Positions 1 through 64,000 of a stretch of 64,000 nt of DNA are shown here, piece after piece. A program made the position numbers and the translations under genes. The DNA lies in IMG/VR virus record IMGVR_UViG_3300043427_003220, positions 62,001 to 126,000 of that record; one strand, 5' to 3'. Below the pieces are notes generated by a model. It saw only the letters and a list, made by a program, of their open reading frames with translations, ran no database searches and was not told where the DNA came from. Source of the DNA: a virus. Position 1 is the first letter of the stretch. Every line of letters begins with the position of its first letter.

Positions 1-1
1 T

Positions 2-505
2 GGTATTGCTTTTCGAAATTCATCTGGAACCACGATTGCAACTTTAAATAACAGCGGTCATTTGCTTTTACCAAAAATTCCAGTATTTTATGCGTGGAGG
101 CCAGGTGCTGCTTTTGCAACGACTACCGGAGCTTTCGGAACAATCGCACCTGTATTTAATACAACCAGAGTAAATGTGGATACTTGTTACAATACAACAA
201 ACGGCAGGTTCACCGCACCAGTTGCGGGAATTTATGAATTTCAATTTGGAATTACACATAGATGGAGCACCGGAGCAGGTAATTTAGAGCCAACTTTTTA
301 TGTTGATGGCACAAATGCTTCTCCCAGAGGATGTGCGTATTCGTATGTAACCGCCGCGAATGATCATGATTGGGTTCATACTCATATTATCCTATCGTTA
401 AACGCAGGTCAGTACGTTCAATGCGGAATTCATGCATGCGCAGCCGGAACAGATTATTATTATGGCGAACAGTTAGGTTATTTTTCTGGTAAATTAATTG
501 GATAA
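2..505 (+). CDS. C1q-like tail fibre C-terminus, 5' truncated
   Basis: The reading frame is open from the window edge, so only the 3' part of a fibre gene is present; the internal TTG at 62 is not a convincing start. The visible part has a short linker (GTTIATLNNSGHLLLPKIP) followed by about 130 residues with the C1q/TNF-like jelly-roll pattern: FTAPVAGIYEFQFG, a central FYVDG strand and a final GYFSGKLIG strand. Such domains form trimeric receptor-binding tips on phage fibres. The next three genes carry related tips, so this is the start of a fibre-tip cluster. The fold is inferred from pattern; the receptor is unknown. Confidence 0.75.
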   Translation, partial: GIAFRNSSGTTIATLNNSGHLLLPKIPVFYAWRPGAAFATTTGAFGTIAPVFNTTRVNVDTCYNTTNGRFTAPVAGIYEFQFGITHRWSTGAGNLEPTFYVDGTNASPRGCAYSYVTAANDHDWVHTHIILSLNAGQYVQCGIHACAAGTDYYYGEQLGYFSGKLIG

Positions 506-517
506 GGGGTATAAACA

Positions 518-970
518 ATGGCAAAGACTACATTAATAGAAAAAGGCCAAATACTCCAATGTGCATATTTTGGTGAATTTAGCGGCAGTGGAACAAATAA
601 TAACTGGTCTTTAGCATTGGGGACCGCATCGTTTACTCCGAAAAAAGCAAATTCTCAAATTTTAATAATGTACAATGGCACCCTTTATAATAACTCAGTT
701 CCCTCTTCAGCTGGCGGCGGAGCAAGATTAAAAAGAAATGGCGTCGTTATTCAATCAGCGCAAAATACGGACGGCGGCGGCACGCAACCATATGCCATGT
801 ATGCTTCCGGATTAGGAAATATGGCGACAAGGCTTCATTATCAATACTTAGACACACCAAACACAACGTCTGCAATAAATTATTCAATAGAAGTATCGTC
901 ATACAGCACCGCAAGTTCCGCATTTACTGCTTTTGGTTGGTCAATTGTAATAATGGAAATTGCGGGGTAG
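518..970 (+). CDS. Fibre-tip-like beta protein
   Basis: 150 aa, with an AAGGGG ribosome binding site 13 nt before ATG 518. The N-terminus MAKTTLIEKGQIL resembles the start of the next two genes (MAKVPLIQSS). The body alternates short beta segments and Gly/Asn/Ser turns; it holds LKRNGVVIQ and YLDTPNTTSAINYSIEV, and ends with a hydrophobic strand IVIMEIAG. This pattern occurs in small phage head- or tail-decorating adhesin domains with a TNF-like fold. It is probably a separate tip subunit that assembles on a fibre. No enzymatic motif is visible. Confidence 0.6.
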   Translation: MAKTTLIEKGQILQCAYFGEFSGSGTNNNWSLALGTASFTPKKANSQILIMYNGTLYNNSVPSSAGGGARLKRNGVVIQSAQNTDGGGTQPYAMYASGLGNMATRLHYQYLDTPNTTSAINYSIEVSSYSTASSAFTAFGWSIVIMEIAG

Positions 971-972
971 TT

Positions 973-1016
973 ATGGCAAAAGTACCATTAATACAAAGTA
1001 GCTATCCTGTTTTTCC
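973..1016 (+). repeat. 44-bp direct repeat, fibre-tip leader (copy 1)
   Basis: These 44 nt are identical to 1428-1471 and cover the start codon and the first 14 codons of two adjacent fibre-tip genes. Identity stops abruptly after the PVFP codons. The repeat is long enough to act as a recombination anchor for swapping the heads that follow. Confidence 0.9.
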
Positions 1017-1425
1017 AGATAGACCTTACTTTTTTGCTAATACCGTTGGAGAGGGAAATGCAGGAAATGGTCTAACTCGAACTATTGTTTTTGGTACGGC
1101 GGTTGAAAACAGAGGCAGCTGCTACAGTACATCCACTGGGAGATTTACAGCTCCAATCGGCGGTGTATACCATTTTGACTGTTTAGTGATGGAAGAAACT
1201 TATTATGGCAATTGGAGCGATTGGGATTGTTATTTTAGAAAAAATGGAACAGCAATTGCTGGTATTTTGGGTGACATCAACACACCTCAATTAGATGAAC
1301 AAGTTTTTAGCGCATCGGTTACGGTATATTTAAACACCGGAGATTGGGTTGACATAGTGCTTTATACCAGCGGTGCCAACACAATTGAAGCTCCGTCTTA
1401 TTTTTGTGGACATTTAGTGGGGTAA
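973..1425 (+). CDS. C1q-like fibre tip protein, copy 1
   Basis: 150 aa. ATG 973 is chosen over the upstream in-frame codon at 937 because the next gene begins with the same sequence (MAKVPLIQSSYPVFP) and because 937 lies inside the preceding gene. Residues 40-150 follow the C1q/TNF pattern: TGRFTAPIGGVYHFDC, a WDCYFRKNGTAIAG strand and a terminal YFCGHLVG. The N-terminal leader is likely an attachment peptide shared with its neighbour, while the head differs, as expected for alternative receptor-binding tips. Confidence 0.7.
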   Translation: MAKVPLIQSSYPVFPDRPYFFANTVGEGNAGNGLTRTIVFGTAVENRGSCYSTSTGRFTAPIGGVYHFDCLVMEETYYGNWSDWDCYFRKNGTAIAGILGDINTPQLDEQVFSASVTVYLNTGDWVDIVLYTSGANTIEAPSYFCGHLVG

Positions 1426-1427
1426 GT

Positions 1428-1471
1428 ATGGCAAAAGTACCATTAATACAAAGTAGCTATCCTGTTTTTCC
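1428..1471 (+). repeat. 44-bp direct repeat, fibre-tip leader (copy 2)
   Basis: Second copy of the leader repeat at 973-1016, with a 455-nt offset. Confidence 0.9.
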
Positions 1472-1892
1472 TGAACGCCCTTCTTTTTTTATAGGGTGGC
1501 CTGGGGCAATGTCTTTAACCGGAACCGCCGCTCTTCCTCCCACCGGCGGATCGGTAAAATTTAATAATGGTTCTCATTTTAATACTTCGACAATGCGCTT
1601 TACCTGTCCTGTTGCTGGACTGTATTTAATAGGCGCAAGCTATTTACGGCAAAACGCAAGTAATGCTGTAGTTCGTATGAATGCTTTTAAAAATGGAACC
1701 GGTGAAAATCAGCAGTTGCGTTCTACCGAAGCCTATACTGGTTTTAATTATACAGCCGGACAATGGTGGTTAATAAAAGCAAATGTTGGCGATCTTTTAG
1801 ATGTCAGAATTTCGGCAGACAGCGCAACCTCTTTGTACGCAGACGGTGGAAACGGTGAATATAATTGGATTTGTGGGTATTTGATTGGATAG
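1428..1892 (+). CDS. C1q-like fibre tip protein, copy 2
   Basis: 154 aa, starting 3 nt after the stop of copy 1. The first 44 nt are identical to copy 1 and then the sequences diverge sharply. The head keeps the C1q-like elements: STMRFTCPVAGLYLIGASYL, a central MNAFKNGTGENQQL strand and a terminal WICGYLIG. The in-frame codon at 1404 lies inside copy 1 and is rejected. The pair looks like a duplicated leader with exchanged or fast-evolving heads, a usual arrangement for host-range proteins. Confidence 0.7.
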   Translation: MAKVPLIQSSYPVFPERPSFFIGWPGAMSLTGTAALPPTGGSVKFNNGSHFNTSTMRFTCPVAGLYLIGASYLRQNASNAVVRMNAFKNGTGENQQLRSTEAYTGFNYTAGQWWLIKANVGDLLDVRISADSATSLYADGGNGEYNWICGYLIG

Positions 1893-1953
1893 TATTACAT
1901 AATTTTAATGTAGCATACTGCACAAATAAAATAGTGTTGCAAAGGAGAACTCA

Positions 1954-2349
1954 ATGGCTAATTTAAGTACAATAGCAACGGCTGGAAGAGATTTTCAGGA
2001 TGGCGGTTACAAAATTAATTATGGAGTGTACAGCCCAACAGTTACGGCAGTATCTGGCGTTGTAAATGCAAATCTTGGAAACTCTTTTAGAGATGTACGC
2101 ACAGGAAATAGAGCAATTGCAATCCATAATTTAAAAGATGGTCAGTCCGTGACTATTTTAGTTCAGGGAGCGGCCACAAACGTAATAACAATTACGGCAT
2201 ATAGCGATAACGGAATTACAACGATTCCGGTTAAGTATGGAGCAGGTCAAAGCGGTGTAATGGCATCAACGTACTCGCTTTTTACCGTTTATAGGGTTGG
2301 TGGAAGTTTAAATTTTGCAGTAATTGGACCAATTCATGGAATAGTATAA
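1954..2349 (+). CDS. Small structural protein A1, partner of polyglycine protein
   Basis: 131 aa, with a strong AAAGGAG site before ATG 1954. It is a clear paralogue of the protein at 13548-13970: both share DGxxKxxYGVxSPTV, NAxLGxxF, GNRxxxxHNxKDGQSVxILVQGA, ITIxAYSD and a C-terminal xVIGxxHGI. Both copies lie directly upstream of a polyglycine protein, so the two genes form one conserved module. The protein is beta-rich with no signal or enzyme motif. It may be a fibre adaptor or chaperone for the polyglycine adhesin; that role is inferred from linkage only. Confidence 0.65.
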   Translation: MANLSTIATAGRDFQDGGYKINYGVYSPTVTAVSGVVNANLGNSFRDVRTGNRAIAIHNLKDGQSVTILVQGAATNVITITAYSDNGITTIPVKYGAGQSGVMASTYSLFTVYRVGGSLNFAVIGPIHGIV

Positions 2350-2350
2350 T

Positions 2351-3745
2351 ATGTTTTTTAATAATACAATCGGTGTTCTGTCTACTCAGATAACAGAAGA
2401 GGTGGAAGAGAGGTTTACATCTTCTACTTCTAAAACAATGGCGTCTACATATGTACCAAGTAGCATAAAAATTTGGGGAATTGGAGGAGGCGCAGGCGGT
2501 TCTAGTGGCGCAAACGGTGGGAACGGAAATGCTGGTAGCTCTGGTGGGACTGGCAATACTGGGAATGGTGGAGCCGGCGGTGGTGGATTTGGAAATGGCG
2601 GCGGCGGTGGAACTGGCTATGGAGGAACTGGAGGCAAGGGCGGCACAAAGGGCACTGGAGGAACTGGAGGTAGCGGAGGAACTGGAGGAAGCGGCGGCGG
2701 AGCAGGTTCTGGCAATTTAAATAACTATAATACAGCCGTGTATGATAATTTTAATGATTTCATAGCGGGAGCCCTTTTAGGTATTACGGTTGGAAATGGC
2801 GGTTCTTCGGGCACAAATGGAAACTCTACCTTGTTTTTAGTAAATTCAATTGCAAAAACAATATATTCAGGCGGTACCATCAATACCGGTGGCCTCGGAA
2901 CGGCAGGCACATCGGGCACTGCCGGAGCGGGCGGTACAGCCGGAGCAAATGGCAGCGGCGGAGCGACTGTCGGTTCCGGCACAAACAACGGAGGTGGTGC
3001 TGGAGGGGGTGCTGGAGGCGGCGGAGGAACTGGAGGCGGCGCTGGCGGTAGTGGTGGTAGCGGAGGTTCCGCCGGAACTGGAGGAACGGGAGCAATTATT
3101 GATGGAATAATATACGGCGCTGGCGGTAATGGCGGTAATGGTGGTAATGGCGGTAATGGTGGTAGTGGCGGAAATGGTGGTGCTGGAGGTGCTGGCGGAA
3201 ATGGTTACGGAGGAGGCGGTGGAGGAGCTTCTGTTTATCAAACAGATTTTTGGGTTTCTTATGCTGGTAATCCCGGCGGCTGGGGTTGGGCCGGCGGTGG
3301 TGGCAGCGGAGCGGCAAATATCATTGCTTTGGGAGGCGGAAATGGGGGGTCTTCTGTAAATGGATACAGTGGAGGTATAGGAGGCACCATTTCAGGAGGA
3401 GAGGTTGCAGGACTTGGTGGCGGCGGTGGCGGAGGCGGAGGTGGGGGCTCAAGCGCTGCTGGTAGTGCGGGTGGAAACGGTTATTATGCAGGCGGTGTGT
3501 ATTACCCAGGAAATGGTGGAAGTGGCGGAAGCGGCGGCGGCGGGAATGGTGGACGTGGCCAGGGTTATCTTGGGCCATACTCCGGAGGTTCCGTCGGCGG
3601 TCAAGGCGGTCAAGGCGGCGGATATGGAGGAGCGGGAGGATCGGGAGGAGCCTCCGGTTCTGCAGGGACTTTGGGCCAATCCGGAACACTTGGACAGGCT
3701 GGCAAAAATGGAATGTTAATAATCAAGTATAAAATTTTTAAATAA
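2351..3745 (+). CDS. Polyglycine-rich adhesin G1
   Basis: 464 aa, starting 2 nt after the stop of A1. Residues 1-45 form a non-repetitive head (EEVEERFTSSTSKTM, YVPSSIKIWGIGGG). After that, GG-rich tracts run to near the end, interrupted once (about 120-190) by a beta segment with SGNLNNY and a VGNGG turn. The protein ends in GMLIIKYKIFK. The G-G-x pattern, rather than strict G-x-y, suggests polyglycine-II helix packing as in Salmonella phage S16 gp38 adhesins, not a collagen triple helix. The paralogue at 13982-15247 has the same head, middle and tail. It is likely a receptor-binding fibre tip. Confidence 0.7.
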   Translation: MFFNNTIGVLSTQITEEVEERFTSSTSKTMASTYVPSSIKIWGIGGGAGGSSGANGGNGNAGSSGGTGNTGNGGAGGGGFGNGGGGGTGYGGTGGKGGTKGTGGTGGSGGTGGSGGGAGSGNLNNYNTAVYDNFNDFIAGALLGITVGNGGSSGTNGNSTLFLVNSIAKTIYSGGTINTGGLGTAGTSGTAGAGGTAGANGSGGATVGSGTNNGGGAGGGAGGGGGTGGGAGGSGGSGGSAGTGGTGAIIDGIIYGAGGNGGNGGNGGNGGSGGNGGAGGAGGNGYGGGGGGASVYQTDFWVSYAGNPGGWGWAGGGGSGAANIIALGGGNGGSSVNGYSGGIGGTISGGEVAGLGGGGGGGGGGGSSAAGSAGGNGYYAGGVYYPGNGGSGGSGGGGNGGRGQGYLGPYSGGSVGGQGGQGGGYGGAGGSGGASGSAGTLGQSGTLGQAGKNGMLIIKYKIFK

Positions 3746-3815
3746 ATATTTCATGCTTTTCTAAAGTTCTTGCAACAAAAGACGATAAGATTTATGGTGA
3801 GTGTAGGAGGTACCT

Positions 3816-3884
3816 ATGCTCATCAGTCTTTTATTGGCTTTATTAATAGCCTATGTAGCGGCTAGATTAGGGAGTATTATATGA
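3816..3884 (+). CDS. 22-aa membrane micro-protein
   Basis: The peptide is one hydrophobic helix with a basic break (MLISLLLALLIAYVAARLG). An AGGAGGTACCT ribosome binding site, among the strongest in the window, precedes ATG 3816, and the stop overlaps the next start as ATGA. Those two facts argue for real translation despite the length. It is predicted to insert in the inner membrane; its role is unknown. It heads a run of five small genes, three of them also with membrane segments, leading to the deoxyhypusine-synthase homologue. Confidence 0.6.
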   Translation: MLISLLLALLIAYVAARLGSII

Positions 3885-4069
3885 AAATGCTTGATATGAT
3901 GATGGCTTATGAGAACGGTGACCTTGATATGGAACAAACCGTAGAATTGTTTCAAAAACTTATTGACAGCGGGCTTATTTTTAGCCTACAAGGTAATTAT
4001 ATGAGAGTGGCCAGAGATTTGGTTGACGCTGGTTTGATTGACTTGACTACTGCTGACATTGAGGAGTGA
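3881..4069 (+). CDS. Small conserved phage protein, unknown role
   Basis: 62 aa, start overlapping the previous stop (ATGA). The sequence pattern MMAYENGDLDMEQTVELF followed by LIDSGLIFSLQGNY and ADIEE is that of a small acidic helical protein common in diverse tailed phages: a YENG(E/D)L motif, then an LQG(N/H/S)Y motif. The family has no assigned function that I can name with certainty. Position in a run of small genes suggests an accessory host-interaction role. Confidence 0.65.
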   Translation: MKMLDMMMAYENGDLDMEQTVELFQKLIDSGLIFSLQGNYMRVARDLVDAGLIDLTTADIEE

Positions 4070-4071
4070 TT

Positions 4072-4221
4072 ATGGCAATGGAAATGTTTGTTAATAGAAT
4101 CTTAATGTTGATGGCAGGAACACTAACGAGTCACGCTGTTTACGAAATGCTTGAAATTGAGCATAATTCAGTAGACGCCATTGCCACCTATGAAGCCGTA
4201 GTAAACGGAAACATCCTATGA
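4072..4221 (+). CDS. 49-aa small protein
   Basis: ATG 4072 follows GAGGAGTGATT, with the SD-like GAGGAG inside the preceding gene end. The product (MAMEMFVNRILMLMAGTL...) has an amphipathic N-terminal helix and ends VVNGNIL. The stop overlaps the ATG of the next gene (ATGA), which supports translational coupling. No family is recognised. Confidence 0.5.
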   Translation: MAMEMFVNRILMLMAGTLTSHAVYEMLEIEHNSVDAIATYEAVVNGNIL

Positions 4222-4385
4222 CAAACAAACATGATGACGAACAGGAGCCCAAAGACCCGGAAACTCTCGAAGAGGCTTTGTTTATTATTGCCTGCCATCT
4301 TATTATTTTTGTTTTAAAGGTCGGTTGCATTGTTGCAGGCTGGATGTTGATGGTTGAGTTGTTGAAAAAAATGTTAATGCAATAG
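4218..4385 (+). CDS. 55-aa single-pass membrane protein
   Basis: Coupled by ATGA to the previous gene. Residues 1-18 are charged (NKHDDEQEPKDPETLEEA). They are followed by one long hydrophobic stretch (ALFIIACHLIIFVLKVG, then CIVAGWMLMVELL) and a short basic end. The charge pattern suggests one or two membrane spans. The function is unknown; a holin-like or superinfection role is possible but not shown. Confidence 0.55.
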   Translation: MTNKHDDEQEPKDPETLEEALFIIACHLIIFVLKVGCIVAGWMLMVELLKKMLMQ

Positions 4386-4393
4386 GAGGGGTT

Positions 4394-4744
4394 ATGGCCC
4401 TAAATGCTTTGGTTATTGTCGGAAGTTTAATTCTTGGTGGTTTTGCCCTATCGGCAGCAAAACATAAACCGCTACCAGTTGGCTCGTGTATTGCAAACAG
4501 TTTGCTCTGTAATGCTAATGACCCTAACATTGACCCTTGGGAAGTGAAATGCTATACAAGCGCCGTTTTGAAGATTGAGCAAGTTGGCAAACGGTCTTAC
4601 AAAACAAGTTGTATTGATGAAACTGTTCAGTGTAAAGAGTTTGTTAGTTTTGAGGACGCTAAGTCTATTTATTATCCAATTGAGTGTCCAGTTATAAAGA
4701 AAGAGATGCGCCTTCACAACTCAATTCCGTTGCCGAAAGAATAA
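4394..4744 (+). CDS. Membrane-anchored or exported Cys-rich protein
   Basis: 116 aa, preceded by AGGAGGGGTT. Residues 1-21 (MALNALVIVGSLILGGFALSA) are a signal anchor or signal peptide. The rest is soluble with five cysteines after the signal (SCIANSLLC, VKCYTS, TSCIDETVQC and ECPVIKK), a number and spacing that suit periplasmic disulfides. No domain family is recognised. It lies in the small membrane-protein run just before the deoxyhypusine-synthase homologue. Confidence 0.55.
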   Translation: MALNALVIVGSLILGGFALSAAKHKPLPVGSCIANSLLCNANDPNIDPWEVKCYTSAVLKIEQVGKRSYKTSCIDETVQCKEFVSFEDAKSIYYPIECPVIKKEMRLHNSIPLPKE

Positions 4745-4747
4745 TTT

Positions 4748-4942
4748 ATGAGAATTCTTATAGGAAACATTATTTTATTTATCTGCGTCAGCATTTTAAT
4801 TAGCTCTTTGTTGTATGTTACCAAGATTGCTGACAAATATATGAATGTAGCTACTCAAGTTTATTGCGAACAGCGCGCAGACTTTGATAAATGTTCTCAA
4901 GAATTTAAAGAAAAAACTTCTAAATTAATGAAGGAACGATGA
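4748..4942 (+). CDS. 64-aa single-pass membrane protein
   Basis: The N-terminal hydrophobic helix (ILIGNIILFICVSILISSLL) is followed by a hydrophilic, mainly helical segment with two cysteines (YCEQRADFDKCSQEF). The stop overlaps the start of the next gene (ATGATG), so it is translationally coupled to the deoxyhypusine-synthase homologue. The function is unknown. A small periplasmic domain on an inner-membrane anchor is the simplest reading. Confidence 0.55.
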   Translation: MRILIGNIILFICVSILISSLLYVTKIADKYMNVATQVYCEQRADFDKCSQEFKEKTSKLMKER

Positions 4943-5901
4943 TGCAGCTATCTGAATTTCTTGAAAAACATTTCAAGCATTTCAACGCAAGAGAAACGCT
5001 GGCTGCTGCTAAGGCTTATAAAGCGCATATTGAGTCTGGTAATCTAATGATGGTTACATTGGCAGGAGCTATGTCCACTGCCGAGCTTGGTATTATCTTG
5101 GCTGAGATGATTCGCCAAGACAAAGTACATGCTATTACCTGTACCGGAGCCAACCTTGAAGAAAGTCTCTATAACTTAGTTGCTTACAATCACTACAAAG
5201 TCATTCCTAATTATAGAGACTTGACTCCCCAAGAGGAGGAAGAGCTTCTCAGCCAACATCTCAATAGGGTCACAGATACTTGTATCCCAGAAGATGAAGC
5301 AATTAGGCTGATTGAAGGTCATTTGTTTGAAGAATGGAGAAAGCTTAATGATGCCGGCAGTTCAGCTTTTCCTCACCAAGTTACATACAATGTAATCCGT
5401 AGCGGTAAACTCAAACCACAGTCCGACCCTAAAGACTCGTGGCTTGTGGCTGCTTGTGAAAAGAATTTGCCCATTTATGTTCCGGGGTGGGAGGACTCAA
5501 CCTGCGGCAACATCTTTACCTCCTACTGCATGGCGGGTGATTTGTCACCTAAGTGTATTAAGGGCGGGATTGAAGCAATGATTGACTTGGCTGGATGGTA
5601 TCAGCGCGTAGCAAAAGACAAGACAGTTGGGTTCTTTCAAGTAGGCGGCGGTATTGCAGGTGACTTTCCCATCTGTGTAGTTCCTATGTTGCACCAAGAC
5701 ATGGGGCTTAGTAATGTTCCGTTGTGGGGATATTTTTGCCAGATAGGCGACTCTACGACTTCTTACGGAAGTTATTCAGGGGCAGTGCCCAACGAGAAGA
5801 TTACTTGGGGGAAACTCTCAAGAGAAACTCCTAAGTTTATGATTGAGTCAGACGCTACTATTGTTGCACCTTTGATTTGGGGGTATGTGCTTGAATATTA
5901 A
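4939..5901 (+). CDS. Deoxyhypusine synthase family protein
   Basis: 320 aa, with GAAGGA before ATG 4939. It matches the DHS family over its full length: MVTLAGAMSTAELG (NAD-binding start), ITCTGANLEES, VPNYRDLTP-like NYRDLTPQEEE, VPGWEDST, FFQVGGGIAGDFPICVVP, TTSYGSYSGAVPNE and ITWGKLS. The lysine that carries the aminobutyl intermediate in eukaryotic DHS lies in WGK, and here it is Lys292; the linked Glu (E286) and Trp (W290) are also kept. DHS enzymes transfer aminobutyl from spermidine using NAD+. Bacteria lack eIF5A, and bacterial DHS-like enzymes are known or thought to act on free polyamines (homospermidine formation). A polyamine role during infection is inferred, not shown. No second polyamine gene is visible in the window. 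Confidence 0.88.
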   Translation: MMQLSEFLEKHFKHFNARETLAAAKAYKAHIESGNLMMVTLAGAMSTAELGIILAEMIRQDKVHAITCTGANLEESLYNLVAYNHYKVIPNYRDLTPQEEEELLSQHLNRVTDTCIPEDEAIRLIEGHLFEEWRKLNDAGSSAFPHQVTYNVIRSGKLKPQSDPKDSWLVAACEKNLPIYVPGWEDSTCGNIFTSYCMAGDLSPKCIKGGIEAMIDLAGWYQRVAKDKTVGFFQVGGGIAGDFPICVVPMLHQDMGLSNVPLWGYFCQIGDSTTSYGSYSGAVPNEKITWGKLSRETPKFMIESDATIVAPLIWGYVLEY

Positions 5902-6064
5902 AACTCTGCGAGAACAGGTAGTTATAAAAAAAGAAGGCGACGACTACGTCGCCACCCATCCTTTACACCCTACACTTTCTGTATGTGCCCCTACAATTCT
6001 TGAAGCCGAAGAAGAAATTCTGCAATATGTTATGTATTTAGTTTTATTAAACAAAATAAAATAA
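5885..6064 (+). CDS. 59-aa small protein
   Basis: ATG 5885 overlaps the last 17 nt of the DHS-like gene in another frame, and the frame stays open for 59 codons (MCLNIKTLREQVVIKKEG ... VMYLVLLNKIK). It fills the gap before the hairpin at 6063 exactly. The ribosome binding site is weak (GGGGT), so translation may depend on the upstream gene. No family is recognised. Confidence 0.4.
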   Translation: MCLNIKTLREQVVIKKEGDDYVATHPLHPTLSVCAPTILEAEEEILQYVMYLVLLNKIK

Positions 6065-6082
6065 AGCCATTTTACTGGCTTT
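6063..6082 (-). terminator. Terminator of the 6.1-7.7 kb minus-strand operon
   Basis: A 7-bp stem AAAGCCA/TGGCTTT with a 6-nt loop. On the minus strand it is followed by TTTATTTTATTTTG, so it works as an intrinsic terminator in that direction. It lies between converging genes and may also slow plus-strand transcripts, although no T-run follows on that side. Confidence 0.65.
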
Positions 6083-6539
6083 AGATTGGGTTTGCAGACA
6101 TCTTTTGAATCAAGCTAAGCGTTGTTTTGGCCCTATAGATTTCAAACTTCTTGCCGCTCATAGAGCATCTCATACTATCTCTGTGCATTGATGTCTTAAT
6201 TTGCTTTACCTCTTCTTCAATTGCTGGAGAGTAGGTTTTGCCATTTTCCAACAAGACCTTTACGTAGACTGTAAAGCCGTCCGACCCTAAAGCTGCCACT
6301 GTCAAATAAGCCGCACCATTAGATACTGTAGTCTTTTCAGTGATGGCTGAACTCAACGCTCCAGCCGTCTCTTCGTTTGGAGCCAACAAAATAACACCCA
6401 AAACATCTGACGCCTTGGTCAATTCGGCCACTTCATCAACGCAATCCGTTGTCTTTTCTTCAAGAATCTTATTAATAGACAATCCACTCAATCCCACTAC
6501 TACCACTGCCGCTAAAGCAAACTTAAGAACTCGTTTCAT
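6081..6539 (-). CDS. Exported or membrane-anchored protein, unknown
   Basis: 152 aa. MKRVLKFALAAVVVVGLSG is a signal peptide or N-terminal anchor with two positive charges ahead of the hydrophobic core. The mature part has two cysteines (TTDCVDEV and RCSMSG) and a Thr/Ser/Ala-rich middle. The stop codon lies inside the terminator stem. The start overlaps the upstream gene (ATGA type). It is the last gene of a four- to five-gene minus-strand operon. No family is recognised. Confidence 0.6.
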   Translation of the reverse strand: MKRVLKFALAAVVVVGLSGLSINKILEEKTTDCVDEVAELTKASDVLGVILLAPNEETAGALSSAITEKTTVSNGAAYLTVAALGSDGFTVYVKVLLENGKTYSPAIEEEVKQIKTSMHRDSMRCSMSGKKFEIYRAKTTLSLIQKMSANPI

Positions 6540-6829
6540 TGCTCACCTCCTACTTCATTATCGTCATCTTCGTCAGAATCTTTAATATTTTCTTTATCGT
6601 CTCTACTCCATTCTTTTTTTAAATGCTCGTCGAGTTTTGGTTTGTGTTTAAGAGGATGATAGTGATTTGTAATCGCATTTAAAACTAAGGCCACGTGTCC
6701 TGCCTTAAACCCTTCTGGTAAATGGCTAGCCAGCTCTTCCGTAAGGTGCTCAAAGCAGAGCTTCTTGGAAAACATAGGCGTTACCATTGCGTCGCATTTC
6801 TTGCATTTTCGCCACCGCTCACCTTCCAT
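6536..6829 (-). CDS. Small putative zinc-ribbon protein
   Basis: 97 aa. The N-terminus has CKKCDAMVTP, then LCFEHL about 15 residues later, giving two Cys followed by Cys-x2-His, a possible zinc site. The C-terminus is highly acidic (DSDEDDDNEVGGEQ). Such small proteins often bind host protein or nucleic acid partners. The gene is coupled to the gene downstream and lies 12 nt from its upstream neighbour. The function is not recognised. Confidence 0.55.
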   Translation of the reverse strand: MEGERWRKCKKCDAMVTPMFSKKLCFEHLTEELASHLPEGFKAGHVALVLNAITNHYHPLKHKPKLDEHLKKEWSRDDKENIKDSDEDDDNEVGGEQ

Positions 6830-6841
6830 AACACTCCCAAA

Positions 6842-7381
6842 TCAAAAGAAAATTTCTTCAAATTCTTCGTAATCTCTTTCAAAAATTTGCATAGCTTGAG
6901 ACTTGTCATAAAAAGAACGCAAAACGGGATGATGGGTCACATTATCTACTTCTGCAAATACCCACTTAGTTCTAGAAGACTTATGAAATAAAATAGAACC
7001 AACTGAAAATGGGAGCTTTTTGATTTCAGGCTTCTTGTTTTCTTCTTTGGCCGCCCAGCCATGATTTCTTAAAGATGGAGGTTGAGGCTGATATGCTGCT
7101 GGAGAAACTCCTGCCACACTGGACGACATCCCTGTACTCAAGTCAATCTTAACTGTCATGCACAAATTAGAGTCGTAATACTCAACTACGTTCGTCCAAT
7201 GATCGTAGGTTGCAGATGCAAGCCTCTTAATAACAGAGTCGTGCATGTCTAGTGCCGTGTAACTAGGCCACACCATAGTGAACTGATGGTTGTTATTGAC
7301 ATCCATTGTGCCATCAGCTTGCAAAACAGCATTTAATACCGAATCATAAAAAATATCATTTTTATTAAGTGGATACGCCAT
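6842..7381 (-). CDS. Hypothetical protein
   Basis: 179 aa. ATG 7381 is preferred because AGGAG lies 7 nt upstream; the longer frame would need a TTG. The sequence is a mixed alpha/beta protein with many aromatic residues (FTMVWPSYTALDMHDS, YDHWTNVVEYYDS), a low-complexity linker around residue 90-120 (Pro/Gln/Lys) and an acidic end (FERDYEEFEEIFF). No motif or family is recognised. It lies in the middle of the minus-strand operon. Confidence 0.55.
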   Translation of the reverse strand: MAYPLNKNDIFYDSVLNAVLQADGTMDVNNNHQFTMVWPSYTALDMHDSVIKRLASATYDHWTNVVEYYDSNLCMTVKIDLSTGMSSSVAGVSPAAYQPQPPSLRNHGWAAKEENKKPEIKKLPFSVGSILFHKSSRTKWVFAEVDNVTHHPVLRSFYDKSQAMQIFERDYEEFEEIFF

Positions 7382-7613
7382 CGTCAACTCCTAGGAAGCT
7401 GATTTCATTATTTTCTTTGTCAAAATCACACTCTACAAAATTATCATCAAGAAATTTATCAATAGCTTCAATAAGTTGCTTTGTATAAGCTTCGTTGCCG
7501 GAATAAATTACGCGCATAATGTGTCCAAGCTCACCTTTGGTTCCCAAAGATAGCAACAACACATCCAATGACTCAGAATAAAAATATTTACCTTCTTGAT
7601 CATATTTACTCAT
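7365..7613 (-). CDS. Hypothetical protein
   Basis: 82 aa, acidic, with a strong AAAGGAGG site 5 nt before ATG. Its last codons overlap the following gene. The composition (LDVLLLSLGTKGELG ... KFLDDNFVECDFDKEN) suggests a small alpha/beta cytoplasmic protein. No family is recognised. Confidence 0.55.
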   Translation of the reverse strand: MSKYDQEGKYFYSESLDVLLLSLGTKGELGHIMRVIYSGNEAYTKQLIEAIDKFLDDNFVECDFDKENNEISFLGVDDGVST

Positions 7614-7651
7614 ATTGCCTCCTTTGTAATATTCTTATCGACGGCTTGACA

Positions 7652-7723
7652 TTATTCTTTATACATTTCTTTTATAACAATTCCAACAAAAATTAAAAAT
7701 CCAATAATAATAACATCTTGCAT
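7652..7723 (-). CDS. 23-aa membrane micro-protein
   Basis: On the minus strand AGGAGAAAAA precedes ATG 7723. The product (MQDVIIIGFLIFVGIVIKEMY...) is a single hydrophobic helix with a charged tail, very like the plus-strand micro-protein at 3816 in length and design. It is the first gene after the minus-strand promoter. Real translation is supported by the ribosome binding site and promoter position. The function is unknown. Confidence 0.5.
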   Translation of the reverse strand: MQDVIIIGFLIFVGIVIKEMYKE

Positions 7724-7756
7724 TTTTTCTCCTATATTTTTTTAACTTGCATAGAT

Positions 7757-7785
7757 ATATTAAATCTGTTATAAAAATCTTGCAA
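7757..7785 (-). promoter_or_regulatory. Sigma70-like promoter of the minus-strand operon
   Basis: On the minus strand: -35 TTGCAA (7785-7780), exactly 17 nt of spacer, -10 TAATAT (7762-7757). The expected start of transcription is near 7750, just upstream of the 23-aa gene and the operon 7613-6081. An inverted CTTGCA...TGCAAG pair surrounds the promoter (about 7746-7786), which may be an operator. Confidence 0.6.
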
Positions 7786-7834
7786 GTTGTTTTTGTTTTT
7801 TAAAAATGTTTGTAAAAATCACGCACTTAAATAT

Positions 7835-7840
7835 TAAAAT
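7835..7840 (+). promoter_or_regulatory. TAAAAT element, candidate late promoter
   Basis: TAAAAT lies 31 nt before the GTG of the 795-aa fibre gene, in a 140-nt AT-rich gap between divergent units. No convincing -35 box is placed 16-18 nt upstream. The same hexamer recurs before other plus-strand structural units. Confidence 0.35.
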
Positions 7841-7870
7841 AGACATGCGTTTTTAAGAAAAGGAGACGAT

Positions 7871-10258
7871 GTGAGCGATGTAGGCAAAAAACCTAGTTTT
7901 AAACAGGTTCGCACAAATGAAATCGTTGTCCCAAAAGGCACCGACATTACTGTTGCAGGGACGATTACGGCGCTCGATGTTAGTGGCATCAGTTTTGTGA
8001 GGCTTACGGCAGCTACTGAATTGCAAGGAATTGTGGCGCCTGAATCTCCCGCAAATGATGGTAAGTTGGTGACAATAACTAACGCCTCCGCTTCCGATTT
8101 GTTTATTAGAAACGAATCAAGCGGAGCAACCGCCGAAAATCGAATTGTTACGGGCGCCGGAAGAGACTTGCGTATTACAGTAGGTGCATCCTTCACTGCC
8201 GCATATGATATCGCATCTTCACGATGGGGAGTGACAGCGTCTTCCGCCGATGTTAATGTTGGTCGTTTAGATATCGGTGTTGGTACCCTTGCGCTTAGCT
8301 CTGAGGATGTCTCCTTAACGCCCGACAACGTAAACGCTTCTTTAATAGAGGTTACCGCTGGAGCCGCTTCTACAATTCGGTCCGTTGATACTGTAAATAC
8401 CGGAAACATAGTTGTTTTTACTAATAAAACAGGAGCGACCGTTCAGGTAAAAGACGAGGACCTCGGCGCTACGGCTACAAACCGTATTCGTACTGGTACA
8501 GGTGGGCCGCTTACTATCCAAAACAATGCCTCTATAATGCTAAGCTATTCAAACGATAGATGGTATGTTGTTGGCGGTACAGGCACAGGCGGGGGAGCCG
8601 TTGAACAGGTTAGTCAAACAGGAATCGGCGTTTTGGCCAACTATCCAGTTGGTACGCCTTTGTATGTTGATGCCACTGCTTGGAATAAAGCAAGCGCTAC
8701 TGCCGCAAATACGGCCGAAGTCGCTGGTTTAATTAGCCGTAGACTAAATGACGACTTGGCAGAAGTTGCATTGGCTGGAGAGGTTAGTGAGGTTACTTCT
8801 GCGGCGTTTATTGAGGGCGTTTTGCCCACTAGAGGCTCCGTTGTATTTCTTTCAACAACGTCTGGATATTTGACCGTTTCCGATACAACAACTATTGGAT
8901 ATGTAAGTAAGCCAATTGGTATTATCCATAATGTAAATGGAAGCCCTACGCCAACGTCCGTTGATATTATGTTCTACAATCAGCGCGGCATCGTTGTTGG
9001 TAGCGTAAACGCAAGAACTCAGATTAACTTGAATGGCTCTGTTGGTTCTCCGACGGTGACACCAATCCAAAATGTTTCTGCTTATGAGGCAGGAGAAATA
9101 GCAGGCTGGATTAACATTGACGCTACGACTGATTATAGTTTTTATTTTCAAACACAATTTGCAAAAATTCCTAACACCTCTAACTATAACATCGCAGTGC
9201 CCCAAACAGTGGGTAGTACACCTCCCGTTGGATTTTCGGTGGATGTGGTTGCAGGAGTCGTACAAGTAACATTGCCAGCACTAGCGGGCTTTGTTAGTGC
9301 ATATGCAAATTTTGCCCTAAACGCTCCCGCCGTGGGCACAAGCTTACCCCTGAGCGTCAATTCCACTAGCGTTTATACAACCTATAAGGCAGTTACTGCT
9401 GCATACAACATTGTTCCAACAGATAGTCTGATTGTTGCTAGCGGTGCGACCACGTATGCAGTAACACTTCCTACGGCAGTTGGAGCTACTGGTACAACAT
9501 ATACGATTAAATCTGATATGAATGCTGGCGTGTTTTTGACCGTTAACACAACCGGCGGACAATTAATTGACTCTTCAAATAACAAAATTTTGCTAAAAGA
9601 CGAAACACTATCAGTTGTTAGCAATGGCACAAAGTGGATAAATTTATCAGCTCCAGCAAATGAAGGGCGCGGTATTGTGCCACTAGGGTCTGTTATTGCG
9701 GTTGGTAATGTGGCGGGATGGGCATTGCCAACGACTGGACAAATTAAAGATGGATACGCTCTTTGCGATGGTCAATCGTTTCCCGCCGGCAGCAATCCGC
9801 TTTTTACTGGAACTATGCCTAACCTAACAGACGATAGATTTTTGAATGGTTCTACAACCGTGGGCGGAACAGGTGGTAGCACTAGCAAAACAACGACCGG
9901 AGTAGGCGCTTCATTTAATAAAAATGTTTTAAACAGCGATCAGATTGCCCACAATCACAAACTACCGTTTTTAGTTGGTACAACATCTGGGGGCGGCGGG
10001 ATCATTTATGGCTTTGCTTCTGCCGCGACTAGCGGAAATGGTTTGTATGGCAACTCTGCGTCCCCGGGGGGAACTATTACAGCCGCAATTGCAACTATTG
10101 CAGGTACAACATCGGCTAGTTTTGCGCAAGTTTCTGACTCCAACACTGCAACAGTTTCGTGGAACTCAGTGACTGTTAATGCGTCAATGACTCAGGGTAC
10201 AATTTCTGACATTCGACCTAAATATTTTAGTGTTGTGTACTTAATGAGAGTAGTATAA
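7871..10258 (+). CDS. Modular tail fibre with collar domain
   Basis: 795 aa, GTG start with AGGAG upstream. The N-terminus (KPSFKQVRTNEIVVPKG) and the following beta modules at about 42-122 and 158-236 are repeated within the protein and are shared with the 347-aa protein at 17329. Another beta module (about 505-590, ending DGTKWIN-like NGTKWINL) is shared with the proteins at 12171 and 18437. From residue 601 a phage tail-collar domain follows (IVPLGSVIAVGNVAGWALP, DGYALCDGQSFP, PNLTDDRFLNGS), ending DIRPKYFSVVYLMRVV. It is a baseplate-attached short fibre or adhesin, probably trimeric. Confidence 0.82.
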   Translation: MSDVGKKPSFKQVRTNEIVVPKGTDITVAGTITALDVSGISFVRLTAATELQGIVAPESPANDGKLVTITNASASDLFIRNESSGATAENRIVTGAGRDLRITVGASFTAAYDIASSRWGVTASSADVNVGRLDIGVGTLALSSEDVSLTPDNVNASLIEVTAGAASTIRSVDTVNTGNIVVFTNKTGATVQVKDEDLGATATNRIRTGTGGPLTIQNNASIMLSYSNDRWYVVGGTGTGGGAVEQVSQTGIGVLANYPVGTPLYVDATAWNKASATAANTAEVAGLISRRLNDDLAEVALAGEVSEVTSAAFIEGVLPTRGSVVFLSTTSGYLTVSDTTTIGYVSKPIGIIHNVNGSPTPTSVDIMFYNQRGIVVGSVNARTQINLNGSVGSPTVTPIQNVSAYEAGEIAGWINIDATTDYSFYFQTQFAKIPNTSNYNIAVPQTVGSTPPVGFSVDVVAGVVQVTLPALAGFVSAYANFALNAPAVGTSLPLSVNSTSVYTTYKAVTAAYNIVPTDSLIVASGATTYAVTLPTAVGATGTTYTIKSDMNAGVFLTVNTTGGQLIDSSNNKILLKDETLSVVSNGTKWINLSAPANEGRGIVPLGSVIAVGNVAGWALPTTGQIKDGYALCDGQSFPAGSNPLFTGTMPNLTDDRFLNGSTTVGGTGGSTSKTTTGVGASFNKNVLNSDQIAHNHKLPFLVGTTSGGGGIIYGFASAATSGNGLYGNSASPGGTITAAIATIAGTTSASFAQVSDSNTATVSWNSVTVNASMTQGTISDIRPKYFSVVYLMRVV

Positions 10259-10282
10259 AGTACAAAAAGGGAGATAAATAAA

Positions 10283-10888
10283 ATGGCAATAGTTTCAATG
10301 ATGTTAAGCGTTAACGGCCCAGGGACTGTGCCACTAGGTGCAATCATTCCTGTTGGTAATGTAGGAGCTTGGGCATTGCCAGCCAGTGGAGAAATTAAAG
10401 ATGGCTTTGCTTTATGCGATGGAACATCTTTTCCTTCTGGAAGTCATCCGTCTTTTGCTGGCAATAGACCAAATCTTTCAGATAGTAGATTTTTACAAGG
10501 TTCTAGCTCTGTAGGCGGAACGGGCGGAGCTAATAGCAAAACACTGGCAACTGCTGAGTTGCCTGCACATACTCATAGTATTGAGCATGACCATGGTTCT
10601 GTGAACACAAATACTACCGGAGCGCATCAACATAATATTTTAAACTCCTCTGCTTTTCCAGGAAACATAGACGATGGTGCAGGCGGTAGTAGTTTTGATG
10701 TTTACAACAATGCAACATTTGGTGGAAATGCTTCGGGCATTGACATGATTACCACCTCAAACGGAAATCATTTTCATACTGTAGATTTACCAAATTTTAC
10801 CGGAACATCCGGAAGCGTTGGCTCCGGTACTGCTTTTGACATTCGTCCACAATATTTCGGCGTAGTTTATTTAATGAGGGTAATTTAA
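10283..10888 (+). CDS. Tail-collar domain fibre tip with HxH metal sites
   Basis: 201 aa, GGGAG upstream. It is almost only a collar domain and closely repeats the end of the previous gene (VPLGAIIPVGNVGAWALP, KDGFALCDGTSFPSG, DIRPQYFGVVYLMRVI). Unlike that copy it has HTHSIEHDHG, HQH and HFH. HxH sites coordinate metal along the axis of trimeric fibre tips such as T4 gp37, so the same is likely here. It is probably the exchangeable distal tip that works with the 795-aa fibre. Confidence 0.8.
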   Translation: MAIVSMMLSVNGPGTVPLGAIIPVGNVGAWALPASGEIKDGFALCDGTSFPSGSHPSFAGNRPNLSDSRFLQGSSSVGGTGGANSKTLATAELPAHTHSIEHDHGSVNTNTTGAHQHNILNSSAFPGNIDDGAGGSSFDVYNNATFGGNASGIDMITTSNGNHFHTVDLPNFTGTSGSVGSGTAFDIRPQYFGVVYLMRVI

Positions 10889-10889
10889 T

Positions 10890-11126
10890 ATGGAATACGT
10901 AATTGTTTATAAATACAAGGCATCTTGGTTTTGGAAAAAGCAAAAAGTAACTGGCCACTCATACAATAAAGAAGTGGACAAGCTAGTTCTTTTTAAGCAA
11001 GATGGTTCTTTAGAAGAGATTGCGGAGTGGTCTAAGCATCACGTTAAACTAGGTGTAGATTTTGTTGCTGCACAAAAAAAGCAAATGGAAAAAGAAACAG
11101 GAACTGATATTAAATTAAATGTTTAA
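10890..11126 (+). CDS. Small fibre-locus protein, unknown
   Basis: 78 aa, starting 2 nt after the collar gene. Aromatic and Lys-rich (FWKKQKVTGHSYN), with LVLFKQDGSLEEIAEWSKHHVKLGVDF. This short beta-hairpin-plus-helix pattern occurs in small proteins encoded next to phage fibre genes; I cannot assign a function. Position between a fibre tip and an AAA+ ATPase suggests an assembly role. Confidence 0.55.
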   Translation: MEYVIVYKYKASWFWKKQKVTGHSYNKEVDKLVLFKQDGSLEEIAEWSKHHVKLGVDFVAAQKKQMEKETGTDIKLNV

Positions 11127-11150
11127 AACAATAATTTAAAGGAGCGTTGT

Positions 11151-12134
11151 ATGAAATATCGCAAATTAAAAATACTAAACATTAGTGAAGTGACTAAGGA
11201 CCTTGAATTACCTGTAAGTGATACAAATTTTTTGTTTCAAAACAATAAGTTAATCACCTACACCGTAGATTATGGCGAAGTAAAACAAAATCAAGAAGAT
11301 GATGCCAGCCGAGAATTGGAAGAGTTTCTAAAAGAACAAGAAAAGAAAAAAAGAGAAAGTATTTATGATTTTGAACAAAAATTTCAACTCAGGGCAGGGG
11401 TTTGGTTTTTTGACCAGCAGGAAGGCTTAAAGGAAATTCCAGAGAGTAAAGAAAAATTTTACGAAACTGAAACAAGCGTTAAATTAAAAAAAATGTTTAT
11501 AAATTTTTTTGAAAAAAGTAATTTGGTTTCCGATAAATTTAACAAAAAAAAGAGAGCATATCTTCTTCACTCAGAACCTGGAATGGGCAAATCAGCCATG
11601 ATTCGTCATTTTTATAGAGGTATTTTGAAGCAAGAGGGGGTTTGCGTTTTACAAGTCAATGGAGATGTTGATTTTCAACAACTTATTAATATTTTTTTAG
11701 CAAATTACAAAGAAGATGTAAAAAAAATTGTTTTAGTTATTGAAGATTTTGGTAAACGCGATTACGGAAATAATATGTCTATTTGGAACCCAAGTTGTTT
11801 AAACTTTCTTGACGGTATGCAAGGATTGTTTCGTGTGCCTACTTTGATTATTTGTACAACAAATTTTCTTGAGCATCTTGGTGCGCAGCTCACAAATAGA
11901 CCTGGAAGGTTTAATAAAATCATCAAAGTTTTACCGCCAAACGACGAAGAAGTTTTTGATTTAGTTAAAGCAATTAACGGAATAGAATTAACGGATTCAC
12001 AAAAAGAAGCTTTTCGCGGAAAACAAATGACCCCTGATCATGTAATTGAGGCAATTTTAAGGCACGAAATCGAAGAAATACCGATTGACGAGGCCGCTTA
12101 TGAAGTTATGAAAGAACGCGAAGGGTTAAGGTAA
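11151..12134 (+). CDS. AAA+ ATPase in the fibre locus
   Basis: 327 aa, AAAGGAG before ATG. Residues 1-110 have a small beta domain and a Lys/Glu helix. Then comes an AAA+ core: Walker A SEPGMGKS (141-148), Walker B IVLVIEDF (193-200), sensor 1 TTN (236-238) and an arginine finger region NRPGRF (249-254). A helical lid follows. It is a paralogue of the ATPase at 59865 in the replication block, with the same motif spacing. Such enzymes remodel proteins or DNA complexes with ATP. Its placement between adhesin genes, on the strand expressed with them, suggests a late role such as fibre or head assembly; this is inference. Confidence 0.8.
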   Translation: MKYRKLKILNISEVTKDLELPVSDTNFLFQNNKLITYTVDYGEVKQNQEDDASRELEEFLKEQEKKKRESIYDFEQKFQLRAGVWFFDQQEGLKEIPESKEKFYETETSVKLKKMFINFFEKSNLVSDKFNKKKRAYLLHSEPGMGKSAMIRHFYRGILKQEGVCVLQVNGDVDFQQLINIFLANYKEDVKKIVLVIEDFGKRDYGNNMSIWNPSCLNFLDGMQGLFRVPTLIICTTNFLEHLGAQLTNRPGRFNKIIKVLPPNDEEVFDLVKAINGIELTDSQKEAFRGKQMTPDHVIEAILRHEIEEIPIDEAAYEVMKEREGLR

Positions 12135-12170
12135 AAATCTAAAAAATCAATACTTGCAGAGATTTTTATT

Positions 12171-13523
12171 ATGGCAATAAAAATAGTATATCAGGGCCCA
12201 AATGGTGCAATCGCCTTAGATGAGCAGCAAAATACGACTGTTTCAAGTAATTATACTGTTCAACCATCGGATTATATTATTACAGCAACGGGCGCTGGTA
12301 GCTTTGCTATCACGCTGCCTCCCGCAGGTCCGTCCAACGGAAAAAATATATTAATTAAATGTTTAACAACAGCTTCAATTACGGTTAGCGCACAAGTGGG
12401 CGAATTTATTGATTCTTCTCCGTCTAGAGTTTTAACTAACGGAGAAGTTCTTGATATTATTAGCGATGGCACTAAATGGGTTGACACCATAGGAACGTCT
12501 ATTTCTGGTTCAAAAATTATAGATGGAACAGTTACAGATACAAAATTATCATCAAACGCCGTAACAGAAGCTAAGATAGCGAGCAATGCCGTCACAGAAG
12601 CTAAGATAGCAAATAATGCAGTAACCGCCGCAAAAATTGCAACTGGTGCAGTTGGAAATGATGAAATAAATACCTCTTCCAGTCCTACAGTAAATACAAT
12701 TTATACAAACAATTGGTTTAGAAGCAATGGGGCAACTGGTTGGTACAACCAAACTCATGGCGGCGGTATTTTTATGGAGGATTCCTCTTACATTAAAGTT
12801 TATAATAGCAAGGCTTTTATGCCTTCTGCCGGCAGCGGAAACAACGGAATTGTTTGGCCGTCAAACCCCGGCGGCGGCAGTGGAGATTCGGCCTCTATTA
12901 AATATTATCCAATCAGCGGAGAAAGCTGTCGTCTAGTTTTACAAATTGCAAATGATTCCGATGATGATATAGAACTAAAAACCTCGACTGCTAGCTTACG
13001 AGTTAGCTCTGGCTTATCTTTTATAGGTCAATCGTATGCCTATATGCGAGCTGATTCCGGCGGTCAGTTTACTGCAATAATAGCATCTCCGGGTGGTAAT
13101 TTTCAATCTTCTTGGCCATCTGGATGGGGCGGTGGTTTGGCTACTTGGGATATTATCTGTGCTTCTATTCAGGGCAATATTGTTAATACATCGGACGCTC
13201 GAATTAAAGAAAATGTAAACTCAATTGACAGTGGTCTTGATTTTGTTTTAAAACTAAAACCTGTATCGTTTTATTGGTCTAAAGATTATAATACTTCTCT
13301 TAAAAATCAGCAGTTTGGATTTATTGCGCAAGATATTGAAAAAATTATGCCAGAATTAGTTATTGCGGGCAGTTATGATCATTTTAATCAAACCGAAGGT
13401 GTACGAAGTCTTAATTATATTGGAATAATCCCCTTTTTGACAAAAGCTATCCAAGAACAACAGGAACAAATTCAATCACTTGAAGAACGGATTAAAAAAC
13501 TAGAAGAGTTGATAAAATCTTAA
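12171..13523 (+). CDS. Fibre with self-cleaving S74 chaperone domain
   Basis: 450 aa. An N-terminal beta module (about 20-107) is shared with the proteins at 7871 and 18437. A shaft follows, with repeats of NAVTEAKIA/NNAVTAAKIA at about 118-165, then a beta-rich body. The C-terminus is an intramolecular chaperone of the endosialidase (peptidase S74) type: SDARIKENV, LKPVSFYW, QFGFIAQDIEKIMPELV, LNYIGIIPFLTKAIQEQ and a final coiled coil. In this family the chaperone trimerises the fibre and then releases itself by cutting before the Ser of S-D-x-R, here Ser341. The mature fibre would be about 340 residues. The enzymatic activity of the body, if any, is not visible. Confidence 0.85.
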   Translation: MAIKIVYQGPNGAIALDEQQNTTVSSNYTVQPSDYIITATGAGSFAITLPPAGPSNGKNILIKCLTTASITVSAQVGEFIDSSPSRVLTNGEVLDIISDGTKWVDTIGTSISGSKIIDGTVTDTKLSSNAVTEAKIASNAVTEAKIANNAVTAAKIATGAVGNDEINTSSSPTVNTIYTNNWFRSNGATGWYNQTHGGGIFMEDSSYIKVYNSKAFMPSAGSGNNGIVWPSNPGGGSGDSASIKYYPISGESCRLVLQIANDSDDDIELKTSTASLRVSSGLSFIGQSYAYMRADSGGQFTAIIASPGGNFQSSWPSGWGGGLATWDIICASIQGNIVNTSDARIKENVNSIDSGLDFVLKLKPVSFYWSKDYNTSLKNQQFGFIAQDIEKIMPELVIAGSYDHFNQTEGVRSLNYIGIIPFLTKAIQEQQEQIQSLEERIKKLEELIKS

Positions 13524-13547
13524 TATTGTTAATAAAAGGAAATAATC

Positions 13548-13970
13548 ATGGCTAGTTCAGCAATTGCAGGATTAACTTTAACCGACCTCCAAACACGCTA
13601 TCAAGATGGGTCGCTTAAATTAGATTATGGTGTTTTTAGCCCCACCGTGGATGTAAGTAGTAATACCGTTAATGCCGCTTTAGGGGCAAATTTTAAAGCT
13701 TTGGGGTCGGGAAACAGAACTCTTTCTGTACATAACATGAAAGACGGACAATCTGTCTCTATATTAGTACAGGGCGCCGTAAATAATACAATCACTATTG
13801 CCGCGTATTCTGATGCTGGCTCAACTGCATTGTCTGTGAAATTTGCTGCGGGCCAAGACGGCATAATGGCATCTGCGTGGTCTTTGTTCACCGTAATGAG
13901 AATTGGCGGCACTAGCGGCGCGGGCGCTAACTTTGCAATCGTTGGCGTAATGCACGGAATACCTGCATAA
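13548..13970 (+). CDS. Small structural protein A2, partner of polyglycine protein
   Basis: 140 aa, paralogue of the protein at 1954-2349. Shared stretches are YQDGSLKLDYGVFSPTV, VHNMKDGQSVSILVQGA, ITIAAYSD and a VIGVMHGI-like VGVMHGIP end. It directly precedes polyglycine protein G2, as A1 precedes G1. The conserved pairing in two separated places indicates that the two products function together. Confidence 0.65.
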   Translation: MASSAIAGLTLTDLQTRYQDGSLKLDYGVFSPTVDVSSNTVNAALGANFKALGSGNRTLSVHNMKDGQSVSILVQGAVNNTITIAAYSDAGSTALSVKFAAGQDGIMASAWSLFTVMRIGGTSGAGANFAIVGVMHGIPA

Positions 13971-13981
13971 AAGGAGACAAC

Positions 13982-15247
13982 GTGATTTTTAACGCTCCAA
14001 TGAAATTAACCCCTCAAAGGGTTGTAGAAGTGGAAGAAAGATTTTCAACTTCTACAACAAAAACAATGACCTCTGCTTATGTTCCTCAAAGTATCAAAGT
14101 TTGGGGAATTGGAGGAGGAGCCGGTGGAGAAAAGGGCGCAACGGGAGCGCAGTGTGCAGGTGTTAATATAGGAAACGCCGGAGTTGGATATGCCGGAACA
14201 AATGGCGGAGATGGCGGAAGTGCAATTGGCGGTCAGGGAGGAGCGGGCTATCAAGGTGGAACGGGTGGTAGCTCAGGAAGAAAAGGAAATAAAGGGTCAG
14301 GAAATTTAAATTCTTATAGCAGTGAAACAAATTTCGACTCTCATTCTGCGTATATTGGAAATACTTTACTAACAGTAACGATCGGTAATGCAGGAACTGG
14401 CGAAGTCATCTCACCCGCCTCAGCGGCAACAAATGGCGGCAATACCACTATTAATATAGGTGGAAATGTTGTTTCAACGTATTTGGGCGGTTCTGGCTTG
14501 CTTGCTGGGGTTGTTGCAGGAAGTGCGGGCAACAGCGGAACAGCTTCATCCGCAACTTGGACAAATAAAAATAAGTCTAATTCAGGAAAAACTGGAGCCA
14601 GTCAGGCTTGGGGCGGCCCTGGAGGGCAGGGAGGACAGGGAGGCAACGGCGGAGCTTCCTCGGTAAACAGCGGCGTATCTATAACGGGATTGTTTGCAAA
14701 TACTTATGGCTCTGGAGGAGCCGGAGGAACAGGCGGCAAGGGAGGAACGGGAGCCGAAGGTGGAGGAGGAGGTTTTGCCGAGGGAGGAGGCGGAGGAGGA
14801 GGAATTTCTCCCCTTTCAAGCGGCGGTAGTGGCTATTGCGGCGGAGGCGGAGGAGGCGGAGGCGCTAATCCTCTAACTAGCGGAGCTGCCGGCGGAAGTT
14901 CCTCAAATGGATATTTTGGCAACTTTGCTGGCAGTGGAATTGACTTTGGTTTTGGAATGACTATTGGCGGCGGCGGTGGCGGCGGCGGTGGAAGAAGCGG
15001 AAATGGCTTTGTTGGAGGAAACGGCGCTGATGGTGGCTTGGGGGGAGCAGGCGGAGCGGGAGGAGGAGGAAAAGGAGGCAATGGCGGTGTGGCAGGCGTT
15101 GGAAGCGGTCCCCCCACTGTTGGCGCAGGCGGAGCTGGCTATAGCGGTTCCGGCGGAACCCCATCTAAACCCGCCGGTGCAGTAGGTACCAATGGCAGTA
15201 ATGGAACGAGTGGATTTGTAATTATTAAATATAAAATATTTAAATAA
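13982..15247 (+). CDS. Polyglycine-rich adhesin G2
   Basis: 421 aa, GTG start behind AAAGGAGACAAC. It has the same plan as G1: head EVEERFSTSTTKTM and YVPQSIKVWGIGGG, first GG-rich tract, central beta part (SGNLNSY, YIGNTLLTVTIGNAG, STYLGGSG), second long GG-rich tract, tail GFVIIKYKIFK. The conserved head and tail with divergent glycine tracts fit a polyglycine-II adhesin whose surface loops change receptor choice. The 3' end is the start of a duplicated segment that recurs, shortened, at 15859 and 16630-16690. Confidence 0.7.
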   Translation: MIFNAPMKLTPQRVVEVEERFSTSTTKTMTSAYVPQSIKVWGIGGGAGGEKGATGAQCAGVNIGNAGVGYAGTNGGDGGSAIGGQGGAGYQGGTGGSSGRKGNKGSGNLNSYSSETNFDSHSAYIGNTLLTVTIGNAGTGEVISPASAATNGGNTTINIGGNVVSTYLGGSGLLAGVVAGSAGNSGTASSATWTNKNKSNSGKTGASQAWGGPGGQGGQGGNGGASSVNSGVSITGLFANTYGSGGAGGTGGKGGTGAEGGGGGFAEGGGGGGGISPLSSGGSGYCGGGGGGGGANPLTSGAAGGSSSNGYFGNFAGSGIDFGFGMTIGGGGGGGGGRSGNGFVGGNGADGGLGGAGGAGGGGKGGNGGVAGVGSGPPTVGAGGAGYSGSGGTPSKPAGAVGTNGSNGTSGFVIIKYKIFK

Positions 15248-15259
15248 GGAGAAAAAACA

Positions 15260-15805
15260 ATGGCTTTTAAGGGATACATTTCGTCAAATACGTATACTAG
15301 CATCGAAAACATAATTTATGAAAAACCTACAAAAAGATGCACCGCAGCATTGTCCGTGTATCAGGACGAGTCCAAAGAAATACGCTTAGGCAATACTTCA
15401 ATTACGATTGAAGGGCATTTCTTAGTACCATCTCTTGTCTCCTTAAAACCTGTCAAAACTGTTCCAAGCGATATTGAACAAGGGGTGTTTTTTCTCATTG
15501 CTCAGGATGCTGAAGACAACTTGAAAGGATTAGACGGCAGAATTGCCAGAATCGGCCTATCAGGAGATGTTGAGTCCTATATACCTGAAAATGAAAGATT
15601 TTTACTATACGTTGAAGACGAGCAAAAATATTACAGCTACAAAAATAATAAATGGATTGAAACTACAGAAGTGTTGTCTGATAAAAGAATTTGGGATAAA
15701 TGGTTTGCTCCAGAAGTTGCCCTATTAAATGGCAACAATACTACAAAACAAATGTACGGGTTTATGAAAACATTGCCACAATTTAAAAATTGCGTAGACG
15801 CTTAA
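15260..15805 (+). CDS. Tandem paralogue T1, unknown structural protein
   Basis: 181 aa, AAGGAG upstream. First of three homologues (15260, 16034, 16702). All start MA(F/L)K-Y-(S/A)-NTYT-I-N-IYEK, keep a YVEDE-KYY strand pair and W-E, and end with (E/V)LA-NG-N--QMY-(F/L)-KT-PQFK(N/D)C-DA. The proteins are alpha/beta with many aromatic and acidic residues. Placement behind polyglycine genes suggests a chaperone or tip-associated protein. No family is recognised. Confidence 0.6.
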   Translation: MAFKGYISSNTYTSIENIIYEKPTKRCTAALSVYQDESKEIRLGNTSITIEGHFLVPSLVSLKPVKTVPSDIEQGVFFLIAQDAEDNLKGLDGRIARIGLSGDVESYIPENERFLLYVEDEQKYYSYKNNKWIETTEVLSDKRIWDKWFAPEVALLNGNNTTKQMYGFMKTLPQFKNCVDA

Positions 15806-15822
15806 AAATAATTGTAGATTTT

Positions 15823-15855
15823 GCCTCCATTTCTTGATATGAAGGGATTGGAGGC
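15823..15855 (+). promoter_or_regulatory. Hairpin covering the SD of the 53-aa polyglycine gene
   Basis: GCCTCCA (15823-15829) pairs with TGGAGGC (15849-15855), and the second arm is the GGAGG that would serve ATG 15859. The loop is 19 nt. The hairpin could weaken translation of the small gene, or be a poor terminator of T1 (only three T follow). Confidence 0.45.
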
Positions 15856-15858
15856 TTT

Positions 15859-16020
15859 ATGCTTAAGTATCAGTTTACTGTAAGAAAGAGCCCCACAGTA
15901 GGGGCAGGAGGCCCTTCCGGCGGCGCATCGGCCTCTGGTGGAGCGGCTGGACAATCTGGAACGGCTGGACAATCTGGCAAAAATGGAATAATGATTATTA
16001 GATATAAAATATTTAAATAA
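15859..16020 (+). CDS. 53-aa polyglycine mini-protein (reduced G paralogue)
   Basis: Too short for usual ORF cut-offs. The product starts MLKYQFTVRKSP, has about 27 residues of Gly/Ser/Ala/Gln repeats (AGQSGTAGQSG) and ends GKNGIMIIRYKIFK, the same tail as G1 (GKNGMLIIKYKIFK) and G2. The head and middle of the full-length paralogues are absent. GGAGG lies 4 nt before the ATG but in a hairpin. It is best read as the 3' remnant of a third polyglycine gene that may still be expressed. The pair with paralogue T2 repeats the G2-T1 order. Confidence 0.6.
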   Translation: MLKYQFTVRKSPTVGAGGPSGGASASGGAAGQSGTAGQSGKNGIMIIRYKIFK

Positions 16021-16033
16021 GGAAAAAGTAACT

Positions 16034-16582
16034 ATGGCTTTTAAAAACTATTTAGCACCTAATACGTACACAAACATAAGCAATCTCATTTACGAGAAAC
16101 AACTTAAACGTTGTACTGCAATGTTGGAGATTTGGGCAGACGATACTAAAAAAATTCTTTTAGCTAACAAGGGATTAACCGTTGATGGGGCTATTAGGCA
16201 TCCCGCAGTTCCCAGCCTTGTAGATAAGGAAAACGCCCCGCCTGCTGATACGCAACCGGACAAGTATTATATTATTGCCGATAAGGCGGAAGGTGATTTT
16301 GAAGGATACGAAGGCCAACTTACTAAATACAACCCTATTACTAAAGTTTGGGATAAATGGGTTTTGTGGCACAGTTTAATTGTTTTTGTTGAAGATGAAA
16401 AAAAATATTATCAATTTTTTAATGGAAGCTGGTCAGAACTGCCAGATATGTCAAATGATGCTCGATTGTGGGACACATGGCTTGCACCGGAAGTTGCCCT
16501 ATCAAATGGCAACAACCCTATGCAGCAAATGTATAAGCTAATGAAAACATTGCCACAATTTAAAAATTGCGAAGACGCTTAA
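16034..16582 (+). CDS. Tandem paralogue T2, unknown structural protein
   Basis: 182 aa. The closest relative is T3 at 16702; T1 is more distant. It has NTYTNISNLIYEKQLKRC, YYIIADKAEGDFEGYEG, a VFVEDEKKYYQFF strand pair and the end MYKLMKTLPQFKNCEDA. The upstream sequence ATATTTAAATAAGGAAAAA is the same junction as before T1, which shows that the polyglycine 3' end and this gene were duplicated together. Confidence 0.6.
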   Translation: MAFKNYLAPNTYTNISNLIYEKQLKRCTAMLEIWADDTKKILLANKGLTVDGAIRHPAVPSLVDKENAPPADTQPDKYYIIADKAEGDFEGYEGQLTKYNPITKVWDKWVLWHSLIVFVEDEKKYYQFFNGSWSELPDMSNDARLWDTWLAPEVALSNGNNPMQQMYKLMKTLPQFKNCEDA

Positions 16583-16613
16583 AAATAATTATGGTTTTTA
16601 TTTAAAACTTAGT

Positions 16614-16619
16614 TAAAAT
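16614..16619 (+). promoter_or_regulatory. TAAAAT element in the T2-T3 gap
   Basis: TAAAAT within the 119-nt gap between T2 and T3, of the same form as the elements before other structural units. The gap is AT-rich, so a chance match is possible. Confidence 0.25.
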
Positions 16620-16636
16620 AAAGAAAGACAAAATAG

Positions 16637-16689
16637 ACAATTTAAAAAATGGTACAATATAATTGTCGAGTGTAAACTATTTAAATAAG
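16637..16689 (+). pseudogene. Vestigial 3' end of a polyglycine gene
   Basis: The 53 nt up to TATTTAAATAAGG read, in frame to the TAA, as QFKKWYN-IIVECKLFK-stop. This lines up without gaps with QSGKNGI-MIIRYKIFK-stop of the 53-aa gene, with matches at Q, K, I, K, F, K and at the final 13 nt. The upstream glycine coding is gone. The placement directly before T3 matches the G2-T1 and mini-T2 junctions. It is an inferred relic; the similarity outside the last 20 nt is modest. Confidence 0.4.
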
Positions 16690-16701
16690 GAAAATCGAAT
16701 C

Positions 16702-17292
16702 ATGGCTCTAAAAAATTTCCTATCTCCTAATACTTACACAAATATAAGTAATATATACTATGAAAAAAATGAAAAAAGTTGCATGGCGATGTTAGAAATT
16801 TGGCAGGACGAAACTAAAAAAACTCTTTTGGCCAAAAAAGAGGTAAGAATTAGCGGAATTGACCGTGTTCTTTCTGTCAGTAGCCTTGTAAATAAAGAAA
16901 AATCTCCTCCCGCAATTCAAAGCACTGCGATTAGTTATATTGATGGTTATACAAAAATAGAAACACCTATGGGTTATATTATTGCCGACGAAGCAGAGGG
17001 CGATTTTAAAGAACATGAAGGCAAATTAGCTAGATTCAATCCCATGACCCAAGCTTGGGACAAGTTTAAACTGTGGAACAACGCGGTTTTTTATGTTGAA
17101 GATGAAAAAAAATACTATGAATTTTTTTCATTTAAAAATGAGTGGGTAGAAGTAGAAGTAACCAACGATTTTCGTTTGTGGAATGCATGGTTTAGTCCAG
17201 AACTTGCTTTATCAAATGGCAGTAACCCTATGCAACAGATGTATAAGTTTCTTAAAACACAGCCGCAATTTAAAGATTGCGTAGACGCTTAA
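16702..17292 (+). CDS. Tandem paralogue T3, unknown structural protein
   Basis: 196 aa. ATG 16702 is chosen since MALKNFLSPNTYTNISNIYYEK aligns with the starts of T1 and T2 and AAGGAAAA lies upstream; the longer frame from 16663 has no such support. It carries an extra stretch of about 15 residues (QSTAISYIDGYTKIETP) compared with T2. Shared core: GYIIADEAEGDFKEHEGKLARFNPM, FYVEDEKKYYEFF and QMYKFLKTQPQFKDCVDA. It completes a tandem triplet. Confidence 0.6.
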   Translation: MALKNFLSPNTYTNISNIYYEKNEKSCMAMLEIWQDETKKTLLAKKEVRISGIDRVLSVSSLVNKEKSPPAIQSTAISYIDGYTKIETPMGYIIADEAEGDFKEHEGKLARFNPMTQAWDKFKLWNNAVFYVEDEKKYYEFFSFKNEWVEVEVTNDFRLWNAWFSPELALSNGSNPMQQMYKFLKTQPQFKDCVDA

Positions 17293-17328
17293 GATATTAT
17301 TTTTATTTAAAAATAAAAGGAACACACA

Positions 17329-18372
17329 ATGTCTTACATCGGTAATAGACCCTCGTTTAGTCGAGTGCGTACATCTGAATTAGTTGTACAGCGTGGGGCC
17401 GACATTACTACAGCGGGAACCATTTCGGCTCTTGATGTTAGTAACATAAGTCTTGTTCGTCTTACAGCAGCCACAGTTCTTCAAGGAATTGCTGCTCCCG
17501 CTTCTTTGATTAGCAACGGTAAAAAAGTTACCCTTGTTAACGCCAATTCTGTTAGCTTAACGGTTTCTAATGAGTCAGGCTCTGCAACCGCAGCCAACCG
17601 TATTTCCACGGGTACTAGTCGTGACCTTGTTATTACCGCCGGTGCGTCTGTAACTCTTTTTTATAACACAGCTTCTTCGCGTTGGTCCGTTGAATCTTCT
17701 TCGGGCGAAGTTAATATTGATCGCCTTCGAGTTTCTACAGAATCTATTGTATTAAATTCGCAAGACTTGACTCCCTCGGTTTTACCTAAATCTGGATTAA
17801 TTGAGCTAACCGCCGGTTCAGAGACGTCTATCCGCTCTATTGCCACGGGCGTTAATGGGCAATTTCTAGCAATTGTAAACAAAACTGGCTCCTTGTTGCA
17901 AATTGTTAATGAAGACTTAACGGCAACCGACGCCAATCGTCTTGTTACGGGCACCGGCAGTTCAATATCATTGACCAATAATGCTGCGTTGTTTTTAACG
18001 TATCTAAGCTCTGTTTCTAAATGGCAAATTGTTGGTGGAACAGGAAGCGGCGGTGAGCCGCCTACAGAAATGAGTTTACCAAACAACACTACTAGAACTG
18101 TAAAAGATGTTTCAAGTTACGAAACCGGCGAACTAAGTGGGATGGTTTTTATCGCAAATACAACTTCTGCAAATAGTAAAAGATTCCACTTTAAGGCCCA
18201 ATTTGCTAAAAATGGAGCAAATACTGACTATAATATAGGTTTTCAAACCACAGGAGATACTCCTCCCGATGGTTTTAATATAGGAATTACGTCGGCGGGG
18301 CTTATTCAGATTACGCTGCCTAACATTTCAGGTTTTAGTGCAGCCACCGCTAAATTTACGCTGGGAGAGTAA
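17329..18372 (+). CDS. Modular beta-rich fibre protein
   Basis: 347 aa, AAAAGGAAC upstream. The first 235 residues are a paralogue of the N-terminal part of the 795-aa fibre at 7871 (RPSFSRVRTSELVVQRG versus KPSFKQVRTNEIVVPKG), including both beta modules (about 43-122 and 157-235). The C-terminal 85 residues (ETGELSGMVFI, FHFKAQFAKNG, DTPPDGFNIGI, GLIQITLPNISGF) match about 410-490 of that fibre. It lacks the collar. It is probably an alternative fibre using the same baseplate attachment. Confidence 0.72.
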   Translation: MSYIGNRPSFSRVRTSELVVQRGADITTAGTISALDVSNISLVRLTAATVLQGIAAPASLISNGKKVTLVNANSVSLTVSNESGSATAANRISTGTSRDLVITAGASVTLFYNTASSRWSVESSSGEVNIDRLRVSTESIVLNSQDLTPSVLPKSGLIELTAGSETSIRSIATGVNGQFLAIVNKTGSLLQIVNEDLTATDANRLVTGTGSSISLTNNAALFLTYLSSVSKWQIVGGTGSGGEPPTEMSLPNNTTRTVKDVSSYETGELSGMVFIANTTSANSKRFHFKAQFAKNGANTDYNIGFQTTGDTPPDGFNIGITSAGLIQITLPNISGFSAATAKFTLGE

Positions 18373-18385
18373 AATTTATCCGTGT

Positions 18386-18391
18386 TAAAAT
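18386..18391 (+). promoter_or_regulatory. TAAAAT element before the 18.4 kb genes
   Basis: GTGTTAAAATCACT lies 46 nt before ATG 18437 with no good -35 box. It is one of several TAAAAT hexamers in short gaps before plus-strand structural genes. Confidence 0.3.
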
Positions 18392-18436
18392 CACTACAGT
18401 ATCAATAATTCTCGCTGGAAAATGAAAGGGGACATA

Positions 18437-18862
18437 ATGGCGGCAAACTTCTTTAAAGTAAAAAATGGTCTAACTCTTCCTAATTATTCTGATCTATCCA
18501 CACTGCAGGGTATTTCTGGTCCACAAGCAGGCGATGTGGCATCCGTAGGCGGCAAAATTTACGCATACGACGGCACTTCGTGGTCTATTCTCGGCGCTCT
18601 TAGCGTCCCAGTTAACACTGTTACAACTTCTTATACTGCAACTGCTCAAGACTATTTAATTATTTGTGGCGGTTCAGCATCTTATACGGTTACTTTGCCC
18701 TCGTCCGCCGCTGGCCGTGTACTGATGGTAAAAAATAACCAATCGAACGATATCACCGTTGCTCCTGCATCTGGAACGGTTAACGGCGAAAGCGGTGTAA
18801 CAGTCGAACCACTGCAATCGGTTCAGGTTGTTTTTGATGGAAGCAATTGGCATTTAGTGTAA
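18437..18862 (+). CDS. Small fibre protein with shared beta module
   Basis: 141 aa. ATG 18437 is chosen over 18422 because AAAGGGGAC then has correct spacing. An N-terminal attachment segment (NFFKVKNGLTLPN) is common in phage fibre proteins. A short strand pair follows (GKIYAYDGTSW), then the beta module TTSYTATAQDYLII, YTVTLPSSAAGRVLMVKN and VVFDGSNWHLV. The same module occurs inside the proteins at 7871 and 12171. It appears to be a minimal fibre of attachment segment plus one module. Confidence 0.6.
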   Translation: MAANFFKVKNGLTLPNYSDLSTLQGISGPQAGDVASVGGKIYAYDGTSWSILGALSVPVNTVTTSYTATAQDYLIICGGSASYTVTLPSSAAGRVLMVKNNQSNDITVAPASGTVNGESGVTVEPLQSVQVVFDGSNWHLV

Positions 18863-18940
18863 TAATAAAAATTATTGATTGTAATTATAAAAAAATTATG
18901 TATTTATTTTAAATAACTGTTATTGCACTTAGGAATTTTT

Positions 18941-19471
18941 ATGCTTAAGAAGCATTTTACTATTAGGAAAAGTTTTATGGTATTCATGAGTTATTTTTTA
19001 TTTGGCACGCTAGTGTCTTGGTGGTCAATTGATAGGGTCTATTACAAAGGCCCTAAATTTCAAGCCCCCGAAACTTCGGAAGCAGTTCTGCTTTTTAGAA
19101 AAAAGTGTCAAAAATTTAAACTAGACAATATTTGTGCGCAAAGATTTCAAAACTTAGTCAGAATTGATGTAACAAACGGCATTTGGTATCAAACAAGCCT
19201 CAATCCCGATATTACAGCCATTGGGCTAACCGAATTTTCTGTATTTTCGCCATTAACAAAAATTTCTATTGACAGACGACTTCTTGTTGATAAAGTCTTG
19301 TTTGACACCACTGTCATCCACGAGTTGGGGCACGCTATTTTTTATCTGGACCATAACGATGAAAAATTAGCAATTATGAATAGTTTTATTAGTGACGAGC
19401 AATTAGTTGGCTATCGTTATGAGACTTTAGTCGATGAAATGTTTAAGGACTTTGCAGACTCTTTGAAATAA
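18941..19471 (+). CDS. Membrane-anchored zincin-like metalloprotease
   Basis: 176 aa. ATG 18941 is preferred (TTAGGA upstream) over a TTG at 18923. Residues 9-31 form a membrane anchor (SFMVFMSYFLFGTLVSWW) after a basic start. The soluble part has HELGH at 127-131 followed by FYLDH (D137, H138). HExxH is the zinc site of zincins, and an Asp or His 6-7 residues further on fits a third ligand, as in metzincin-like enzymes, although their Gly at the turn is Phe here. Cleavage of an envelope or fibre protein is a reasonable guess. It lies between fibre genes. Confidence 0.65.
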   Translation: MLKKHFTIRKSFMVFMSYFLFGTLVSWWSIDRVYYKGPKFQAPETSEAVLLFRKKCQKFKLDNICAQRFQNLVRIDVTNGIWYQTSLNPDITAIGLTEFSVFSPLTKISIDRRLLVDKVLFDTTVIHELGHAIFYLDHNDEKLAIMNSFISDEQLVGYRYETLVDEMFKDFADSLK

Positions 19472-19494
19472 GTTATTCGTTAGGGGGAGTTAAG

Positions 19495-20379
19495 ATGGCT
19501 GATAATGACGTTCTAACAGAAGAGTCTATACTTCAGTTAGTAAATCAACTAATAAGCATTGAGGCAGCGGCGCGTGAATCCGCAGACAGTCAAGAAATAA
19601 TTGACAGACAAATTGCCGACGAATCTTTGAGCCAACTGATTAGTCAGGAAATTGACAATAGGCAAAAAGCCATCAGTGCTTTGCAAACCGCTGCCAACCA
19701 GTCCATTACTCGTATTGATGGTAATGTAACTCAATTACAACAATTGTTTAATCAGCGTTATGATTCAATAACGACTCTTATATCCAACCTTAATGCGTCA
19801 TTCGATGAAAAAGTAGCGCTTTTTGATAGTTTGAGGCAAATTATTTTTGCCAATCAATCTAATATCGCTACTCTTCAAGGAGATGAGAATACAGTCGGCT
19901 CAGTAGCCAAAGCTCTTTTTGATGCCAAAGCGTACACAGACGCTAAGGTGTCTCAACTCCTAGATGGCGCTCCCGCTATCTTAGACACTCTTAAAGAGTT
20001 GGCTACTTCTATCGGCAATGACGGAAACTTTATTCAAACTATTAATGATTCTATTCAGGATGCAAAAAATACTGCTGCAGCCAATAAGCAAGAAATGCTG
20101 TCTCTTTTGTCTCATTCTCTTATTAAAAAACAGAGAATAATTCTTAACTCACAGCACATTGCCCAAGGATATGTCGAACTCCCTCATATTAACATCGTAC
20201 CCGACTCTCTAGATGGCCATATTGATAGACTTGGACTTTTTGAAGATGAAGATTTTGAGCTGTCTGAGGTTGACGGTAAGACTCGATTAATGTTCATAAA
20301 TAATTTTGCTATAGGAGGAGAAGAAGAAATCGAAGTTGGTGCCGAATTAAGGGTTAAATATTGGATTGTTCCTGAATGA
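19495..20379 (+). CDS. Coiled-coil tail fibre F1
   Basis: 294 aa, GGGGGAG upstream. Residues 1-120 are helical (IEAAARESADSQEI), followed by one joint of the type LQGDENTVGSVAKALFDAKAYTDAKV and a LLDGAPAILDTLKELATSIGNDGNF motif. The end domain (about 215-294: LNSQHIAQGYVEL, IDRLGLFEDEDFEL, LMFINNFAIGG) is shared with fibres F2, F3 and F4. F1 lacks the N-terminal attachment motif (KKxxxNPDAxDGTK) of the other three, so it may join another fibre rather than the baseplate. Confidence 0.7.
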   Translation: MADNDVLTEESILQLVNQLISIEAAARESADSQEIIDRQIADESLSQLISQEIDNRQKAISALQTAANQSITRIDGNVTQLQQLFNQRYDSITTLISNLNASFDEKVALFDSLRQIIFANQSNIATLQGDENTVGSVAKALFDAKAYTDAKVSQLLDGAPAILDTLKELATSIGNDGNFIQTINDSIQDAKNTAAANKQEMLSLLSHSLIKKQRIILNSQHIAQGYVELPHINIVPDSLDGHIDRLGLFEDEDFELSEVDGKTRLMFINNFAIGGEEEIEVGAELRVKYWIVPE

Positions 20380-20423
20380 TTTGATAGATAAGAAATAGGC
20401 TGTTTAAACATAGGAGAGATAAC

Positions 20424-21224
20424 ATGGCCAATTTGCGAGTTAAAAAGAAACACATAAACCCAGATGCGATTGATGGAACTAAGCTAAAGTTGCTGGCTGG
20501 CGAGGCAGTTAGGGTTGTAGACGCTGAGGGCGATACCGTTGAATTGGTTAAATTAGATGCCAGTGGAAATGTCTTGGGCAATGGTTTTGAATTGGCTAAG
20601 AAACAAGACCTAGACGCTGAAGTCACCTCACGTCAAGTTGCTCTATCTGCGGAAGAATCTGCTCGTATTGCCGGCGATGCTGCTGAGCAATCTCGCGCTC
20701 TTGCTGCAGAAGCCGCCCTTCAATCCGCTATTGATGCGGAAACAACATCCCGTCAAGCTGCAATTGCCGACCTTGTCAATAGCGCTCCAGCCGTCCTTGA
20801 TACTCTAAAAGAACTGGCCGACGCCCTTGGCGGTGATGAAGACTTTGCAACAACGATTGCAAACAGATTCTCTAGCATCGAATCCAGCCTTTCTGCTGCT
20901 ACTCAGGATGGCACCGAATATACGGACGAAAAACATCAAGAAATTCTAGATGTTATTTCTGAAACTCTTTTGAAAAAAGAAGAAGTTACTCTTTCTGCTC
21001 AAAATATTACCGATGGGTATGTTGAATTGGCAGGAACAGGGATTATTGCCGATTCTATGGTAGCTTCGATTGATCGTCTCAATGTTTTTGAAAATGAAGA
21101 TTTTAATTTGAGCGTTGTTGATGGGGTGACCCGCATGACATTCCTTAATAGCTTTGCTGCTGGCGGTGATGAAGCCGTCGAAGCAGGCGAAAAGCTTAGA
21201 CTTACGTATTGGAGTCTTGTCTAA
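20424..21224 (+). CDS. Coiled-coil tail fibre F2
   Basis: 266 aa, AGGAGAG upstream. N-terminal attachment segment LRVKKKHINPDAIDGTKLKLLAGEAV, a short shaft of 11-residue repeats (AEESARIAGDA, AEQSRALAAEA), the SAPAVLDTLKELADALGGDEDF joint and the shared end domain (LSAQNITDGYVEL, SIDRLNVFENEDFNL, MTFLNSFAAGGDE). It is the short version of F3 and F4. A strong terminator follows directly. Confidence 0.72.
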   Translation: MANLRVKKKHINPDAIDGTKLKLLAGEAVRVVDAEGDTVELVKLDASGNVLGNGFELAKKQDLDAEVTSRQVALSAEESARIAGDAAEQSRALAAEAALQSAIDAETTSRQAAIADLVNSAPAVLDTLKELADALGGDEDFATTIANRFSSIESSLSAATQDGTEYTDEKHQEILDVISETLLKKEEVTLSAQNITDGYVELAGTGIIADSMVASIDRLNVFENEDFNLSVVDGVTRMTFLNSFAAGGDEAVEAGEKLRLTYWSLV

Positions 21225-21242
21225 ACCTTCCGACCCCCCTTT

Positions 21243-21277
21243 GAGGCGACTCTATTATAGGGTCGCCTCTTTTTTTA
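21243..21277 (+). terminator. Strong intrinsic terminator after F2
   Basis: GAGGCGAC (21243-21250) pairs with GTCGCCTC (21262-21269), with an 11-nt loop and eight T directly after. It separates F2 from the F3 transcription unit, which begins with a TAAAAT element about 20 nt later. Confidence 0.9.
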
Positions 21278-21297
21278 TTGTTTTAGTTAATTCCTGC

Positions 21298-21303
21298 TAA
21301 AAT
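21298..21303 (+). promoter_or_regulatory. TAAAAT element before giant fibre F3
   Basis: TTCCTGCTAAAATATTTG lies just after a strong terminator and 42 nt before ATG 21345. A promoter is therefore expected here, and TAAAAT is the only candidate; there is no -35 box at 16-18 nt. This is the clearest instance of the recurring element. Confidence 0.45.
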
Positions 21304-21344
21304 ATTTGTGCATATCTTCCAACCTAAGCAGGAGACTAATAATC

Positions 21345-24300
21345 ATGTCATTGCGTATTAAAAAGAAATTCCTTAATCCAAATGCGGTCGACGGAACTAA
21401 GATTCAACTATTAACAGGTCAAGCTCTTAAGGCAATTAATCATCTAGGAAACGAAATCGACCTTATTAAGATTGATGAAAATGGCAAGGTTATTGTTAAT
21501 GGCTATGAGGCAGCCGACAAAGCCGCTCTTGTTAGTGAAGAGTCTGCTCGTATTGCTGGTGATTTAACCGAAAAAACAGCTCGTATTGCTGGTGATGCTG
21601 CAGAAGCTGCTGCTCGTGAAGCTGCTGATTTGGCAGAGCAATCTGCTCGTCAAGCCGCCGATGACGCGCTTCAGGCTGCTATTGAGGCTTTGGGAGGGCA
21701 GGTTGGAACCAATCTTCAGACAGCTACGTCCGACCTTCAATTTTCTGTATTAGAAGAAAAAACAGCTCGCATGGCCGCTGACAGTGCCGAGCAATCTGCT
21801 CGTATCGCTGGAGATGCTGCAGAAACCGCTGCTCGCGAAGCTGCCGACTTAGCAGAGCAATCTGCTCGTATTGCTGGTGACTTGGAAGAAAAAACAGCTC
21901 GCATGGCTGGGGACGCTGCAGAAGCTGCTGCTCGCCAAGCTGCTGACGCGACGCTACAAACTGCTATTACAGCTCTAGAAGAGCAAGTTGGAACCAATCT
22001 TCAATCAGCAATTTCTGATCTTCAGGCTGCTGACCTTGTTGAAAAAACAGCTCGCATGGCTGCCGACAGTGCAGAAGCTGCCGCTCGCCAAGCTGCTGAC
22101 TCTACAGAAGCTGCCGCTCGTGAAGCTGCTGACCTAGAAGAAAAAACAGCTCGTATGGCTGCTGATGCTACCTTGCAAGCTGCTCTTAGTGCAGAAGCTG
22201 CCACTCGTGAAGCCGCTGATAGTGCAGAAGCTGCCGCTCGTGAAGCTGCTGACCTTGTTGAAAAAACAGCTCGTATGGCTGCTGATGCTGCCGAGCAATC
22301 TGCTCGTATTGCTGGCGACTTGGAAGAAAAAACAGCTCGCATGGCTGCCGACAGTGCAGAAGCTGCTGCTCGTGAAGCTGCTGACCTTGTTGAAAAAACA
22401 GCTCGTATGGCCGCTGATGCTGATGAAACCGCAGCTCGTATTGCTGCTGATTTGTCTCTTCAGTCAAGTATTGATTCAGAAGTCAGCGTTCGTTCCTTTG
22501 CTGATAGTCAGCTTCAGGCAGCAATCGACGCTGAAACAACCGCTCGCGTTGCTTCAGATAGCGCACTTGATGCTCGCCTAGATGTTATTGAGGGCGACGA
22601 TTCAACGGTTGGCTCTGTTGCCAAAGCACTCAAAGATGCTAAAGACTACGCAGACGCTGAAGTTTTGGCAGAAATGTCACGCGCTTTGGCTGCAGAAGCT
22701 GCCCTTGGAGTTAGAATTGATAATGTTCTTTCCAACGTAGACCCTTCTGCTCTTGATTCATTGACTGAAGTTGTTGCCGCTTTCCAAGCCGCTGACGGAA
22801 GCCTTAATAGCGCAATTAGTCTTTTGGCTGGCAATAACTCAACAAATCTAGATGGCGAAGTTTCTGCTCGTATTGCCGCAGACGATGCCCTTGATGCACG
22901 TCTCGACGTTCTTGAAGGTTCCGATACGGTTGTTGGCTCTGTTGCCAAAGCACTCAAAGATGCTAAAGACTATACAGACGCAGAAGTGACAGACGAAGCA
23001 GCAGCTCGCGTTGCCGCCGATAGCGCCGAACAGTCCGCACGTATGGCTGCTGATAGCGCACTTCAAGTCGCTATTAGCGCGGAAGAAGCTTCTCGCGTTG
23101 CTGCGGATTTGGTTGAAAAAACTCGTGCAATGGCTGCTGAAGCCGCCCTTCAGTCTGCTTTGGATGCAGAAGTTACAGCTCGCCAATTTAGCGACTCTGC
23201 GCTAAGCGATGCTCTTGATGTAGAAAAAACCGCTCGTATTTCTGCGGACAATACTCTTCAAAACAATATTGATACTGAGCAAAATGCACGCATTGCAGCA
23301 GACGCTGTTGAACAGTCTGCTCGTATTGCTGCTGATGCTGCTGAGCAAGTTGCACGCGAGGCTGCCGATGCCACCGAACAAGCTGCTCGTATTGCTGGTG
23401 ATTTGGAAGAAAAAACAGCTCGCATGGCTGCCGTGGCTGCGGAAATGTCCAGCCGTCAAGCCGCCGACGATGCGTTGTGGACTCGTGTTAATACAATTGA
23501 AGCGGATGAAAATACGGATGGCTCGCTTCTTAAAATCTTTAAAGATTCTAAGATTTACTCTGATATGAAAGTTAATGCCGAAAAAACTCGTGCATTAGCT
23601 GCTGAATCTACCTTGAATGCAGCAATTGAAGATGAAACCGCAGCTCGCATGGCTGCTGATGCTGCCGAGCAATTTGCTCGTATTAATGGAGATGCCGCAG
23701 AGGCCGCTGCTCGTCAAGCTGCCGTTGCCGCCGAAGCTACCTCTCGTCAAGCCGCTATTTCTTCCGAAGAAGCCGCTCGTATAGCTGCGGACAATGCAGA
23801 AGCCGGCTCACGTCAAGCCGCTGACGCCGTTCTTCAGGGCAATATTAACTCAGAGGCCGCTACTCGCGCTGCTAACGACACATCACTTCAATCAGCCATT
23901 AATGCTGAGGCTGGTTCTCGTCAGGCCGCCGATAATGCTCTCGGTAATCGCCTAAATGTTATTGAAGGTGATGCTAATACCGAAGGTTCTGTTGCTAAGG
24001 CAGAAGCCGATGCTAAGGCTTACGCAGATCAGCTAGCTCTTTCTGCAAATAGCAGTTTGCTTTCAGCAGTTGATGCAGAAAAAACCGCTCGCATTAGTGC
24101 TGACAATTCTGAACAAGCTGCTAGAATTGCTGCAGATACATCTCTTCAGAACGACATCAACTCTGAAATTGCAGCACGTATCGCCGCTGATGATGCAGAA
24201 AAAACTGCTCGCCAAGCCGCCGACGCTTCCCTTCAGTCAGCACTCGCTACTGAACTGGCCAATCGTATTGCTGGTGATGCTGCAGAAGGTTCCGCTCGTC

Positions 24301-26750
24301 AAGCTGCTGATAATACATTGCAAGGAAATATTAATGCCGAAGCCAACGCACGTCAAACCGCTGATGAAGCCCTTGATGCTCGCCTTGACACTTTGGAAGG
24401 TCCTTCAAATGTTGTTGGCTCCGTTGCTAATGCAGAGGCTAATGCTAAGGCTTACGCAGATCAGCTAGCTCTTTCTGCAAATAGCAATCTAATCAATTCG
24501 ATTAATTCTGAAGTAACATCTCGCCAAGCAGCCGTTGCTGGTGAAGCTGCTGCCCGTGAATCTGCTGATCTTGTTGAAAAAACAGCTCGCATGGCTGCAG
24601 ACACGACTCTTCAAAATAATATTAATAACGAAGCCAACGTCCGCGCTTCTGCCGACAGTCAGCTTCAAGCAGCAATTGATAATGAAGCTGCCGCTCGCTA
24701 TAACGCGGATAATGGTCTTTGGAATGGCATTGATGTCGAAAAGACCGCTCGCATGTCTGCCGATAACGCCCTTGATGCCCGCCTAGATGTTATTGAAGGC
24801 GACGCAACAACCGAAGGCTCTGTTGCTAAAGCAGAAGCTGATGCTAAGGCTTACGCAGATCAGCTAGCTCTTTCTGCAAACAGCAATCTAATCAACGCTA
24901 TCAATGCTGAAGTAACCGCTCGTCAAGTAGCCGATGATGCTGAAAAAACAGCTCGCATGTCTGCTGATAGCGCACTTGATGCTCGCCTAGATGTTATTGA
25001 GGGCTCTGATACAACTGAAGGTTCTGTTGCTAAGGCTGAAAAAGACGCTAGAGACTATGCGTATGAGCAGGTTAATGTTGAAAAAACTCGCGCACTTGCT
25101 GCTGAATCAGCATTGGGCGTTAGAATTGACAACGTGTTGTCAAATATTGACCCAGCCGCTCTTGACTCATTTACAGAAGTAGTTGCGGCTTTTCAAGCTG
25201 CCGATAGTAACCTTAACTCCGCTATCAGCAATATTTCTGTTAATGTTTCTGCCGAATTAAATGCAGAAATTACTTCTCGTAAGTCTGCGGATGATGCTCT
25301 TGATGCGCGTCTTGATGTTCTTGAAGGCGGCGACACAGTTACTGGCTCTGTTGCCAAAGCACTCAAAGACGCTAAGGGCTATACGGATTCTTCTGTCAAT
25401 GCAGAAAAAACAGCCCGTATGGCTGCTGATGGTGCAGAAACTGCAGCTCGTGAAGCCGCTGACAGTGCCCTTCAGTCATCTCTCAATGCTGAAGCTGCAA
25501 CCCGCGCCGCTGACGATTTGGTTGAAAAAACTGCTCGTATTGCTGCAGATAATGCCCTTAGTGCGCGTTTGAATTCGCTCGAAGGCGATGCTCTAACTGC
25601 TGGCTCTTTGGCCAATATTCTTGCTCAGGCCAAAGCTTATACAGACGATGAAGTTGCTTCTGAAGAAGCCGCTCGCGTTGCTGATGTTAACGCTGAAGAG
25701 GCTGCACGTATTTCTGCTATCAATAATGAAGCATCGCTTCGTCAATCTGGGGACGACAATCTTGCTGCTCTCATTGGTGCAGAGCAAGCTGCACGCATTT
25801 CAGCCGTATCTGCAGAAGTTTCTTCTCGTCAAGCAGCTGTTTTAGCTGAAGCAGGGGCTCGCGCTTTTGCTGTAATGGCTGTTACAGATAGCCTTAATGC
25901 AGAGGTCACTTCTCGCCAAGCAGCCGTTGCTGCTCTTCAAGAGGAGCTTGACCTTGAGGCTTCATTCCGTATCGCTATGGATGCAGACCTTCAGGATCAA
26001 ATCGACAACCTAGAGCTAACGGCAAATGGCAACTTGCTTGCGACTGTTACCGCTGAAGAGTCTTCTCGTATTGCCGCTGATGATGCAATTATGGCGGCGC
26101 TCAATGCTGAAACCACGGCTCGTGGAGCCGCTGATAGCGCGCTACTATCTAGCATCAATGCTGAAATTACTGCTCGTATGGCGGCTGTGCTTGCCGAAGA
26201 GTCAGCTCGTACAGCAGACGTAAATGCTGAAGAATCTCGCGCAATGGCTGCCGAATCATCTTTGCAAGCAGCTATTGAAACCGAAAAGAGCGCTAGAATT
26301 GCTGCAGATTCTGCTGCGGAAAGTGTAAGAGTTGCCGCTGATAGCGCAGAAGCTGCTTCTCGTCAAGCTGCTGACTTAGAAGAAAAAACAGCTCGTATGG
26401 CTGCTGACTCTGCACTTCAAGTCGCCCTTGATGCTGAAATTACTCGTGCATTAGCTGCCGAGGCAAGCATCAATGCGTCAATCAGCTCAATCAATGCTGT
26501 TCAGCACCGTAAAGAAAGATTTGAACTATCTGCACAAGATATTACAAATCAATTCGTTACCTTGGGTTATTTGGCCGTATCAAATTCTGTTATCGTAACA
26601 GTCAACCGCTTGGCAGCTCATCAGGGTGACGACTACACCCTCAGCGACGCTAATGGCGTAACAAAAATTACGTTTGCGGGTTCTTTGGCAACCGGCGGGC
26701 TTGAAGAGTTGGTTGCTGGAGATGTATTGTTTGTAAAGTATTTAAGCTAA
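21345..26750 (+). CDS. Giant coiled-coil tail fibre F3
   Basis: 1801 aa; ATG 21345 is chosen because AGGAG lies upstream and the protein then begins MSLRIKKKFLNPNAVDGTK, the attachment segment of F2 and F4. Residues about 60-1700 are an Ala-rich shaft of 11-residue repeats (E-[KQE]-[ST]-A-R-x-A-[AG]-D-x-x), broken nine times by a joint of the form D-V-(I/L)-E-G-x-x-T-x-G-S-V-A-K-A-x-x-D-A-K-x-Y-(A/T)-D. The last 85 residues are the end domain shared with F1, F2 and F4. If helical throughout, the rod would be about 0.25 micrometre long. The near-identical repeats give long shadow frames on both strands. Confidence 0.85.
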   Translation: MSLRIKKKFLNPNAVDGTKIQLLTGQALKAINHLGNEIDLIKIDENGKVIVNGYEAADKAALVSEESARIAGDLTEKTARIAGDAAEAAAREAADLAEQSARQAADDALQAAIEALGGQVGTNLQTATSDLQFSVLEEKTARMAADSAEQSARIAGDAAETAAREAADLAEQSARIAGDLEEKTARMAGDAAEAAARQAADATLQTAITALEEQVGTNLQSAISDLQAADLVEKTARMAADSAEAAARQAADSTEAAAREAADLEEKTARMAADATLQAALSAEAATREAADSAEAAAREAADLVEKTARMAADAAEQSARIAGDLEEKTARMAADSAEAAAREAADLVEKTARMAADADETAARIAADLSLQSSIDSEVSVRSFADSQLQAAIDAETTARVASDSALDARLDVIEGDDSTVGSVAKALKDAKDYADAEVLAEMSRALAAEAALGVRIDNVLSNVDPSALDSLTEVVAAFQAADGSLNSAISLLAGNNSTNLDGEVSARIAADDALDARLDVLEGSDTVVGSVAKALKDAKDYTDAEVTDEAAARVAADSAEQSARMAADSALQVAISAEEASRVAADLVEKTRAMAAEAALQSALDAEVTARQFSDSALSDALDVEKTARISADNTLQNNIDTEQNARIAADAVEQSARIAADAAEQVAREAADATEQAARIAGDLEEKTARMAAVAAEMSSRQAADDALWTRVNTIEADENTDGSLLKIFKDSKIYSDMKVNAEKTRALAAESTLNAAIEDETAARMAADAAEQFARINGDAAEAAARQAAVAAEATSRQAAISSEEAARIAADNAEAGSRQAADAVLQGNINSEAATRAANDTSLQSAINAEAGSRQAADNALGNRLNVIEGDANTEGSVAKAEADAKAYADQLALSANSSLLSAVDAEKTARISADNSEQAARIAADTSLQNDINSEIAARIAADDAEKTARQAADASLQSALATELANRIAGDAAEGSARQAADNTLQGNINAEANARQTADEALDARLDTLEGPSNVVGSVANAEANAKAYADQLALSANSNLINSINSEVTSRQAAVAGEAAARESADLVEKTARMAADTTLQNNINNEANVRASADSQLQAAIDNEAAARYNADNGLWNGIDVEKTARMSADNALDARLDVIEGDATTEGSVAKAEADAKAYADQLALSANSNLINAINAEVTARQVADDAEKTARMSADSALDARLDVIEGSDTTEGSVAKAEKDARDYAYEQVNVEKTRALAAESALGVRIDNVLSNIDPAALDSFTEVVAAFQAADSNLNSAISNISVNVSAELNAEITSRKSADDALDARLDVLEGGDTVTGSVAKALKDAKGYTDSSVNAEKTARMAADGAETAAREAADSALQSSLNAEAATRAADDLVEKTARIAADNALSARLNSLEGDALTAGSLANILAQAKAYTDDEVASEEAARVADVNAEEAARISAINNEASLRQSGDDNLAALIGAEQAARISAVSAEVSSRQAAVLAEAGARAFAVMAVTDSLNAEVTSRQAAVAALQEELDLEASFRIAMDADLQDQIDNLELTANGNLLATVTAEESSRIAADDAIMAALNAETTARGAADSALLSSINAEITARMAAVLAEESARTADVNAEESRAMAAESSLQAAIETEKSARIAADSAAESVRVAADSAEAASRQAADLEEKTARMAADSALQVALDAEITRALAAEASINASISSINAVQHRKERFELSAQDITNQFVTLGYLAVSNSVIVTVNRLAAHQGDDYTLSDANGVTKITFAGSLATGGLEELVAGDVLFVKYLS

Positions 26751-26786
26751 TTAGCTAAAGTAATATAAAAAGAAAGGCACAAACAA

Positions 26787-29700
26787 ATGACAACAAGCCT
26801 ACGAATTATAAAGAAAAATATTAGCCCTGACGCAGTCGACGGAACCAAAATCAAGGTTCTCGACGGTCAGGCCCTTCGGGGGACAAACGCAGCGGGCGAA
26901 ACAATCGAAATACTAAAAGTTCAAGCTAACAAGCTTTTAGGTCTTGGCATTGAGATTGCTACCGCCCCCGCTCTTCAGGCCGAAGAGTCTGCCCGCGCTG
27001 CTGGAGACTTGACAGAAAAAACAGCTCGCATGGCTGCTGATGCTACCTTGCAGGCTGCTGTTGAAAAAGAAGTCAGCGACCGTGCTGCTGCCGTTAGTGC
27101 AGAACAAACATCTCGTAATTCAGCTATCACCTTGCTCTCTACAGCAACTCAAGATGCCATTCAGTCAGAAGTTAGCGCTCGTATTGCTGGTGATGCTGCG
27201 GAATCTGCCGCCCGCGTTGCTGGTGATGCCGGACTACAATCTGCCCTTAATACAGAATCTGCCGCTCGCGTTGCTGGCGACCTAGCTGAAAAAACAGCAA
27301 GATTGTCGGCTATTATTGAATTAGAATTGGCAATTGATACTGAAGAATCAGCTCGCGTTGCCGCCGATAATGCCGAAGCGGCTTCGCGTATTTCCGCTAT
27401 CAATAATGAAGCGGCGCTTCGTCAATCTGGAGACGACAATCTTGCTGCTCTTATTGGTGCAGAGCAAGCTGCACGCATTTCAGCCGTATCTGCAGAAGCC
27501 TCCTCTCGTCGAGCTGCGTTGGACGTTGAAAAAACTCTTCGTATTGCCGGCTACCTTGAGGAAATCGCTTCTCGCCAAGCTGCTGATGCTGTCCTTCAGT
27601 CCGCTATTGATGCTGAAACTGCTGCTCGTCAAAACGGCGACAGCGCTGAAGCTGCCGCTCGCCAAGCTGCTGATTTAGCAGAGCAATCTGCTCGTATTGC
27701 TGCTGATGCCTTTTTGCAAGCAAATCTTGATGAAATTGAAAATGCACTTAAAACACAGCAACAAGCGGCAAGTATAAATTTAGCAAACGAACTCACTGCT
27801 GAACAGTCTGCTCGCATCGCCTCCGACGCAAGCCTACAAACGGCTTTAAATGCAGAACAAGCTGCTCGTATTGCTGCTGACCTAGAAGAAAAAACAGCTC
27901 GCATGGCTGCTGATGCTGCCCTAGGGTCTAGAATTGACAATGTATTGTCAAATATTGACCCTGCGGCATTGGACTCATTAACTGAGATTGTTGATGCTTT
28001 TGAAACGGCAGATGAGGCGCTCAATGGCGCAATTGTTACCTTGGCAAATAATAGTACAAATGCTATTAATGCTGAAACTATTACTCGTCAAGCCGCTATT
28101 ATGGCAGAGGAACTTGAGCGCATTGCCGCAGATAATGCGGAAATTACCGCTCGCCGAGCTGCTATCCTAGAAGAGCAATCTGCTCGTATTGCTGCTGACC
28201 TAGCAGAACAATCTGCTCGTGAAATTGCTGTTGACTACCTATCTCAGGCTTTATCTACCGAGATTAGCTCACGTAATTCAGAGTATTTAACTGAAAAAAC
28301 AGCTCGCATGGCCGCTGATGCTGAGGAAGCTGTCGCTCGTGAAGCTGCCGACCTAGAAGAAAAAACAGCCCGCATAGCTGCCGATATTGCCTTGCAAGCT
28401 GCTCTTAGTGCAGAAACTGTTTCTCGTCAGGTAGCCGACCAAGCTGAGCAGGTTGCTCGTGAAGCGGGCGATGCTGACCTTCAGGCTCAAATTAATGCAC
28501 TTAGCGGGTCCTCTGGCACAAACCTAAGCGCACTCGAATCAGCGTTGGCTGCGGAGGTATCTTCCCGCACTATTGCAGATTTGGTTGAAAAAACCGAACG
28601 CATAGCAGCGGATGTATTACTGCAATCAGCAATTGATAGTGTATCTTCGCAGCTTCAAACTGAAACTAACGAACGCTTAGCGGCCATTACTCAAGTAAGC
28701 ACTGATTTAGAACAATCAATAACGCAAAACATTACTATTGTTAATAATAATCATACCGAATTTATTTCAATCACAGAAAACAACTTTATTCAAGAGCGCA
28801 GTCAACGTGCTCAACTTGAAACTAATATGAGTATTGGTTTTGAGGCAGCCGCTGCGGTAAGTGCCGGCATTCAAGCAGACATGGAATTTGGTTTTGGTGT
28901 AGAGGCAGATGCGCGTGTTTCTTTGGGCGTCGCCCTGAGCGCTTCTATTGACGTAGAAGCCTCTGCTCGCGTAGCTCTCGCTACCCAAGTTGCTGCTGAC
29001 ATTGACGTGGAAGCCTCTGCTCGCGTAGCATTAGCCGCTCAAGTAGCCGCTGACATTGACGTGGAAGCCTCTGCTCGCGTAGCATTAGCCGCTCAAGTAG
29101 CTGCTGATATTGACGTAGAAGCTTCAGCTCGCGTAGCTCTTGCAGCGCAAATCGCTGCTGATATTGATGTAGAAGCTTCAGCTCGTGTAGCTCTTGCAGC
29201 ACAAATTGCTGCTGATATTGATGTAGAGGCTTCAGCCCGTATTGCCCTTAGTGCTGAACTAAATGCAGCGATCGACGCAGAGATTTCTGCTCGCATAGCT
29301 CTCGCTGCTGCAATTGATGCTGATATTGCTGCAGAATTGGACATAGAAGCTTCAGCTCGTGTAGCTCTTGCAGCACAAATTGCTGCTGATATTGATGTAG
29401 AGGCTTCAGCCCGTATTGCCCTTAGTGCTGAACTAAATGCAGCAATTGCTGCGGAAGTAGATGCGCGTATAGCACTGGCTGTTCAATTAGGAATTGACAT
29501 TCAAGCAGAAGTCTCCGCTCGTTTAGCGCTGCAGGCAGCTATTGAGGCTGACATTCAAGCAGAAATTTCTGCTCGTTTGGCACTTGCCGCCTCCCTAGAG
29601 CTTGGCCTTAGCCTTGAAGCTGGTGCGCGAGTGGCCCTTGGCGTTGAACTTAATGCAGCAATTTCTGCGGAAGTGGGCGCTCGTGTAGCTCTTGCGGCGC

Positions 29701-31655
29701 AAGTGGCTGCCGAGATTAACGCGGAAGCTTCTGCGCGTGTAGCACTACAAAGCGCTCTTGAATCTGAAGTTGTGGCTCGTATTGCCGATGTTGATGCGGA
29801 AAAATCAGCTCGTATTGCCGGAGATGCTGCAGAAGCTGCCGCTCGTGAAGCTGCTGTTTTTGCTGAACAGGTATCTCGTCAAGCTGCTGACAGCGTTGAA
29901 GCCGGCATTCGTGAAGCTAATGATTTGGCAGAGCAATCTGCTCGTATTGCTGCTGACCTTGTTGAGAAAACAGCCCGCATGGCTGCCGACGCTGATGAAA
30001 CCGCAGCTCGCATGGCTGCTGATGCTGCCGAGCAGTCTGCTCGTATTGCCGCAGACGCTACGCTTCAGACGCAAATGGGCGTTCTTGAAACGCAAATGGA
30101 TGTTCTTGAAACTAATGTTAGTGCTATTCAGACGGTTGACACTTACAAAACAAGTGTATTTATTAATAGCACACACGTTGCCAATCAATATGTCGACATT
30201 TCTTATAGCGGCAGTTTGATTTTATTTTCAGCGACAGTCGATCGCCTTAATCTATACGAAACCACCGATTATATTTTAACGGTTCCTTCTCCCGGCACAC
30301 TTAGAGTAAACTTTACAAGTTCTTTTATGAGTGGCCCAGAAGCAATTACTGAAGGCGATGTTATGCACTGTCAACTCTTCCTTGGGCAGTATCTTGCTGC
30401 TCCATATGATGGAGAGTTTTACGATGAGCTTGCTTCCCGCGTTGACATTTTGCAAGCTAGCGACACAACCGTTGGCTCTGTAGCCAAAGCGTTTAAAGAC
30501 GCTAAGGCATACACAGACGCTCAACTAAGCGCTGTTGTTGGTGCTGCTCCGGAATTGCTAAATACGCTCAGCGAACTTGCCGACGCTATTGGCGATGATG
30601 CTAGCTTTATTTCTACAATGAATAGCAAGATTGCTAGTGAAACTTCTAGCCGTACTGCGGCTGTTAACTCATTGCAGTCTTCGCTATCTGCTCTTGAAGC
30701 GCAAACTGGAAGCAACTTGCAGGCTGCTGTTGCAAGCCTTCAAACGGCTGATTCCGTTGAACAAGCTGTTCGCCAAGCGGCCGATGATGCTGAAAAAACA
30801 GCTCGTATTGCCGCTGACCTAGCGGAACAATCTGCTCGTCAGGCTGCCGACGCAGTCCTTCAAACCAATGTGACAAATGAAACATCTGCTCGTCAGGCTG
30901 CTATTTTGTCAGAGGAACTTGCTAGAATTGCCGGCGATGCTGCTACATTGGTTTCAGCTCAAGCATACGTTGACACTAAAATGACGGCTCTTATTAACAG
31001 CGCTCCTGCTGCTCTTGATACACTTAACGAGCTAGCCGCTGCCCTTGGCAATGACGCCAACTACGCGACAACCGTTGTAAATCAAATTGCTGCGGAAGCT
31101 TCTTCTCGTCAGTCCGCTGACGCTAGCCTTGACAGTCGTCTCGATGTTCTTGAAGGTGCAGATACGGTTGATGGTTCTGTTGCCAAAGCTCTTAAAGACG
31201 CTAAGGCGTACACGGACCTATTCCTAAATGATATCGAGGCTCTTGTTGTTTCTAAAGAATCCGACGTTGTTGACGCAATTGCTGGTTTTGATGCTCGTTT
31301 GACGGACACTGAATCCGAAATTGTTGACGCAATTGCTGGTTTTGATGCTCGTTTGACGGACATGGATGGCGATAAGAACGTAACTAGCTCTGCTGCAACT
31401 GGAACTCTCTTTACAGTTGGTGCTACCGTAAGAAGCTTTGTTGGTCAGGTTTCTGTTTATATTGCCTCCACGGGTAAAGCAGAAGTCTTTGATATTAAGG
31501 CTGTCTTTAATGGCACAAGTTGGATTATGGCTCAATCCAGCGCGGGCGATGATTGCGGAGTTACCTTTTCAATCAATAGTTCCGGTGTTGTAAGTTTCAG
31601 TGGCCCTGCTGTTAGTAAAGTAATGAAATACAAGTATTTCTCAACTTTCATCTAA
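26787..31655 (+). CDS. Giant coiled-coil tail fibre F4
   Basis: 1622 aa, AAAGG upstream. Attachment segment LRIIKKNISPDAVDGTKIKVLDGQAL, a shaft of 11-residue repeats to about 700, then a block of about fifteen 18-residue repeats (IDVEASARVALAAQVAAD) at 721-990, more 11-residue repeats, the shared fibre end domain placed internally (about 1118-1205), and two GSVAKA joints. The end is new: two copies of VDAIAGFDARLTD, then about 90 residues of beta structure (GTLFTVGATVRSFVGQV ... VMKYKYFSTFI). The internal end domain suggests a fusion of two fibres. Confidence 0.83.
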   Translation: MTTSLRIIKKNISPDAVDGTKIKVLDGQALRGTNAAGETIEILKVQANKLLGLGIEIATAPALQAEESARAAGDLTEKTARMAADATLQAAVEKEVSDRAAAVSAEQTSRNSAITLLSTATQDAIQSEVSARIAGDAAESAARVAGDAGLQSALNTESAARVAGDLAEKTARLSAIIELELAIDTEESARVAADNAEAASRISAINNEAALRQSGDDNLAALIGAEQAARISAVSAEASSRRAALDVEKTLRIAGYLEEIASRQAADAVLQSAIDAETAARQNGDSAEAAARQAADLAEQSARIAADAFLQANLDEIENALKTQQQAASINLANELTAEQSARIASDASLQTALNAEQAARIAADLEEKTARMAADAALGSRIDNVLSNIDPAALDSLTEIVDAFETADEALNGAIVTLANNSTNAINAETITRQAAIMAEELERIAADNAEITARRAAILEEQSARIAADLAEQSAREIAVDYLSQALSTEISSRNSEYLTEKTARMAADAEEAVAREAADLEEKTARIAADIALQAALSAETVSRQVADQAEQVAREAGDADLQAQINALSGSSGTNLSALESALAAEVSSRTIADLVEKTERIAADVLLQSAIDSVSSQLQTETNERLAAITQVSTDLEQSITQNITIVNNNHTEFISITENNFIQERSQRAQLETNMSIGFEAAAAVSAGIQADMEFGFGVEADARVSLGVALSASIDVEASARVALATQVAADIDVEASARVALAAQVAADIDVEASARVALAAQVAADIDVEASARVALAAQIAADIDVEASARVALAAQIAADIDVEASARIALSAELNAAIDAEISARIALAAAIDADIAAELDIEASARVALAAQIAADIDVEASARIALSAELNAAIAAEVDARIALAVQLGIDIQAEVSARLALQAAIEADIQAEISARLALAASLELGLSLEAGARVALGVELNAAISAEVGARVALAAQVAAEINAEASARVALQSALESEVVARIADVDAEKSARIAGDAAEAAAREAAVFAEQVSRQAADSVEAGIREANDLAEQSARIAADLVEKTARMAADADETAARMAADAAEQSARIAADATLQTQMGVLETQMDVLETNVSAIQTVDTYKTSVFINSTHVANQYVDISYSGSLILFSATVDRLNLYETTDYILTVPSPGTLRVNFTSSFMSGPEAITEGDVMHCQLFLGQYLAAPYDGEFYDELASRVDILQASDTTVGSVAKAFKDAKAYTDAQLSAVVGAAPELLNTLSELADAIGDDASFISTMNSKIASETSSRTAAVNSLQSSLSALEAQTGSNLQAAVASLQTADSVEQAVRQAADDAEKTARIAADLAEQSARQAADAVLQTNVTNETSARQAAILSEELARIAGDAATLVSAQAYVDTKMTALINSAPAALDTLNELAAALGNDANYATTVVNQIAAEASSRQSADASLDSRLDVLEGADTVDGSVAKALKDAKAYTDLFLNDIEALVVSKESDVVDAIAGFDARLTDTESEIVDAIAGFDARLTDMDGDKNVTSSAATGTLFTVGATVRSFVGQVSVYIASTGKAEVFDIKAVFNGTSWIMAQSSAGDDCGVTFSINSSGVVSFSGPAVSKVMKYKYFSTFI
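29170..29269 (+). repeat. 100-bp perfect direct repeat, copy 1
   Basis: Identical to 29344-29443 (offset 174 bp) inside the 18-residue repeat block. Synonymous positions are the same, so the duplication is recent or is maintained by recombination. Confidence 0.85.
29344..29443 (+). repeat. 100-bp perfect direct repeat, copy 2
   Basis: Second copy of the repeat at 29170-29269. Confidence 0.85.
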
Positions 31656-31663
31656 CAATCTCT

Positions 31664-31692
31664 AAAGGGGGGCAAGTTCCCCCCTTTTTTTA
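31664..31692 (+). terminator. Intrinsic terminator after F4
   Basis: GGGGGG (31667-31672) pairs with the C-run at 31679-31685 across a short loop, and seven T follow. The AAA before and TTT after extend the stem. It ends the giant-fibre unit. Confidence 0.88.
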
Positions 31693-31707
31693 GAAAGGAT
31701 TCGATAA

Positions 31708-32049
31708 ATGGCTTTACTAATTAGCAAACCAGCTTCAATAACTAAGGGAACTTCCCAAGTTATTAGCTTTAATCGAAATGAAGTTGCAGCACTTATTACG
31801 GATGCGTATTTTCAAGACCCTTTAAACTGGTCAAAAATTACTTTTTATTATAAAGATGCTACTAACGTACAAAAAGTTTATTGTCATATGAATTTAGTAT
31901 CCGATAGCGGCACGTTTAAGGTTTCAGCGAGAGCGTTTACCAACACGTGGCAACTTTTTAAAATTCTTATAGAAGATTTTGATGGCGGCGTCCATATAAT
32001 TAGACGCGCCGATCTAGGCTCAAATGATGACTTAATAGTAAGTTCTTAA
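31708..32049 (+). CDS. Small structural protein, paralogue of the cadherin-protein head
   Basis: 113 aa, GAAAGGA upstream. It matches the first 110 residues of the next protein: MALLISKPASI versus MALLINKPKRV, LNWSKI-F-YYKDAT versus SNWSKVYLYYSDST, and VSARAFTNTWQLFKILIEDFDGG versus SSRVKQSRWTLEKIVIKDHERG. A stand-alone copy of an attachment domain beside the full adhesin could be a decoy, a cap or a docking partner. No enzymatic motif is seen. Confidence 0.6.
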   Translation: MALLISKPASITKGTSQVISFNRNEVAALITDAYFQDPLNWSKITFYYKDATNVQKVYCHMNLVSDSGTFKVSARAFTNTWQLFKILIEDFDGGVHIIRRADLGSNDDLIVSS

Positions 32050-32073
32050 CTATATCAATAAAAGGAACTGACC

Positions 32074-34302
32074 GTGGCCTTACTAATAAATAAACCCAAA
32101 AGAGTCGTGATTGACACGCCCGTCTCTTTAACTCTTAATAGAGCAGAATTGGTTGGACACCTTGCATCTAATGCTTATTGGTCTAATACGAGCAATTGGA
32201 GCAAGGTTTACTTGTATTATTCAGATTCTACAAAAAAACAAGCTATTCCGGTAATTTTTGGTTCTACCAATACTGCTGTTTTTCAATCATCTAGCCGTGT
32301 AAAACAGTCTCGCTGGACGTTGGAAAAAATTGTGATTAAAGACCACGAACGCGGCTTAATCACATTGAGCCGAAGTAAGTATTTTTTGGCTTTAAGTGCA
32401 TGTGATTTTGTTGTTTCTGTTCCAAATAGAGTTCCTTCTAATATATTTCTATCTAACACTTCGGTTGTTGAAAATACGACTTTTGTCGGAAACTTGACGG
32501 CAACTGACCCAGATATTGAAGACCCTTTAGTTTATTCAGTTATCAGTGGGTTTGGAGATGCAGCTAGTTTTCAGATTGTAGGCGACAATGCCCTTCATTT
32601 TGTTACAGCTCCCAACTTTGAAATTAAAAACCAATACAGCGTAAAAATTCGAGTTACAGATTCTAGTGATACCTTTTATGAAAAAGCATTTACTATTAAT
32701 GTTGTTGACGCTAATGATGCTCCAAGCAATATCACCTTGTCTAACAATACAATTTATGAAAATGCAGCGATAAATACTGTAATTGGCACACTTAGTGCTA
32801 CTGACGAAGATGCCGGAGCCACAGCTACATTTAGCATTGTTGGTGGAGACACGGCTTCATTTAATATCACCGGCAACCAGCTAAGAGCTTCTGAATCATT
32901 TAACTATGAAGTCAAGGCTTTATATTCAGTCACTGTAAGAGCGACCGATAATGGTGGCCTAACCTATGATAAAGTCTTTAATATTAGTGTTTTGAACGTA
33001 AATGAATCACCTACTGGCATTACTCTGTCTAGCTCATCTATCAATGAGTACAACGCTATTAACGCTGTCGTTGGTATGCTTACGACAGCGGACCCAGACG
33101 GTGGAGATACTTTTACGTACACTATCGGTGGACCTGATCTTGCCGCATTTAACATTAACGGCAACCAGCTAAGAGCATCTCAAGTATTTGATTATGAAAC
33201 AAAATCGTCTTATTCTATTGAAATTCGTTCAACAGACGCTGGCGGCTACTTTTTTCAAAAATCTTTTACAATTAATGTTAATAATATAATTGAAGCGCCT
33301 ACGGATATTACCTTGTCTGCAAACTCTATAAATGAAAATGCAGCGGTTAATACTGTGATTGGAACCTTGGGAGTTGTTGCCCCTACAGCGCAATTAGCCA
33401 CGTATGTTATTATCGGAGGAGACACCTCTTCCTTTAATATTTTTGGCAATCAGCTAAGGTCTTCTGCTAGTTTTGACTTTGAAACAAAATCTTCTTATTC
33501 TATTACAATTCAAGCAACCGTTGGCGGAGAGGGTTTTAACAAAACCTTTACTATCAACGTCAATAATATTGCCGAGCCACCTTCTGATATATTGTTGTCG
33601 TCCTCCAGCATTGCTGAAAATAACGCAGTAAATACTGTAATTGGCACACTTTCTGCCGTTGGTGATACTTGTACATATTCAATAATTGGCGGCGACACGT
33701 CTGCATTTAATATCAATGGTAGCCAACTCAGAGCCTCGATTGCTTTTGATAGAGAATCTAAATCGTCTTATTCTGTAATTGTAAGAGGAACGACTCCGTT
33801 TAATCAAACTTTTGATAAAGCACTTACGATTACTGTTACAGAAGTCGATGAGTTTGCGCCGACTGGACTTGTAGCTTGGGGTGGCACAATTCGCGGAACA
33901 GATATGGCCACATACAACTCAGCGTCGTATAACGACAAGTTGTTTAGAATTGGTGTGTGGGATAATGATTATTCAGACTATAGCCAATATTTAACAAGGG
34001 GTGCAGGCCCTGGGAAAACACACGTTATTTATCAATACCAATCGGGAACTAATATCAGATTATATTACACAGACGGAACCTATACGACCACAGGATGGAT
34101 AGCATATCAAGGAACCAGTGATGTGTATGATGCAGCTAGATTGGGTCAAGATAGCGCTGGTTATTATCTGTCCAAATTCGAGCATATGACATTTAGCGGC
34201 GGCACGCCTTCTTATTTTTGGATGAAGTTTAAAGTTTACTACGGATTGTCCGATACCGGCAGCTATATTGACGTAGTTATGACCTTCCCTTACGGTTCGT
34301 AA
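32074..34302 (+). CDS. Adhesin with five cadherin-like repeats
   Basis: 742 aa, GTG start behind AAAAGGAAC. Residues 1-115 form the head shared with the previous gene. Five cadherin-type repeats follow at about 121-215, 216-312, 313-409, 410-503 and 504-596. Repeats 1-3 carry calcium-type DPD/DED/DPD motifs after the first strands, and DANDAP ends repeat 1. Repeats 4 and 5 lack the DxD, and the later linkers become NVNESP, NNIIEAP, NNIAEPP. The last 145 residues are a separate beta domain rich in Tyr and Gly (GLVAWGGTIRGTD ... VVMTFPYGS), a probable receptor-binding or carbohydrate-binding end. A virion adhesin is most likely. Confidence 0.8.
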   Translation: MALLINKPKRVVIDTPVSLTLNRAELVGHLASNAYWSNTSNWSKVYLYYSDSTKKQAIPVIFGSTNTAVFQSSSRVKQSRWTLEKIVIKDHERGLITLSRSKYFLALSACDFVVSVPNRVPSNIFLSNTSVVENTTFVGNLTATDPDIEDPLVYSVISGFGDAASFQIVGDNALHFVTAPNFEIKNQYSVKIRVTDSSDTFYEKAFTINVVDANDAPSNITLSNNTIYENAAINTVIGTLSATDEDAGATATFSIVGGDTASFNITGNQLRASESFNYEVKALYSVTVRATDNGGLTYDKVFNISVLNVNESPTGITLSSSSINEYNAINAVVGMLTTADPDGGDTFTYTIGGPDLAAFNINGNQLRASQVFDYETKSSYSIEIRSTDAGGYFFQKSFTINVNNIIEAPTDITLSANSINENAAVNTVIGTLGVVAPTAQLATYVIIGGDTSSFNIFGNQLRSSASFDFETKSSYSITIQATVGGEGFNKTFTINVNNIAEPPSDILLSSSSIAENNAVNTVIGTLSAVGDTCTYSIIGGDTSAFNINGSQLRASIAFDRESKSSYSVIVRGTTPFNQTFDKALTITVTEVDEFAPTGLVAWGGTIRGTDMATYNSASYNDKLFRIGVWDNDYSDYSQYLTRGAGPGKTHVIYQYQSGTNIRLYYTDGTYTTTGWIAYQGTSDVYDAARLGQDSAGYYLSKFEHMTFSGGTPSYFWMKFKVYYGLSDTGSYIDVVMTFPYGS

Positions 34303-34320
34303 TTTTTTACTGACCCACTT

Positions 34321-34355
34321 AAGACGAGAGTACCCCCTCTCGTCTTTTCTTTTTA
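34321..34355 (+). terminator. Intrinsic terminator after the cadherin protein
   Basis: AAGACGAGAG (34321-34330) pairs with CTCTCGTCTT (34337-34346), a 10-bp stem with a 6-nt loop, followed by a T-rich run. Confidence 0.88.
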
Positions 34356-34366
34356 ATTCAATCTGA

Positions 34367-34372
34367 TAAAAT
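34367..34372 (+). promoter_or_regulatory. TAAAAT element before the 34.4 kb gene
   Basis: CTGATAAAATCTT directly after a strong terminator and 54 nt before the next ATG. It parallels the arrangement at 21243-21303. Confidence 0.42.
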
Positions 34373-34425
34373 CTTATTATAAAAAGTAGCATTAAATGCG
34401 AAAAACATTCAAACGGAGAGTATAA

Positions 34426-35247
34426 ATGTCAACAGTTTTGACGTCGGAAAATTTTAGTACCTTTACCTCTAACAATATTTCACTTTCGGCGGAAAGAGAT
34501 GCCGGCGCTACGCAGCGCGTCTTACTCCAATTTTTTAGTACCCCTGCAGGCGGTTTGACTTTTAATAGACTGCAGCTTTATCTCAAAAGTAACTTCACGT
34601 CTTCCACGCACGGTATTAAAGTTAGAATTTTTGGCTTTAAAACAAAAACATATCCAAGTATGAGTGATTTGTATTCACCGAGCACATCCGATGAACTCAA
34701 AGCGTCTATTTACATTACAAAAACAGACCCCGAAGTTGTTCTCGTTGGAGACTCTGGTAATTTAACCAATTTAAATTTAACGACTAGCTTTTCTTTAAAA
34801 ACAATTAGTTTTAACAACTCGGTCGTAGTTCCTAGCAATTATCCATCTTATGCAATTGAAATTACCGTACTAAACAACGCATATATTACTTTTGGTCTTC
34901 AAAACTACAATCCGTCAGCAAGAACTTATTTAAGTGGCTCTACTATGTGGTCTAGCTCATCCAATGGATTGATTTTTGCTGCGCAAAATATTCCAGCCTT
35001 TGTTGCCTCTTTTGTTGGAAGTAAAGTTTTTGTAACGTCAAACGCCGATCCTCGCGTGTCTACAATTCAAGTCGGCGGTCAAGGATTGCCAGATGGTTCG
35101 GTTGTAAGATGGACATCAAATAGTCAAAAATTTTACAAAATTTCAGGCGGAGATTTAGTTTACAGGGCAATTATAATTTCAGCTCCATCCGAGTGGGGAT
35201 GGGGAGCGACCGGACAGGCAGCTTGGGCGACATTACAAAGTTTATAA
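34426..35247 (+). CDS. Predicted virion beta protein, unknown
   Basis: 273 aa, GGAGAG upstream, alone between two terminators. The sequence is beta-rich (RVLLQFFSTPAGGLTFNRLQLYL, KVRIFGFKT, SFSLKTISFNN, YAIEITVLNN). It has an SSS-NGL segment resembling carbohydrate-binding sandwiches, and ends WGWGATGQAAWATLQSL. No catalytic motif is seen. Independent transcription and the location suggest an adhesin or decoration protein; the family is not recognised. Confidence 0.5.
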   Translation: MSTVLTSENFSTFTSNNISLSAERDAGATQRVLLQFFSTPAGGLTFNRLQLYLKSNFTSSTHGIKVRIFGFKTKTYPSMSDLYSPSTSDELKASIYITKTDPEVVLVGDSGNLTNLNLTTSFSLKTISFNNSVVVPSNYPSYAIEITVLNNAYITFGLQNYNPSARTYLSGSTMWSSSSNGLIFAAQNIPAFVASFVGSKVFVTSNADPRVSTIQVGGQGLPDGSVVRWTSNSQKFYKISGGDLVYRAIIISAPSEWGWGATGQAAWATLQSL

Positions 35248-35290
35248 TTTAATTTAAAAAAACCTCAATTAAATTTGCATAATTACTCTT

Positions 35291-35322
35291 AAAAACGAGA
35301 TTAAATGTCTCGTTTTTTTCTT
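35291..35322 (+). terminator. Intrinsic terminator
   Basis: AAAAACGAGA (35291-35300) pairs with TCTCGTTTTT (35308-35317) around a 7-nt loop, and the T-run continues past the stem. It ends the 34.4 kb unit. Confidence 0.88.
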
Positions 35323-35375
35323 ATATTAAGTATAGTAAAATACCTATAAATAGTTTTTTTACTACTTTAACGCAT

Positions 35376-35381
35376 TAAAAT
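35376..35381 (+). promoter_or_regulatory. TAAAAT element before the 688-aa gene
   Basis: GCATTAAAATACTTAGG lies 14 nt before ATG 35396; a second TAAAAT is at 35336-35341. The upstream copy has more suitable spacing for a leader with a ribosome binding site. Both follow a strong terminator. Confidence 0.35.
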
Positions 35382-35395
35382 ACTTAGGAAAATGT

Positions 35396-37462
35396 ATGAG
35401 CGGAAATACAACTACACCGGTAGCAATGTCTGGCTATATCACTCCTGCTTATACGTTCACCCCTGGGCCGTCGGGCGTAGGCACAATAAACCTCTCTGGA
35501 ATCAATGACTTTAATATCAAACGCCTCGTTGCTATCATTAACCAAACAGCCGGCGAAATCATCTATTCGTCTGCAAACTCTTCATATAATTACACAAATG
35601 TCGTTGGAACAACGATTACTCTTAAAGCGGATACAACTGGTCAAAATTCCACAGATATTTTGCAAGTCGTCTATGATACCGGATACGTCGTTTTAGACCC
35701 TACATTCCCCATCAACATTGATAGTGTTTATGTTTCTAATGAAGTCGAAGTAACAAATGATATTGGAAATCCCCTTCCAGTATTTGGTCCACTAACAGAC
35801 GCTCAACTTCGTGCAACTCCCGTTCCAGTATCTATCTCATCTTCAATTGAACTAGAAGTCAAAAATGATGCCGGCAACCCATTGCCTATTTCTGGCACGG
35901 TAAGTGCTAATCAAGCAGGCACTTGGAACATTAACGATGTTTCAGGAACAATTAGCCTACCCACCGGAGCAGCAACGGCTGCAAAACAAGATACTCAATC
36001 GACTCAACTAACTCAAATTGAATCAGCAATTGATGCTTTATCATTGAACGTTGTGTCTCCTCAAGATATTCTAGGGGTTGGTATTTCTGGAGCAAGATAT
36101 AATCAAGTTGAAATCAACTTTGAAGTGGCTCCAGGTGCCGGTTTAATAACAGAAACATTTACAGGCGGCGGGTTTGTCACTATTACAAGCGGCCATTCTA
36201 TTTATGCAACTGGAGCGGCAGCCACAGCTTCTACAAAGGTGGTGACCACTCAAAAAGTTATCTATCGCCCTGCTCATGAAATTTACAGCTACTTTACGGC
36301 TGCGTTTACTACAGGTGTCGCAAACACATTTCAGCGTATCGGTATTTTTGACGACAATAATGGTTTTTATATTGGATATGAAAATAATTTATTTGGTATT
36401 ACCAAAAGAACCTCCGGAGTTAATACATTTGTTGCCAGAAGCTTATGGAATGGCGATGCTTTAAACGGCGGCTCAACTTCAAACTTTACTCGCAACGGTA
36501 TCCCAGAGGCGATTAATCTAAATTACAGCAATCTTTTTAGAATTAGATTTGCTTGGCTTGGCTCAGCTTCGGTCATTTTTGAAGTATTTAGTCCAGATGG
36601 TTTGTGGATTCCTTTTCACACACTAAAAATACCAAACAGCCAATACGATCCATCAATTACAAACCCAGACTTGCCATTAAGTTTGCATATTTCTAAAAAT
36701 GCGGCAAATGGCACAAATATTGCTGTTGCTACGGCTTGTTGGGCAGGCGGAACCACATCGGACTACGTTAAGATTAGCGACACTTTAACAAACAATACGC
36801 TCGCATCTCTAACTCGCTCTGTTATCACTGGACAAACAACTGCGGGCGGCGGCGGTTTTGTTAACGTCAAAGTAAACCCAAGCGGTGCTTTAACTGTTGC
36901 TGCAACTCAAGATAGTCCTTGGAATGTTAGTGTTTTAGATAGTTGGAAAAGCACATATACTGCATCTGTAACTAACTATATCCCTTACGCAAACGCAACG
37001 GATGTGGTTTGTATTAGCGGCAGCGCTACAAAAACAATTAGAATTTATCGAGTACATATTTCGGGAACAGCGAATCCAGCAAATACTACTAATACAAACT
37101 ACGACATATTTTTAATTAAGCGTTCGACTTTAAACACAGGCGATACGCCAACAGCCGTTGCCCCTATCCCTCATGACTCTGCCAATCCCGCAGCTACAGC
37201 TACCGTTACAAGATACTCTAGCTTGCCTGTATTGGGAACGGCGGCAGGAACTGTTCGGCAGGAAAGCTTGTTTGTAAGCACTGGCTCTAAAGGGGGCGAT
37301 AACCCTGTCCAACCGGGAAGTTTTGTGGACATGGAATTTGCCACTCATCCTAATTTGCAACCAATTGTTTTGCGCGGAGTTAATGAGAGTTTGTGTTTAA
37401 ACTTTAATGGAATTTCAATTTTAGCAAACCTAGAAATTGATATTATGTGGACTGAAGAATAA
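35396..37462 (+). CDS. Large predicted virion surface protein
   Basis: 688 aa. N-terminal segment with beta structure (GVGTINLSGINDFNIKRLVAIINQT), then two repeats of the type (V/L)EV-ND-GNPLP(V/I)-G (about 118-165) as found in fibre or baseplate-associated phage proteins. A middle jelly-roll-like part follows (FQRIGIFDDNNGFYIGYENNLFGITKR, FEVFSPDGLWIPFHTLKIP), and a C-terminal beta domain ends LEIDIMWTEE. No enzyme motif is visible. It is the last gene of the fibre block; a role in adsorption is inferred from position. Confidence 0.6.
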   Translation: MSGNTTTPVAMSGYITPAYTFTPGPSGVGTINLSGINDFNIKRLVAIINQTAGEIIYSSANSSYNYTNVVGTTITLKADTTGQNSTDILQVVYDTGYVVLDPTFPINIDSVYVSNEVEVTNDIGNPLPVFGPLTDAQLRATPVPVSISSSIELEVKNDAGNPLPISGTVSANQAGTWNINDVSGTISLPTGAATAAKQDTQSTQLTQIESAIDALSLNVVSPQDILGVGISGARYNQVEINFEVAPGAGLITETFTGGGFVTITSGHSIYATGAAATASTKVVTTQKVIYRPAHEIYSYFTAAFTTGVANTFQRIGIFDDNNGFYIGYENNLFGITKRTSGVNTFVARSLWNGDALNGGSTSNFTRNGIPEAINLNYSNLFRIRFAWLGSASVIFEVFSPDGLWIPFHTLKIPNSQYDPSITNPDLPLSLHISKNAANGTNIAVATACWAGGTTSDYVKISDTLTNNTLASLTRSVITGQTTAGGGGFVNVKVNPSGALTVAATQDSPWNVSVLDSWKSTYTASVTNYIPYANATDVVCISGSATKTIRIYRVHISGTANPANTTNTNYDIFLIKRSTLNTGDTPTAVAPIPHDSANPAATATVTRYSSLPVLGTAAGTVRQESLFVSTGSKGGDNPVQPGSFVDMEFATHPNLQPIVLRGVNESLCLNFNGISILANLEIDIMWTEE

Positions 37463-37471
37463 GATTAAGGC

Positions 37472-37491
37472 CCCTCTTTTGAGGGATTTAT
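37472..37491 (+). terminator. Weak terminator after the 688-aa gene
   Basis: CCCTC (37472-37476), TTTT loop, GAGGG (37481-37485), then ATTTATC and a T-run. The stem is short, so some read-through into the next gene is likely. The 236-nt gap that follows contains a TAAAAT at 37667 and no well-supported gene. Confidence 0.5.
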
Positions 37492-37698
37492 CTTTTGTCC
37501 TACAAGTTACATCTACTGTAATTCACAGAAGAAAAAATAAACTCATAAAAATAACTCAAGACTTTCCAAAATCTGACAATATGTCTCTTATAAAGACATA
37601 TTTATTAGCGACGACTGCGACCGTTACGGTGGCCTTGAAAATTATTGATTTTGCCGTCAATAATAGTAAAATGCCTTAAGTCATGGAGGTTTAAGGCT

Positions 37699-40600
37699 GT
37701 GCTCAAATCATTCAAACAATTAACAAATGAATACGAAAGACTTAAAAAGTCAGAAGAATTCAAAGACTTAACTTCTGACGACTTACTAAATAAAGATATT
37801 ATTCAAAGAATTCAGAAAAAGAGAGTCAATTCTAGCCCAAGCGAAAAAGAACAATTAGACTCTTATATTAAAAACGCTATGCAAAAAGCTCTTCTTAATA
37901 CCTACCATGACCCTAAGTACCCAGAAAAGCTAGACATGGCATGGAGTAAATCTTCACTTGCTGACAATGCTCAGAGGGAGCTTGAAACATCTCCCCGCAA
38001 CTGGCTGACAAAAACGTCAAGTGGCGAATACGATGTTGACACAAATAAACTTAAAGAGTCTCCTCTTTCTTTCTCTGCACTAAAACATATCAAAGACATG
38101 AGTCCTGAAAATGCCAAGAAGATTATGGAAAAACTTAAAGACTCTCCAGAGCTATCTGAGTCGCCGGCCAGAACAGCTAAAGCTGGTGCTATTAGCGAAA
38201 TTGCTAAGTTTGCACCACTAGAGGCGCTATTCGACAAAGACTACACGCCATGGGGTGCTTATGCAGCTATTAAAGAAAAAACAAAAGACTTTACAGAACA
38301 TCCAATATCATTAGACAAACTAAAAGAACTTCACGGTAAGCGTTATTATGGCGACGATACGTCTTATGTTGGTAAAGTGCTGAGTAATTATGTTCTTTCT
38401 CATCCAGACACTCCTAAAGAAGACCTTTTAAGCCATATTCAAAATAACTTTTCTCCATCTTCAGACGTATTAACTCACAAATCTCTAAGCCCCGAAGATA
38501 TTAAGCACGCTGTACGTTTAAGGCTTGCAAACCAAAAAGGCGTTCTTGATAACTTAGAAGGTTTGAATACAAAAGAAAAAGTCGATAAAGGACTAGCAGT
38601 TCTTGAAGGGCTGCATGAATATGCAAAGACTAACCCCGGTATTCATCAAGATATGATTGACTACGGTCTTCACAAATTAGCTTTGAACAATGTTTCAGAA
38701 GAAGTAACAGAGCATGCTTTAAATAAGCTATTGGAAAGATATAATAATAAAAACTATTTATCTAACGACCCTAAAGCTGCTGCCGCCATTAGGGGCAGCT
38801 TGGCCCACAGTATTAATAGTGTAATTCATCCAGACAGCCCTGCTTCGCAAAAAGTTTTGATTGAAATTGCCAAGGGAACTCATTCAATTAAAGACAAAAC
38901 AGGAAAAATCAAAGAAAACGATTTGTTAGATAACATCTTAAATACACGTCGTTTTAGGACAGACGGAAGTCAAAATTTTGTAAACGAAGTAAGACGACAT
39001 GTTATTGAGTCTGGTCACGCGCCATCTATTCAAAGTATTTACAAGCAATGGGGTTCGGCTTGGGGAGTTGAAAGCCAAAAAGCAGAACTAGAACATTTAA
39101 CAAATAAGTTTGACGACAAGACACTCGCCAAAATTGTTCCTCATATGGATGCTGCTTTTTTAAGAAAACATGTATTTTCTAATCAAGAACTTTCTCAAAA
39201 GATTCTCCCACATCTTTCTTCGGCAGCAAAAGCCAAACTTGAAAAAGACGGCGCTCTTGGTGGTATTTCTAAAGAAGACTCTCCTTTGAGTTTTTCTAGT
39301 AATACAGAGATGTTAAGAAAACTAAGAGACGTTGCCGAAGCAAATGGCGGCTCTATTAGTGCAAAACAATTAGGGCAGCATGGATTAAATGAAAATTCTT
39401 TAAAAATTACACACTTAAAAGACGCAAAAGGAAACTATACAAAAGAAGCTATCCAAAAGCACATCGACTCAATGCCCAAGCATAATTACGACTACTCTCA
39501 TACGAGTTGGAAGGGCGCTCAAGTACACTCAAACGAAAAACAGTATGTGTTTCAGCTTAACCACAATGAAGACCTCCTTAATGAAATGAAGAATGCCGGT
39601 GTCTATGACACTTTTGCAAAGACACATGAGCTTTCTTTTAATAGTGACCATCCAGTCAAAGACAATACGTTAGGATGGGTTAGGTATACTAAGGGCAAAG
39701 ACGGGCACATCCACATAGACGAAATTCAAAGTGACTTGGGACGCAGTCTGCATGGGTCTATAAAAGAATACTTAGAAAAACAACCAGAATCTCCTAAAAA
39801 GAAAAAACTAGAAGAGCTGTTTTCAAAAGAAAAAATAGACAAAATGAACGACATTTTGTTTAAAGGACAGCACCCATCAAAGATAATTCATGAAGGGTTT
39901 CTGCAGTTTTTAAGAAACAACGGTAATGTTGGTAAAGATATACATATCTGGCAGGCAATGCCCAAGGCCAAGTTGGCAGGGCAAGATACTGTGGGCAATT
40001 TTAGTCTTAGAGGCTTCTCAGATAACATTGACTTTCATAAAAAAGTTGAAGCAAATAAACCGATTGAAGATTTTGATGCTGGAGAAATTGAACAGGCAGC
40101 AAGAGCTTTTATAGGGCCTGAAGAAACAATTAAGATATACGATAAACATGCGGTCTATAGTCCGGGTACAGCAACACAAGGGCCTGAAGAGATTGGTTTT
40201 AATTTAGAAAACTTCAAGAATGACGTTGTCAATCATCCTCTATACAAACTTGCAATAAGCCACATCAAAGCACATGCCACTAATGACGATTTGGCTTCAG
40301 CCAGAGAACCATTAGAGGAAAATGCAAGTTTTGACGATAAGGTTTCTTATCCCTACACCATCAACGAACTTCCTGTACACATGAAGATTGGCTATCAAGA
40401 GCTACCGCCTAAGCTAGACTATACTCCAGACAGCTATGGCAAAATACAGACACAAAAAACCAAGGATTTAAAAGACCAACCAACGTGGAAGACCAACTTA
40501 AGAAAGTCTCTCAAGGCACTCACTGCTGAATACGAGAGACTTAAAAAGGCTACGGACCCGTATGCTTATATAAATAATTTTGGATATTCTGACGAGTCCG

Positions 40601-41667
40601 ACGACCTATACAATGACATAAGCGATGCTATTGACCATCACAATTTAGTTTCAAATAGACGTGGCGAAATGTATGGAGAAATTTCAGAAGATTACGATAC
40701 TAGCATTAAAAAACCCAGCGAACTTTTACCCGCCCATGCGTTGCAGCAAGAGGTCGGGTGGCTGTTAAAACATCCCAAAGAAGAATGGGCGGCCAAAATG
40801 GCTGAAGCGTTTAAACAAACTGGACGAGATTTTTCTCATATCATAGATAAAAAGTCTAAAAAAGAACTATCTCCGCCTATTACAATTAATGGCGAGCTGG
40901 TTGACGGGTTTGGTAGAGTACATTTAGCGCATGCTTTAGGGGAAAACGTTCCGGTTTTTAATTACAAAAGAAAAAGACTACGAAAGTCTTTTGGCTCGCT
41001 CACTGCTGAATACGAGAGACTTACAAAAGCCGACGCTCCGGTAGTCAAACTTAATCCAGAGCACGGCAGAATGATCGCCGACGCTTACCACAACATGAAG
41101 CACGACCCAAGTCACCCAGAAGTTAAGGCTTCTTACGATGCTCTTATAAATGAGACTAAGCAGCAGTATAAAGATTTGTTGGCGTCTGGACTAAAAATTT
41201 CTAAGATACAGCCTAATATGGATAATCCATATCCGACTTCTAAACACCTACATGCAGACATGACAAACAATAATCACATGTGGTACTATCCAACATCGTT
41301 GGGGTTTGGTTCAGAGGATTCTATTCCTCACGATCACCCAATGTTGCGGGAAACAGAATTTAAAGACCCAGAAGGTAAGCCAATGCTAGCTAACGACGTT
41401 TTCCGGGTAGTACATGACAGCGTCCATAATAAATTAAAAAATGGATTTGGGCCGAAGGGCGAACACGAATCATTCTTGGAACACAAAAAGACCTACAGCC
41501 CCTTGGCTCAAAAAGCATTGGCTACAGAGACGATGGGTCAAAATAATTATGTTAATTTTTCAAGTCAAATTGGCCACTTAAACAGAGCTAAACCGGGTTC
41601 GGCTTATGCGCCGCAAAAGGCAGGATTGATGCCAGACGAAATCATCAATAAGGATTGGCATTCATGA
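37699..41667 (+). CDS. Giant multidomain polyvalent protein P1
   Basis: 1322 aa. GTG 37699 is chosen because GGAGG precedes it and the product then begins with the peptide MLKSFKQLTNEYERLKK, which recurs at 935 and 1095. Domains: a long helical part (about 20-560); a polyvalent-protein segment with WVRYTKGKDGHIHIDEIQSD (EIQSD at 675-679, as in large polyvalent proteins of mobile elements); tag 2; a segment with DGFGRVHLAHALGENVPVF (about 1072-1090), which looks like the ParB/sulfiredoxin-type D-G-x-x-R motif; tag 3; and a C-terminal domain (1110-1322) conserved in many phage proteins, with HMWYYPTSLGFGS, MLANDVFRVVHDSVH and TETMGQNNYVNF. It is probably virion-carried. Processing at the tags is a hypothesis. 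Confidence 0.72.
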   Translation: MLKSFKQLTNEYERLKKSEEFKDLTSDDLLNKDIIQRIQKKRVNSSPSEKEQLDSYIKNAMQKALLNTYHDPKYPEKLDMAWSKSSLADNAQRELETSPRNWLTKTSSGEYDVDTNKLKESPLSFSALKHIKDMSPENAKKIMEKLKDSPELSESPARTAKAGAISEIAKFAPLEALFDKDYTPWGAYAAIKEKTKDFTEHPISLDKLKELHGKRYYGDDTSYVGKVLSNYVLSHPDTPKEDLLSHIQNNFSPSSDVLTHKSLSPEDIKHAVRLRLANQKGVLDNLEGLNTKEKVDKGLAVLEGLHEYAKTNPGIHQDMIDYGLHKLALNNVSEEVTEHALNKLLERYNNKNYLSNDPKAAAAIRGSLAHSINSVIHPDSPASQKVLIEIAKGTHSIKDKTGKIKENDLLDNILNTRRFRTDGSQNFVNEVRRHVIESGHAPSIQSIYKQWGSAWGVESQKAELEHLTNKFDDKTLAKIVPHMDAAFLRKHVFSNQELSQKILPHLSSAAKAKLEKDGALGGISKEDSPLSFSSNTEMLRKLRDVAEANGGSISAKQLGQHGLNENSLKITHLKDAKGNYTKEAIQKHIDSMPKHNYDYSHTSWKGAQVHSNEKQYVFQLNHNEDLLNEMKNAGVYDTFAKTHELSFNSDHPVKDNTLGWVRYTKGKDGHIHIDEIQSDLGRSLHGSIKEYLEKQPESPKKKKLEELFSKEKIDKMNDILFKGQHPSKIIHEGFLQFLRNNGNVGKDIHIWQAMPKAKLAGQDTVGNFSLRGFSDNIDFHKKVEANKPIEDFDAGEIEQAARAFIGPEETIKIYDKHAVYSPGTATQGPEEIGFNLENFKNDVVNHPLYKLAISHIKAHATNDDLASAREPLEENASFDDKVSYPYTINELPVHMKIGYQELPPKLDYTPDSYGKIQTQKTKDLKDQPTWKTNLRKSLKALTAEYERLKKATDPYAYINNFGYSDESDDLYNDISDAIDHHNLVSNRRGEMYGEISEDYDTSIKKPSELLPAHALQQEVGWLLKHPKEEWAAKMAEAFKQTGRDFSHIIDKKSKKELSPPITINGELVDGFGRVHLAHALGENVPVFNYKRKRLRKSFGSLTAEYERLTKADAPVVKLNPEHGRMIADAYHNMKHDPSHPEVKASYDALINETKQQYKDLLASGLKISKIQPNMDNPYPTSKHLHADMTNNNHMWYYPTSLGFGSEDSIPHDHPMLRETEFKDPEGKPMLANDVFRVVHDSVHNKLKNGFGPKGEHESFLEHKKTYSPLAQKALATETMGQNNYVNFSSQIGHLNRAKPGSAYAPQKAGLMPDEIINKDWHS
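37702..37749 (+). repeat. KSLKALTAEYERL-type tag, copy 1
   Basis: Encodes LKSFKQLTNEYERLKK at the extreme N-terminus of P1. An N-terminal place is where T4-like phages carry capsid-targeting peptides (of the form K-x-F-x-x-F-x-x-E). Confidence 0.65.
40501..40548 (+). repeat. KSLKALTAEYERL-type tag, copy 2
   Basis: Encodes RKSLKALTAEYERLKK inside P1 between the polyvalent segment and the ParB-like segment. It shares 25 identical nt (40519-40543) with copy 3. Confidence 0.75.
40981..41028 (+). repeat. KSLKALTAEYERL-type tag, copy 3
   Basis: Encodes RKSFGSLTAEYERLTK at the border of the C-terminal P1 domain. The 25-nt identity with copy 2 (40999-41023) points to duplication, not convergence. 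Confidence 0.75.
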
Positions 41668-44090
41668 ATTTAAGACACTTTCATCGTAGCAACACCGAAG
41701 AATACCAACGTGAGCTGCAAGAGTTGTTTAATCATAAACTAGCATTGGCAAGGTCTTTAAAAGCACTGACCGCTGAGCACGAAGAACTACAAAAAGTCAT
41801 CTTTAGAAACGGCACGCACTACCCTGAATCAACTGACCGTGTAGGCACTCCTCATCCAGAGTTGCGTCATCTTATCGTACATCAAGCAAGAAACGGTAAG
41901 CATGTTTGGTCGTACCATCCAGAACTCAGTAGAATTCACGACAGAAACTTGATACAACTTATGGGCGGTCAAAAGATTGCCGGCAGAAACAATGTGCAAC
42001 TCCCAAATAGACTAGCGTCTTTACAAAAACCGACGGTTTCAGCAGTTAGAAGTTTTGCTAATGATTTGATAAACAATCCAGACAGACACGTCATGTCTGC
42101 CAACACAGACCCAACCAAGCCAAAAGATCATTCAGAAATGCGCGTAAGGCATCTTATTAGTGCATTGACTGGCTCTGATGGATATGAGATAAAAGACCAC
42201 CCAGAAGGGTTTGAAGTTTATGCGCCTCGTCACTCCAAGTCTCAAAAGGCAGACGACATTGCAACTCGTTGGATTTACAACGCTGCTAAAAAAGACTTAA
42301 GGTCTGAAAGAATTTATCCGAAAAGTCCAAATGGAGGCAGTTATGGAACAAAATTTGGAAAATCAATTAGACCCAGACCTTCCAGCAATCTTGGAAGAAG
42401 ACAAACTGATGCAAGAAAGTCTGCAGCTCAAAGACCCCGGTCTTCTAAAGACATTGTGGGTAAGACTGAAGTTGCTTCTAAGCTTTTGAAAGCCGAAGAC
42501 GAAGCGGGCATGACCGCATATCCATTAAAAGATGGATATTCGCTGCACCACGAAACTTCATCTAATGGCTATGACATCTGGAGTATTGGCCATAATGGCC
42601 AAAGAGCAGGTTCATTTATGATTTGTACAGATGAGGGACGCAGGGGCCGCCCGTTTGTCAGTTGGGCAGGAGTAGACAAGCCTCACCGTGGCAAAGGGAT
42701 TGGAGCTGCAGTTTATAAGACTTTGGCTGTACACTATGGTGGTTTAGACAGCGACAGAAACTCAACGTCCGTTGACGCTATCAAGGCGTGGCGTCGTGCT
42801 GGCGGTAGGCAGCTCAAAATTAAAACGGCTTTTGGTGAACCTAGATACACTTTGGAAGGAGACAAGAAAAGACCCCCTATTGTGTGGAATGAAGATTTAG
42901 ACAAAGCACAGGAATTAAATAAAAAATCGCCAAAGCCTTTAAAGGGGCTTCATGCTGAGGCGGCAAAGTACAATAATTTTAATGATTTTAAAAAAGCATT
43001 TTTAAACGAAATAAAACATGGAACATACTGGCATGTAACTGATAACCCTAATTTTCAAATAGACCCAAAAACTGGGCCACGAGATATGACTTCCCTTGGG
43101 ATGGGCAAAAAAGATACTGGCGCGTTAATGATGACCTCGCATCTTGAACATTGGGTTGATTTTTATGGCAAAAAAAATCGACCTTATGCTGCTCTTATAG
43201 ATATGTCCGATGTACACCCAGATGACTACAAACAGGTAAATCGGGGTTTTGGTAATGAATTTTATGTAAAAAATTCGCAAAAAGCTAAAACTATAAAAGT
43301 AATGCCGGTTGATGAAGCCATTAAATACAATCAAAAACAACGCAAAAAAATGCCTCAAAATGAAGAAGAGCTAAGAAATCTTTATGAAAGTGTTCATAAA
43401 CAAAACTCATCTAAGTCTCAAAATTTAGAGAAAACTCGCGGAACTTTGACATTTCCTAAAGTTCTTCCTAAAGATACTCGTCCAGAAGAAAACGTAAAGC
43501 AAATCCCTAAAGACGAAAAGGCTCACCCGATGCACGGCGGGCTATATGAAGTCAAACCTGCTCAAGAGCAGTTCTTACACACAATGGTTCAGGGCATCCC
43601 TGCTGAAGAACAGTACCGAGCCATCACAAGCATTAAAAACCAAATACAGCAAGGAACCATGGGCATCTACCATCCCAAGCAAGAGAAGGCGTTTGCTTTG
43701 GATTCAGATTATTATGTAAAGGCTCATGAAGCCATTCATGCAATGGTTGATAAGGTGGCAAAGCGCCTCAAGGCTCCCTCAACGGATGAAGTTTATCATC
43801 GGATGAACACCCTTATCCACCAAGACGATGTGCCTGTCTTAAAGCACATGCTCATGACCTTTGGTTACCCTGTAAGCAGCCATCATAGGGAACTCATTCC
43901 GTTCATTCACTCAATTTTGCATGACAGAGAAATGAGAAATCATTATATTGAACACCTAAAGCTTTATCGCAATAATTTCGATATAGAGAAGCGTAGAAAA
44001 GACATTCAGCGTTTAGGCAGAACTTGGAATGCTATTCTACAGACAGGCAAGAGAGTGTCTCAGCTATCAGATTTACCTAAAGAGGTGTGA
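41664..44090 (+). CDS. Giant multidomain polyvalent protein P2 (GNAT, ART-like, HExxH)
   Basis: 808 aa. ATG 41664 overlaps the P1 stop (ATGA). Order: N-terminal tag copy 4 (ARSLKALTAEHEELQK, residue 30); an uncharacterised part with HLIVHQARNGKHVWSYHP; an Arg/Ser/Lys-rich linker (230-270); a GNAT acetyltransferase-like domain (about 290-390) with the acetyl-CoA loop PHRGKGIGAAVYK (R342); tag-like copy 5 (KSPKPLKGLHAEAAKYN); a domain starting YWHVTDNPNF (456), an ART-like pattern; and a C-terminal part with HEAIH at 688-692, a zincin-type zinc motif. Three different enzyme-like domains in one phage protein suggest an injected effector set. Activities are predicted from motifs only. Confidence 0.7.
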   Translation: MNLRHFHRSNTEEYQRELQELFNHKLALARSLKALTAEHEELQKVIFRNGTHYPESTDRVGTPHPELRHLIVHQARNGKHVWSYHPELSRIHDRNLIQLMGGQKIAGRNNVQLPNRLASLQKPTVSAVRSFANDLINNPDRHVMSANTDPTKPKDHSEMRVRHLISALTGSDGYEIKDHPEGFEVYAPRHSKSQKADDIATRWIYNAAKKDLRSERIYPKSPNGGSYGTKFGKSIRPRPSSNLGRRQTDARKSAAQRPRSSKDIVGKTEVASKLLKAEDEAGMTAYPLKDGYSLHHETSSNGYDIWSIGHNGQRAGSFMICTDEGRRGRPFVSWAGVDKPHRGKGIGAAVYKTLAVHYGGLDSDRNSTSVDAIKAWRRAGGRQLKIKTAFGEPRYTLEGDKKRPPIVWNEDLDKAQELNKKSPKPLKGLHAEAAKYNNFNDFKKAFLNEIKHGTYWHVTDNPNFQIDPKTGPRDMTSLGMGKKDTGALMMTSHLEHWVDFYGKKNRPYAALIDMSDVHPDDYKQVNRGFGNEFYVKNSQKAKTIKVMPVDEAIKYNQKQRKKMPQNEEELRNLYESVHKQNSSKSQNLEKTRGTLTFPKVLPKDTRPEENVKQIPKDEKAHPMHGGLYEVKPAQEQFLHTMVQGIPAEEQYRAITSIKNQIQQGTMGIYHPKQEKAFALDSDYYVKAHEAIHAMVDKVAKRLKAPSTDEVYHRMNTLIHQDDVPVLKHMLMTFGYPVSSHHRELIPFIHSILHDREMRNHYIEHLKLYRNNFDIEKRRKDIQRLGRTWNAILQTGKRVSQLSDLPKEV
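41751..41795 (+). repeat. KSLKALTAEYERL-type tag, copy 4
   Basis: Encodes RSLKALTAEHEELQK near the N-terminus of P2, so the tag is shared between two genes. Confidence 0.7.
42924..42974 (+). repeat. Possible diverged tag, copy 5
   Basis: Encodes KSPKPLKGLHAEAAKYN between the GNAT-like and ART-like parts of P2. The K-S-x-K-x-L-x-x-L-x-A-E frame is kept but the rest has diverged. Confidence 0.4.
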
Positions 44091-44092
44091 TT

Positions 44093-44494
44093 GTGAAGAG
44101 TTTTTTAAGATGTCTAACATATAAAAATGATTATAGTTTTTGTATAGAAGACGGCGTCTTAAAAGACTCTTTTCTTAATATTAAGATAAACCCCAATCCT
44201 TCTATGCTCTTTGCCGAGATGCTTACTGAGTGTTTGTGGAATGTCTGTAGGGTTGATTTTGACTTTATGATAACTTCTTTGACTCCTCCTACAAATGAAA
44301 ATATAGTTAATGATTTTAATAACATAACAAAAACTTGTTATTTAAGACACACAGTAGGCGACCAAGAAACCTACTATCACCTTAAAGACAACTCTCTCTA
44401 TTTGTTTGATAAGCCAAACGAGCCAGTTAAAATAACAGAGCTATTACTGATTGACGGCGATTGGACGATTGTTAAAGAGCAGGACTGCAGATGA
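44093..44494 (+). CDS. Hypothetical protein between P2 and the ART-NUDIX gene
   Basis: 133 aa. GTG 44093 is preferred to GTG 44087 since AGAGG then has normal spacing; both are in frame. The protein is alpha/beta with five cysteines, and a final half rich in aromatic strands (YYHLKDNSLYLFDKPNEP, LLLIDGDWTIVKEQD). The stop overlaps the next start (ATGA). No family is recognised. Its coupling on both sides implies that it belongs with the multidomain proteins, perhaps as an immunity or chaperone partner. Confidence 0.5.
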   Translation: MKSFLRCLTYKNDYSFCIEDGVLKDSFLNIKINPNPSMLFAEMLTECLWNVCRVDFDFMITSLTPPTNENIVNDFNNITKTCYLRHTVGDQETYYHLKDNSLYLFDKPNEPVKITELLLIDGDWTIVKEQDCR

Positions 44495-46104
44495 AAAAAC
44501 TTCTTGAAATTATTGACGAAGTTGCAAAAGAGCATGGGCTTGAATGGTACAAGCCACATAGCGCCGAACCTATCAAAAAATCCTCCGACCCTCTTGCCCC
44601 TCTTATTCAGCAAGCCAAAGCAAATCTTGCTGCAGTTCATAAAGTCGCTTCTCAAGAGCCACGCCCAATGTTGTTTGGCGGTAAGAACGGCTCTGGCCGT
44701 CATGGTTTTGTGTCTTTAGACCCATCCAAACCCAACCAATGGCGTGTCACTCACTTTGTTAAGGGCAAGCCTTCAGGGCACACAGAGGCAGATAGCTTTA
44801 GCGATGCAATTGAAAAGGCTCACAGCTATGGCTACAATGTATCCAAAGAATTATCTGAAGAAGATATGAGTAAGACTGAAGACTTAGAAAAAAACACAAA
44901 TAAAATATCGCCAAGCTTTGCACACATTAAAAATATTGATAATTTTGATGACTTTACTCAATCCGTAAAAAAATTGCCAGAAACAACCAAAAAAGAAATA
45001 ATAAATTATCAAGAAGAGTATAATAAAAATCCCCCACTTTCTTCAAATGAAGAACTTTACTATCACGGAACTCCTTTTTTTAATGAAATTAAAGAAGGTG
45101 GATTTAAGAATACAGAAGGAGGTAGGGCCGGATTCTTAGGTTTTGTGCATAAGGTGCAAAATTTAGGAAACTATTTCAGCAATGACAAAAGATTAGCGCA
45201 CTATTATGGCTCTGACCGAGCGTCTCATCATACTAACAATTCTAATAATTATGAAGTATTATCGGTCAAAGTAAATAAAGGAAACTGCTTAGACCTGACA
45301 GAACCAAAAGTTAAGATACCAACAGCGATAAAAAAATTAGGTCTTAAAAAACTACAGCAATATGATGGGCTGTTACGCTCTCATTTTATTAGAGGTAAAG
45401 ACATGGTTGTTTTACTAGATGACCCTGATTTTGTTAAAAGTTTAACCAATCATGGATACGATAGCGTCAAATTTAAAGAAGACAAAGGTATTTTAAAAAA
45501 TGCTAATAGTTCTGGACATACTTTATTCGTAATGAACCCTAATAAATTGAAAGTTCATAAACCTATCCGTACCTTAAGAGACATGTTTAATCATTTTAAA
45601 GAGTTGTTTGAAGAAGATATGGAACAGGACAAAATGAAAAAATCCGAAGACTTCTCTCGTGTATCTTCTGTTGTTGTTGCTACCGACGACAAGATGTTGA
45701 TGCTCCAGCGCCGCGACAATAACAAGTGGACATTCCCCGGTGGTCATTTAAATGACACAGAAACTCACCTTGAGGGAGCTGTTAGAGAGCTATGGGAAGA
45801 GGCTGGCATCAGAGCTAACCCAGATGAAATGATTCTTCTTGGAAACAAGAAGACTTTTCAAAATAAAGACATTCACGTTTATCTTTATAAAGTAAACTCA
45901 GAAGTCAAACCATCAGCCGCCAATGACCCAGACAAAGAAGCCCAGAAGTTTGCATGGTTGCCGCATGTACTGCCAGAAGATATTAAAGAAAACCTCTATA
46001 TCCCCGTTGGAGACAACTCTTCATTGTCGTTGTTTTCGGTATGGTTGTTGAGACAAAAGACGAATAAACTCAAAAAGTTGGTTGAGGCTAAGAAATCAGT
46101 TTAA
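44491..46104 (+). CDS. ADP-ribosyltransferase-like / NUDIX hydrolase fusion protein
   Basis: 537 aa. N-terminus MKKLLEIIDEVAKEHGLEWY, then a small domain with HGFVSLDPSKPNQWRVTHF (about 65-125). At about 185-370 there is an ART-like domain: YYHGTPFFNEIKEGG (H192), NYFSNDKRLAHYYG (Y228), a GYDSVKF turn and a final LFVMNPNKLKV, the pattern of H-Y-type phage ART-like domains. At about 395-525 there is a NUDIX domain with a complete box at 418-440: G, E424, R432-E-L-W-E-E437-x-G-I. NUDIX enzymes cut NDP-X compounds including ADP-ribose and NAD-type caps. Fusion of an ADP-ribose-transferring and an ADP-ribose-hydrolysing module suggests a linked activity on one target; that is inference. The 3' end overlaps the converging gene by 9 bp. 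Confidence 0.8.
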   Translation: MKKLLEIIDEVAKEHGLEWYKPHSAEPIKKSSDPLAPLIQQAKANLAAVHKVASQEPRPMLFGGKNGSGRHGFVSLDPSKPNQWRVTHFVKGKPSGHTEADSFSDAIEKAHSYGYNVSKELSEEDMSKTEDLEKNTNKISPSFAHIKNIDNFDDFTQSVKKLPETTKKEIINYQEEYNKNPPLSSNEELYYHGTPFFNEIKEGGFKNTEGGRAGFLGFVHKVQNLGNYFSNDKRLAHYYGSDRASHHTNNSNNYEVLSVKVNKGNCLDLTEPKVKIPTAIKKLGLKKLQQYDGLLRSHFIRGKDMVVLLDDPDFVKSLTNHGYDSVKFKEDKGILKNANSSGHTLFVMNPNKLKVHKPIRTLRDMFNHFKELFEEDMEQDKMKKSEDFSRVSSVVVATDDKMLMLQRRDNNKWTFPGGHLNDTETHLEGAVRELWEEAGIRANPDEMILLGNKKTFQNKDIHVYLYKVNSEVKPSAANDPDKEAQKFAWLPHVLPEDIKENLYIPVGDNSSLSLFSVWLLRQKTNKLKKLVEAKKSV

Positions 46105-46305
46105 GTCGTCTTTATCGTTTGGCCTATTTTCAATCGCTCTAATAAGCCTAACAGCAAAATGCTTATGAAAATCGTGGTTTGTTTGATTGGCGGGATTTTT
46201 AGCTAACGCATCTAGATAGGCAGTCAAAATATCCTTAGCGACTTTGTTGTCATCTTGGATTCTTTTGATAAGAGACTCGTCAATTTTATAAGTTGTTTGA
46301 TTCAT
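46096..46305 (-). CDS. Small helical protein
   Basis: 69 aa (MNQTTYKIDESLIKRIQDDNKVAKDI...). Charged and mainly helical, with no motif recognised. The start is adjacent to the end of the lipoprotein gene, with which it forms the end of the minus-strand operon. Its stop region overlaps the end of the ART-NUDIX gene on the other strand. Confidence 0.5.
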   Translation of the reverse strand: MNQTTYKIDESLIKRIQDDNKVAKDILTAYLDALAKNPANQTNHDFHKHFAVRLIRAIENRPNDKDDLN

Positions 46306-46925
46306 TTATTTTTCTTTAGTTGATTGTCTTGAATATGATAATCGGCTGCGCGATATTTAACAATATCCTTTCCGTAGATATACCACTCTCCATTATTTTT
46401 TTGAATATTTTCAAGCAACTCTGCGTGAGTCATCCCCATTCTGTTTGCCGCTCGCTTTAGCAAATAAGTCTCTTGAACAAACCCTTCTAGGCCAGCCAAA
46501 AATGCCTCGGTGACTGGAATGGTTCCGTTTCCAAAAGAAATAGAATGGTGGTGAGTCATAAGCAATGTTCTGTCTAGATATACTCTTACAGTGCAGGCTT
46601 CGTAAATTTCAAACGCTGCGCTCATTGCTGTATCAGCAACGCAAATGGTTTTAAACCCACTCATAGTATTCATAATACTTTCGGCAGCATCAACCATTCC
46701 ACCGTTGCTGTTGATATAGATAAGCAAGGTGTCTCCGGCTTTCATTTTTTCTGTGCGGCCCTTAAGGTTGTCGTCTACATACCAGTTAATTTCGCCGCTC
46801 ATATTAAACATGGCTTGTTTATTGGTTTGCAACTCAGCCAAGACTTCTTGAGGTATCTCTGGATTGGGTTTAGATTTTCCACAAGCGGCTAAAATCATTA
46901 AAAATATCAAAAAAAGTTTTTTCAT
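46302..46925 (-). CDS. Lipoprotein with ClpP/SppA-type protease fold
   Basis: 207 aa. ATG 46925 is chosen because MKKLFLIFLMILAACGKS is a textbook lipoprotein signal (lipobox LAAC, Cys15). The body follows the Clp-protease fold: LLIYINSNGGMVDAAESIMNTM (oxyanion region), then CVADTAMSAAFEIYEAC with a Ser (S102) in the nucleophile position, and LLMTHHHSISF with the His (H125 or H126). The Asp position is Glu180 (NGEWYIYG). It should be anchored in the cell envelope. A close relative is encoded at 55162. The role could be cleavage of envelope proteins or protection against other phages; this is inference. Confidence 0.72.
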   Translation of the reverse strand: MKKLFLIFLMILAACGKSKPNPEIPQEVLAELQTNKQAMFNMSGEINWYVDDNLKGRTEKMKAGDTLLIYINSNGGMVDAAESIMNTMSGFKTICVADTAMSAAFEIYEACTVRVYLDRTLLMTHHHSISFGNGTIPVTEAFLAGLEGFVQETYLLKRAANRMGMTHAELLENIQKNNGEWYIYGKDIVKYRAADYHIQDNQLKKNK

Positions 46926-47482
46926 TTTTTGTATCTCAATGGGTAGAAGACAGAGTGAACTATTTGAATACACTGCTCTTTTGTTAGTATTTTATTATCC
47001 ATCAAAGTAAATACGGCATTTCTTGCTGCAATTGATGGGGTCCATGATAAACACATATGAACAACATTCAGCAGCGACTTTTCTTCGTCTGAAAGTAGTT
47101 CTCTATACAATTCCATGCTCTTTTCTAACTGTTCTCTTATAGACGCAATTTGACCGTCGAGTTCACGGCGTTCTTTGATATTTTGCTTTAAGACTCTTTC
47201 TATTCTTTTTGCAACCAACAAATCAACACTGAGTCTTTTTTCTACTTTTTTCAAACAAATCAACAATATACGTCTAGCTGCGTAATTGTCTAAAAAATTA
47301 CCTGACAATACAATGTCTATTTTGTCTAAAGAATCGACATTTGGCAACTTAAGAAAATCAACTATTGTGCCGCTCCATGTTGAGTCCAGTTGTTTCCAGA
47401 TTCGAGGGCCTGATTCAGAAATATAATACACATCGTATCTATTAATTTTTCTAGATGTGTCTAGTAGTTGACTCTCTTTCAT
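46922..47482 (-). CDS. Hypothetical helical protein
   Basis: 186 aa from ATG 47482. The longer frame would begin with TTG inside the previous gene. The stop overlaps the lipoprotein start (ATGA), so the two are translationally coupled. The middle is a predicted coiled coil (RIERVLKQNIKERRELDGQIASIREQLEKSMELYRELL). No domain family is recognised. Tight coupling suggests that it works with the lipoprotein. Confidence 0.5.
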   Translation of the reverse strand: MKESQLLDTSRKINRYDVYYISESGPRIWKQLDSTWSGTIVDFLKLPNVDSLDKIDIVLSGNFLDNYAARRILLICLKKVEKRLSVDLLVAKRIERVLKQNIKERRELDGQIASIREQLEKSMELYRELLSDEEKSLLNVVHMCLSWTPSIAARNAVFTLMDNKILTKEQCIQIVHSVFYPLRYKK

Positions 47483-47486
47483 AAAA

Positions 47487-47702
47487 TTACTTTTTAGCGC
47501 CCTTCTTCTTTTTAGGTTCAATCAATACGACTTTGTCTTCTAATATATCAACGGCCATCTGAGCGGGCATTGAAAGCCATACAAACCCGCCGTCTTCTGT
47601 ATAAATAGAACAGTGTTCTTTGCGGGTTAGGACTCGACAGACTTTTTCTGAATTTAGCCAGACCTCGTTTCCATCGCTGTCCACAAACTTAATTAACTTC
47701 AT
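47487..47702 (-). CDS. Small beta protein with basic tail
   Basis: 71 aa (MKLIKFVDSDGNEVWLNSEKV ... VVLIEPKKKKGAKK). A small beta fold with D-x-D-G-N-E and a Lys-rich C-terminus that may bind nucleic acid. The ATG overlaps the end of the preceding minus-strand gene. The function is unknown. Confidence 0.5.
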   Translation of the reverse strand: MKLIKFVDSDGNEVWLNSEKVCRVLTRKEHCSIYTEDGGFVWLSMPAQMAVDILEDKVVLIEPKKKKGAKK

Positions 47703-48052
47703 TTCTTGCCTCTTTTCTTTCTCTTAGTGGCGTAATCGTCTTCTGGGTCATAATCAGCATATTTTTCATAAACGTCTATATCTTCTTCTGCTTCTTGTTC
47801 TCTATATCCCGGAGACTTGTAATCTTTTAACTTATCGTCTTTTTTAAGCTCATTTTTAGTTGGCTCTACCTTTTTAACTATTACCACTTCTGCTCCGCCG
47901 GGTACAATCCTAACCTCTTGATTTGGGAAGCGATACCTGACGTTTTCTAAGAATTCCTCTATTGTCTCGTTTTCCCTTTCCCACTTACAGTCAAAGATTT
48001 CAACAATCGTTCTGCCAGTAATACACGCATGTTGCCTGTTAAAAACCTTCAA
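47699..48052 (-). CDS. Hypothetical charged protein
   Basis: 117 aa, TTG start supported by AGGAG 7 nt upstream. The N-terminal half is alpha/beta (TGRTIVEIFDCKWERENETIEEF); the C-terminal half is highly charged (EEDIDVYEKYADYDPEDDYATKRKKRGKK), probably disordered. No family is recognised. Confidence 0.45.
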   Translation of the reverse strand: MKVFNRQHACITGRTIVEIFDCKWERENETIEEFLENVRYRFPNQEVRIVPGGAEVVIVKKVEPTKNELKKDDKLKDYKSPGYREQEAEEDIDVYEKYADYDPEDDYATKRKKRGKK

Positions 48053-48088
48053 TTCATTCTCCTAGTAGAAGGTTAATTTATATCTATT

Positions 48089-48358
48089 TTATTCAGGAAA
48101 CGAGCGTTTTATCCCCACATCAATAATATTAAGCACTTGTTCTTTGGTCATCTGGCCATTTTTGAGGCATTCTAAGACATGTAATAAAATACACGCCATT
48201 GCTTCATTTCTTATATTTTGGTTCTTGATAGCATTCATTCTATTGGCAAAGTCATTCGATAATAGACTCACCAAAATTGAAAGTTGGTCAACTTTTTTCT
48301 CTCTTTTTGTCTTTTTTTCATTAATATCAATTACTTTCATAAGTTGCTTTAAAAGCAT
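48089..48358 (-). CDS. Small helical protein, first gene of the operon
   Basis: 89 aa with AAAGAAAGGAGT before ATG. Helical and basic at the N-terminus (KVIDINEKKTKREKKVDQL), with three cys/met-containing helices. Divergent from the lysozyme gene; the 115-nt gap between them holds the lysis promoter. No family is recognised. Confidence 0.5.
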   Translation of the reverse strand: MLLKQLMKVIDINEKKTKREKKVDQLSILVSLLSNDFANRMNAIKNQNIRNEAMACILLHVLECLKNGQMTKEQVLNIIDVGIKRSFPE

Positions 48359-48403
48359 ACTCCTTTCTTTTACAGAGCGTAAAATGGCAAAAGGCTAGTT
48401 AAT

Positions 48404-48432
48404 TTGACATTTAGCCAAGTTATGGCCATAAT
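48404..48432 (+). promoter_or_regulatory. Consensus sigma70 promoter of the lysis genes
   Basis: TTGACA (48404-48409), exactly 17 nt of spacer, CATAAT (48427-48432). The expected transcription start is about 35 nt before the lysozyme ATG. It is the best host-type promoter in the window and differs from the TAAAAT elements before the structural units. Confidence 0.78.
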
Positions 48433-48473
48433 TCCTCCTATGGCAACTTTATAGTAATTGAAAGGACTACGCA

Positions 48474-49058
48474 ATGGAAAAGAAAATTTTAGAAGCGGCC
48501 CTTCCTTTGGTGAAGGCTTATGAAGGATGTAAGCTAAAAGCATACAAGTGCCCTGCCGATGTTTGGACTATTGGTTGGGGACAGACAGGCAAAGACATCA
48601 AAGAAGGCGTTGTGTGGACTCAGGAGCAGGCCGACGCTGCGCTGGAAAAGAGTCTGTCTGAGTTTGCCGAAGGTGTGCTGAAGTTGATTAAGGTTAGACT
48701 CAGACCAGAACAGCTCGGCGCTCTCGTTTCGTTTGCCTATAACGTCGGCTTGGGTAACCTATCTAAGTCCACTCTATTGAGGCTAGTAAACGAAGGCAAG
48801 GACACAGACGCTGTTGTTGCTCAATTCCTTGTATGGAATAAGGCCGGTGGTAAGCCGCTATTGGGGCTTTTGTACAGACGAGTCTCAGAAGCATTGATGT
48901 ATTCCACCGGAACATTCAAAAGATTTAATAACTTAGAAGAAATTAAACCCTATATGAATGTTTCTAATGAATTGTTGCCGCCAAAAGAAGAGCCTAAAAA
49001 ATCCGTTGAAAAAGTACCAACAACTTCAAAACCTAAAACACCTAAAAAGAAAGCCTAA
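48474..49058 (+). CDS. GH24 phage lysozyme (endolysin)
   Basis: 194 aa, GAAAGGAC upstream. T4-lysozyme-type (GH24) muramidase that cuts the sugar backbone of peptidoglycan. Residues 10-32 hold the active site: E17 (YEGCKLKAY), then C26 in the place of T4 Asp20, and T32 (VWTIGWG), with the family's spacing. Cys at the Asp place is found in other phage lysozymes and is compatible with activity in T4 lysozyme. The second lobe has QLGALVSFAYNVGLGNL and the RR of the C-terminal helix. There is no signal peptide, so a holin is needed. The last 35 residues are a Lys/Pro tail, longer than usual. Confidence 0.93.
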   Translation: MEKKILEAALPLVKAYEGCKLKAYKCPADVWTIGWGQTGKDIKEGVVWTQEQADAALEKSLSEFAEGVLKLIKVRLRPEQLGALVSFAYNVGLGNLSKSTLLRLVNEGKDTDAVVAQFLVWNKAGGKPLLGLLYRRVSEALMYSTGTFKRFNNLEEIKPYMNVSNELLPPKEEPKKSVEKVPTTSKPKTPKKKA

Positions 49059-49061
49059 ACA

Positions 49062-49670
49062 ATGTTGAAAGAACTTTATGAAAAAATCCCTGTATGGGGC
49101 AAAGTTGGAGCCGTAGCGTTGGTTGCTGGATACTTTATCGGAAGAAGTGCCGTACCTGTTCATACCGAAACGACTTCAGAAACTAAAAAAGAAACAAGTG
49201 AGTCTGAAAACAATAAAAAATCTGAAACTCATACAGAAGACAAAACAAAGACATCTGAAGAATCGTCTAAAAAGACTCAAGGGCCGATTAAGATTATTAC
49301 AAGAGAGACTAAACCAGACGGTACAAAAGTAGATAAGATTATTGTTATTGGACCTAAGACAGAAGAGAAGAACAAAAAAGAGACGGATAGTACAAAGAAA
49401 GAAGATAAAAAAGACGAATCTAGCAACAAAGACAAAAAATCTTCTGAAACAACCAAGCAGACAACAGTGACGCAGCCGCTTCCTTCGTATTCAGTCGGTG
49501 CTCACATCAAAGCACCTGTAGACGAAATTACATCCAACCACTTAAAGAAAGAGTTGGACGTAACCGCTGGATATAGGGTCTATAAGGGATTGTGGATTGA
49601 GGGAGTGGTATCTACCCCAATGGACTTTAAGAAGCCAGCAGTTGGAGTGGGCTTTAGGGTTGAGTTTTAA
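49062..49670 (+). CDS. Spanin-like membrane protein
   Basis: 202 aa, 3 nt after the lysozyme stop. A short cytoplasmic start, one membrane helix (VGAVALVAGYFIGRSAVPV), a long periplasmic stalk of Lys/Glu/Ser/Thr (about 35-150), and a C-terminal beta domain (SYSVGAHIKAP ... VTAGYRVYKGLWIEGVV ... VGVGFRVEF). A membrane anchor, extended charged stalk and envelope-interacting end next to the lysozyme fit a spanin, which disrupts the outer membrane at lysis. Sequence identity to a named spanin family is not claimed. Confidence 0.6.
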   Translation: MLKELYEKIPVWGKVGAVALVAGYFIGRSAVPVHTETTSETKKETSESENNKKSETHTEDKTKTSEESSKKTQGPIKIITRETKPDGTKVDKIIVIGPKTEEKNKKETDSTKKEDKKDESSNKDKKSSETTKQTTVTQPLPSYSVGAHIKAPVDEITSNHLKKELDVTAGYRVYKGLWIEGVVSTPMDFKKPAVGVGFRVEF

Positions 49671-49888
49671 CGCCTACGGCCCGGCCCACAGTCGATTTCT
49701 AGATGAGCGTCTTCAACGCCCAAATTTTGAAAAGTCATTGCAATCTGCATGGGGGTATAAAAATCCCCTGCATTCACTTTGACCTTAACTCTTTCCCCAT
49801 TGATGCGAAGAATGAGCCATGCTGAGCCGTTCTCACGGCCCATCCTTGCGTTGACTGCTTTTTGAATTTGATTAATAAGAACTTTCAT
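49667..49888 (-). CDS. Small beta protein
   Basis: 73 aa, with GGAGGTGAATT before ATG. (MKVLINQIQKAVNARMG ... LILRINGERVKVKVNAGDF ... HLEIDCGPGRRR.) Its stop overlaps the stop of the spanin-like gene, so transcription converges here. No family is recognised. Confidence 0.5.
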   Translation of the reverse strand: MKVLINQIQKAVNARMGRENGSAWLILRINGERVKVKVNAGDFYTPMQIAMTFQNLGVEDAHLEIDCGPGRRR

Positions 49889-49952
49889 AATTCACCTCCA
49901 TTATAAGACTTATCGTCACGAGTAGGAATAACTTTAGGGTGTGTTTAAAAAA

Positions 49953-50333
49953 TCACAAACCCTCTAATAATTCAGGGAAATCTGCAGTGCGTAAGATGCG
50001 GTCTTTGATGGCCGGGTACTTTTTGACTGCTGCAGCATAAGCCCTACGGTAGATGAATTTATGGTAAGGTACAATGATTTTGTTAAGAAGTTGCATGACG
50101 GGACGACCGTACCTCAAATCCAAGCCATACAACCATTTCGGCCAATGAACATAAACATGACCGGGATTGAGCAGACTGAAGAACCCATAGTAGCCAAGAC
50201 TGCAGTAGACTCTGACCGTGCCAAACTTCTCTTTGCTTTGCCTAACGGGTATGCGACCATAGTGAACGAGGTGCCGGTGAATAAACCAAGCTGCATTGTT
50301 GCAGGCGACTTCAATGCGTTCTTCAATAGCCAT
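49953..50333 (-). CDS. Hypothetical protein rich in aromatic residues
   Basis: 126 aa. The N-terminal half (RIEVACNNAAWFIHRHLVHYGRIPVRQSKEKFGTVRVYC) is followed by many Tyr, Trp and Pro residues (VYVHWPKWLYGLDLRYGRP) and an Arg/Lys-rich helix (FIYRRAYAAAVKKYPAI). The K-E-K-F-G-x-x-R motif recurs in small phage proteins of unknown function. The start overlaps the end of the gene upstream. Confidence 0.5.
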   Translation of the reverse strand: MAIEERIEVACNNAAWFIHRHLVHYGRIPVRQSKEKFGTVRVYCSLGYYGFFSLLNPGHVYVHWPKWLYGLDLRYGRPVMQLLNKIIVPYHKFIYRRAYAAAVKKYPAIKDRILRTADFPELLEGL

Positions 50334-50661
50334 GATGGCCCTCCGGCTCTACTAGTACGGCACGGACTCTGCCCAAGGCATTAGAATAACTATTAAAGAT
50401 AAGACTATCTTCAGGGTTAAAAAACCACGCATAAGAAGGGTTATCGGAGTAAACTGTAGAAGTCCAGTAAGCACCATTCCGGCAACTCTTTCTAAACTCT
50501 TCCTTATAGTCCCACAAGTCACACCATTCACCCCTAGTCAAGAGACGTAGGCCGCGTGTCTTTGCCCATTCCATCGCCTCATCGTAAGTCATTGCTTCTT
50601 CGGGCTCGAAGTAAGTGAAGCCGTCGATGGTCATGTAACTGAAATTGGAAACTGCTTTCAT
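50323..50661 (-). CDS. Lcl/C-type-lectin-like domain protein
   Basis: 112 aa, GGAGATAAGCA upstream. It has the pattern of the Lcl C-terminal/DUF1566 group, related to the formylglycine-generating and C-type lectin folds: AMEWAKTRGLRLLTRGEW, then GAYWTSTVYSDNPSYAWFFN, then GRVRAVLVEPE. No signal or membrane segment is seen, so it is cytoplasmic unless packaged. Such domains bind ligands; some are hypervariable targets of diversity-generating retroelements, but no reverse transcriptase is seen in this window. Confidence 0.6.
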   Translation of the reverse strand: MKAVSNFSYMTIDGFTYFEPEEAMTYDEAMEWAKTRGLRLLTRGEWCDLWDYKEEFRKSCRNGAYWTSTVYSDNPSYAWFFNPEDSLIFNSYSNALGRVRAVLVEPEGHHGY

Positions 50662-51062
50662 TGCTTATCTCCATTCTGTCTGTTTTGTCCGTGATAGTCG
50701 CCCATAGCAAAAAAAACATTCGCCACCCAACCGACGTCGTCAGGGAAGGATGTGACGTATTCAGACAAAACAATCAAATCTTCAATATAATTACCAAGTT
50801 CGTCATGCTTGCCGTGAGTTAACGGAATCCTGCCGGTTTCCAAAATATGCAACGCAGAGCGGCCACTGCGCTCTTCTTTTTCAATCATCTCAACGACTTG
50901 ACATAATCTTTTAAGACCATTGTCGGAATAAACGACTCTATCAAATTTTTCCATTTCTAAGATAGACCTTTCTTCTATGCTTAAAAGAGCGGCAAGTCTG
51001 CTGCGGTTAATATTTAAAGTCTTTAGTAAGTAATCTATTTGGTCTTTTTCATAGTGGCCCAT
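50658..51062 (-). CDS. Possible helix-turn-helix regulator
   Basis: 134 aa. ATG 51062 is preferred with AAAGGAC upstream; the GTG at 51083 lies in the previous gene. Residues 9-75 (LLKTLNINRSRLAALLSIEERSILEMEKFDR then LKRLCQVVEMIEKEE) look like a DNA-binding helix-turn-helix followed by a helical part of the Xre/ParS kind, and LHILETGRIPL resembles a short linker. The C-terminal part (DLIVLSEYVTSFPDDVGW) is unassigned. It may regulate the early operon. Confidence 0.5.
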   Translation of the reverse strand: MGHYEKDQIDYLLKTLNINRSRLAALLSIEERSILEMEKFDRVVYSDNGLKRLCQVVEMIEKEERSGRSALHILETGRIPLTHGKHDELGNYIEDLIVLSEYVTSFPDDVGWVANVFFAMGDYHGQNRQNGDKQ

Positions 51063-51267
51063 TACTGCTGTCCTTTTGTTCACCTCGTTCTATTTCCAGT
51101 TCCTCCACCGAGTACCATTGGGAATAACTTTTGCATTGATGCTTATCTGCCTCTGCATCCATCTCGTCCTGCATAATTCTGAGACGCTCTTCCGCCTTCT
51201 CTCGGTCAAGGAATGCCGTGGGATGGGAAATGTGGTCACCGTCGAAGCAGATAATGTAGACTTTCAT
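51049..51267 (-). CDS. Array gene A1 (MKVYII family)
   Basis: 72 aa. MKVYIICFDGDHISHPTAFLDREKAEERL is nearly the same as gene A2 at 51510. Small alpha/beta protein. A1, A2 and A3 alternate with B1, B2 and B3 (the MKRSEM family), forming an array of six related genes from 51049 to 52374. The function is unknown. Confidence 0.6.
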   Translation of the reverse strand: MKVYIICFDGDHISHPTAFLDREKAEERLRIMQDEMDAEADKHQCKSYSQWYSVEELEIERGEQKDSSNGPL

Positions 51268-51309
51268 GTCGGCTCTCCAGTGTTCTTAATTCTTTGGATA
51301 ACTCGGTGT

Positions 51310-51513
51310 TCATTCCTCGTCCTCCCACTCGTAGACAATCCTTTTGTTAGGCTCGGCATAGGCTGTCGGTGCGTATTTGATGCGCTTCGGCGGCTGCATT
51401 CCTTGGCTTTCGAGGAAGACAATAATTATTTCTGCGTATGACCTGTCTTCTCTATATCCCTGCTCTTCACTGAGAAAGCATGTTAAGCGTTCAATCATCT
51501 CGCTGCGTTTCAT
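51310..51513 (-). CDS. Array gene B1 (MKRSEM ... ESQGMQPP family)
   Basis: 67 aa. MKRSEMIERL, then an acidic middle and a helix ending in FLESQGMQPP, then a short tail (EWEDEE). Small helical proteins with an E-x-x-G-M-x-P-P motif are common in phage early regions. The start overlaps A2's stop. A 42-nt gap separates it from A1. Confidence 0.6.
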   Translation of the reverse strand: MKRSEMIERLTCFLSEEQGYREDRSYAEIIIVFLESQGMQPPKRIKYAPTAYAEPNKRIVYEWEDEE

Positions 51514-51704
51514 GTTTCACCTCGTTCCATCTCCAATTCTTCCACCGAGTACCAGTGCGAGTAACTCTTGCATTGATGTTTATCTGCCTCCGCATCCATC
51601 TCGTCTTGCATAATTCGGAGACGCTCCTCTGCCTTCTCTCGGTCAAGGAATGCCGTGTGATAGGAGATGTGGCTACCGTCGAAACAGATTATGTAGACTT
51701 TCAT
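51510..51704 (-). CDS. Array gene A2 (MKVYII family)
   Basis: 64 aa, with GGAGTGAAAT before ATG. Apart from a few residues (DGSHISYHT versus DGDHISHPT; SHWY versus SQWY) it equals A1 up to ERGE. This is a recent duplication. It overlaps B1. Confidence 0.6.
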   Translation of the reverse strand: MKVYIICFDGSHISYHTAFLDREKAEERLRIMQDEMDAEADKHQCKSYSHWYSVEELEMERGET

Positions 51705-51707
51705 ATT

Positions 51708-51917
51708 TCACTCCTCTGGTTCCCATATGTCGGTGGGTTGTATACCGAGCGGTTCGTCTTTTTCTACAATTACTTTCACGGGCTGTGGTAAAGGTGGCCG
51801 CATACCTTGGCTTTCAAGAAGTCTTAATATTAGGTCGGCCATTTCGTCCGGTTCACCCTTCCAATCGTGATACTCAAGAGCGTCGGCCAAAAGTTTGACC
51901 ATTTCACTTCGTCTCAT
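51708..51917 (-). CDS. Array gene B2 (ESQGMRPP family)
   Basis: 69 aa. MRRSEMVKLLADALEYHDW, LILRLLESQGMRPPLP and a C-terminal DIWEPEE. Homologue of B1 and B3. The start overlaps the end of B3. Confidence 0.58.
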   Translation of the reverse strand: MRRSEMVKLLADALEYHDWKGEPDEMADLILRLLESQGMRPPLPQPVKVIVEKDEPLGIQPTDIWEPEE

Positions 51918-52170
51918 GTTCTGGCTCCCACTTGTTTACCTTAATTTTGCGATATGCTTTTGAAAGTATTAAATTTTCATCTACTTTTACGTAGGTTTCA
52001 TACGCTGGCGGCTGCATTCCTTGCTCTTCAATCAAAGAGATTAGCTCATCTGCGAGAAAATGAGCAAACGCCCATATTTCATAGTCTGTAGTATCGGACG
52101 CATAATGATTTTCTCTGATACGCATTGCGATTCTGTCTTTAATTTTCTGCTGTAAATCACTGCGTTTCAT
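51904..52170 (-). CDS. Array gene B3 (EEQGMQPP family)
   Basis: 88 aa, GGAGTGAAAT upstream. MKRSDLQQKIKDRI, then ISLIEEQGMQPPAY and KWEPEHE at the end. Longer and more distant than B1 and B2, so it may be the oldest copy. Confidence 0.58.
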   Translation of the reverse strand: MKRSDLQQKIKDRIAMRIRENHYASDTTDYEIWAFAHFLADELISLIEEQGMQPPAYETYVKVDENLILSKAYRKIKVNKWEPEHETK

Positions 52171-52173
52171 ATT

Positions 52174-52374
52174 TCACTCCTCTGGAATATAGACTACGCA
52201 AAGATGAAATGTAGAAGGATTTTCGTCATAGTATTTACTAGTCATTTCATTTGTATACCGATCTTTAATCTCACTGAGGAGCATCATGGCTTTCTCATAG
52301 TCCTCAAAAACCTTTCCATGACCAACGACGTGTGAGCCATCTGAGAATTTTCGGACAATAACATAAAGTTTCAT
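52174..52374 (-). CDS. Array gene A3 (MKLYVI family)
   Basis: 66 aa. ATG 52374 is preferred: GGAGTGCGGCAA precedes it, and MKLYVIVRKFSDGSHVVGHG then aligns with MKVYIICFDGDHISHPT. It is the first gene of the A/B array in the direction of transcription. Confidence 0.55.
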   Translation of the reverse strand: MKLYVIVRKFSDGSHVVGHGKVFEDYEKAMMLLSEIKDRYTNEMTSKYYDENPSTFHLCVVYIPEE

Positions 52375-52457
52375 TTGCCGCACTCCTTCAAAGCGACTCA
52401 ATAAAAAAATGTTATTAATATTCTTAAGAGCACTAATAACATTTTGTAAAAAAACGC

Positions 52458-52736
52458 TTAAGAAACAACTGCACTATCGTCTTCTTGATTGTCTGGGTGC
52501 GACGAATGCTTATCGCCGGGCTTTATTTCAATATAAACTCTATGGGCAGAATATCTGGAATCGGTTGGACCAATTAAATCTTTGATTCGCCACAACAATC
52601 CAGCAAAAGCTTCTGCTGAGTTTTTTTCATATAAATACCCATCTTCCCTTTCCTGAAAGACGTATTTTTGTACCATTTCTGGATCGCTCTCATCCGTAAG
52701 CAGCCATCCGTTTTGAACAACTTCGATCTTAAGCAT
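52458..52736 (-). CDS. Hypothetical acidic protein
   Basis: 92 aa (MLKIEVVQNGWLLTDESDPE ... QKYVFQEREDGYLYE ... IKPGDKHSSHPDNQEDDSAVVS). The beginning resembles small phage proteins with V-x-N-G-W(L/I)L-T plus KYVF, which are found beside replication genes. It has a disordered acidic end. The function is unknown. Confidence 0.55.
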   Translation of the reverse strand: MLKIEVVQNGWLLTDESDPEMVQKYVFQEREDGYLYEKNSAEAFAGLLWRIKDLIGPTDSRYSAHRVYIEIKPGDKHSSHPDNQEDDSAVVS

Positions 52737-52739
52737 AAT

Positions 52740-53117
52740 TTACCCCTGCTCTTCTGATTTTTTCTTTTCAGACAAAACAAACGCCGCCATTTGAATGGTT
52801 GCCTTGTAGGGAGCAATAGCTTCTTTAAGGCCACTTTCTAGTAGCTTCTTAGCTTCTACAGCTCTTTGATACTCTTCATGAGCTTCTAGTTCTTCCTCGC
52901 CGCGCTGTACTTGAACAGCGGCATTAGCAATAAGCTCTTCTAGCTCCTGCTGAGACATCTTGAGGACTTCTTGAATACGGTCGTAAGACATAAACTTAGC
53001 GACCTTACTGTGGAGTTTTTTTGGTACTCCGTATTCTTCAAGCATTCCCTTTTTTTCTTTAGAAGAGACATCATCTGTAACTGAATCATTTGAATTAATT
53101 TTCTTTAGTCTGGCCAT
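52740..53117 (-). CDS. Helical protein, possibly replication-associated
   Basis: 125 aa, AGGAGTTTTAT upstream. The N-terminal 30 residues are hydrophilic. The rest is helical with a long charged coiled coil (QQELEELIANAAVQVQRGEEELEAHEEYQRAVEAKKLLE). It lies just downstream of the Gln-rich protein and UvsX, so a recombination or replication link is possible. No family is recognised. Confidence 0.5.
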   Translation of the reverse strand: MARLKKINSNDSVTDDVSSKEKKGMLEEYGVPKKLHSKVAKFMSYDRIQEVLKMSQQELEELIANAAVQVQRGEEELEAHEEYQRAVEAKKLLESGLKEAIAPYKATIQMAAFVLSEKKKSEEQG

Positions 53118-53129
53118 ATAAAACTCCTA

Positions 53130-53609
53130 TTAATAAAGTAGTGCGTCGTCTTCGGAATCGGGCAATACGGTATCTTCATAAATTGGTTGCTTTCTTACAG
53201 CTCTAACAGCCTGTTGAGGCTGAGGTGCTGGCTTTCTCTGTTGCTGTTGCTGCTGCTGCTGTTGAGGTTGCTGGGGTCGTTGCTGACCGCCCACAACTTG
53301 GCGAACGGACTGTACAAGAGCTTGTTGTAGTTTAATGCAGGACTCAACAATCTCGTCTACCTTCTCTTGAGCCACTGTCAACTCTTCATCTACAATCTCG
53401 TTGCCCATTAACGTCTCAATGCGTCTCTCGGCAGCCTCAACAAAGATTTGATGAATAGCTTCCCCTTGAGGCATAGCTAAAAATGCTTTTTTAATAGATT
53501 CTGACTCAACCGCTTCAATGAGTTGATTAGCCAACTTGACCTTTTGTAGCGTTGTCATTCGTTTGGGTGCAGTAGCTACAGGCGGCAGCTCTACTGGCTC
53601 TGCGCTCAT
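53130..53609 (-). CDS. Helical protein with polyglutamine tract
   Basis: 159 aa. ATG 53609 follows AAGGAGGGACAA, while the longer frame overlaps the previous gene. Residues 18-110 are helical (TTLQKVKLANQLIEAVES, EKVDEIVESCIKLQQALVQSV). A tract of Gln and Pro (about 110-140, encoded by CAG/CAA runs) separates them from a short acidic end (LPDSEDDALLY). The acidic tip resembles protein-docking tails of viral SSB and recombination mediators, but identity is not shown. Confidence 0.5.
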   Translation of the reverse strand: MSAEPVELPPVATAPKRMTTLQKVKLANQLIEAVESESIKKAFLAMPQGEAIHQIFVEAAERRIETLMGNEIVDEELTVAQEKVDEIVESCIKLQQALVQSVRQVVGGQQRPQQPQQQQQQQQQRKPAPQPQQAVRAVRKQPIYEDTVLPDSEDDALLY

Positions 53610-53622
53610 TTGTCCCTCCTTT

Positions 53623-53976
53623 TTAGTCTGCGACTTCCTCGTAGCCATTTATCTCCGACCCCCATGTTTCTGTAGCATCTCTAATCTCTTGCAAAAGCGT
53701 CTTACTAAACTCTTTTAGAGTTTTAGAGCCTCTGTCGCACGAGAACAGAATACTCTTTATTTTTGCAAAAAACAAGTAATGAATACGTTTTTTTGGTATT
53801 CGCCCTAGCACATGTCCATACACTTCAATATCCTCTTCAAAACCTAGCTCATCCAACGTATCCAGCGCAGCCTTTTCAATTTTTGCATGGGGAAATACGC
53901 TGGTTTTAAACGGCGTATACGCAATTTCTGCAGCGGTCGTTAGGCACGTTGTGGCGGCAGACTTGTCTCCCCTCAT
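53623..53976 (-). CDS. Hypothetical protein downstream of UvsX
   Basis: 117 aa. ATG 53976 is preferred to the TTG at 53982, as GAGGA lies 7 nt upstream. The sequence has an alpha/beta mix with HAKIEKAALDTLDELGFEEDIEVYGHVLG and PKKRIHYLFFAKIKSILFS, and a helical end. The gene is 2 nt from the UvsX stop. No family is recognised. Confidence 0.5.
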   Translation of the reverse strand: MRGDKSAATTCLTTAAEIAYTPFKTSVFPHAKIEKAALDTLDELGFEEDIEVYGHVLGRIPKKRIHYLFFAKIKSILFSCDRGSKTLKEFSKTLLQEIRDATETWGSEINGYEEVAD

Positions 53977-53978
53977 GG

Positions 53979-55124
53979 TCAATCCTCAAGGTCAATATTA
54001 ACTGTTTCGTTTTCTGAAAGCTTCATTGAAGCTGTCATACACTGACGCTCAACCGCTTGGTATGCTGGAGAATCAGGAACCAACGAATCTTCTGTCTTTT
54101 CTTGGCCATGAAACTTATATTCCACGCCCTTTTCGTCCTTGTATGCCCACCAATGAAGACTAGGCTTACCTGAATCTCCCGTTGGGTGGTACACGACTCC
54201 TAGCTTCTTGGCCAAGTTAAACAGCGACCTGTTTTTGTTGACAATCTGACAAGTTTCCATATTGACCTGAAACTCAACAACGCGGCCCTCAACAGTGTTA
54301 CGACTCTTGAGAACACGGGCGCGGATTGTTTTACCAACTTTGACAGCATCTTTATCGCTGTTCTCAATGGTATTATTATCAGCAGTCAAGCCAGCATCCT
54401 TGCGCTCTACTGACTCCATCAAAAGCATGAGGTCAGCTTGGTGCTTAAGCTTCTGTCCGCCTGTAACAATCCATTTTTTAGGGCCGCTTGGGTCTGCAGC
54501 CATATCCTGAATAGCGTGTTGAATAAGAAAGCAAGCTACTTTGTTCTCAGCAGAGATGCGAGTCATAGCCTTAACGAGAGGGCCCATGACTTTAGCCATA
54601 CCGCCAAACTTATTGCCTGCTTGCTCGATTTCGCCTTCTTTAATCTTCTTTTCATCGTACGCAGCGGTGGCACCGCCAAGCGAGTCTACACCAATTGCGC
54701 AAAGACTGTTAGGAGACTCTTTAACACCCTCTTCGAGCATAGAAAGCTTGGCAAATACCTTGTCTGGTTCGTTAGAGCTAATAATCAATAGACGATTGAG
54801 GTCAATACCAAACTGAGCAAGACGACGTACACGGTCAGGCTTGTTGTGTAGATAGTATTCGATGTCAAAGATTACAGCGCCCGCTTCTGGATTAGCCTTC
54901 ATAAGTTGACCAATCCAATAATACATTAGAAAGGACTTGCAGGCCCCAGGAACACCGGCAAGAATGGTAATACGGTCTGTGGGGATTTTGCCCGTGCCCC
55001 AGTTAAGTGCAGGGTCACCTGCGTCAAAGTTAGTTTTATCTTCCTGAGACGCGAGGTTGGCTGCCATTACTGCATAATCAAGGTCGCGGGTCAATTTAGA
55101 AAAATAACTTGGAAGCTTAGCCAT
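53979..55124 (-). CDS. uvsX: UvsX/RecA-like recombinase
   Basis: 381 aa, AGGAGGTTATT upstream. ATPase core of the RecA family: P-loop GVPGACKS (57-64), AVIFDIEYYL after it, Walker B LCAIGVDSLGG, then an L2-like region with a conserved glutamine (ACFLIQHAIQDM) and KLKHQADLMLLM. The residue before the P-loop Lys is Cys instead of Gly; T4 UvsX also lacks that Gly (GPSKSFKS), so this is a family trait. The protein pairs homologous DNA and drives recombination-dependent replication with the SSB encoded at 56672. The C-terminal 70 residues are extra (WWAYKDEKGVEYKF and an acidic tail). Confidence 0.88.
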   Translation of the reverse strand: MAKLPSYFSKLTRDLDYAVMAANLASQEDKTNFDAGDPALNWGTGKIPTDRITILAGVPGACKSFLMYYWIGQLMKANPEAGAVIFDIEYYLHNKPDRVRRLAQFGIDLNRLLIISSNEPDKVFAKLSMLEEGVKESPNSLCAIGVDSLGGATAAYDEKKIKEGEIEQAGNKFGGMAKVMGPLVKAMTRISAENKVACFLIQHAIQDMAADPSGPKKWIVTGGQKLKHQADLMLLMESVERKDAGLTADNNTIENSDKDAVKVGKTIRARVLKSRNTVEGRVVEFQVNMETCQIVNKNRSLFNLAKKLGVVYHPTGDSGKPSLHWWAYKDEKGVEYKFHGQEKTEDSLVPDSPAYQAVERQCMTASMKLSENETVNIDLED

Positions 55125-55161
55125 AATAACCTCCTACAAAATAAAAAAGGGAAAGTCTCAG

Positions 55162-56094
55162 TTATTCTGAGACTTTGAATCCCATTGCCTCGTCAATCAT
55201 CTTACGAGCTTCTGCTTTATAATCAAGAATTTTTGTAAGTTGTTTTTGCAAACTTAGTTCTTGCGCAGGAGTTAGTGTGCCATTACGTGCAATTTCAACC
55301 GATTTTGGCTCAGTTATCAGCGGACACTTTGACCAAGTTATATTAAGGCGAACATAACCGCCGAATAGAGAAAGAGTTTGTTTTTCTTCTTTGTTTACCA
55401 AATCCGGTGTACAAACGGCTTGAGCAACGCGGTCGGCGGCCTTTGCCTTGACAGCATCGCGGCCAAATAGCCAATAATCATCTCTTACAAGTTGTTTAAA
55501 TCTTTCTACTGGCAATTCCATGCGTTTTGCTTGTGCAGCATCAATTGCATTGGTCATTTGCTTCAAAAATTCAACAAACGCAATTGCATTTGGCTGAGGT
55601 TGGAACCTTAGTCCAAAAGAGGGAACATGTTGCATCAAAATAGATGATTCGAGAACCACGCGCTCATCGCAAGCTTGAAGGATAACAAATGACATCGAAG
55701 CAGAAAAGTCTGTTACACAAACTACTTTTTTATTAACAGAACGAATTGCCTGTACAAGCTGTACGCCATCCATTACTGAACCACCGGGGGAGCTAAGAAA
55801 CAAATTAACCGTATCCCCTTGAGCGGTCATCAAAGCAGAGATAGCTTTTGACACGCTGGTTCCGTCAACCTCGCCACGTAGTACGATTGTATTATCAGAA
55901 AGCACAATAGAATTTTTACTAGAAGTAAGCTTTTGTTGGCATTCAAGGCTTTGGCAAGTAACATCGCTGCTATTATTTTTTTGCGACAAAATTGGCTTAG
56001 AACTATTGTTTGAAAACTCAGAAGCTGAGGCTGACCCAACTGTTGTCAAAGCTAGAATAGACAATGGAATAGAAAGAAAAGACTTAAAAAACAC
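55162..56094 (-). CDS. Secreted ClpP/SppA-type serine protease
   Basis: 310 aa from GTG 56094, which has GGAGG 4 nt upstream; the ATG at 56133 gives 323 aa but has no ribosome binding site. N-terminal signal (FFKSFLSIPLSILALTTVGSASAS), then a linker with two Cys. Clp fold: IVLRGEVDG, LFLSSPGGSVMDGVQLVQAI, nucleophile in FSASMSFVI (S133), LMQHVPS (H156) and DDYWLFGRDAV (D206). Numbers are from the GTG. The full triad is present, unlike the lipoprotein relative at 46302. It is likely exported to the periplasm. It is odd to find it between UvsX and the SSB in the replication operon. Confidence 0.74.
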   Translation of the reverse strand: MFFKSFLSIPLSILALTTVGSASASEFSNNSSKPILSQKNNSSDVTCQSLECQQKLTSSKNSIVLSDNTIVLRGEVDGTSVSKAISALMTAQGDTVNLFLSSPGGSVMDGVQLVQAIRSVNKKVVCVTDFSASMSFVILQACDERVVLESSILMQHVPSFGLRFQPQPNAIAFVEFLKQMTNAIDAAQAKRMELPVERFKQLVRDDYWLFGRDAVKAKAADRVAQAVCTPDLVNKEEKQTLSLFGGYVRLNITWSKCPLITEPKSVEIARNGTLTPAQELSLQKQLTKILDYKAEARKMIDEAMGFKVSE

Positions 56095-56150
56095 AAAACC
56101 TCCAATCGTATTAACAGCATAAGACAACACCATTGTTTCTTATGAAATTA

Positions 56151-56630
56151 TTAAACCATATTTCCTGACATTTGTCTAGTCTCATTAAAACCATATCTTG
56201 AAGCTTTAATGCTAGACTGAGCCATAATGAGATTCATCTTAATCAAATTAAGTTGTTCCAGCATGGCTTCGTACATTGCTTCGCGTTGTTGAGCTGTTTG
56301 AACATCTGTGTCAAGGTTGACAAAGTGTTCGCGTAAGTCAGCAGTAGGCTTGGCAATATTCATTTGTTGGCAGTATTCTGGAAACCGCTCTAGGGCGGCG
56401 AGAGCCTTAGAGCGCTTAACCTCGGAACGCGCCATATTAAAACTATAGGTAACTGACCCCAAGTAACCACTTAAGAGACTCATACCCTCAGACAGAGCGG
56501 AAATGGCCCTGTTGGCATCGTAGTCTGTCTTCAGTTCATGGATATTTGACGCGATGACAAGATAGTTTTTAAGAGTGTCAATGTACTCAGGAATTACATC
56601 TTGAGAATCAACGCGCTTAACTTCTTTCAT
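56151..56630 (-). CDS. Helical protein between SSB and protease genes
   Basis: 159 aa, GGGGGAAGTC upstream. All-helical (LKTDYDANRAISALSEGMSLLSGYLGSV, EVKRSKALAALERF, REAMYEAMLEQLNLIKMNLIM). The size and helical pattern resemble recombination-associated phage proteins of unknown function, found in operons with SSB and UvsX. A recombination-mediator role is possible from context only. Confidence 0.5.
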   Translation of the reverse strand: MKEVKRVDSQDVIPEYIDTLKNYLVIASNIHELKTDYDANRAISALSEGMSLLSGYLGSVTYSFNMARSEVKRSKALAALERFPEYCQQMNIAKPTADLREHFVNLDTDVQTAQQREAMYEAMLEQLNLIKMNLIMAQSSIKASRYGFNETRQMSGNMV

Positions 56631-56671
56631 GACTTCCCCCCTAGCCTTCCGTGTTTAAGAGTGTTCCGGCA

Positions 56672-57634
56672 TTACCGGAACACTGCATCAAGAGCGTCGT
56701 CAATTGACGATGGGGCTGCTGCTTTTGGCGCAGTTGGCTTAGGCTGCGGAGCGGGAGTAGGAGTAGACATCATAGCGGGGACATCAACTTCTTCATTGGT
56801 TGGTGTTGAAGCTGCATTGCTACGACGCTCTGGAGTTTTGCCAGCAGAAAGATACTCTTGTACCTCTCCTACAGTCCACATATAGTTGGAAGCAATCTCA
56901 ATAACGTCTGGCAAGTCAGACTCTTTAAGGCTCTTAAGAGCTTGCGATGGCTCTGCCTTAAAGACAGCCAAAACAGGGTCGTCAAGGCCCTCGACTTTCT
57001 GCTCTGTTCTGTAAAGGTCTACAGAATATTCTGTGTTCAATCCTGAACCAGTACGGGAAATGCGCAGCCAACCCGTAGGAGCCATGGTATTAAACAAGTT
57101 GGTGCCTTTACGGCGCAGGGTCTGATACAAGCCTTCTTGAGCTGGCTTGTCACCGTAAGCTTCTGTGCCAAACAAAATCTTAATGACAGTCTCTGGAACT
57201 TCGAGCGCTTCGACCTTGTCTGAGCCCAAGACGTTTACAAGAAGAACGCCCCTGCGTGTTGGTCTGTGAATTCTTGCCTGCGCGTCAAGCTCTTTGTATT
57301 CGGCGCTTTCTTTGTTTTTAATTTCTTTTTGTTTCTTCTTCAGCTCCATAAACAGCTCAAACTGTGGGTCTTTTTGACCTTGAACTTGGAGTGATGGGCG
57401 TGTCCAGTTAGCCATGGTGCCGTCTGGCATCTTTCTCTTATAGGTGAACTTATTGAATCCATAATAAAAGGCGGGATTTCCTCCTCCATCCTTCATATAG
57501 ACAATAGGAATGATTTTGCAGATAAGTGGCTTGCCTTCTGGTACAGTGAGCGCCTTGGGGCGGCCACCAGCAGCAGAGCCAGATTTTGCAGTTTCAGGAA
57601 GAGCATCAGGATTAAAGTTATCAAGAAATGACAT
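56672..57634 (-). CDS. Single-stranded DNA-binding protein, gp32-like
   Basis: 320 aa. ATG 57634 has GGAGGT 7 nt upstream; the longer frame begins TTG inside that site. N-terminal leader SFLDNFNPDALPE, then an OB-type core with many Lys, Arg and aromatic residues (FYYGFNKFTYKRKMP, NWTRPSLQVQGQKDPQFELF, RPTRRGVLLVNVLG). A Pro/Ala-rich disordered linker follows (about 275-310) and the acidic end SSIDDALDAVFR. A basic core with an acidic C-terminal tip is typical for phage SSB proteins, whose tip binds the helicase, recombinase and polymerase. It coats unwound DNA. Confidence 0.75.
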   Translation of the reverse strand: MSFLDNFNPDALPETAKSGSAAGGRPKALTVPEGKPLICKIIPIVYMKDGGGNPAFYYGFNKFTYKRKMPDGTMANWTRPSLQVQGQKDPQFELFMELKKKQKEIKNKESAEYKELDAQARIHRPTRRGVLLVNVLGSDKVEALEVPETVIKILFGTEAYGDKPAQEGLYQTLRRKGTNLFNTMAPTGWLRISRTGSGLNTEYSVDLYRTEQKVEGLDDPVLAVFKAEPSQALKSLKESDLPDVIEIASNYMWTVGEVQEYLSAGKTPERRSNAASTPTNEEVDVPAMMSTPTPAPQPKPTAPKAAAPSSIDDALDAVFR

Positions 57635-57649
57635 AGTAGGTACCTCCAA

Positions 57650-58300
57650 TTAAACATGCTTAGCAATAAATTCAAAAGAAGTGTCAGCGTTCTCCGCTGT
57701 CACAATAAAAGTATCGTCAAAAGTGAGATTATCTTTAGGTGAATCAGAAATAAGTAGTAATTTTGAAGACATATTTTTTAGTGTAGAATAATATTCTTCA
57801 GAAATGTCGTGAACTACCGTGAAGTACACCTTTGTGTCTGTACGCTGAGTATCAAACATACAGCTCAGGGTTGTTCCGTCTTGGCAGCTAACCAAATAAT
57901 CTAAAATGCGTGCATAGTCATAAGGCTCCTTTACTACTAAATCAGTTCCATTGTAAGATTTAACAGGGTCATCCGATACCCTGCAGACCTCGTTAAAGTG
58001 AATCATAATTTCTTGCAGCAAAAGAAGAGATACAGACTCAGACAACTCCATGATGTCGCCTACAGCTGGCAATCTGTGAGAATAGCCCTCTTCTCTTAAA
58101 TAATTAACAGCGTCCATAACAAACAAACCATGCCACGGCATATACTTAGCCTGAGCCTCTAACAATGCGTGGACTGTATCTACAAATATGCTGTTGTCTT
58201 TGGACATCAACACAACCCACACTGGCACTGGAGTGTGTTTACTGTAGATAGTTGACTGTTTGTCTTTAAACGCCCAACGGCTTTTTTCTAGTCTTTTCAT
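57650..58300 (-). CDS. Hypothetical protein in the replication operon
   Basis: 216 aa, its start overlapping the end of the RuvC-like gene. It opens with a basic stretch (KRLEKSRWAFKDKQSTIYSKH) and then alternates strands and helices (VPVWVVLMSKDNSIFVDTVHALLEAQAKYMPW). No catalytic motif is recognised. It may be an accessory protein of the resolvase or SSB. Confidence 0.5.
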   Translation of the reverse strand: MKRLEKSRWAFKDKQSTIYSKHTPVPVWVVLMSKDNSIFVDTVHALLEAQAKYMPWHGLFVMDAVNYLREEGYSHRLPAVGDIMELSESVSLLLLQEIMIHFNEVCRVSDDPVKSYNGTDLVVKEPYDYARILDYLVSCQDGTTLSCMFDTQRTDTKVYFTVVHDISEEYYSTLKNMSSKLLLISDSPKDNLTFDDTFIVTAENADTSFEFIAKHV

Positions 58301-58853
58301 CTTTTTTGCCTTTCTTTTTTGGAGTCTGTTTCTTGTTTTTAGGTTTTGGCTCTTTCTCTACAATGAATTGTCCGTACTGGTTATACCAATAGCCAATCAA
58401 TAGGGCATCAATGATGCCTTCATGCGGCTTGCTGCTTCTTTCTGTAGCAAGAAAATCCTCTAAAGGGAAGAGTTTTTTTGCAACCTCTAAACTTCTTGCC
58501 TTGGGGTCTTCAAAAGGTGACTCTGAGTCATGTAGTTTTGTTGCCCAAGTCCGAGGAGCGACTAGTGCAATATTATTTACAATTGCAGAGGCTGTGGCAA
58601 ACAACAGTCCAAAGTTATAGCCAGAAGTCCAAGCTGAGCTGACTCCCTCTCCCGGTCTTGGTGCTTGTCTCTCTAAAACAACAACATCTGGCCGATGATT
58701 GACCATAAGCTGGCCAACTTCAACCAGATTGATTGTTGACTTTTTGTTCTTAAGGTTTTTGTCAATTGGCATCCTGCCGCGAGCAACGACTATGAAGCCG
58801 TCTAAAATTGCATAACCACCCGAAATACCGGGGTCAAAAGCCAAAATTCTCAT
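58266..58853 (-). CDS. RuvC-like Holliday junction nuclease
   Basis: 195 aa, ATGA overlap with the primase stop. RNase H-like fold of the RuvC type: FDPGISGGYAIL with D7, VVVLERQAP with E61, and HEGIIDALLIGYW with E145 and D149. These acidic residues bind the two catalytic metal ions. A Lys-rich tail (about 165-195) would bind DNA. Phage RuvC-like enzymes cut branched DNA before packaging; this copy lies in the replication block, so a recombination role is also fitting. Confidence 0.82.
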   Translation of the reverse strand: MRILAFDPGISGGYAILDGFIVVARGRMPIDKNLKNKKSTINLVEVGQLMVNHRPDVVVLERQAPRPGEGVSSAWTSGYNFGLLFATASAIVNNIALVAPRTWATKLHDSESPFEDPKARSLEVAKKLFPLEDFLATERSSKPHEGIIDALLIGYWYNQYGQFIVEKEPKPKNKKQTPKKKGKKDEKTRKKPLGV

Positions 58854-59851
58854 AAGTTATTCCAGTCAATTAAATTATCCGTCTTATTTATAGTAAATTC
58901 TGGCTTCTTTGTCAATGTTCCCGCCTCTTGCATCAACTTATCTATAGCTACGAGTATCTTATCGTTGTGTATTTCGGGGTCTTTAAAGCAATGAAACAGG
59001 GCGTCTGGCCCAGTAATGTGCAGGTTGTCTCCATGGTTGTCGCCGCCCTCTTCTCGACAGCACGGGCAGGCTATTTGTAACTTGCCGCCAATCTCTGTTG
59101 ATAGTCCCAAGTAAGTATTTACATACCAATCTAGCTTTTTGACAATGTCGGCTCTGTTTACTGCTTGCGGCGAAGCTTGAGCATCCTTTTGAAAGATTTG
59201 GTGCCACTTTGTTTGTTTGTATTTTTCCTCGAACGCAGGAGAATATATAAGGTCAAACAATTCTGAATTGTCAATTCTGTCAGATATTTCGACAATTTGC
59301 TGTACTGTGTTAGACCTGATAGAATTCGGAAACCGAGTGAAACGAGCGGGGTCACTACATGCGCGGTCATTTTTCTCTTCGCATAAAAAATGAATCCTAT
59401 AAAAGATGTCTTTGTATTGTAATAAGCCATTGCTTTTAAGCTCTCCTGTATGATGGTATAGAGGTTCTTTTAAAGAAATAATAAAATGATATGATTTGCC
59501 ACCTGAATAAATGCAAGCCGAGTACGGTAAACCAATCTTTTTCATAAATGGAATTTGTTCTTCGAGTGGCAGTTGGTCAAATTCTATAAGAAAATTTCTA
59601 AGAACAAATACGTTTTCAGATGTTTTATTGATATTAAGTTGTTTTGCGGCATTTACGGCAATGTAAGCGCCCCTTTCAAAGCTTCTGTCAATATACTGAA
59701 GGATAGCTTGCTCTTTTGTCATGGAGAAATGTTTTTGGAGCAGATAGTCTGCCGCCCAGACGTACTGCTCGTCTCCGTATAAAAGAGTCATATACTTAAC
59801 GACGGGCATCAATATATCTCTTTTGATGCCGTCTCGTGGGGAATGGCGCAC
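58850..59851 (-). CDS. AEP-type DNA primase with zinc finger
   Basis: 333 aa, GTG start behind AGGGGG. Archaeo-eukaryotic primase pattern: FLIEFDQLP (89-92, metal-binding acidic pair), IYSGGKSYHFIISL (SGGKSYH, 116-122, nucleotide binding) and DPARFTRFPNSIR (168-180). The C-terminal part carries C262, C265, H278 and C288 (PCCREEGGDNH ... LHITG ... FHCF), a zinc-binding element of the CHC2 kind. It makes primers for the family C polymerase and works with the DnaB-like helicase. The arrangement of catalytic core before zinc finger is opposite to DnaG. Confidence 0.8.
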   Translation of the reverse strand: MRHSPRDGIKRDILMPVVKYMTLLYGDEQYVWAADYLLQKHFSMTKEQAILQYIDRSFERGAYIAVNAAKQLNINKTSENVFVLRNFLIEFDQLPLEEQIPFMKKIGLPYSACIYSGGKSYHFIISLKEPLYHHTGELKSNGLLQYKDIFYRIHFLCEEKNDRACSDPARFTRFPNSIRSNTVQQIVEISDRIDNSELFDLIYSPAFEEKYKQTKWHQIFQKDAQASPQAVNRADIVKKLDWYVNTYLGLSTEIGGKLQIACPCCREEGGDNHGDNLHITGPDALFHCFKDPEIHNDKILVAIDKLMQEAGTLTKKPEFTINKTDNLIDWNNL

Positions 59852-59864
59852 AAAGCCCCCTTAA

Positions 59865-60866
59865 TCAAAAATTATCGTAATCGTCATTAAAACCCATCGA
59901 ACGCTGTTCTTTCTTTAGTCCACCCGATTCAGCCTTCTTACGTTGTAGTAGCACTTCAACCACCGCATCCGCAAGAGGAATATCATATAACTCATGCCGT
60001 AACACTGCTTCTTTGCTGTAAGCAGGAGTTAGCTTAGTTCCCACAAACAACTGCTTCTCATCGGCAGTTAGTTCTCTATCCATAAACTTTTCTACAAGAA
60101 AAATAATTTCTTCGTCTTTTGGCGGCTCTACTTCACGGACGATGTCAAACCGTCCCGGTCTACTGGTCAAAGTTTTGTTCAATACATCTAGGTAGTTGGT
60201 TGTGGCTACAATCAAAGTAGGGATTTTGAATACATCTGCGTTGCCGTCCAAGAAGTTAAGCATCTCAGAATCAACACGGCCTGCTCTTTCTTCAAGGCCA
60301 GACCCGCCAATATCCTCTATAACCAAAAGAATCAAGCTGGCAGCCGACTCTTGAGCATTTGAGAACATATCAATCAAAGTCTCAAAGCTGACTTGCTGAG
60401 AGTCTACTCTGAGAATGCAAGCCTTGGGCATCTTGATAATTTGGCGGCAAAAGTAGTTGATGAGGCTAGATTTACCAATCCCCGGTTCACTGCCGAACAA
60501 AAACCCTCTTTTGGGGGCAATCTTTCTTTTCTTGTAGATGTCCAGCTTAGACATAAAGACACTGAAGTGCTTCATGAGTTCTCTGGAGGTGTCTGTCTCG
60601 TAATACTGAATCTCTGTCAGTTCCATGGGCTGAAGACCCTCTTCAGGGGTAATACGCCATGCTCCTTCGGTAATCTTATAGGATTCTTTGGTCTTTGGTG
60701 TCTGAATGTCCATATCTAGCAGGTGAGGTTCTGATACCTTAACGACGTTTCCTAACTCATCTACAGACTCAATAGTCCTATTGACAACAAGCTGATAGTT
60801 GCCTAGCTCAACCTGTAAACCTGCCTGTAACTTAGTAATGCTCCGTACTTTGGCTACTTTAGACAT
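59865..60866 (-). CDS. AAA+ ATPase in the replication operon
   Basis: 333 aa, GGAGTCGTT upstream. N-terminal beta domain (about 1-95), then AAA+ core: Walker A SEPGIGKSS (126-134), Walker B LLVIEDI (180-186), sensor 1 TTN (222-224), arginine finger SRPGRF (235-240) and a helical lid. It is a paralogue of the fibre-locus ATPase at 11151, including the R-H-E-(I/L) end helix. Location between primase and helicase suggests a loader or remodeller of replication proteins, such as a clamp or helicase loader, but no specific family match is claimed. Confidence 0.78.
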   Translation of the reverse strand: MSKVAKVRSITKLQAGLQVELGNYQLVVNRTIESVDELGNVVKVSEPHLLDMDIQTPKTKESYKITEGAWRITPEEGLQPMELTEIQYYETDTSRELMKHFSVFMSKLDIYKKRKIAPKRGFLFGSEPGIGKSSLINYFCRQIIKMPKACILRVDSQQVSFETLIDMFSNAQESAASLILLVIEDIGGSGLEERAGRVDSEMLNFLDGNADVFKIPTLIVATTNYLDVLNKTLTSRPGRFDIVREVEPPKDEEIIFLVEKFMDRELTADEKQLFVGTKLTPAYSKEAVLRHELYDIPLADAVVEVLLQRKKAESGGLKKEQRSMGFNDDYDNF

Positions 60867-60876
60867 AACGACTCCA

Positions 60877-61149
60877 TTAATAACTAAAAATCAAATCATC
60901 TGCTGTTACATAAGTGTCATTAAAAAATCTGGGTGTTTCTTGGCGCAATCTGGGGTCCAAAACATCGCTGTGCCACACTGCATTATCAGAAGACCTAGTG
61001 ATGGCCGCTACTGCGACAAACGACTTATCGTCATCAATCCAAAAATTAGAAATAGTTAGAATTAGTCTTGGAGCGTCGTCATCGACATAATAGGCATTTT
61101 GCGATGTTTGGTCGAGTCCACCGTTCATATATCTATTTGGACGCATCAT
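60877..61149 (-). CDS. Hypothetical protein in the replication operon
   Basis: 90 aa, start overlapping the helicase gene end. Asp-rich alpha/beta protein (NAYYVDDDAPRLILTISNFWIDDDKSFVAVAAI ... FFNDTYVTADDLIFSY). No motif is recognised. It may be a small partner of the helicase or of the ATPase downstream. Confidence 0.5.
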   Translation of the reverse strand: MMRPNRYMNGGLDQTSQNAYYVDDDAPRLILTISNFWIDDDKSFVAVAAITRSSDNAVWHSDVLDPRLRQETPRFFNDTYVTADDLIFSY

Positions 61150-62165
61150 TCCTCCTCCACGTCTTCTGCCGGAATCAAGACAAAGTTATCATTCATCTGC
61201 CAAGTCGTAATATCTTTGCCGTACTTGTAAGGATAACGAACTTTTTGAATCTTTAGCCAAGTGCGAACTTCATTGTTGGCATTGACCTTCTTAACAAGCA
61301 TAAGACCATGGGTCGCGTGGGTCAACGACTCTTTTGACTTTCTTAGGCAGCTAAACATATCCCACTGAAAGGCCGACCGCCCTGCTGGCGGATACATTTG
61401 CTGAAAGCAGATAACAGGGGCATACTTAGGAGACTTACGGCTGTTGATTCTGAGGCCAAACTGCTGACTCATAGTTTCAATCTTTTTAAAATCTTCAACC
61501 TTGCCCTTGCCTGTATAACCAATATCAGCCATGGCGTTTGACAACTGGTCAACAAAAATTAAGTCTGGATTAAACTCCTGAGCACACCTAAACGTATAGG
61601 TACATAGGGTCAGCCACCCTAATGACAACCCTTGAGAAGACTCGGCATCTTCAATACGAGAATACTGATAGACTCTCTTAAAAGCTTTTTCATAGGACAG
61701 GCCCAACATTGCGGCCAGCTTACGGCTAATTTCATTCCTATAGGCTTCAATAGGCAACTCGTTGGAAATAATCAAGATTCTTCGTCTGTTAGCAATAGCA
61801 TGGGCAGCGGACTGCATACAAAAAGTTGACTTGCCGTTACCTGTAGGAGCACCCACAACGACAAAAGACTTTTTATGCAAAGTAAGTTGAAACTCATCTG
61901 AAAAGAAGGGAATGCGGTCTTCGACCATGTCTTGAAAATCTTTTGCTTCTGACAACGCTTGTTCAACGAGGCGCTCTTTAAAATCCTCTTCCGCTTCTTT
62001 TTGCTGACGTTCAGATTCTGCCAAAATTTCTTTAAGCTGATTTGGATTAACAAGAATATCTTTTTGGGTGTCTCCGGTTTTAATAGAGACACTCCATGGA
62101 GTATCGGCTCCGACATCTCCAAACTGTGGGCTAGACCAATTTTCGTCTTCGTCGTGAGTAACCAC
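61146..62165 (-). CDS. DnaB-like replicative helicase
   Basis: 339 aa, GTG start with GAGG upstream. After an acidic N-terminus and a coiled-coil linker (about 40-80), the RecA-type motor follows: Walker A GAPTGNGKST (105-114), IISNELPIEAY, Walker B LIFVDQLSNAM, a conserved glutamine (VICFQQMYP) and basic C-terminal strands (WLKIQKVRYPYKYG). It lacks the usual large N-terminal DnaB domain, as do several phage helicases. It should form a hexamer that unwinds DNA 5' to 3' ahead of the polymerase. Confidence 0.82.
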   Translation of the reverse strand: MVTHDEDENWSSPQFGDVGADTPWSVSIKTGDTQKDILVNPNQLKEILAESERQQKEAEEDFKERLVEQALSEAKDFQDMVEDRIPFFSDEFQLTLHKKSFVVVGAPTGNGKSTFCMQSAAHAIANRRRILIISNELPIEAYRNEISRKLAAMLGLSYEKAFKRVYQYSRIEDAESSQGLSLGWLTLCTYTFRCAQEFNPDLIFVDQLSNAMADIGYTGKGKVEDFKKIETMSQQFGLRINSRKSPKYAPVICFQQMYPPAGRSAFQWDMFSCLRKSKESLTHATHGLMLVKKVNANNEVRTWLKIQKVRYPYKYGKDITTWQMNDNFVLIPAEDVEEE

Positions 62166-62207
62166 AAAAACCTCAACTTAAAGTTGCCATCCTATCGGCA
62201 TCACAAA

Positions 62208-64000
62208 TCATAACTTTAGTTCCATTAGCGGAACAATTCTTTTTACATCTGGAAAATGCTTTCCATTCCATAACTTAGGAATCATTAAAACCATAACAAT
62301 TTTCTTTGTTTGTAGATGCTCTTTGTATTTGTCCACCGAAGAGCCAAATACATTGATACCTGTAATCTTATCTGTGCCTGTATCCAAAGTAAAGCTCAAA
62401 TAAGGATTGCCGTTCTTTGAAAGTTTTGTCTCGACGTTAGTAATAATTCCAACAACTCCAGCTAAGATTCTTGGTTCGTTGCCATATGTAATGTATCTTC
62501 TAGCATTTTCAGAGGATTCAACTACTTTTGACCAAGACTCAATAATATCCATACGAGGAGCTTTGATGCCACCCTCTGTGTTTTTAGCGTCTGTAGGCTT
62601 AAATTCAATTGGGCGAGTAAATAGAATATTGTCCTCGCTATCGCCCTCAATAAAACCAAATTTATCAATAATCATCTTCTGAATATCTTGGAGCATGGCT
62701 ACGCTGTAAGAATAGATTGGGTTATTTTCAGCTCGCCACAAAGACAAGGTAAATTCATCTTCAATCATAGACAAGCTGACTGTTTGAGTTCTTTTAAGCT
62801 TTCCGCCCGTTGATTTAGAATTCATAGCATCACGAAGTTGAGTAGCATGAATAATAATATCTTTTGGAGTGTCTGTTTGCGACGGCAAAATTTCTTTAAA
62901 AGCTCCGGCGTATAATAGGTTGATTACGGTTGTAGCCGTAAAACTAATTGCGGCCTTGGCTTTTTTAGAATCAGCCAATGCCAATAAAAAACTGCCCCAC
63001 TGATGGTCTGGGTTAGACATATCAACGTGTCCACGAATAAACTCGCCAACCGCTTTAGCGGCCTCAACGCCGACGCCCTTAATCATAGCTAATGGAGCGC
63101 GAATCTTGTCACCTTCAACAATCCATTCGTGAGAGTGGGAATGCAAAACCGATGGCTGGAGAACATATTCGCGGCACTCAGACAAAAAGGCTAGAATCTT
63201 TTCTTCCTTGCCGCGATTGACTGTTAGCTTGCCAAGCCAATAATAAGCGGGGTAGTAACATTTAATCATTGCTTCAATATAAGCAATTACGCCGTAACTT
63301 GCGCTGTGGCTTTTGTTAAAGCTATAGCGGGCAGTTGCAACAACCGTATCAACCAATCGTTGAGCTTGCTCCTCGTTCCAGCCTCTCTTTAGTGCTGCCT
63401 GCTTAAGGTCATCGCACAGGGCATCCATTAATTTTTTATCTTTTTTGCCCGTAGCGCGACGCCAATCATCAGCTTGTTGGTCATTTAAGCCCAATACAAG
63501 CTTGGCAATAGCCATAAGTTGCTCTTGATAAACAAGAACCCCATATGTTTCTGACAAAATTGGCTCTAACTCAGAATGGACATAATAAGGGTGTTTGCGA
63601 TTGTTAGAACACTCAACATAATAATCAGCAGCAGTAAGAACGCTGCCATCAGGAGCTGGAGCATCAAGAGCACCAGGGCGGCAGAGAGCAATAAGGGCTG
63701 CAAGGTCTTTGACATTTTTTGGAGGAGCTTTTTGAATGAAGGGGGCAACCGCTCCTCCACTAATCTGGAAAATACCTGATATTTTGTTTTGATGAATAAT
63801 ATCGGCAAATACGCGCTCGTCGTGCTCAGGTTGTTTCCACTCAAACGAGACGCCCAAGTTTCTTTTAATTGCTTCAAATGAGTATGACAGGCTTTCAAGA
63901 GTTTTAACACCGAGAAAATCGAATTTAACGCCGCCAACATATTCGACCCATTTCATTGTGTAGGCAGTTGCTAATTGGTCATTTACCTTTGTAATAGGAA
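62208..64000 (-). CDS. dnaE: DNA polymerase III alpha subunit (family C), 5' truncated
   Basis: The frame is open to the window edge, so at least 597 residues of the C-terminal part are present; ATG 63956 is internal. It carries family C landmarks: GGVKFDFLGVKTLE, GIFQISGGAV, DLAALIALCRPGALD, VLVYQEQLMAIAKLVLGL, ADDWRRATGKK and YSFNKSHSASYGVIAY. A helix-hairpin-helix MIKGVGVEAAKAV and a C-terminal OB domain (VVGIITNVETKLSKNGNPY ... VFGSSVDKYKEHL) follow. The PHP domain and the catalytic Asp motif lie outside the window. It copies the phage DNA; proofreading cannot be judged here. Confidence 0.92.
   Translation of the reverse strand, partial: PITKVNDQLATAYTMKWVEYVGGVKFDFLGVKTLESLSYSFEAIKRNLGVSFEWKQPEHDERVFADIIHQNKISGIFQISGGAVAPFIQKAPPKNVKDLAALIALCRPGALDAPAPDGSVLTAADYYVECSNNRKHPYYVHSELEPILSETYGVLVYQEQLMAIAKLVLGLNDQQADDWRRATGKKDKKLMDALCDDLKQAALKRGWNEEQAQRLVDTVVATARYSFNKSHSASYGVIAYIEAMIKCYYPAYYWLGKLTVNRGKEEKILAFLSECREYVLQPSVLHSHSHEWIVEGDKIRAPLAMIKGVGVEAAKAVGEFIRGHVDMSNPDHQWGSFLLALADSKKAKAAISFTATTVINLLYAGAFKEILPSQTDTPKDIIIHATQLRDAMNSKSTGGKLKRTQTVSLSMIEDEFTLSLWRAENNPIYSYSVAMLQDIQKMIIDKFGFIEGDSEDNILFTRPIEFKPTDAKNTEGGIKAPRMDIIESWSKVVESSENARRYITYGNEPRILAGVVGIITNVETKLSKNGNPYLSFTLDTGTDKITGINVFGSSVDKYKEHLQTKKIVMVLMIPKLWNGKHFPDVKRIVPLMELKL

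Follow-up and report, generated by a model that had tools for sequence, protein, structure and literature searches.

The internal proteins and Alt of phage T4 are packaged and injected after removal of a leader by the prohead protease, which follows the site rule (L/I)xE; each of them carries a single leader with such sites. The prohead protease gp245 of Salmonella phage SPN3US is not known to cut at K|(S/A). In the portion of the SPN3US study considered here, many head proteins are cut, several of the cuts being located in long propeptides, and every identified cut, apart from self-cleavage, yields an N-terminal propeptide (PMC10052503). Phages and conjugative elements also encode polyvalent proteins, which, as described in the sections of Iyer et al. 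2017 used here, contain many different enzyme domains per chain and are thought to be packaged and injected; their likeness to RNA-virus polyproteins has already been drawn, and fusions with portal and MuF have been noted (PMC5512222). In the part of the literature covered, no paper was found on multi-enzyme proteins that a prohead protease cleaves at K|(S/A).

We analyzed a stretch of 64,000 nucleotides from a viral contig (the window; IMG/VR record IMGVR_UViG_3300043427_003220, positions 62,001 to 126,000), in which the genes P1, P2, and ORF3 encode multi-enzyme proteins with a repeated tag in P1 and P2. The proposed leader removal and packaged cargo resemble those of T4, whereas the tag is repeated and the putative sites are K|(S/A) here. 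The splitting into several enzymes that we propose is not described in the considered portion of the SPN3US study (PMC10052503). As in polyvalent proteins, at least two unrelated domains are present per chain (ART-like and NUDIX in ORF3; GNAT and HEAIH in P2), with ART being under the Pfam cut-off and HEAIH a motif reading. Unlike in those proteins, for which the sections used credit embedded peptidase domains with the release (PMC5512222), the sites here match those of a head maturation protease, are common to capsid and scaffold-like proteins, and are the points at which modules are exchanged. The window phage resembles the SPO1 lineage (Herelleviridae-type) in having a homologous capsid with K|(S/A/T) in the N-arm, a maturation protease, and a site-rich scaffold-like protein. 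The Herelleviridae proteases examined have 169–270 aa, with no multi-enzyme chains noticed alongside in the mostly 6.5 kb stretches inspected, whereas Mx1-like phages and the window phage have long site-punctuated chains, several of which are fused to the protease. In Myxococcus phage Mx1, they include a protease chain of 1239 aa, a NUDIX chain of 1479 aa, and a kinase chain of 619 aa.

Gene layout and the repeated tag

P1 (37699–41667, on the plus strand like all features of the three genes) is a candidate polyprotein encoded in an open frame of 37645–41667. The GTG at 37699 gives 1322 aa and has GGAGG upstream, and therefore the first tag is N-terminal in P1, as stated in the first-pass annotation. 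P1 consists of leader tag 1, a long helical/EIQSD region, tag 2, a ParB-like region, tag 3, and a C-terminal domain (VVHD domain; 41029–41664). This domain is predicted to fold alone (AF2 mean pLDDT, 91.3, with only residues 1–4 below 50), and its model showed no fold match in the PDB (best E, 0.48). Homology of P1 to three other phage proteins starts at residues 1128–1135 (numbered from 37645), after tag 3. No full-length P1 relative was found in the searches; whole-protein queries of P1 and P2 gave no relatives in viral_contigs, and P2 gave none among phages either. A homologue in Rhodococcus phage E3, gp205, carries a structural annotation.

P2 (41664–44090) is a candidate polyprotein starting from the ATG at 41664 within the frame 41655–44090, which agrees with the 808 aa reported at first. 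It is composed of a leader with the tag, an N-terminal module, a GNAT-like cassette, an ART-like region, and an HExxH module. The GNAT-like cassette (42483–42905) extends from LLK|A to LDK|A, with putative cuts after nt 42491 and 42905, and the HExxH module (43425–44087) extends from LEK|T (after nt 43433), with HEAIH at nt 43725. ORF3 (44491–46104; 537 aa) contains a module at IKK|S (after nt 44580), an ART-like region, and a NUDIX domain at MKK|S (after nt 45642). NUDIX is above the Pfam cut-off. The initial domain labels hold in part: GNAT barely exceeds the cut-off (20.8 vs 20.7 bits), and does so only when the module is searched by itself, the ART-PolyVal match falls under it (19.3 vs 31.2), and ParB-like, EIQSD, and HExxH are motif readings that received no support in the Pfam search. 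A single-sequence structure prediction of P2 (mean pLDDT, 37) was set aside.

The four clear tag copies noticed at first are real: strict matches are located at nt 37705, 40504, and 40984 (P1) and 41751 (P2), with no further match among the 179 predicted ORFs (51,073 aa, 162.7 kb contig), 7e-7 expected from composition, and none in 100 shuffled proteomes. A looser pattern additionally matched one unrelated protein (contig 129329, KTIDKLSTEFWEQ), and the tag as an exact degenerate pattern gave 0 matches in viral_contigs. The tag also forms the N-terminus of a gene in the distant genome G016. The diverged copy assigned near P2 residue 421 (LNKKSPKPLKGLHAEAAKY) is too weak as a tag, and what remains there is an LDK|A site at residue 417, where the homology with G006 stops. 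The leader with tag 1 (LKSFKQLTNEYERLKK, 37702–37749) ends at a putative cut LKK|S after nt 37749. Tags 2 (LRK|SLKALTAEYERLKK|A, 40498–40548) and 3 (LRK|SFGSLTAEYERLTK|A, 40978–41028) have putative cuts after nt 40506 and 40548, and after nt 40986 and 41028, respectively. The P2 tag (LARSLKALTAEHEELQK, 41745–41795) is followed by V and so is probably a degenerate version of the site, for which G006 reads LKK|A. The element common to the tags is K|(S/A), present at the tag end and, in all three P1 copies, also at the tag start. The tag core is probably what follows LTAE (LKK|A, LTK|A, and LKK|S), not LTAE itself. This tag end belongs to a shorter motif, hydrophobic-x-K|(S/A) (hereafter hxK|(S/A)), which we infer to be where the SPO1-type prohead protease of the window phage cuts.

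The site motif in head proteins

The major capsid protein of the window phage is homologous to the SPO1 lineage (phrog_752, E 4e-12; tblastn, Mx1 4e-9, SJC03 2e-12, and EalM-132 2e-3). The prohead protease (contig 55419–56201; phrog_1028, E 9e-7) matches the Mx1 protease at 38.5% over query 7–153, and its His38 and Ser117, with a predicted catalytic role, are conserved in a 3-row alignment. With the sites placed by eye, the capsid N-arm contains hxK|[SA] in 10 of 11 phages and ALK|S in the eleventh. K25 is invariant across the window phage and three capsid proteins 20–24% identical to its own, and K|[SAT] is present in all eight further contigs examined, out of nine with a capsid match. The chain in PDB entries 9row, 9rox, and 9roz corresponds to residues 25–463 of the phage 812 capsid protein, beginning exactly after VVK|S, whereas other chains of the same lineage were deposited at full length (capsid 5lii and 9vel; 812 portal). 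The start of the deposited 812 capsid chain supports a cut at K|(S/A), with 5lii and 9vel being full length. The capsid protein of Listeria phage A511 is also said to undergo processing at Lys.

The N-terminus of the scaffold-like protein of the window phage, LTAEVEKLAK|S, resembles the tag; this protein is named by composition only and has no BLAST match to the Mx1 scaffold-like protein. Outside P1 and P2 the strict tag does not recur on the contig; a resembling sequence does occur in a capsid-targeted protein, provided that the scaffold-like label is right. Of the scaffold-like proteins of 11 phages, eight show enrichment of the motif (p<=0.01) and three do not. In the window phage, L.K[SA] occurs 10 times in the portal, protease, scaffold-like, and capsid proteins, as against 1.5 in shuffles. 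The six polyprotein-like genes, three of which were picked once counts had been seen, have 16 vs 6.1, and the remainder 41 vs 37.7. Enrichment is not significant in P1 alone (p 0.17) or P2 alone (p 0.22). L.R[SA] (5 vs 2.0) and L.K[LIV] (12 vs 6.4) are also raised in the six genes, the Mx1 non-head proteome is enriched as well (46 vs 27.8), and the short motif is present inside folded domains, as at P2 residue 355.

These counts bear on the possibility that P1, P2, and ORF3 are plain polyvalent proteins, with the tag as a recombination remnant or flexible linker, no cut by the head protease, and release by the HEAIH metallopeptidase or none. Such proteins are common, with release by embedded peptidases being proposed in the sections of the survey used (PMC5512222), and the 25 identical nt common to P1 tags 2 and 3, correctly recognized at the outset, are consistent with duplication. 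This explanation is quite unlikely, however, as the capsid, protease, portal, and scaffold-like proteins bear the same motif. Three polyvalent proteins of other phages with the P1 C-terminal domain have L.K[SA] near chance (1 vs 0.4, 1 vs 0.8, and 2 vs 1.1 expected), too few to weigh much. An earlier idea, in which such proteins from other phages would be site-poor, was dropped because their counts are near chance.

Module junctions and rearranged relatives

Breaks of homology between the multi-enzyme proteins and those of close relatives mostly fall near the sites. Within 8 residues of a site are 11 of 13 distinct junctions (2.9 expected, simulated P 5e-6), this set being obtained by removing six more by hand as repeats, five of which are also at sites. 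In the larger set, which leaves out the G002 and G003 rows, 16 of 19 are within 8 aa of a site (4.4 expected), and none of 11 in other genes; the motif had been chosen from the window phage's own proteins ahead of any comparison with relatives, but the formal test was written after the junctions had been seen. Across all four relatives, 23 of 34 junctions are within 6 aa of hxK[SAT] (4.1 expected), as against 0 of 29 elsewhere (1.4 expected). Five control motifs near the 19 junctions are at or below expectation, and hxK followed by any residue is near 16 of the 19 vs 12.6 expected, indicating that S/A matters. Homologues of the GNAT-like cassette in G004 and G006 start and stop at such sites (G006 end, LIK|G).

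On a T4-type reading, which follows the first-pass annotation, the tags would be capsid-targeting peptides removed behind LTAE by a protease like T4 gp21, in line with their N-terminal position, similar length, and Glu ending LTAE; the six polyprotein-like genes also have somewhat more [LI].E than expected (54 vs 42.7, sd 5.4). However, all four copies misfit (L/I)xE, having T, not L/I, two before E, and [LI].E is near only 3 of the 19 junctions (4.9 expected) and hxE[SAT] near one (2.1 expected). In the head proteins counted above for L.K[SA], [LI].E shows no excess (16 vs 16.8). With no junction association, and K|(S/A) being the element conserved in capsid N-arms, T4-like LxE cutting was rejected and is very improbable.

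What endures of the first-pass reading is that a tag repeated between domains marks separable enzymes linked in one chain and connected with the head, and its polyprotein idea is supported. In G006, the outer P2 modules, including the HExxH module, are two separate genes; the first module runs through stops at its end, and therefore the split may be a secondary break. In G013 and G014, the P1 C-terminal domain is joined behind MFK|S or MKK|S to a prohead protease, with the first part of the fusion genes matching the window phage protease (E 4e-19 and 1e-21). In G009 and G010, relatives of the P1 EIQSD region are encoded between the gene for the protease and that for the capsid protein. Separate genes, borders at sites, protease fusion, and the scaffold-like N-terminus all agree with such a chain. 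Among 47 loci of the P1 C-terminal domain left after removal of identical ones (from 55 of 80), a site is present 4–9 residues ahead of the domain in five and 37 are without a site within about 30; an SPO1-type capsid protein is encoded in all four contigs tested out of those five. The capsid has LVK|T in G009, G010, and G012, and LIK|T precedes the P1 C-terminal domain in G012; this co-variation of the P1' residue is suggestive only.

It is also conceivable that the tags are uncleaved anchors, namely short helices binding capsid or portal and holding the intact multidomain protein in the head by avidity. The tag is conserved and longer than a minimal cut site, and its likeness to the scaffold-like N-terminus and its position in the G016 gene would fit. 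Nevertheless, several module borders (P2 GNAT and ORF3 NUDIX) carry hxK|[SA] without the long tag, and the site type agrees with the start of the deposited capsid chain, making this explanation unlikely. Binding of the leader followed by cutting fits both the anchor and the cleavage readings.

Proposed processing and its meaning

The tag, the enrichment in head proteins, the capsid N-arm motif, the junctions at sites, and the separate-gene and protease-fused versions are seen directly in the sequences. It is quite probable that P1, P2, and ORF3 are head-targeted enzyme polyproteins cut in trans by the prohead protease at hxK|(S/A); their cleavage, packaging, ejection, and enzyme activities are what we infer. 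For packaging, the pointers are indirect: the head-type sites, the joining of the P1 C-terminal domain to the protease, and the structural annotation of E3 gp205. The enzyme chains would be carried into the prohead and cut there by the phage's maturation protease. Its site would be hydrophobic-x-Lys|(Ser/Ala, sometimes Thr), the same type at which the capsid protein and scaffold would be cut. The tag would be a short helical leader with such a site at its end, and tags 2 and 3 of P1, with sites on both flanks, would be freed as small peptides. The released modules (GNAT-like, ART-like, NUDIX, HExxH, and others) would remain in the head and then leave with the DNA. Because a module needs just one site per end, cassettes may be gained, lost, fused, or split at little penalty.

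More broadly, we lean towards a plug-in cargo system in a clade of large tailed phages, in which any hxK|(S/A)-flanked domain enters the prohead, is freed by the maturation protease, and is ejected, with the sites serving as evolutionary joints. A KSxxxLTAEYExLKK leader would sometimes precede, and enzymes could, at little cost, be added, exchanged, joined to the protease, or split into genes. Cuts at K|(S/A) are hard to tell from digestion in ordinary virion proteomics because trypsin also cuts after Lys, and this overlap may be why such Lys cuts could be overlooked. If true, cut sites would allow the enzymes that large phages inject to be predicted from sequence, and long phage proteins now labelled 'hypothetical' could be divided into mature products. 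Such a system would provide a short peptide address for putting cargo into capsids and a testable rule for head entry, and would suggest how phages renew their injected arsenal fast. Among prokaryotic viruses, it would also be the counterpart of polyproteins processed by proteases, with contents that can be exchanged.

Repeated tag and head genes of the contig

The two giant reading frames proposed in the first-pass annotation, P1 (37699-41667; 1322 residues, GTG start with GGAGG upstream) and P2 (41664-44090; 808 residues), are both open, and the next multi-enzyme gene, ORF3, also forms an open frame (44491-46104; 537 residues). Four strict copies of the claimed peptide tag, (R/K)-S-(L/F)-x-x-L-T-(A/N)-E-(Y/H)-E-x-L-x-K, were recovered, as was the 25-nt run common to tags 2 and 3 of P1, while the supposed fifth copy is weak. 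These four were the only occurrences among the 179 predicted ORFs of the contig, with no match in 100 shuffled proteomes; a looser pattern added one match, in an unrelated protein. The NUDIX module of ORF3 matches phrog_15528, a portal protein family, suggesting that portal-NUDIX fusions may exist elsewhere. On the minus strand, 46302-46973 encodes a ClpP-like protein (Pfam CLP_protease above cut-off) with a lipoprotein-like signal by eye and relatives in the related phages G004 and, by eye, G006.

The window represents positions 62001-126000 of a virus record of 162,747 bases, and the head genes lie outside it. The portal gene occupies contig 43331-45325 (phrog portal families; Pfam Phage_portal at 29.3 bits, under the 39.1 cut-off), the gene for the head maturation protease 55419-56201 (phrog_1028), and that for the capsid protein 158790-160325 (phrog_752). 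Myxococcus phage Mx1, Bacteroides phages, and an SPO1-like phage have related capsid proteins. The label scaffold-like for an acidic protein (146169-146879) comes from composition only; this protein gave no BLAST match to the Mx1 protein encoded before the capsid gene. Elsewhere, L003:299-1201 carries a phage-encoded GlpX-type fructose-1,6-bisphosphatase (E 1.6e-111).

Candidate cleavage site shared with head proteins

The tag ends LKK|S, LKK|A, and LTK|A (the bar marking the putative cut) resemble RLERMAK|SF of the capsid protein and SLTAEVEKLAK|SD of the scaffold-like protein. The Lys of the capsid N-arm is invariant in this phage and in three capsid proteins sharing 20-24% identity with its own, and [LMIFV]xK|[SA] occurs in the N-arm in 10 of 11 phages (two of them, Bacteroides phages, with identical N-termini), the remaining one having ALK|S; K|[SAT] is found in eight further contigs. 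In place of K|(S/A), the capsid site of G009, G010, and G012 is LVK|T. In PDB entries 9row, 9rox, and 9roz, the phage 812 chain spans residues 25-463 and begins directly after VVK; it is read as the putative mature form, whereas the chains of 5lii and SPO1-type 9vel are full length. Several SPO1-lineage prohead proteases (L028:18343-19113, L038:1037-1798, L170:5837-8233, and L172:6308-8536) repeat the capsid N-arm, K|(S/A) site included, within their C-terminal part, and the SP82G protease matches the Gp6.1 capsid chain 9vel (phmmer, E 2e-6).

Against shuffles, L.K[SA] is raised in the portal, protease, scaffold-like, and capsid proteins (10 vs 1.5) and in P1, P2, ORF3, and contig genes 147617, 149316, and 150827 (16 vs 6.1; z, 3.8), the last three having been chosen once their counts were known, compared with 41 vs 37.7 in the remaining genes. 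L.R[SA] (5 vs 2.0; z, 2.1) and L.K[LIV] (12 vs 6.4; z, 2.2) are also raised in those six genes. Scaffold-like proteins are enriched in 8 of 11 phages (p<=0.01). The Mx1 head stretch has 18 vs 5.8, yet the rest of its proteome has 46 vs 27.8, and three other phages have polyvalent proteins in which the site is near chance frequency, not scarce.

Module boundaries, splits, and fusions

Close relatives have capsid proteins 97-98% identical and multi-enzyme genes differing by entire modules. The GNAT module is bounded by LLK|A and LDK|A in P2, by LNK|A and LVK|A in G004, and by LNK|A and LIK|G in G006; in ORF3, IKK|S opens the first module and MKK|S the NUDIX, and the G001 homolog of 147617 has two insertions, one at ITK|S, the other at L(E/K)K|A. 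Across G001 and G004, 16 of 19 module junctions fall <=8 residues from hxK[SA] (h, hydrophobic; 4.4 expected), or 11 of 13 after manual reduction to distinct junctions (2.9 expected), as against 0 of 11 junctions in other genes; five control motifs scored 0 to 3 each at the 19 junctions, none above expectation. The T4-like cut after LTAE, as first envisaged, finds no such correspondence, [LI].E lying near 3 of 19 junctions (4.9 expected). A G004 polyprotein (G004:C1:45784-49611) carries many tandem copies of a NPNTHPDILHKLAVDSDEYVR-like repeat, which the version of the present phage lacks.

In G006, the N-terminal and HExxH modules of P2 are separate genes, with GNAT in another, and the N-terminal module bears the tag as KK|SLKSLLAEYEKLKK|A; since the match to this first module extends across a TGA and a TAA, its split may have arisen secondarily. 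A 408-residue protein of the distant G016 has a tag-like peptide as its N-terminal leader and ends in the P1 C-terminal (VVHD) domain, preceded by MKK|S. The protease genes of G013 and G014 (31.6% and 34.8% identity to that of the present phage over about 155 residues) encode, in order, protease, capsid N-arm copy, MFK|S or MKK|S, and the P1 C-terminal domain, and in G009 and G010 relatives of the long helical EIQSD region of P1 are encoded between the protease gene and the capsid gene; together, these arrangements tie the parts of P1 to the prohead. The C-terminal domain (41029-41664) has a wide distribution among phages, being present in 295 of 410 candidate stretches of viral contigs. Its predicted structure (AF2 pLDDT, 91) gave no fold match in the PDB, and possibly represents an unassigned fold.

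Proposed processing during head assembly

Polyvalent proteins have been described and likened to polyproteins, and embedded peptidases suggested, by Iyer et al. 2017 (PMC5512222). A SPN3US study (PMC10052503) reports that many head proteins are processed by the prohead protease, with removal of N-terminal propeptides. No publication connecting multi-enzyme proteins with head-protease sites was found in the part of the literature that was searched. What is shown is sequence evidence; the likely order of events inferred from it is that the chains would co-assemble with the head via leaders or fusion to head proteins, the protease would become active, and the chains would be cut at hxK|(S/A); the modules would then stay in the head, DNA would be packaged, and ejection would follow. 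One can only guess at the functions of the modules in the host; GNAT, ART, and NUDIX suggest modification of host proteins or nucleotides.

What the first reader, a model, noticed from the sequence alone, without database searches (positions are those of the whole stretch)
44491..46104. ART-like domain fused to a NUDIX hydrolase
One 537-aa protein holds an H-Y type ART-like domain (H192, Y228) and an intact NUDIX box (418-440). In T4 the ADP-ribosylating enzymes and the NUDIX enzyme NudE are separate proteins. A fusion would couple a transferase that uses NAD with a hydrolase for ADP-ribose or NAD-type caps. It might set or reverse a modification on host RNA or protein, or remove NAD-derived signals used by host defences.
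Basis: partly seen in the sequence, partly recalled or inferred. Interest (0 to 1): 0.65.

Follow-up and report, generated by a model that had tools for sequence, protein, structure and literature searches.

The report
Phage effector polyprotein: ART plus NUDIX
A phage gene encodes two enzymes in one protein, an ADP-ribosyltransferase and a NUDIX hydrolase, but close relatives show that these are interchangeable cargo modules joined at what look like capsid-protease cutting sites, so the virus probably packages them and cuts them apart instead of using them as one coupled machine.

Summary
The 537-aa ORF at 44491-46104 has a complete NUDIX box (418-440; Pfam NUDIX E=1.9e-16) and a divergent ART-PolyVal domain (H192, Y228, plus D324). 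An AlphaFold model of residues 181-366 (pLDDT 72) best matches AcrIF11, then PARP catalytic domains. The proposed functional coupling is not supported. In two sister phages with the same gene order, NUDIX (71-77% identical) is a separate gene. None of 80 ART-PolyVal viral loci has a NUDIX box. The protein belongs to a late cluster of multi-domain 'polyvalent' effector proteins. Its modules, and those of its relatives, begin and end at phi-x-K-[S/A/G], the form of the HK97 capsid-protease site (FNK103|S104). This motif is enriched in this phage's head and polyvalent proteins (17 strict sites against 3.4 expected) and not elsewhere (7 against 14.5). It marks 31 of 120 homology boundaries against 10.3 expected. 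It accompanies a head-maturation protease family found in 9 of 11 relatives, and is not enriched in other phages' polyvalent proteins. Best reading: a capsid-packaged polyprotein predicted to be cut at K30|S31 and K384|S385, which would free ART and NUDIX as separate injected effectors. Cleavage and both activities are inferred, not shown.

The parts
44491..46104 (+). 537-aa precursor P0001: leader | module | ART | NUDIX
44491..44580 (+). N-terminal leader, residues 1-30 (MKKLLEIIDEVAKEHGLEWYKPHSAEPIKK), candidate capsid-targeting propeptide; residues 1-22 are 59% identical to the leaders of the L011 and L045 polyvalents
44572..44583 (+). predicted protease site I28-K-K|S31; homology with L011 and L045 restarts exactly here
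44581..44892 (+). module 31-134 of unknown function ('SSD..LIQQAKA'), 63-64% identical to internal modules of L011 and L045
45031..45588 (+). ART-PolyVal-like ADP-ribosyltransferase domain, residues 181-366; H192 (45064-45066), Y228 (45172-45174), D324 (45460-45462)
45634..45645 (+). predicted protease site M382-K-K384|S385 at the ART/NUDIX junction; L011 has LKK|AED and L045 LKK|SED at the same place
45643..46101 (+). NUDIX hydrolase module, residues 385-537; box 418-440 at 45742-45810
41655..44090 (+). neighbouring 811-aa polyvalent protein; GNAT module 277-423 (42483-42923) starts at LLK|AED; C-terminal HEAIH (zincin-like) module starts near LEK|T; split into separate ORFs in L045
37645..41667 (+). 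neighbouring 1340-aa polyvalent-type protein with three copies of a 15-aa spacer S-[LF]-x-x-L-T-x-E-Y-E-R-L-[KT]-K, each flanked by phi-x-K-[SA] sites
44087..44494 (+). 135-aa conserved protein of unknown function between the two polyvalent ORFs (53% identical to an L045 protein in the same position)

Best explanation
P0001 is a virion-packaged polyvalent effector precursor. A leader of about 30 aa would target it to the prohead core. The phage's HK97-type head-maturation protease (L006:15419-16201) would then cut at K30|S31 and K384|S385, and perhaps near K128/K134. This would release an H-Y-D ADP-ribosyltransferase and a NUDIX hydrolase as separate proteins, which are ejected with the DNA and act on host targets early in infection. 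Fusing modules at protease sites lets the phage gain, lose or swap effectors as cassettes and have them packaged by one leader. Shown here by computation: domain identities, ART fold prediction, motif enrichment, module boundaries at motif sites, and protease-family presence. Inferred: packaging, cleavage, injection, enzymatic activity and targets.
For: Domains and fold. Late location: tail-fibre and virion structural genes upstream and a phage lysozyme (E=7.5e-42) downstream. Sister phages: homology blocks start at IKK|SSD, MKK|SED and LLK|AED, and the sisters L011 and L045 differ from each other by whole modules bounded by the same motif. 31 of 120 distinct homology boundaries lie at phi.K[SAG] (null 10.3, SD 2.9, maximum 20 in 3,000), and none of seven control motifs behaves the same. 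Strict motif phi.K[SA][DE]: 17 against 3.4 expected in head and polyvalent proteins, 7 against 14.5 in the rest, with E and R controls flat. The lysine of the motif at the capsid-protein N-terminus is invariant in four divergent capsid proteins. HK97 is cut at K103/S104 (PMC10275583), its sequence there is FNK|SL, and mature PDB chains begin at residue 104. The protease candidate matches a head-maturation protease family (E=9.4e-7), found in 9 of 11 relatives. In 80 other phage ART polyvalent ORFs the strict motif is not enriched (55 against 50), and only 3 of 45 of those records carry the protease family.
Against: There is no proteomic or biochemical evidence of packaging or cleavage. P0001 alone is not significantly enriched in sites. 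The protease candidate has no Pfam match and only a weak profile match to HK97 gp4 (probability 8%, E=0.0043). Motif and boundary tests partly used sequences in which the motif was first noticed; L045 is the held-out case. The three ART phages that do carry the protease show only a non-significant rise in the motif. The ART is below Pfam's cut-off, and its closest relative (L011) has N in place of D324.
Confidence: 0.72

Rival explanations
1. A true bifunctional ART-NUDIX enzyme: the NUDIX half degrades ADP-ribose or NAD-type products made by, or competing with, the ART half.
For: The two domains are in one ORF here and adjacent in Myxococcus phage Mx1. NAD-using domains fused to Nudix, Macro or NADAR domains in phage proteins, and a KptA-Nudix fusion in a mimivirus, have been reported (PMC7824862, PMC9503650).
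Against: NUDIX is a separate gene in both sister phages. 0 of 80 ART loci have NUDIX. NUDIX is otherwise paired with GNAT, kinase, ParB-like, LPD1 or portal domains. A predicted protease site lies at the junction.
Confidence: 0.12
2. The phi-x-K-[SAG] motif is only a flexible-linker composition or a recombination joint, not a protease site; the protein stays whole.
For: Linkers are often rich in K, S and E, and module shuffling can leave shared linkers. No cleavage data exist.
Against: phi.R, phi.E, [DENQ].K and phi.K-[hydrophobic] controls do not mark boundaries. The motif is head-specific within the genome, includes an invariant capsid-protein lysine, and matches the HK97 site. Polyvalent proteins of phages mostly lacking this protease are not enriched.
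Confidence: 0.2
3. The ART domain is a degenerate binding module and only NUDIX is catalytic.
For: The ART is below the Pfam cut-off, and D324 aligns with N in L011.
Against: H192, Y228 and D324 and the surrounding motifs are all present in P0001. The predicted fold matches AcrIF11, a proven ART, and PARP catalytic domains.
Confidence: 0.12

Closest known systems
Polyvalent proteins of phages (Iyer et al. 2017, PMC5512222)
   Same: Several unrelated effector domains (ART of the H-Y-D type, GNAT, zincin-like, ParB-like, LPD1) in one late-gene polypeptide predicted to be packaged and injected
   Different: Iyer et al. propose processing by zincin or assemblin-like peptidase domains carried in the polyvalent proteins; here the module joints carry the site of a separate HK97-type head-maturation protease, and modules toggle between fused and separate genes. 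In that paper NUDIX is mentioned only once, linked with InPase and GNAT (word search)
T4 internal proteins and Alt (capsid-targeting propeptide cut by gp21; PMC9026906)
   Same: A short N-terminal leader removed by the prohead protease; packaged effectors, one an ART, that differ between related phages
   Different: T4 uses single-effector proteins and a different protease and motif; Alt is an R-S-E ART (PMC5512222), not H-Y-D; here several modules are chained
phiKZ/SPN3US-type proteolytic head maturation (PMC10052503)
   Same: Many head and ejection proteins cut by one phage protease at a short motif
   Different: The SPN3US motif is A-x-E; apart from the protease itself the known cuts remove N-terminal propeptides and do not separate effector domains
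AcrIF11 (PDB 6KYF), an ART anti-CRISPR
   Same: Best solved-structure match of the ART model (probability 0.99, E=2.7e-3)
   Different: Low sequence identity (15%); AcrIF11 is a small protein of 14.5 kDa; no evidence that Cas8f is the target here
T4 NudE-type phage NUDIX hydrolases
   Same: Most of the annotated phage hits to the NUDIX domain are NudE-type genes of T4-like phages (30-39% over 75-120 aa)
   Different: T4 NudE is a separate gene; the substrate is undetermined here

Membership tests
Polyvalent protein | Two or more functionally unrelated effector domains in one phage polypeptide | tested here: met
   ART plus NUDIX; relatives carry GNAT, ART, kinase, ParB-like and LPD1
Polyvalent protein | Encoded among late virion genes | tested here: met
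   Virion structural and tail-fibre genes upstream, phage lysozyme downstream
Polyvalent protein | Packaged in the virion and injected | not testable with these tools
   Needs virion proteomics
ART-PolyVal (Pfam PF18760) | Score over the curated cut-off (31.2 bits) | tested here: not met
   19.3 bits, E=0.002; a wider profile gives E=3.1e-5. Described here as ART-PolyVal-like, not filed as a Pfam member
ART-PolyVal (Pfam PF18760) | H (strand 1), Y (strand 2), D (strand 5) active site | tested here: met
   H192, Y228, D324
ART-PolyVal (Pfam PF18760) | ART fold | tested here: met
   AlphaFold pLDDT 72, pTM 0.71; AcrIF11, tankyrase and PARP in PDB, 59 BFVD hits at E<=1e-3, many of them ART-PolyVal proteins
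NUDIX hydrolase | Complete GX5EX7REUXEEXGU box and score over cut-off | tested here: met
   Residues 418-440; 60.7 bits against cut-off 21.1
ADP-ribose pyrophosphatase subfamily of NUDIX | Pro about 16 residues after the box (rule recalled from memory) | tested here: not met
   Residue 456 is Phe; ADP-ribose as substrate is neither supported nor excluded
Substrate of an HK97-type head-maturation protease | Cleavage motif phi-x-K|[SAG] at propeptide and domain joints | tested here: met
   I28KK|S and M382KK|S at homology boundaries; boundary statistics
Substrate of an HK97-type head-maturation protease | The phage encodes such a protease | tested here: inconclusive
   P0006: PHROG head-maturation protease E=9.4e-7, GMS and His motifs, but no Pfam hit and only a weak profile match to HK97 gp4
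Substrate of an HK97-type head-maturation protease | Cleavage observed | not testable with these tools
   Needs mass spectrometry or co-expression

The most novel reading that the evidence does not exclude
A group of large phages builds its injected effectors as polyproteins whose module joints are capsid-maturation protease sites. The sites act both as cutting points and as cassette borders, so effectors such as ART, NUDIX, GNAT and kinase can be exchanged, fused or split between related phages without changing the final cleaved products.
Probability: 0.6. Interest if true: 0.75.

Novelty: new variant of a known kind. Interest (0 to 1): 0.6.

Why it matters
If right, a simple sequence rule (phi-x-K-[S/A/G] next to a head-maturation protease gene) would let one read off the individual effectors that many uncultured phages inject, explain why their giant proteins are such unstable mosaics, and show that apparent domain fusions in such phages need not mean functional coupling. 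It also gives a directly testable prediction in cultured phages (Mx1, SJC03).

Tried and rejected
A search for close full-length relatives of P0001 in viral contigs found none, and the ART alignment as a query also failed. The first AlphaFold run on three sequences was useless (pLDDT 35) and was replaced by a 28-sequence run. hhalign of the single ART against five ARTs was uninformative. A loose motif count per ORF was too weak alone, so the boundary and gene-set tests were used instead. Two ideas were rejected: that ART-NUDIX is a conserved functional pair (0 of 80 loci), and that phi-x-K-[SAG] is a general property of polyvalent proteins. Tunturi_5's 'MutT/NUDIX' annotation, reached through its ART, shows no NUDIX similarity to P0001. 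T4-like gp21 specificity (L/I-x-E) was not pursued, because phi.E[SAG] did not mark boundaries.

Full report
WHAT IS THERE. The window is bases 62001-126000 of a 162,747-bp IMG/VR virus record. The ORF at 44491-46104 is real, 537 aa. Its C-terminal part is a NUDIX domain (Pfam E=1.9e-16; PHROG NUDIX families down to 7.5e-21) with an intact box at 418-440. The REx.EE core is kept in all aligned relatives. Residues 191-354 match ART-PolyVal below the Pfam cut-off (E=0.002). A profile of 26 other phage ARTs, made without this protein, ranks it first among the genome's ORFs at E=3.1e-5; the best shuffled decoy is at 0.051. The 28-sequence alignment shows H192, Y228 and D324 in the family's conserved positions, matching the H-Y-D active site described for polyvalent ARTs (PMC5512222). 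AlphaFold on that alignment gives pLDDT 71.7 and pTM 0.71 for residues 181-366. Its best solved match is 6KYF, the anti-CRISPR ADP-ribosyltransferase AcrIF11, followed by tankyrase, PARP and ParT. Predicted viral structures give 59 matches at E<=1e-3, many of them named ART-PolyVal proteins.

IS IT A FUNCTIONAL FUSION? Two sister phages with the same gene order were found. In L011 (122 kb) and L045 (110 kb) the NUDIX module (77% and 71% identical) is a separate 221-aa gene with its own leader, following a 1046-aa or 886-aa polyvalent protein. The L011 polyvalent contains an ART-PolyVal over the Pfam cut-off. In L045 there is no ART between the two modules that flank it in L011. Of 80 viral loci with ART-PolyVal, none has a NUDIX box in the ORF or within the fetched flanks. 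Other relatives of this NUDIX sit next to GNATs, PI3/PI4-kinase-like domains, ParB-like and LPD1 domains, or at the C-terminus of portal-like proteins. Only Myxococcus phage Mx1 has ART directly followed by NUDIX, inside a 1479-aa protein with GNAT. The pairing is therefore not conserved, which argues against a set-and-reset device.

MODULE JOINTS. Pairwise homology between P0001 and the sister proteins starts exactly at IKK|SSD (residue 28) and MKK|SED (residue 382), and the GNAT of the upstream ORF starts at LLK|AED. The 22-residue leader of P0001 matches the leaders of both sister polyvalents and ends just before such a site. L011 and L045, 68-94% identical in shared modules, differ by whole modules inserted between ELVK|A or DLIK|G and LKK|SSD or IKK|SSD, and between ILQK or SLVK and SLTK|A or SLVK|A. 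Across 17 polyvalent proteins from several phages, 31 of 120 distinct homology boundaries lie within 3 residues of phi.K[SAG], against 10.3 expected (SD 2.9, maximum 20 in 3,000 randomisations). Seven control motifs gave no comparable signal; the nearest, phi.D[SAG], gave 8 against 3.8.

WHY A CAPSID PROTEASE. HK97's capsid protein is cut at K103/S104 (PMC10275583). Its sequence there is FNK|SL, and mature PDB chains start at residue 104. In this phage the strict motif phi.K[SA][DE] occurs 17 times in ten head and polyvalent proteins, against 3.4 expected. In the other 144 ORFs it occurs 7 times against 14.5 expected, and E and R controls are flat. The scaffold-like protein L009:169-879, partly picked out because of the motif, contributes 4 sites; without it the count is 13. 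Four capsid proteins, the other three only 19-23% identical to ours, share an invariant Lys near the N-terminus: MAK|S, LRK|A, VLK|A and LQK|A. A head-maturation protease candidate (L006:15419-16201; PHROG E=9.4e-7) has His and GMS motifs like HK97 gp4 and carries the motif in its own C-terminal part. Its family is found in 9 of 11 records searched, this one included; the two without a match are records of 25 and 67 kb. As a negative control, in 80 other phages' ART polyvalent ORFs the strict motif is at background (55 against 50) and not near the ART start (5 against 11), and only 3 of 45 of their records have the protease family. Those 3 show only a non-significant rise in the loose motif.

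BEST READING. P0001 is a packaged effector polyprotein: leader 1-30 (3.6 kDa), a product 31-384 (40.2 kDa, possibly cut again near 128/134) containing the ART, and NUDIX 385-537 (17.5 kDa). The leader recalls the T4 capsid-targeting propeptides (PMC9026906). After injection, the ART would modify a host target early, as T4 Alt does, or disarm a defence, as AcrIF11 does. NUDIX would hydrolyse an NDP-X compound. The substrate is open: the nearest annotated phage relatives are mostly T4-type NudE genes, the nearest solved ones include NudJ, and the ADP-ribose-pyrophosphatase proline (a rule recalled from memory) is absent (residue 456 is Phe). Packaging, cleavage and activities are inferred.

NOVELTY. 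Polyvalent proteins with ARTs, head-fused NUDIX domains and prohead-protease processing of internal proteins are all known (PMC5512222, PMC9503650, PMC9026906, PMC10052503). Four literature searches found no description of HK97-type K|S sites as the joints of polyvalent effector modules. The library holds only open-licence papers, so this is not proof of absence. I rate it a new variant of a known kind.

Noticed in passing
window 37645-41667 and 41655-44090: A 15-aa spacer S-[LF]-x-x-L-T-x-E-Y-E-R-L-[KT]-K recurs three times in one ORF and once, degenerate, in the next; most copies are flanked by phi-x-K-[SA] sites (L045 has SLKSLLAEYEKLKK|A). Possibly repeated internal capsid-targeting peptides.
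   Followed up: partly
window 46302-46973 (-): Lipoprotein-like protein with a ClpP-type domain (Pfam CLP_protease E=2.5e-6), kept in the same position in both sister phages; function unclear.
   Followed up: no
L009:169-8704 (genome 146-155 kb): Second polyvalent cluster upstream of the major capsid protein, with DUF6321, DUF5661 and an ART-like N-terminus (HFSTTSGL..., by eye) in an 858-aa protein, plus an acidic scaffold-like protein rich in phi-x-K-S sites.
   Followed up: partly
L045:4935-7595: Sister polyvalent carries a different ART-like module (WWHGTPSGRF..., by eye) in place of the second GNAT-like module of L011, a clean cassette swap.
   Followed up: partly
L037 (IMG/VR record of L013): The head-maturation protease ORF appears to be interrupted by an intein-like insert (CFPGDTAVSG...TPNHPIFT...).
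   Followed up: no
L010:4827-8915 (Tunturiibacter phage Tunturi_5): Annotated 'MutT/NUDIX hydrolase', but the protein shows no NUDIX similarity to P0001; it has two ART domains and, by eye, GNAT, 2H and zincin-like regions. Probable misannotation.
   Followed up: partly
L018 and L020-L023: The same NUDIX subfamily (NDPDKE signature) is fused to the C-terminus of portal-like proteins in other phages.
   Followed up: no
L003:5296-6507: A TnpB-like ORF sits between the portal and the MuF-like head gene of a human-gut phage (identified by eye).
   Followed up: no
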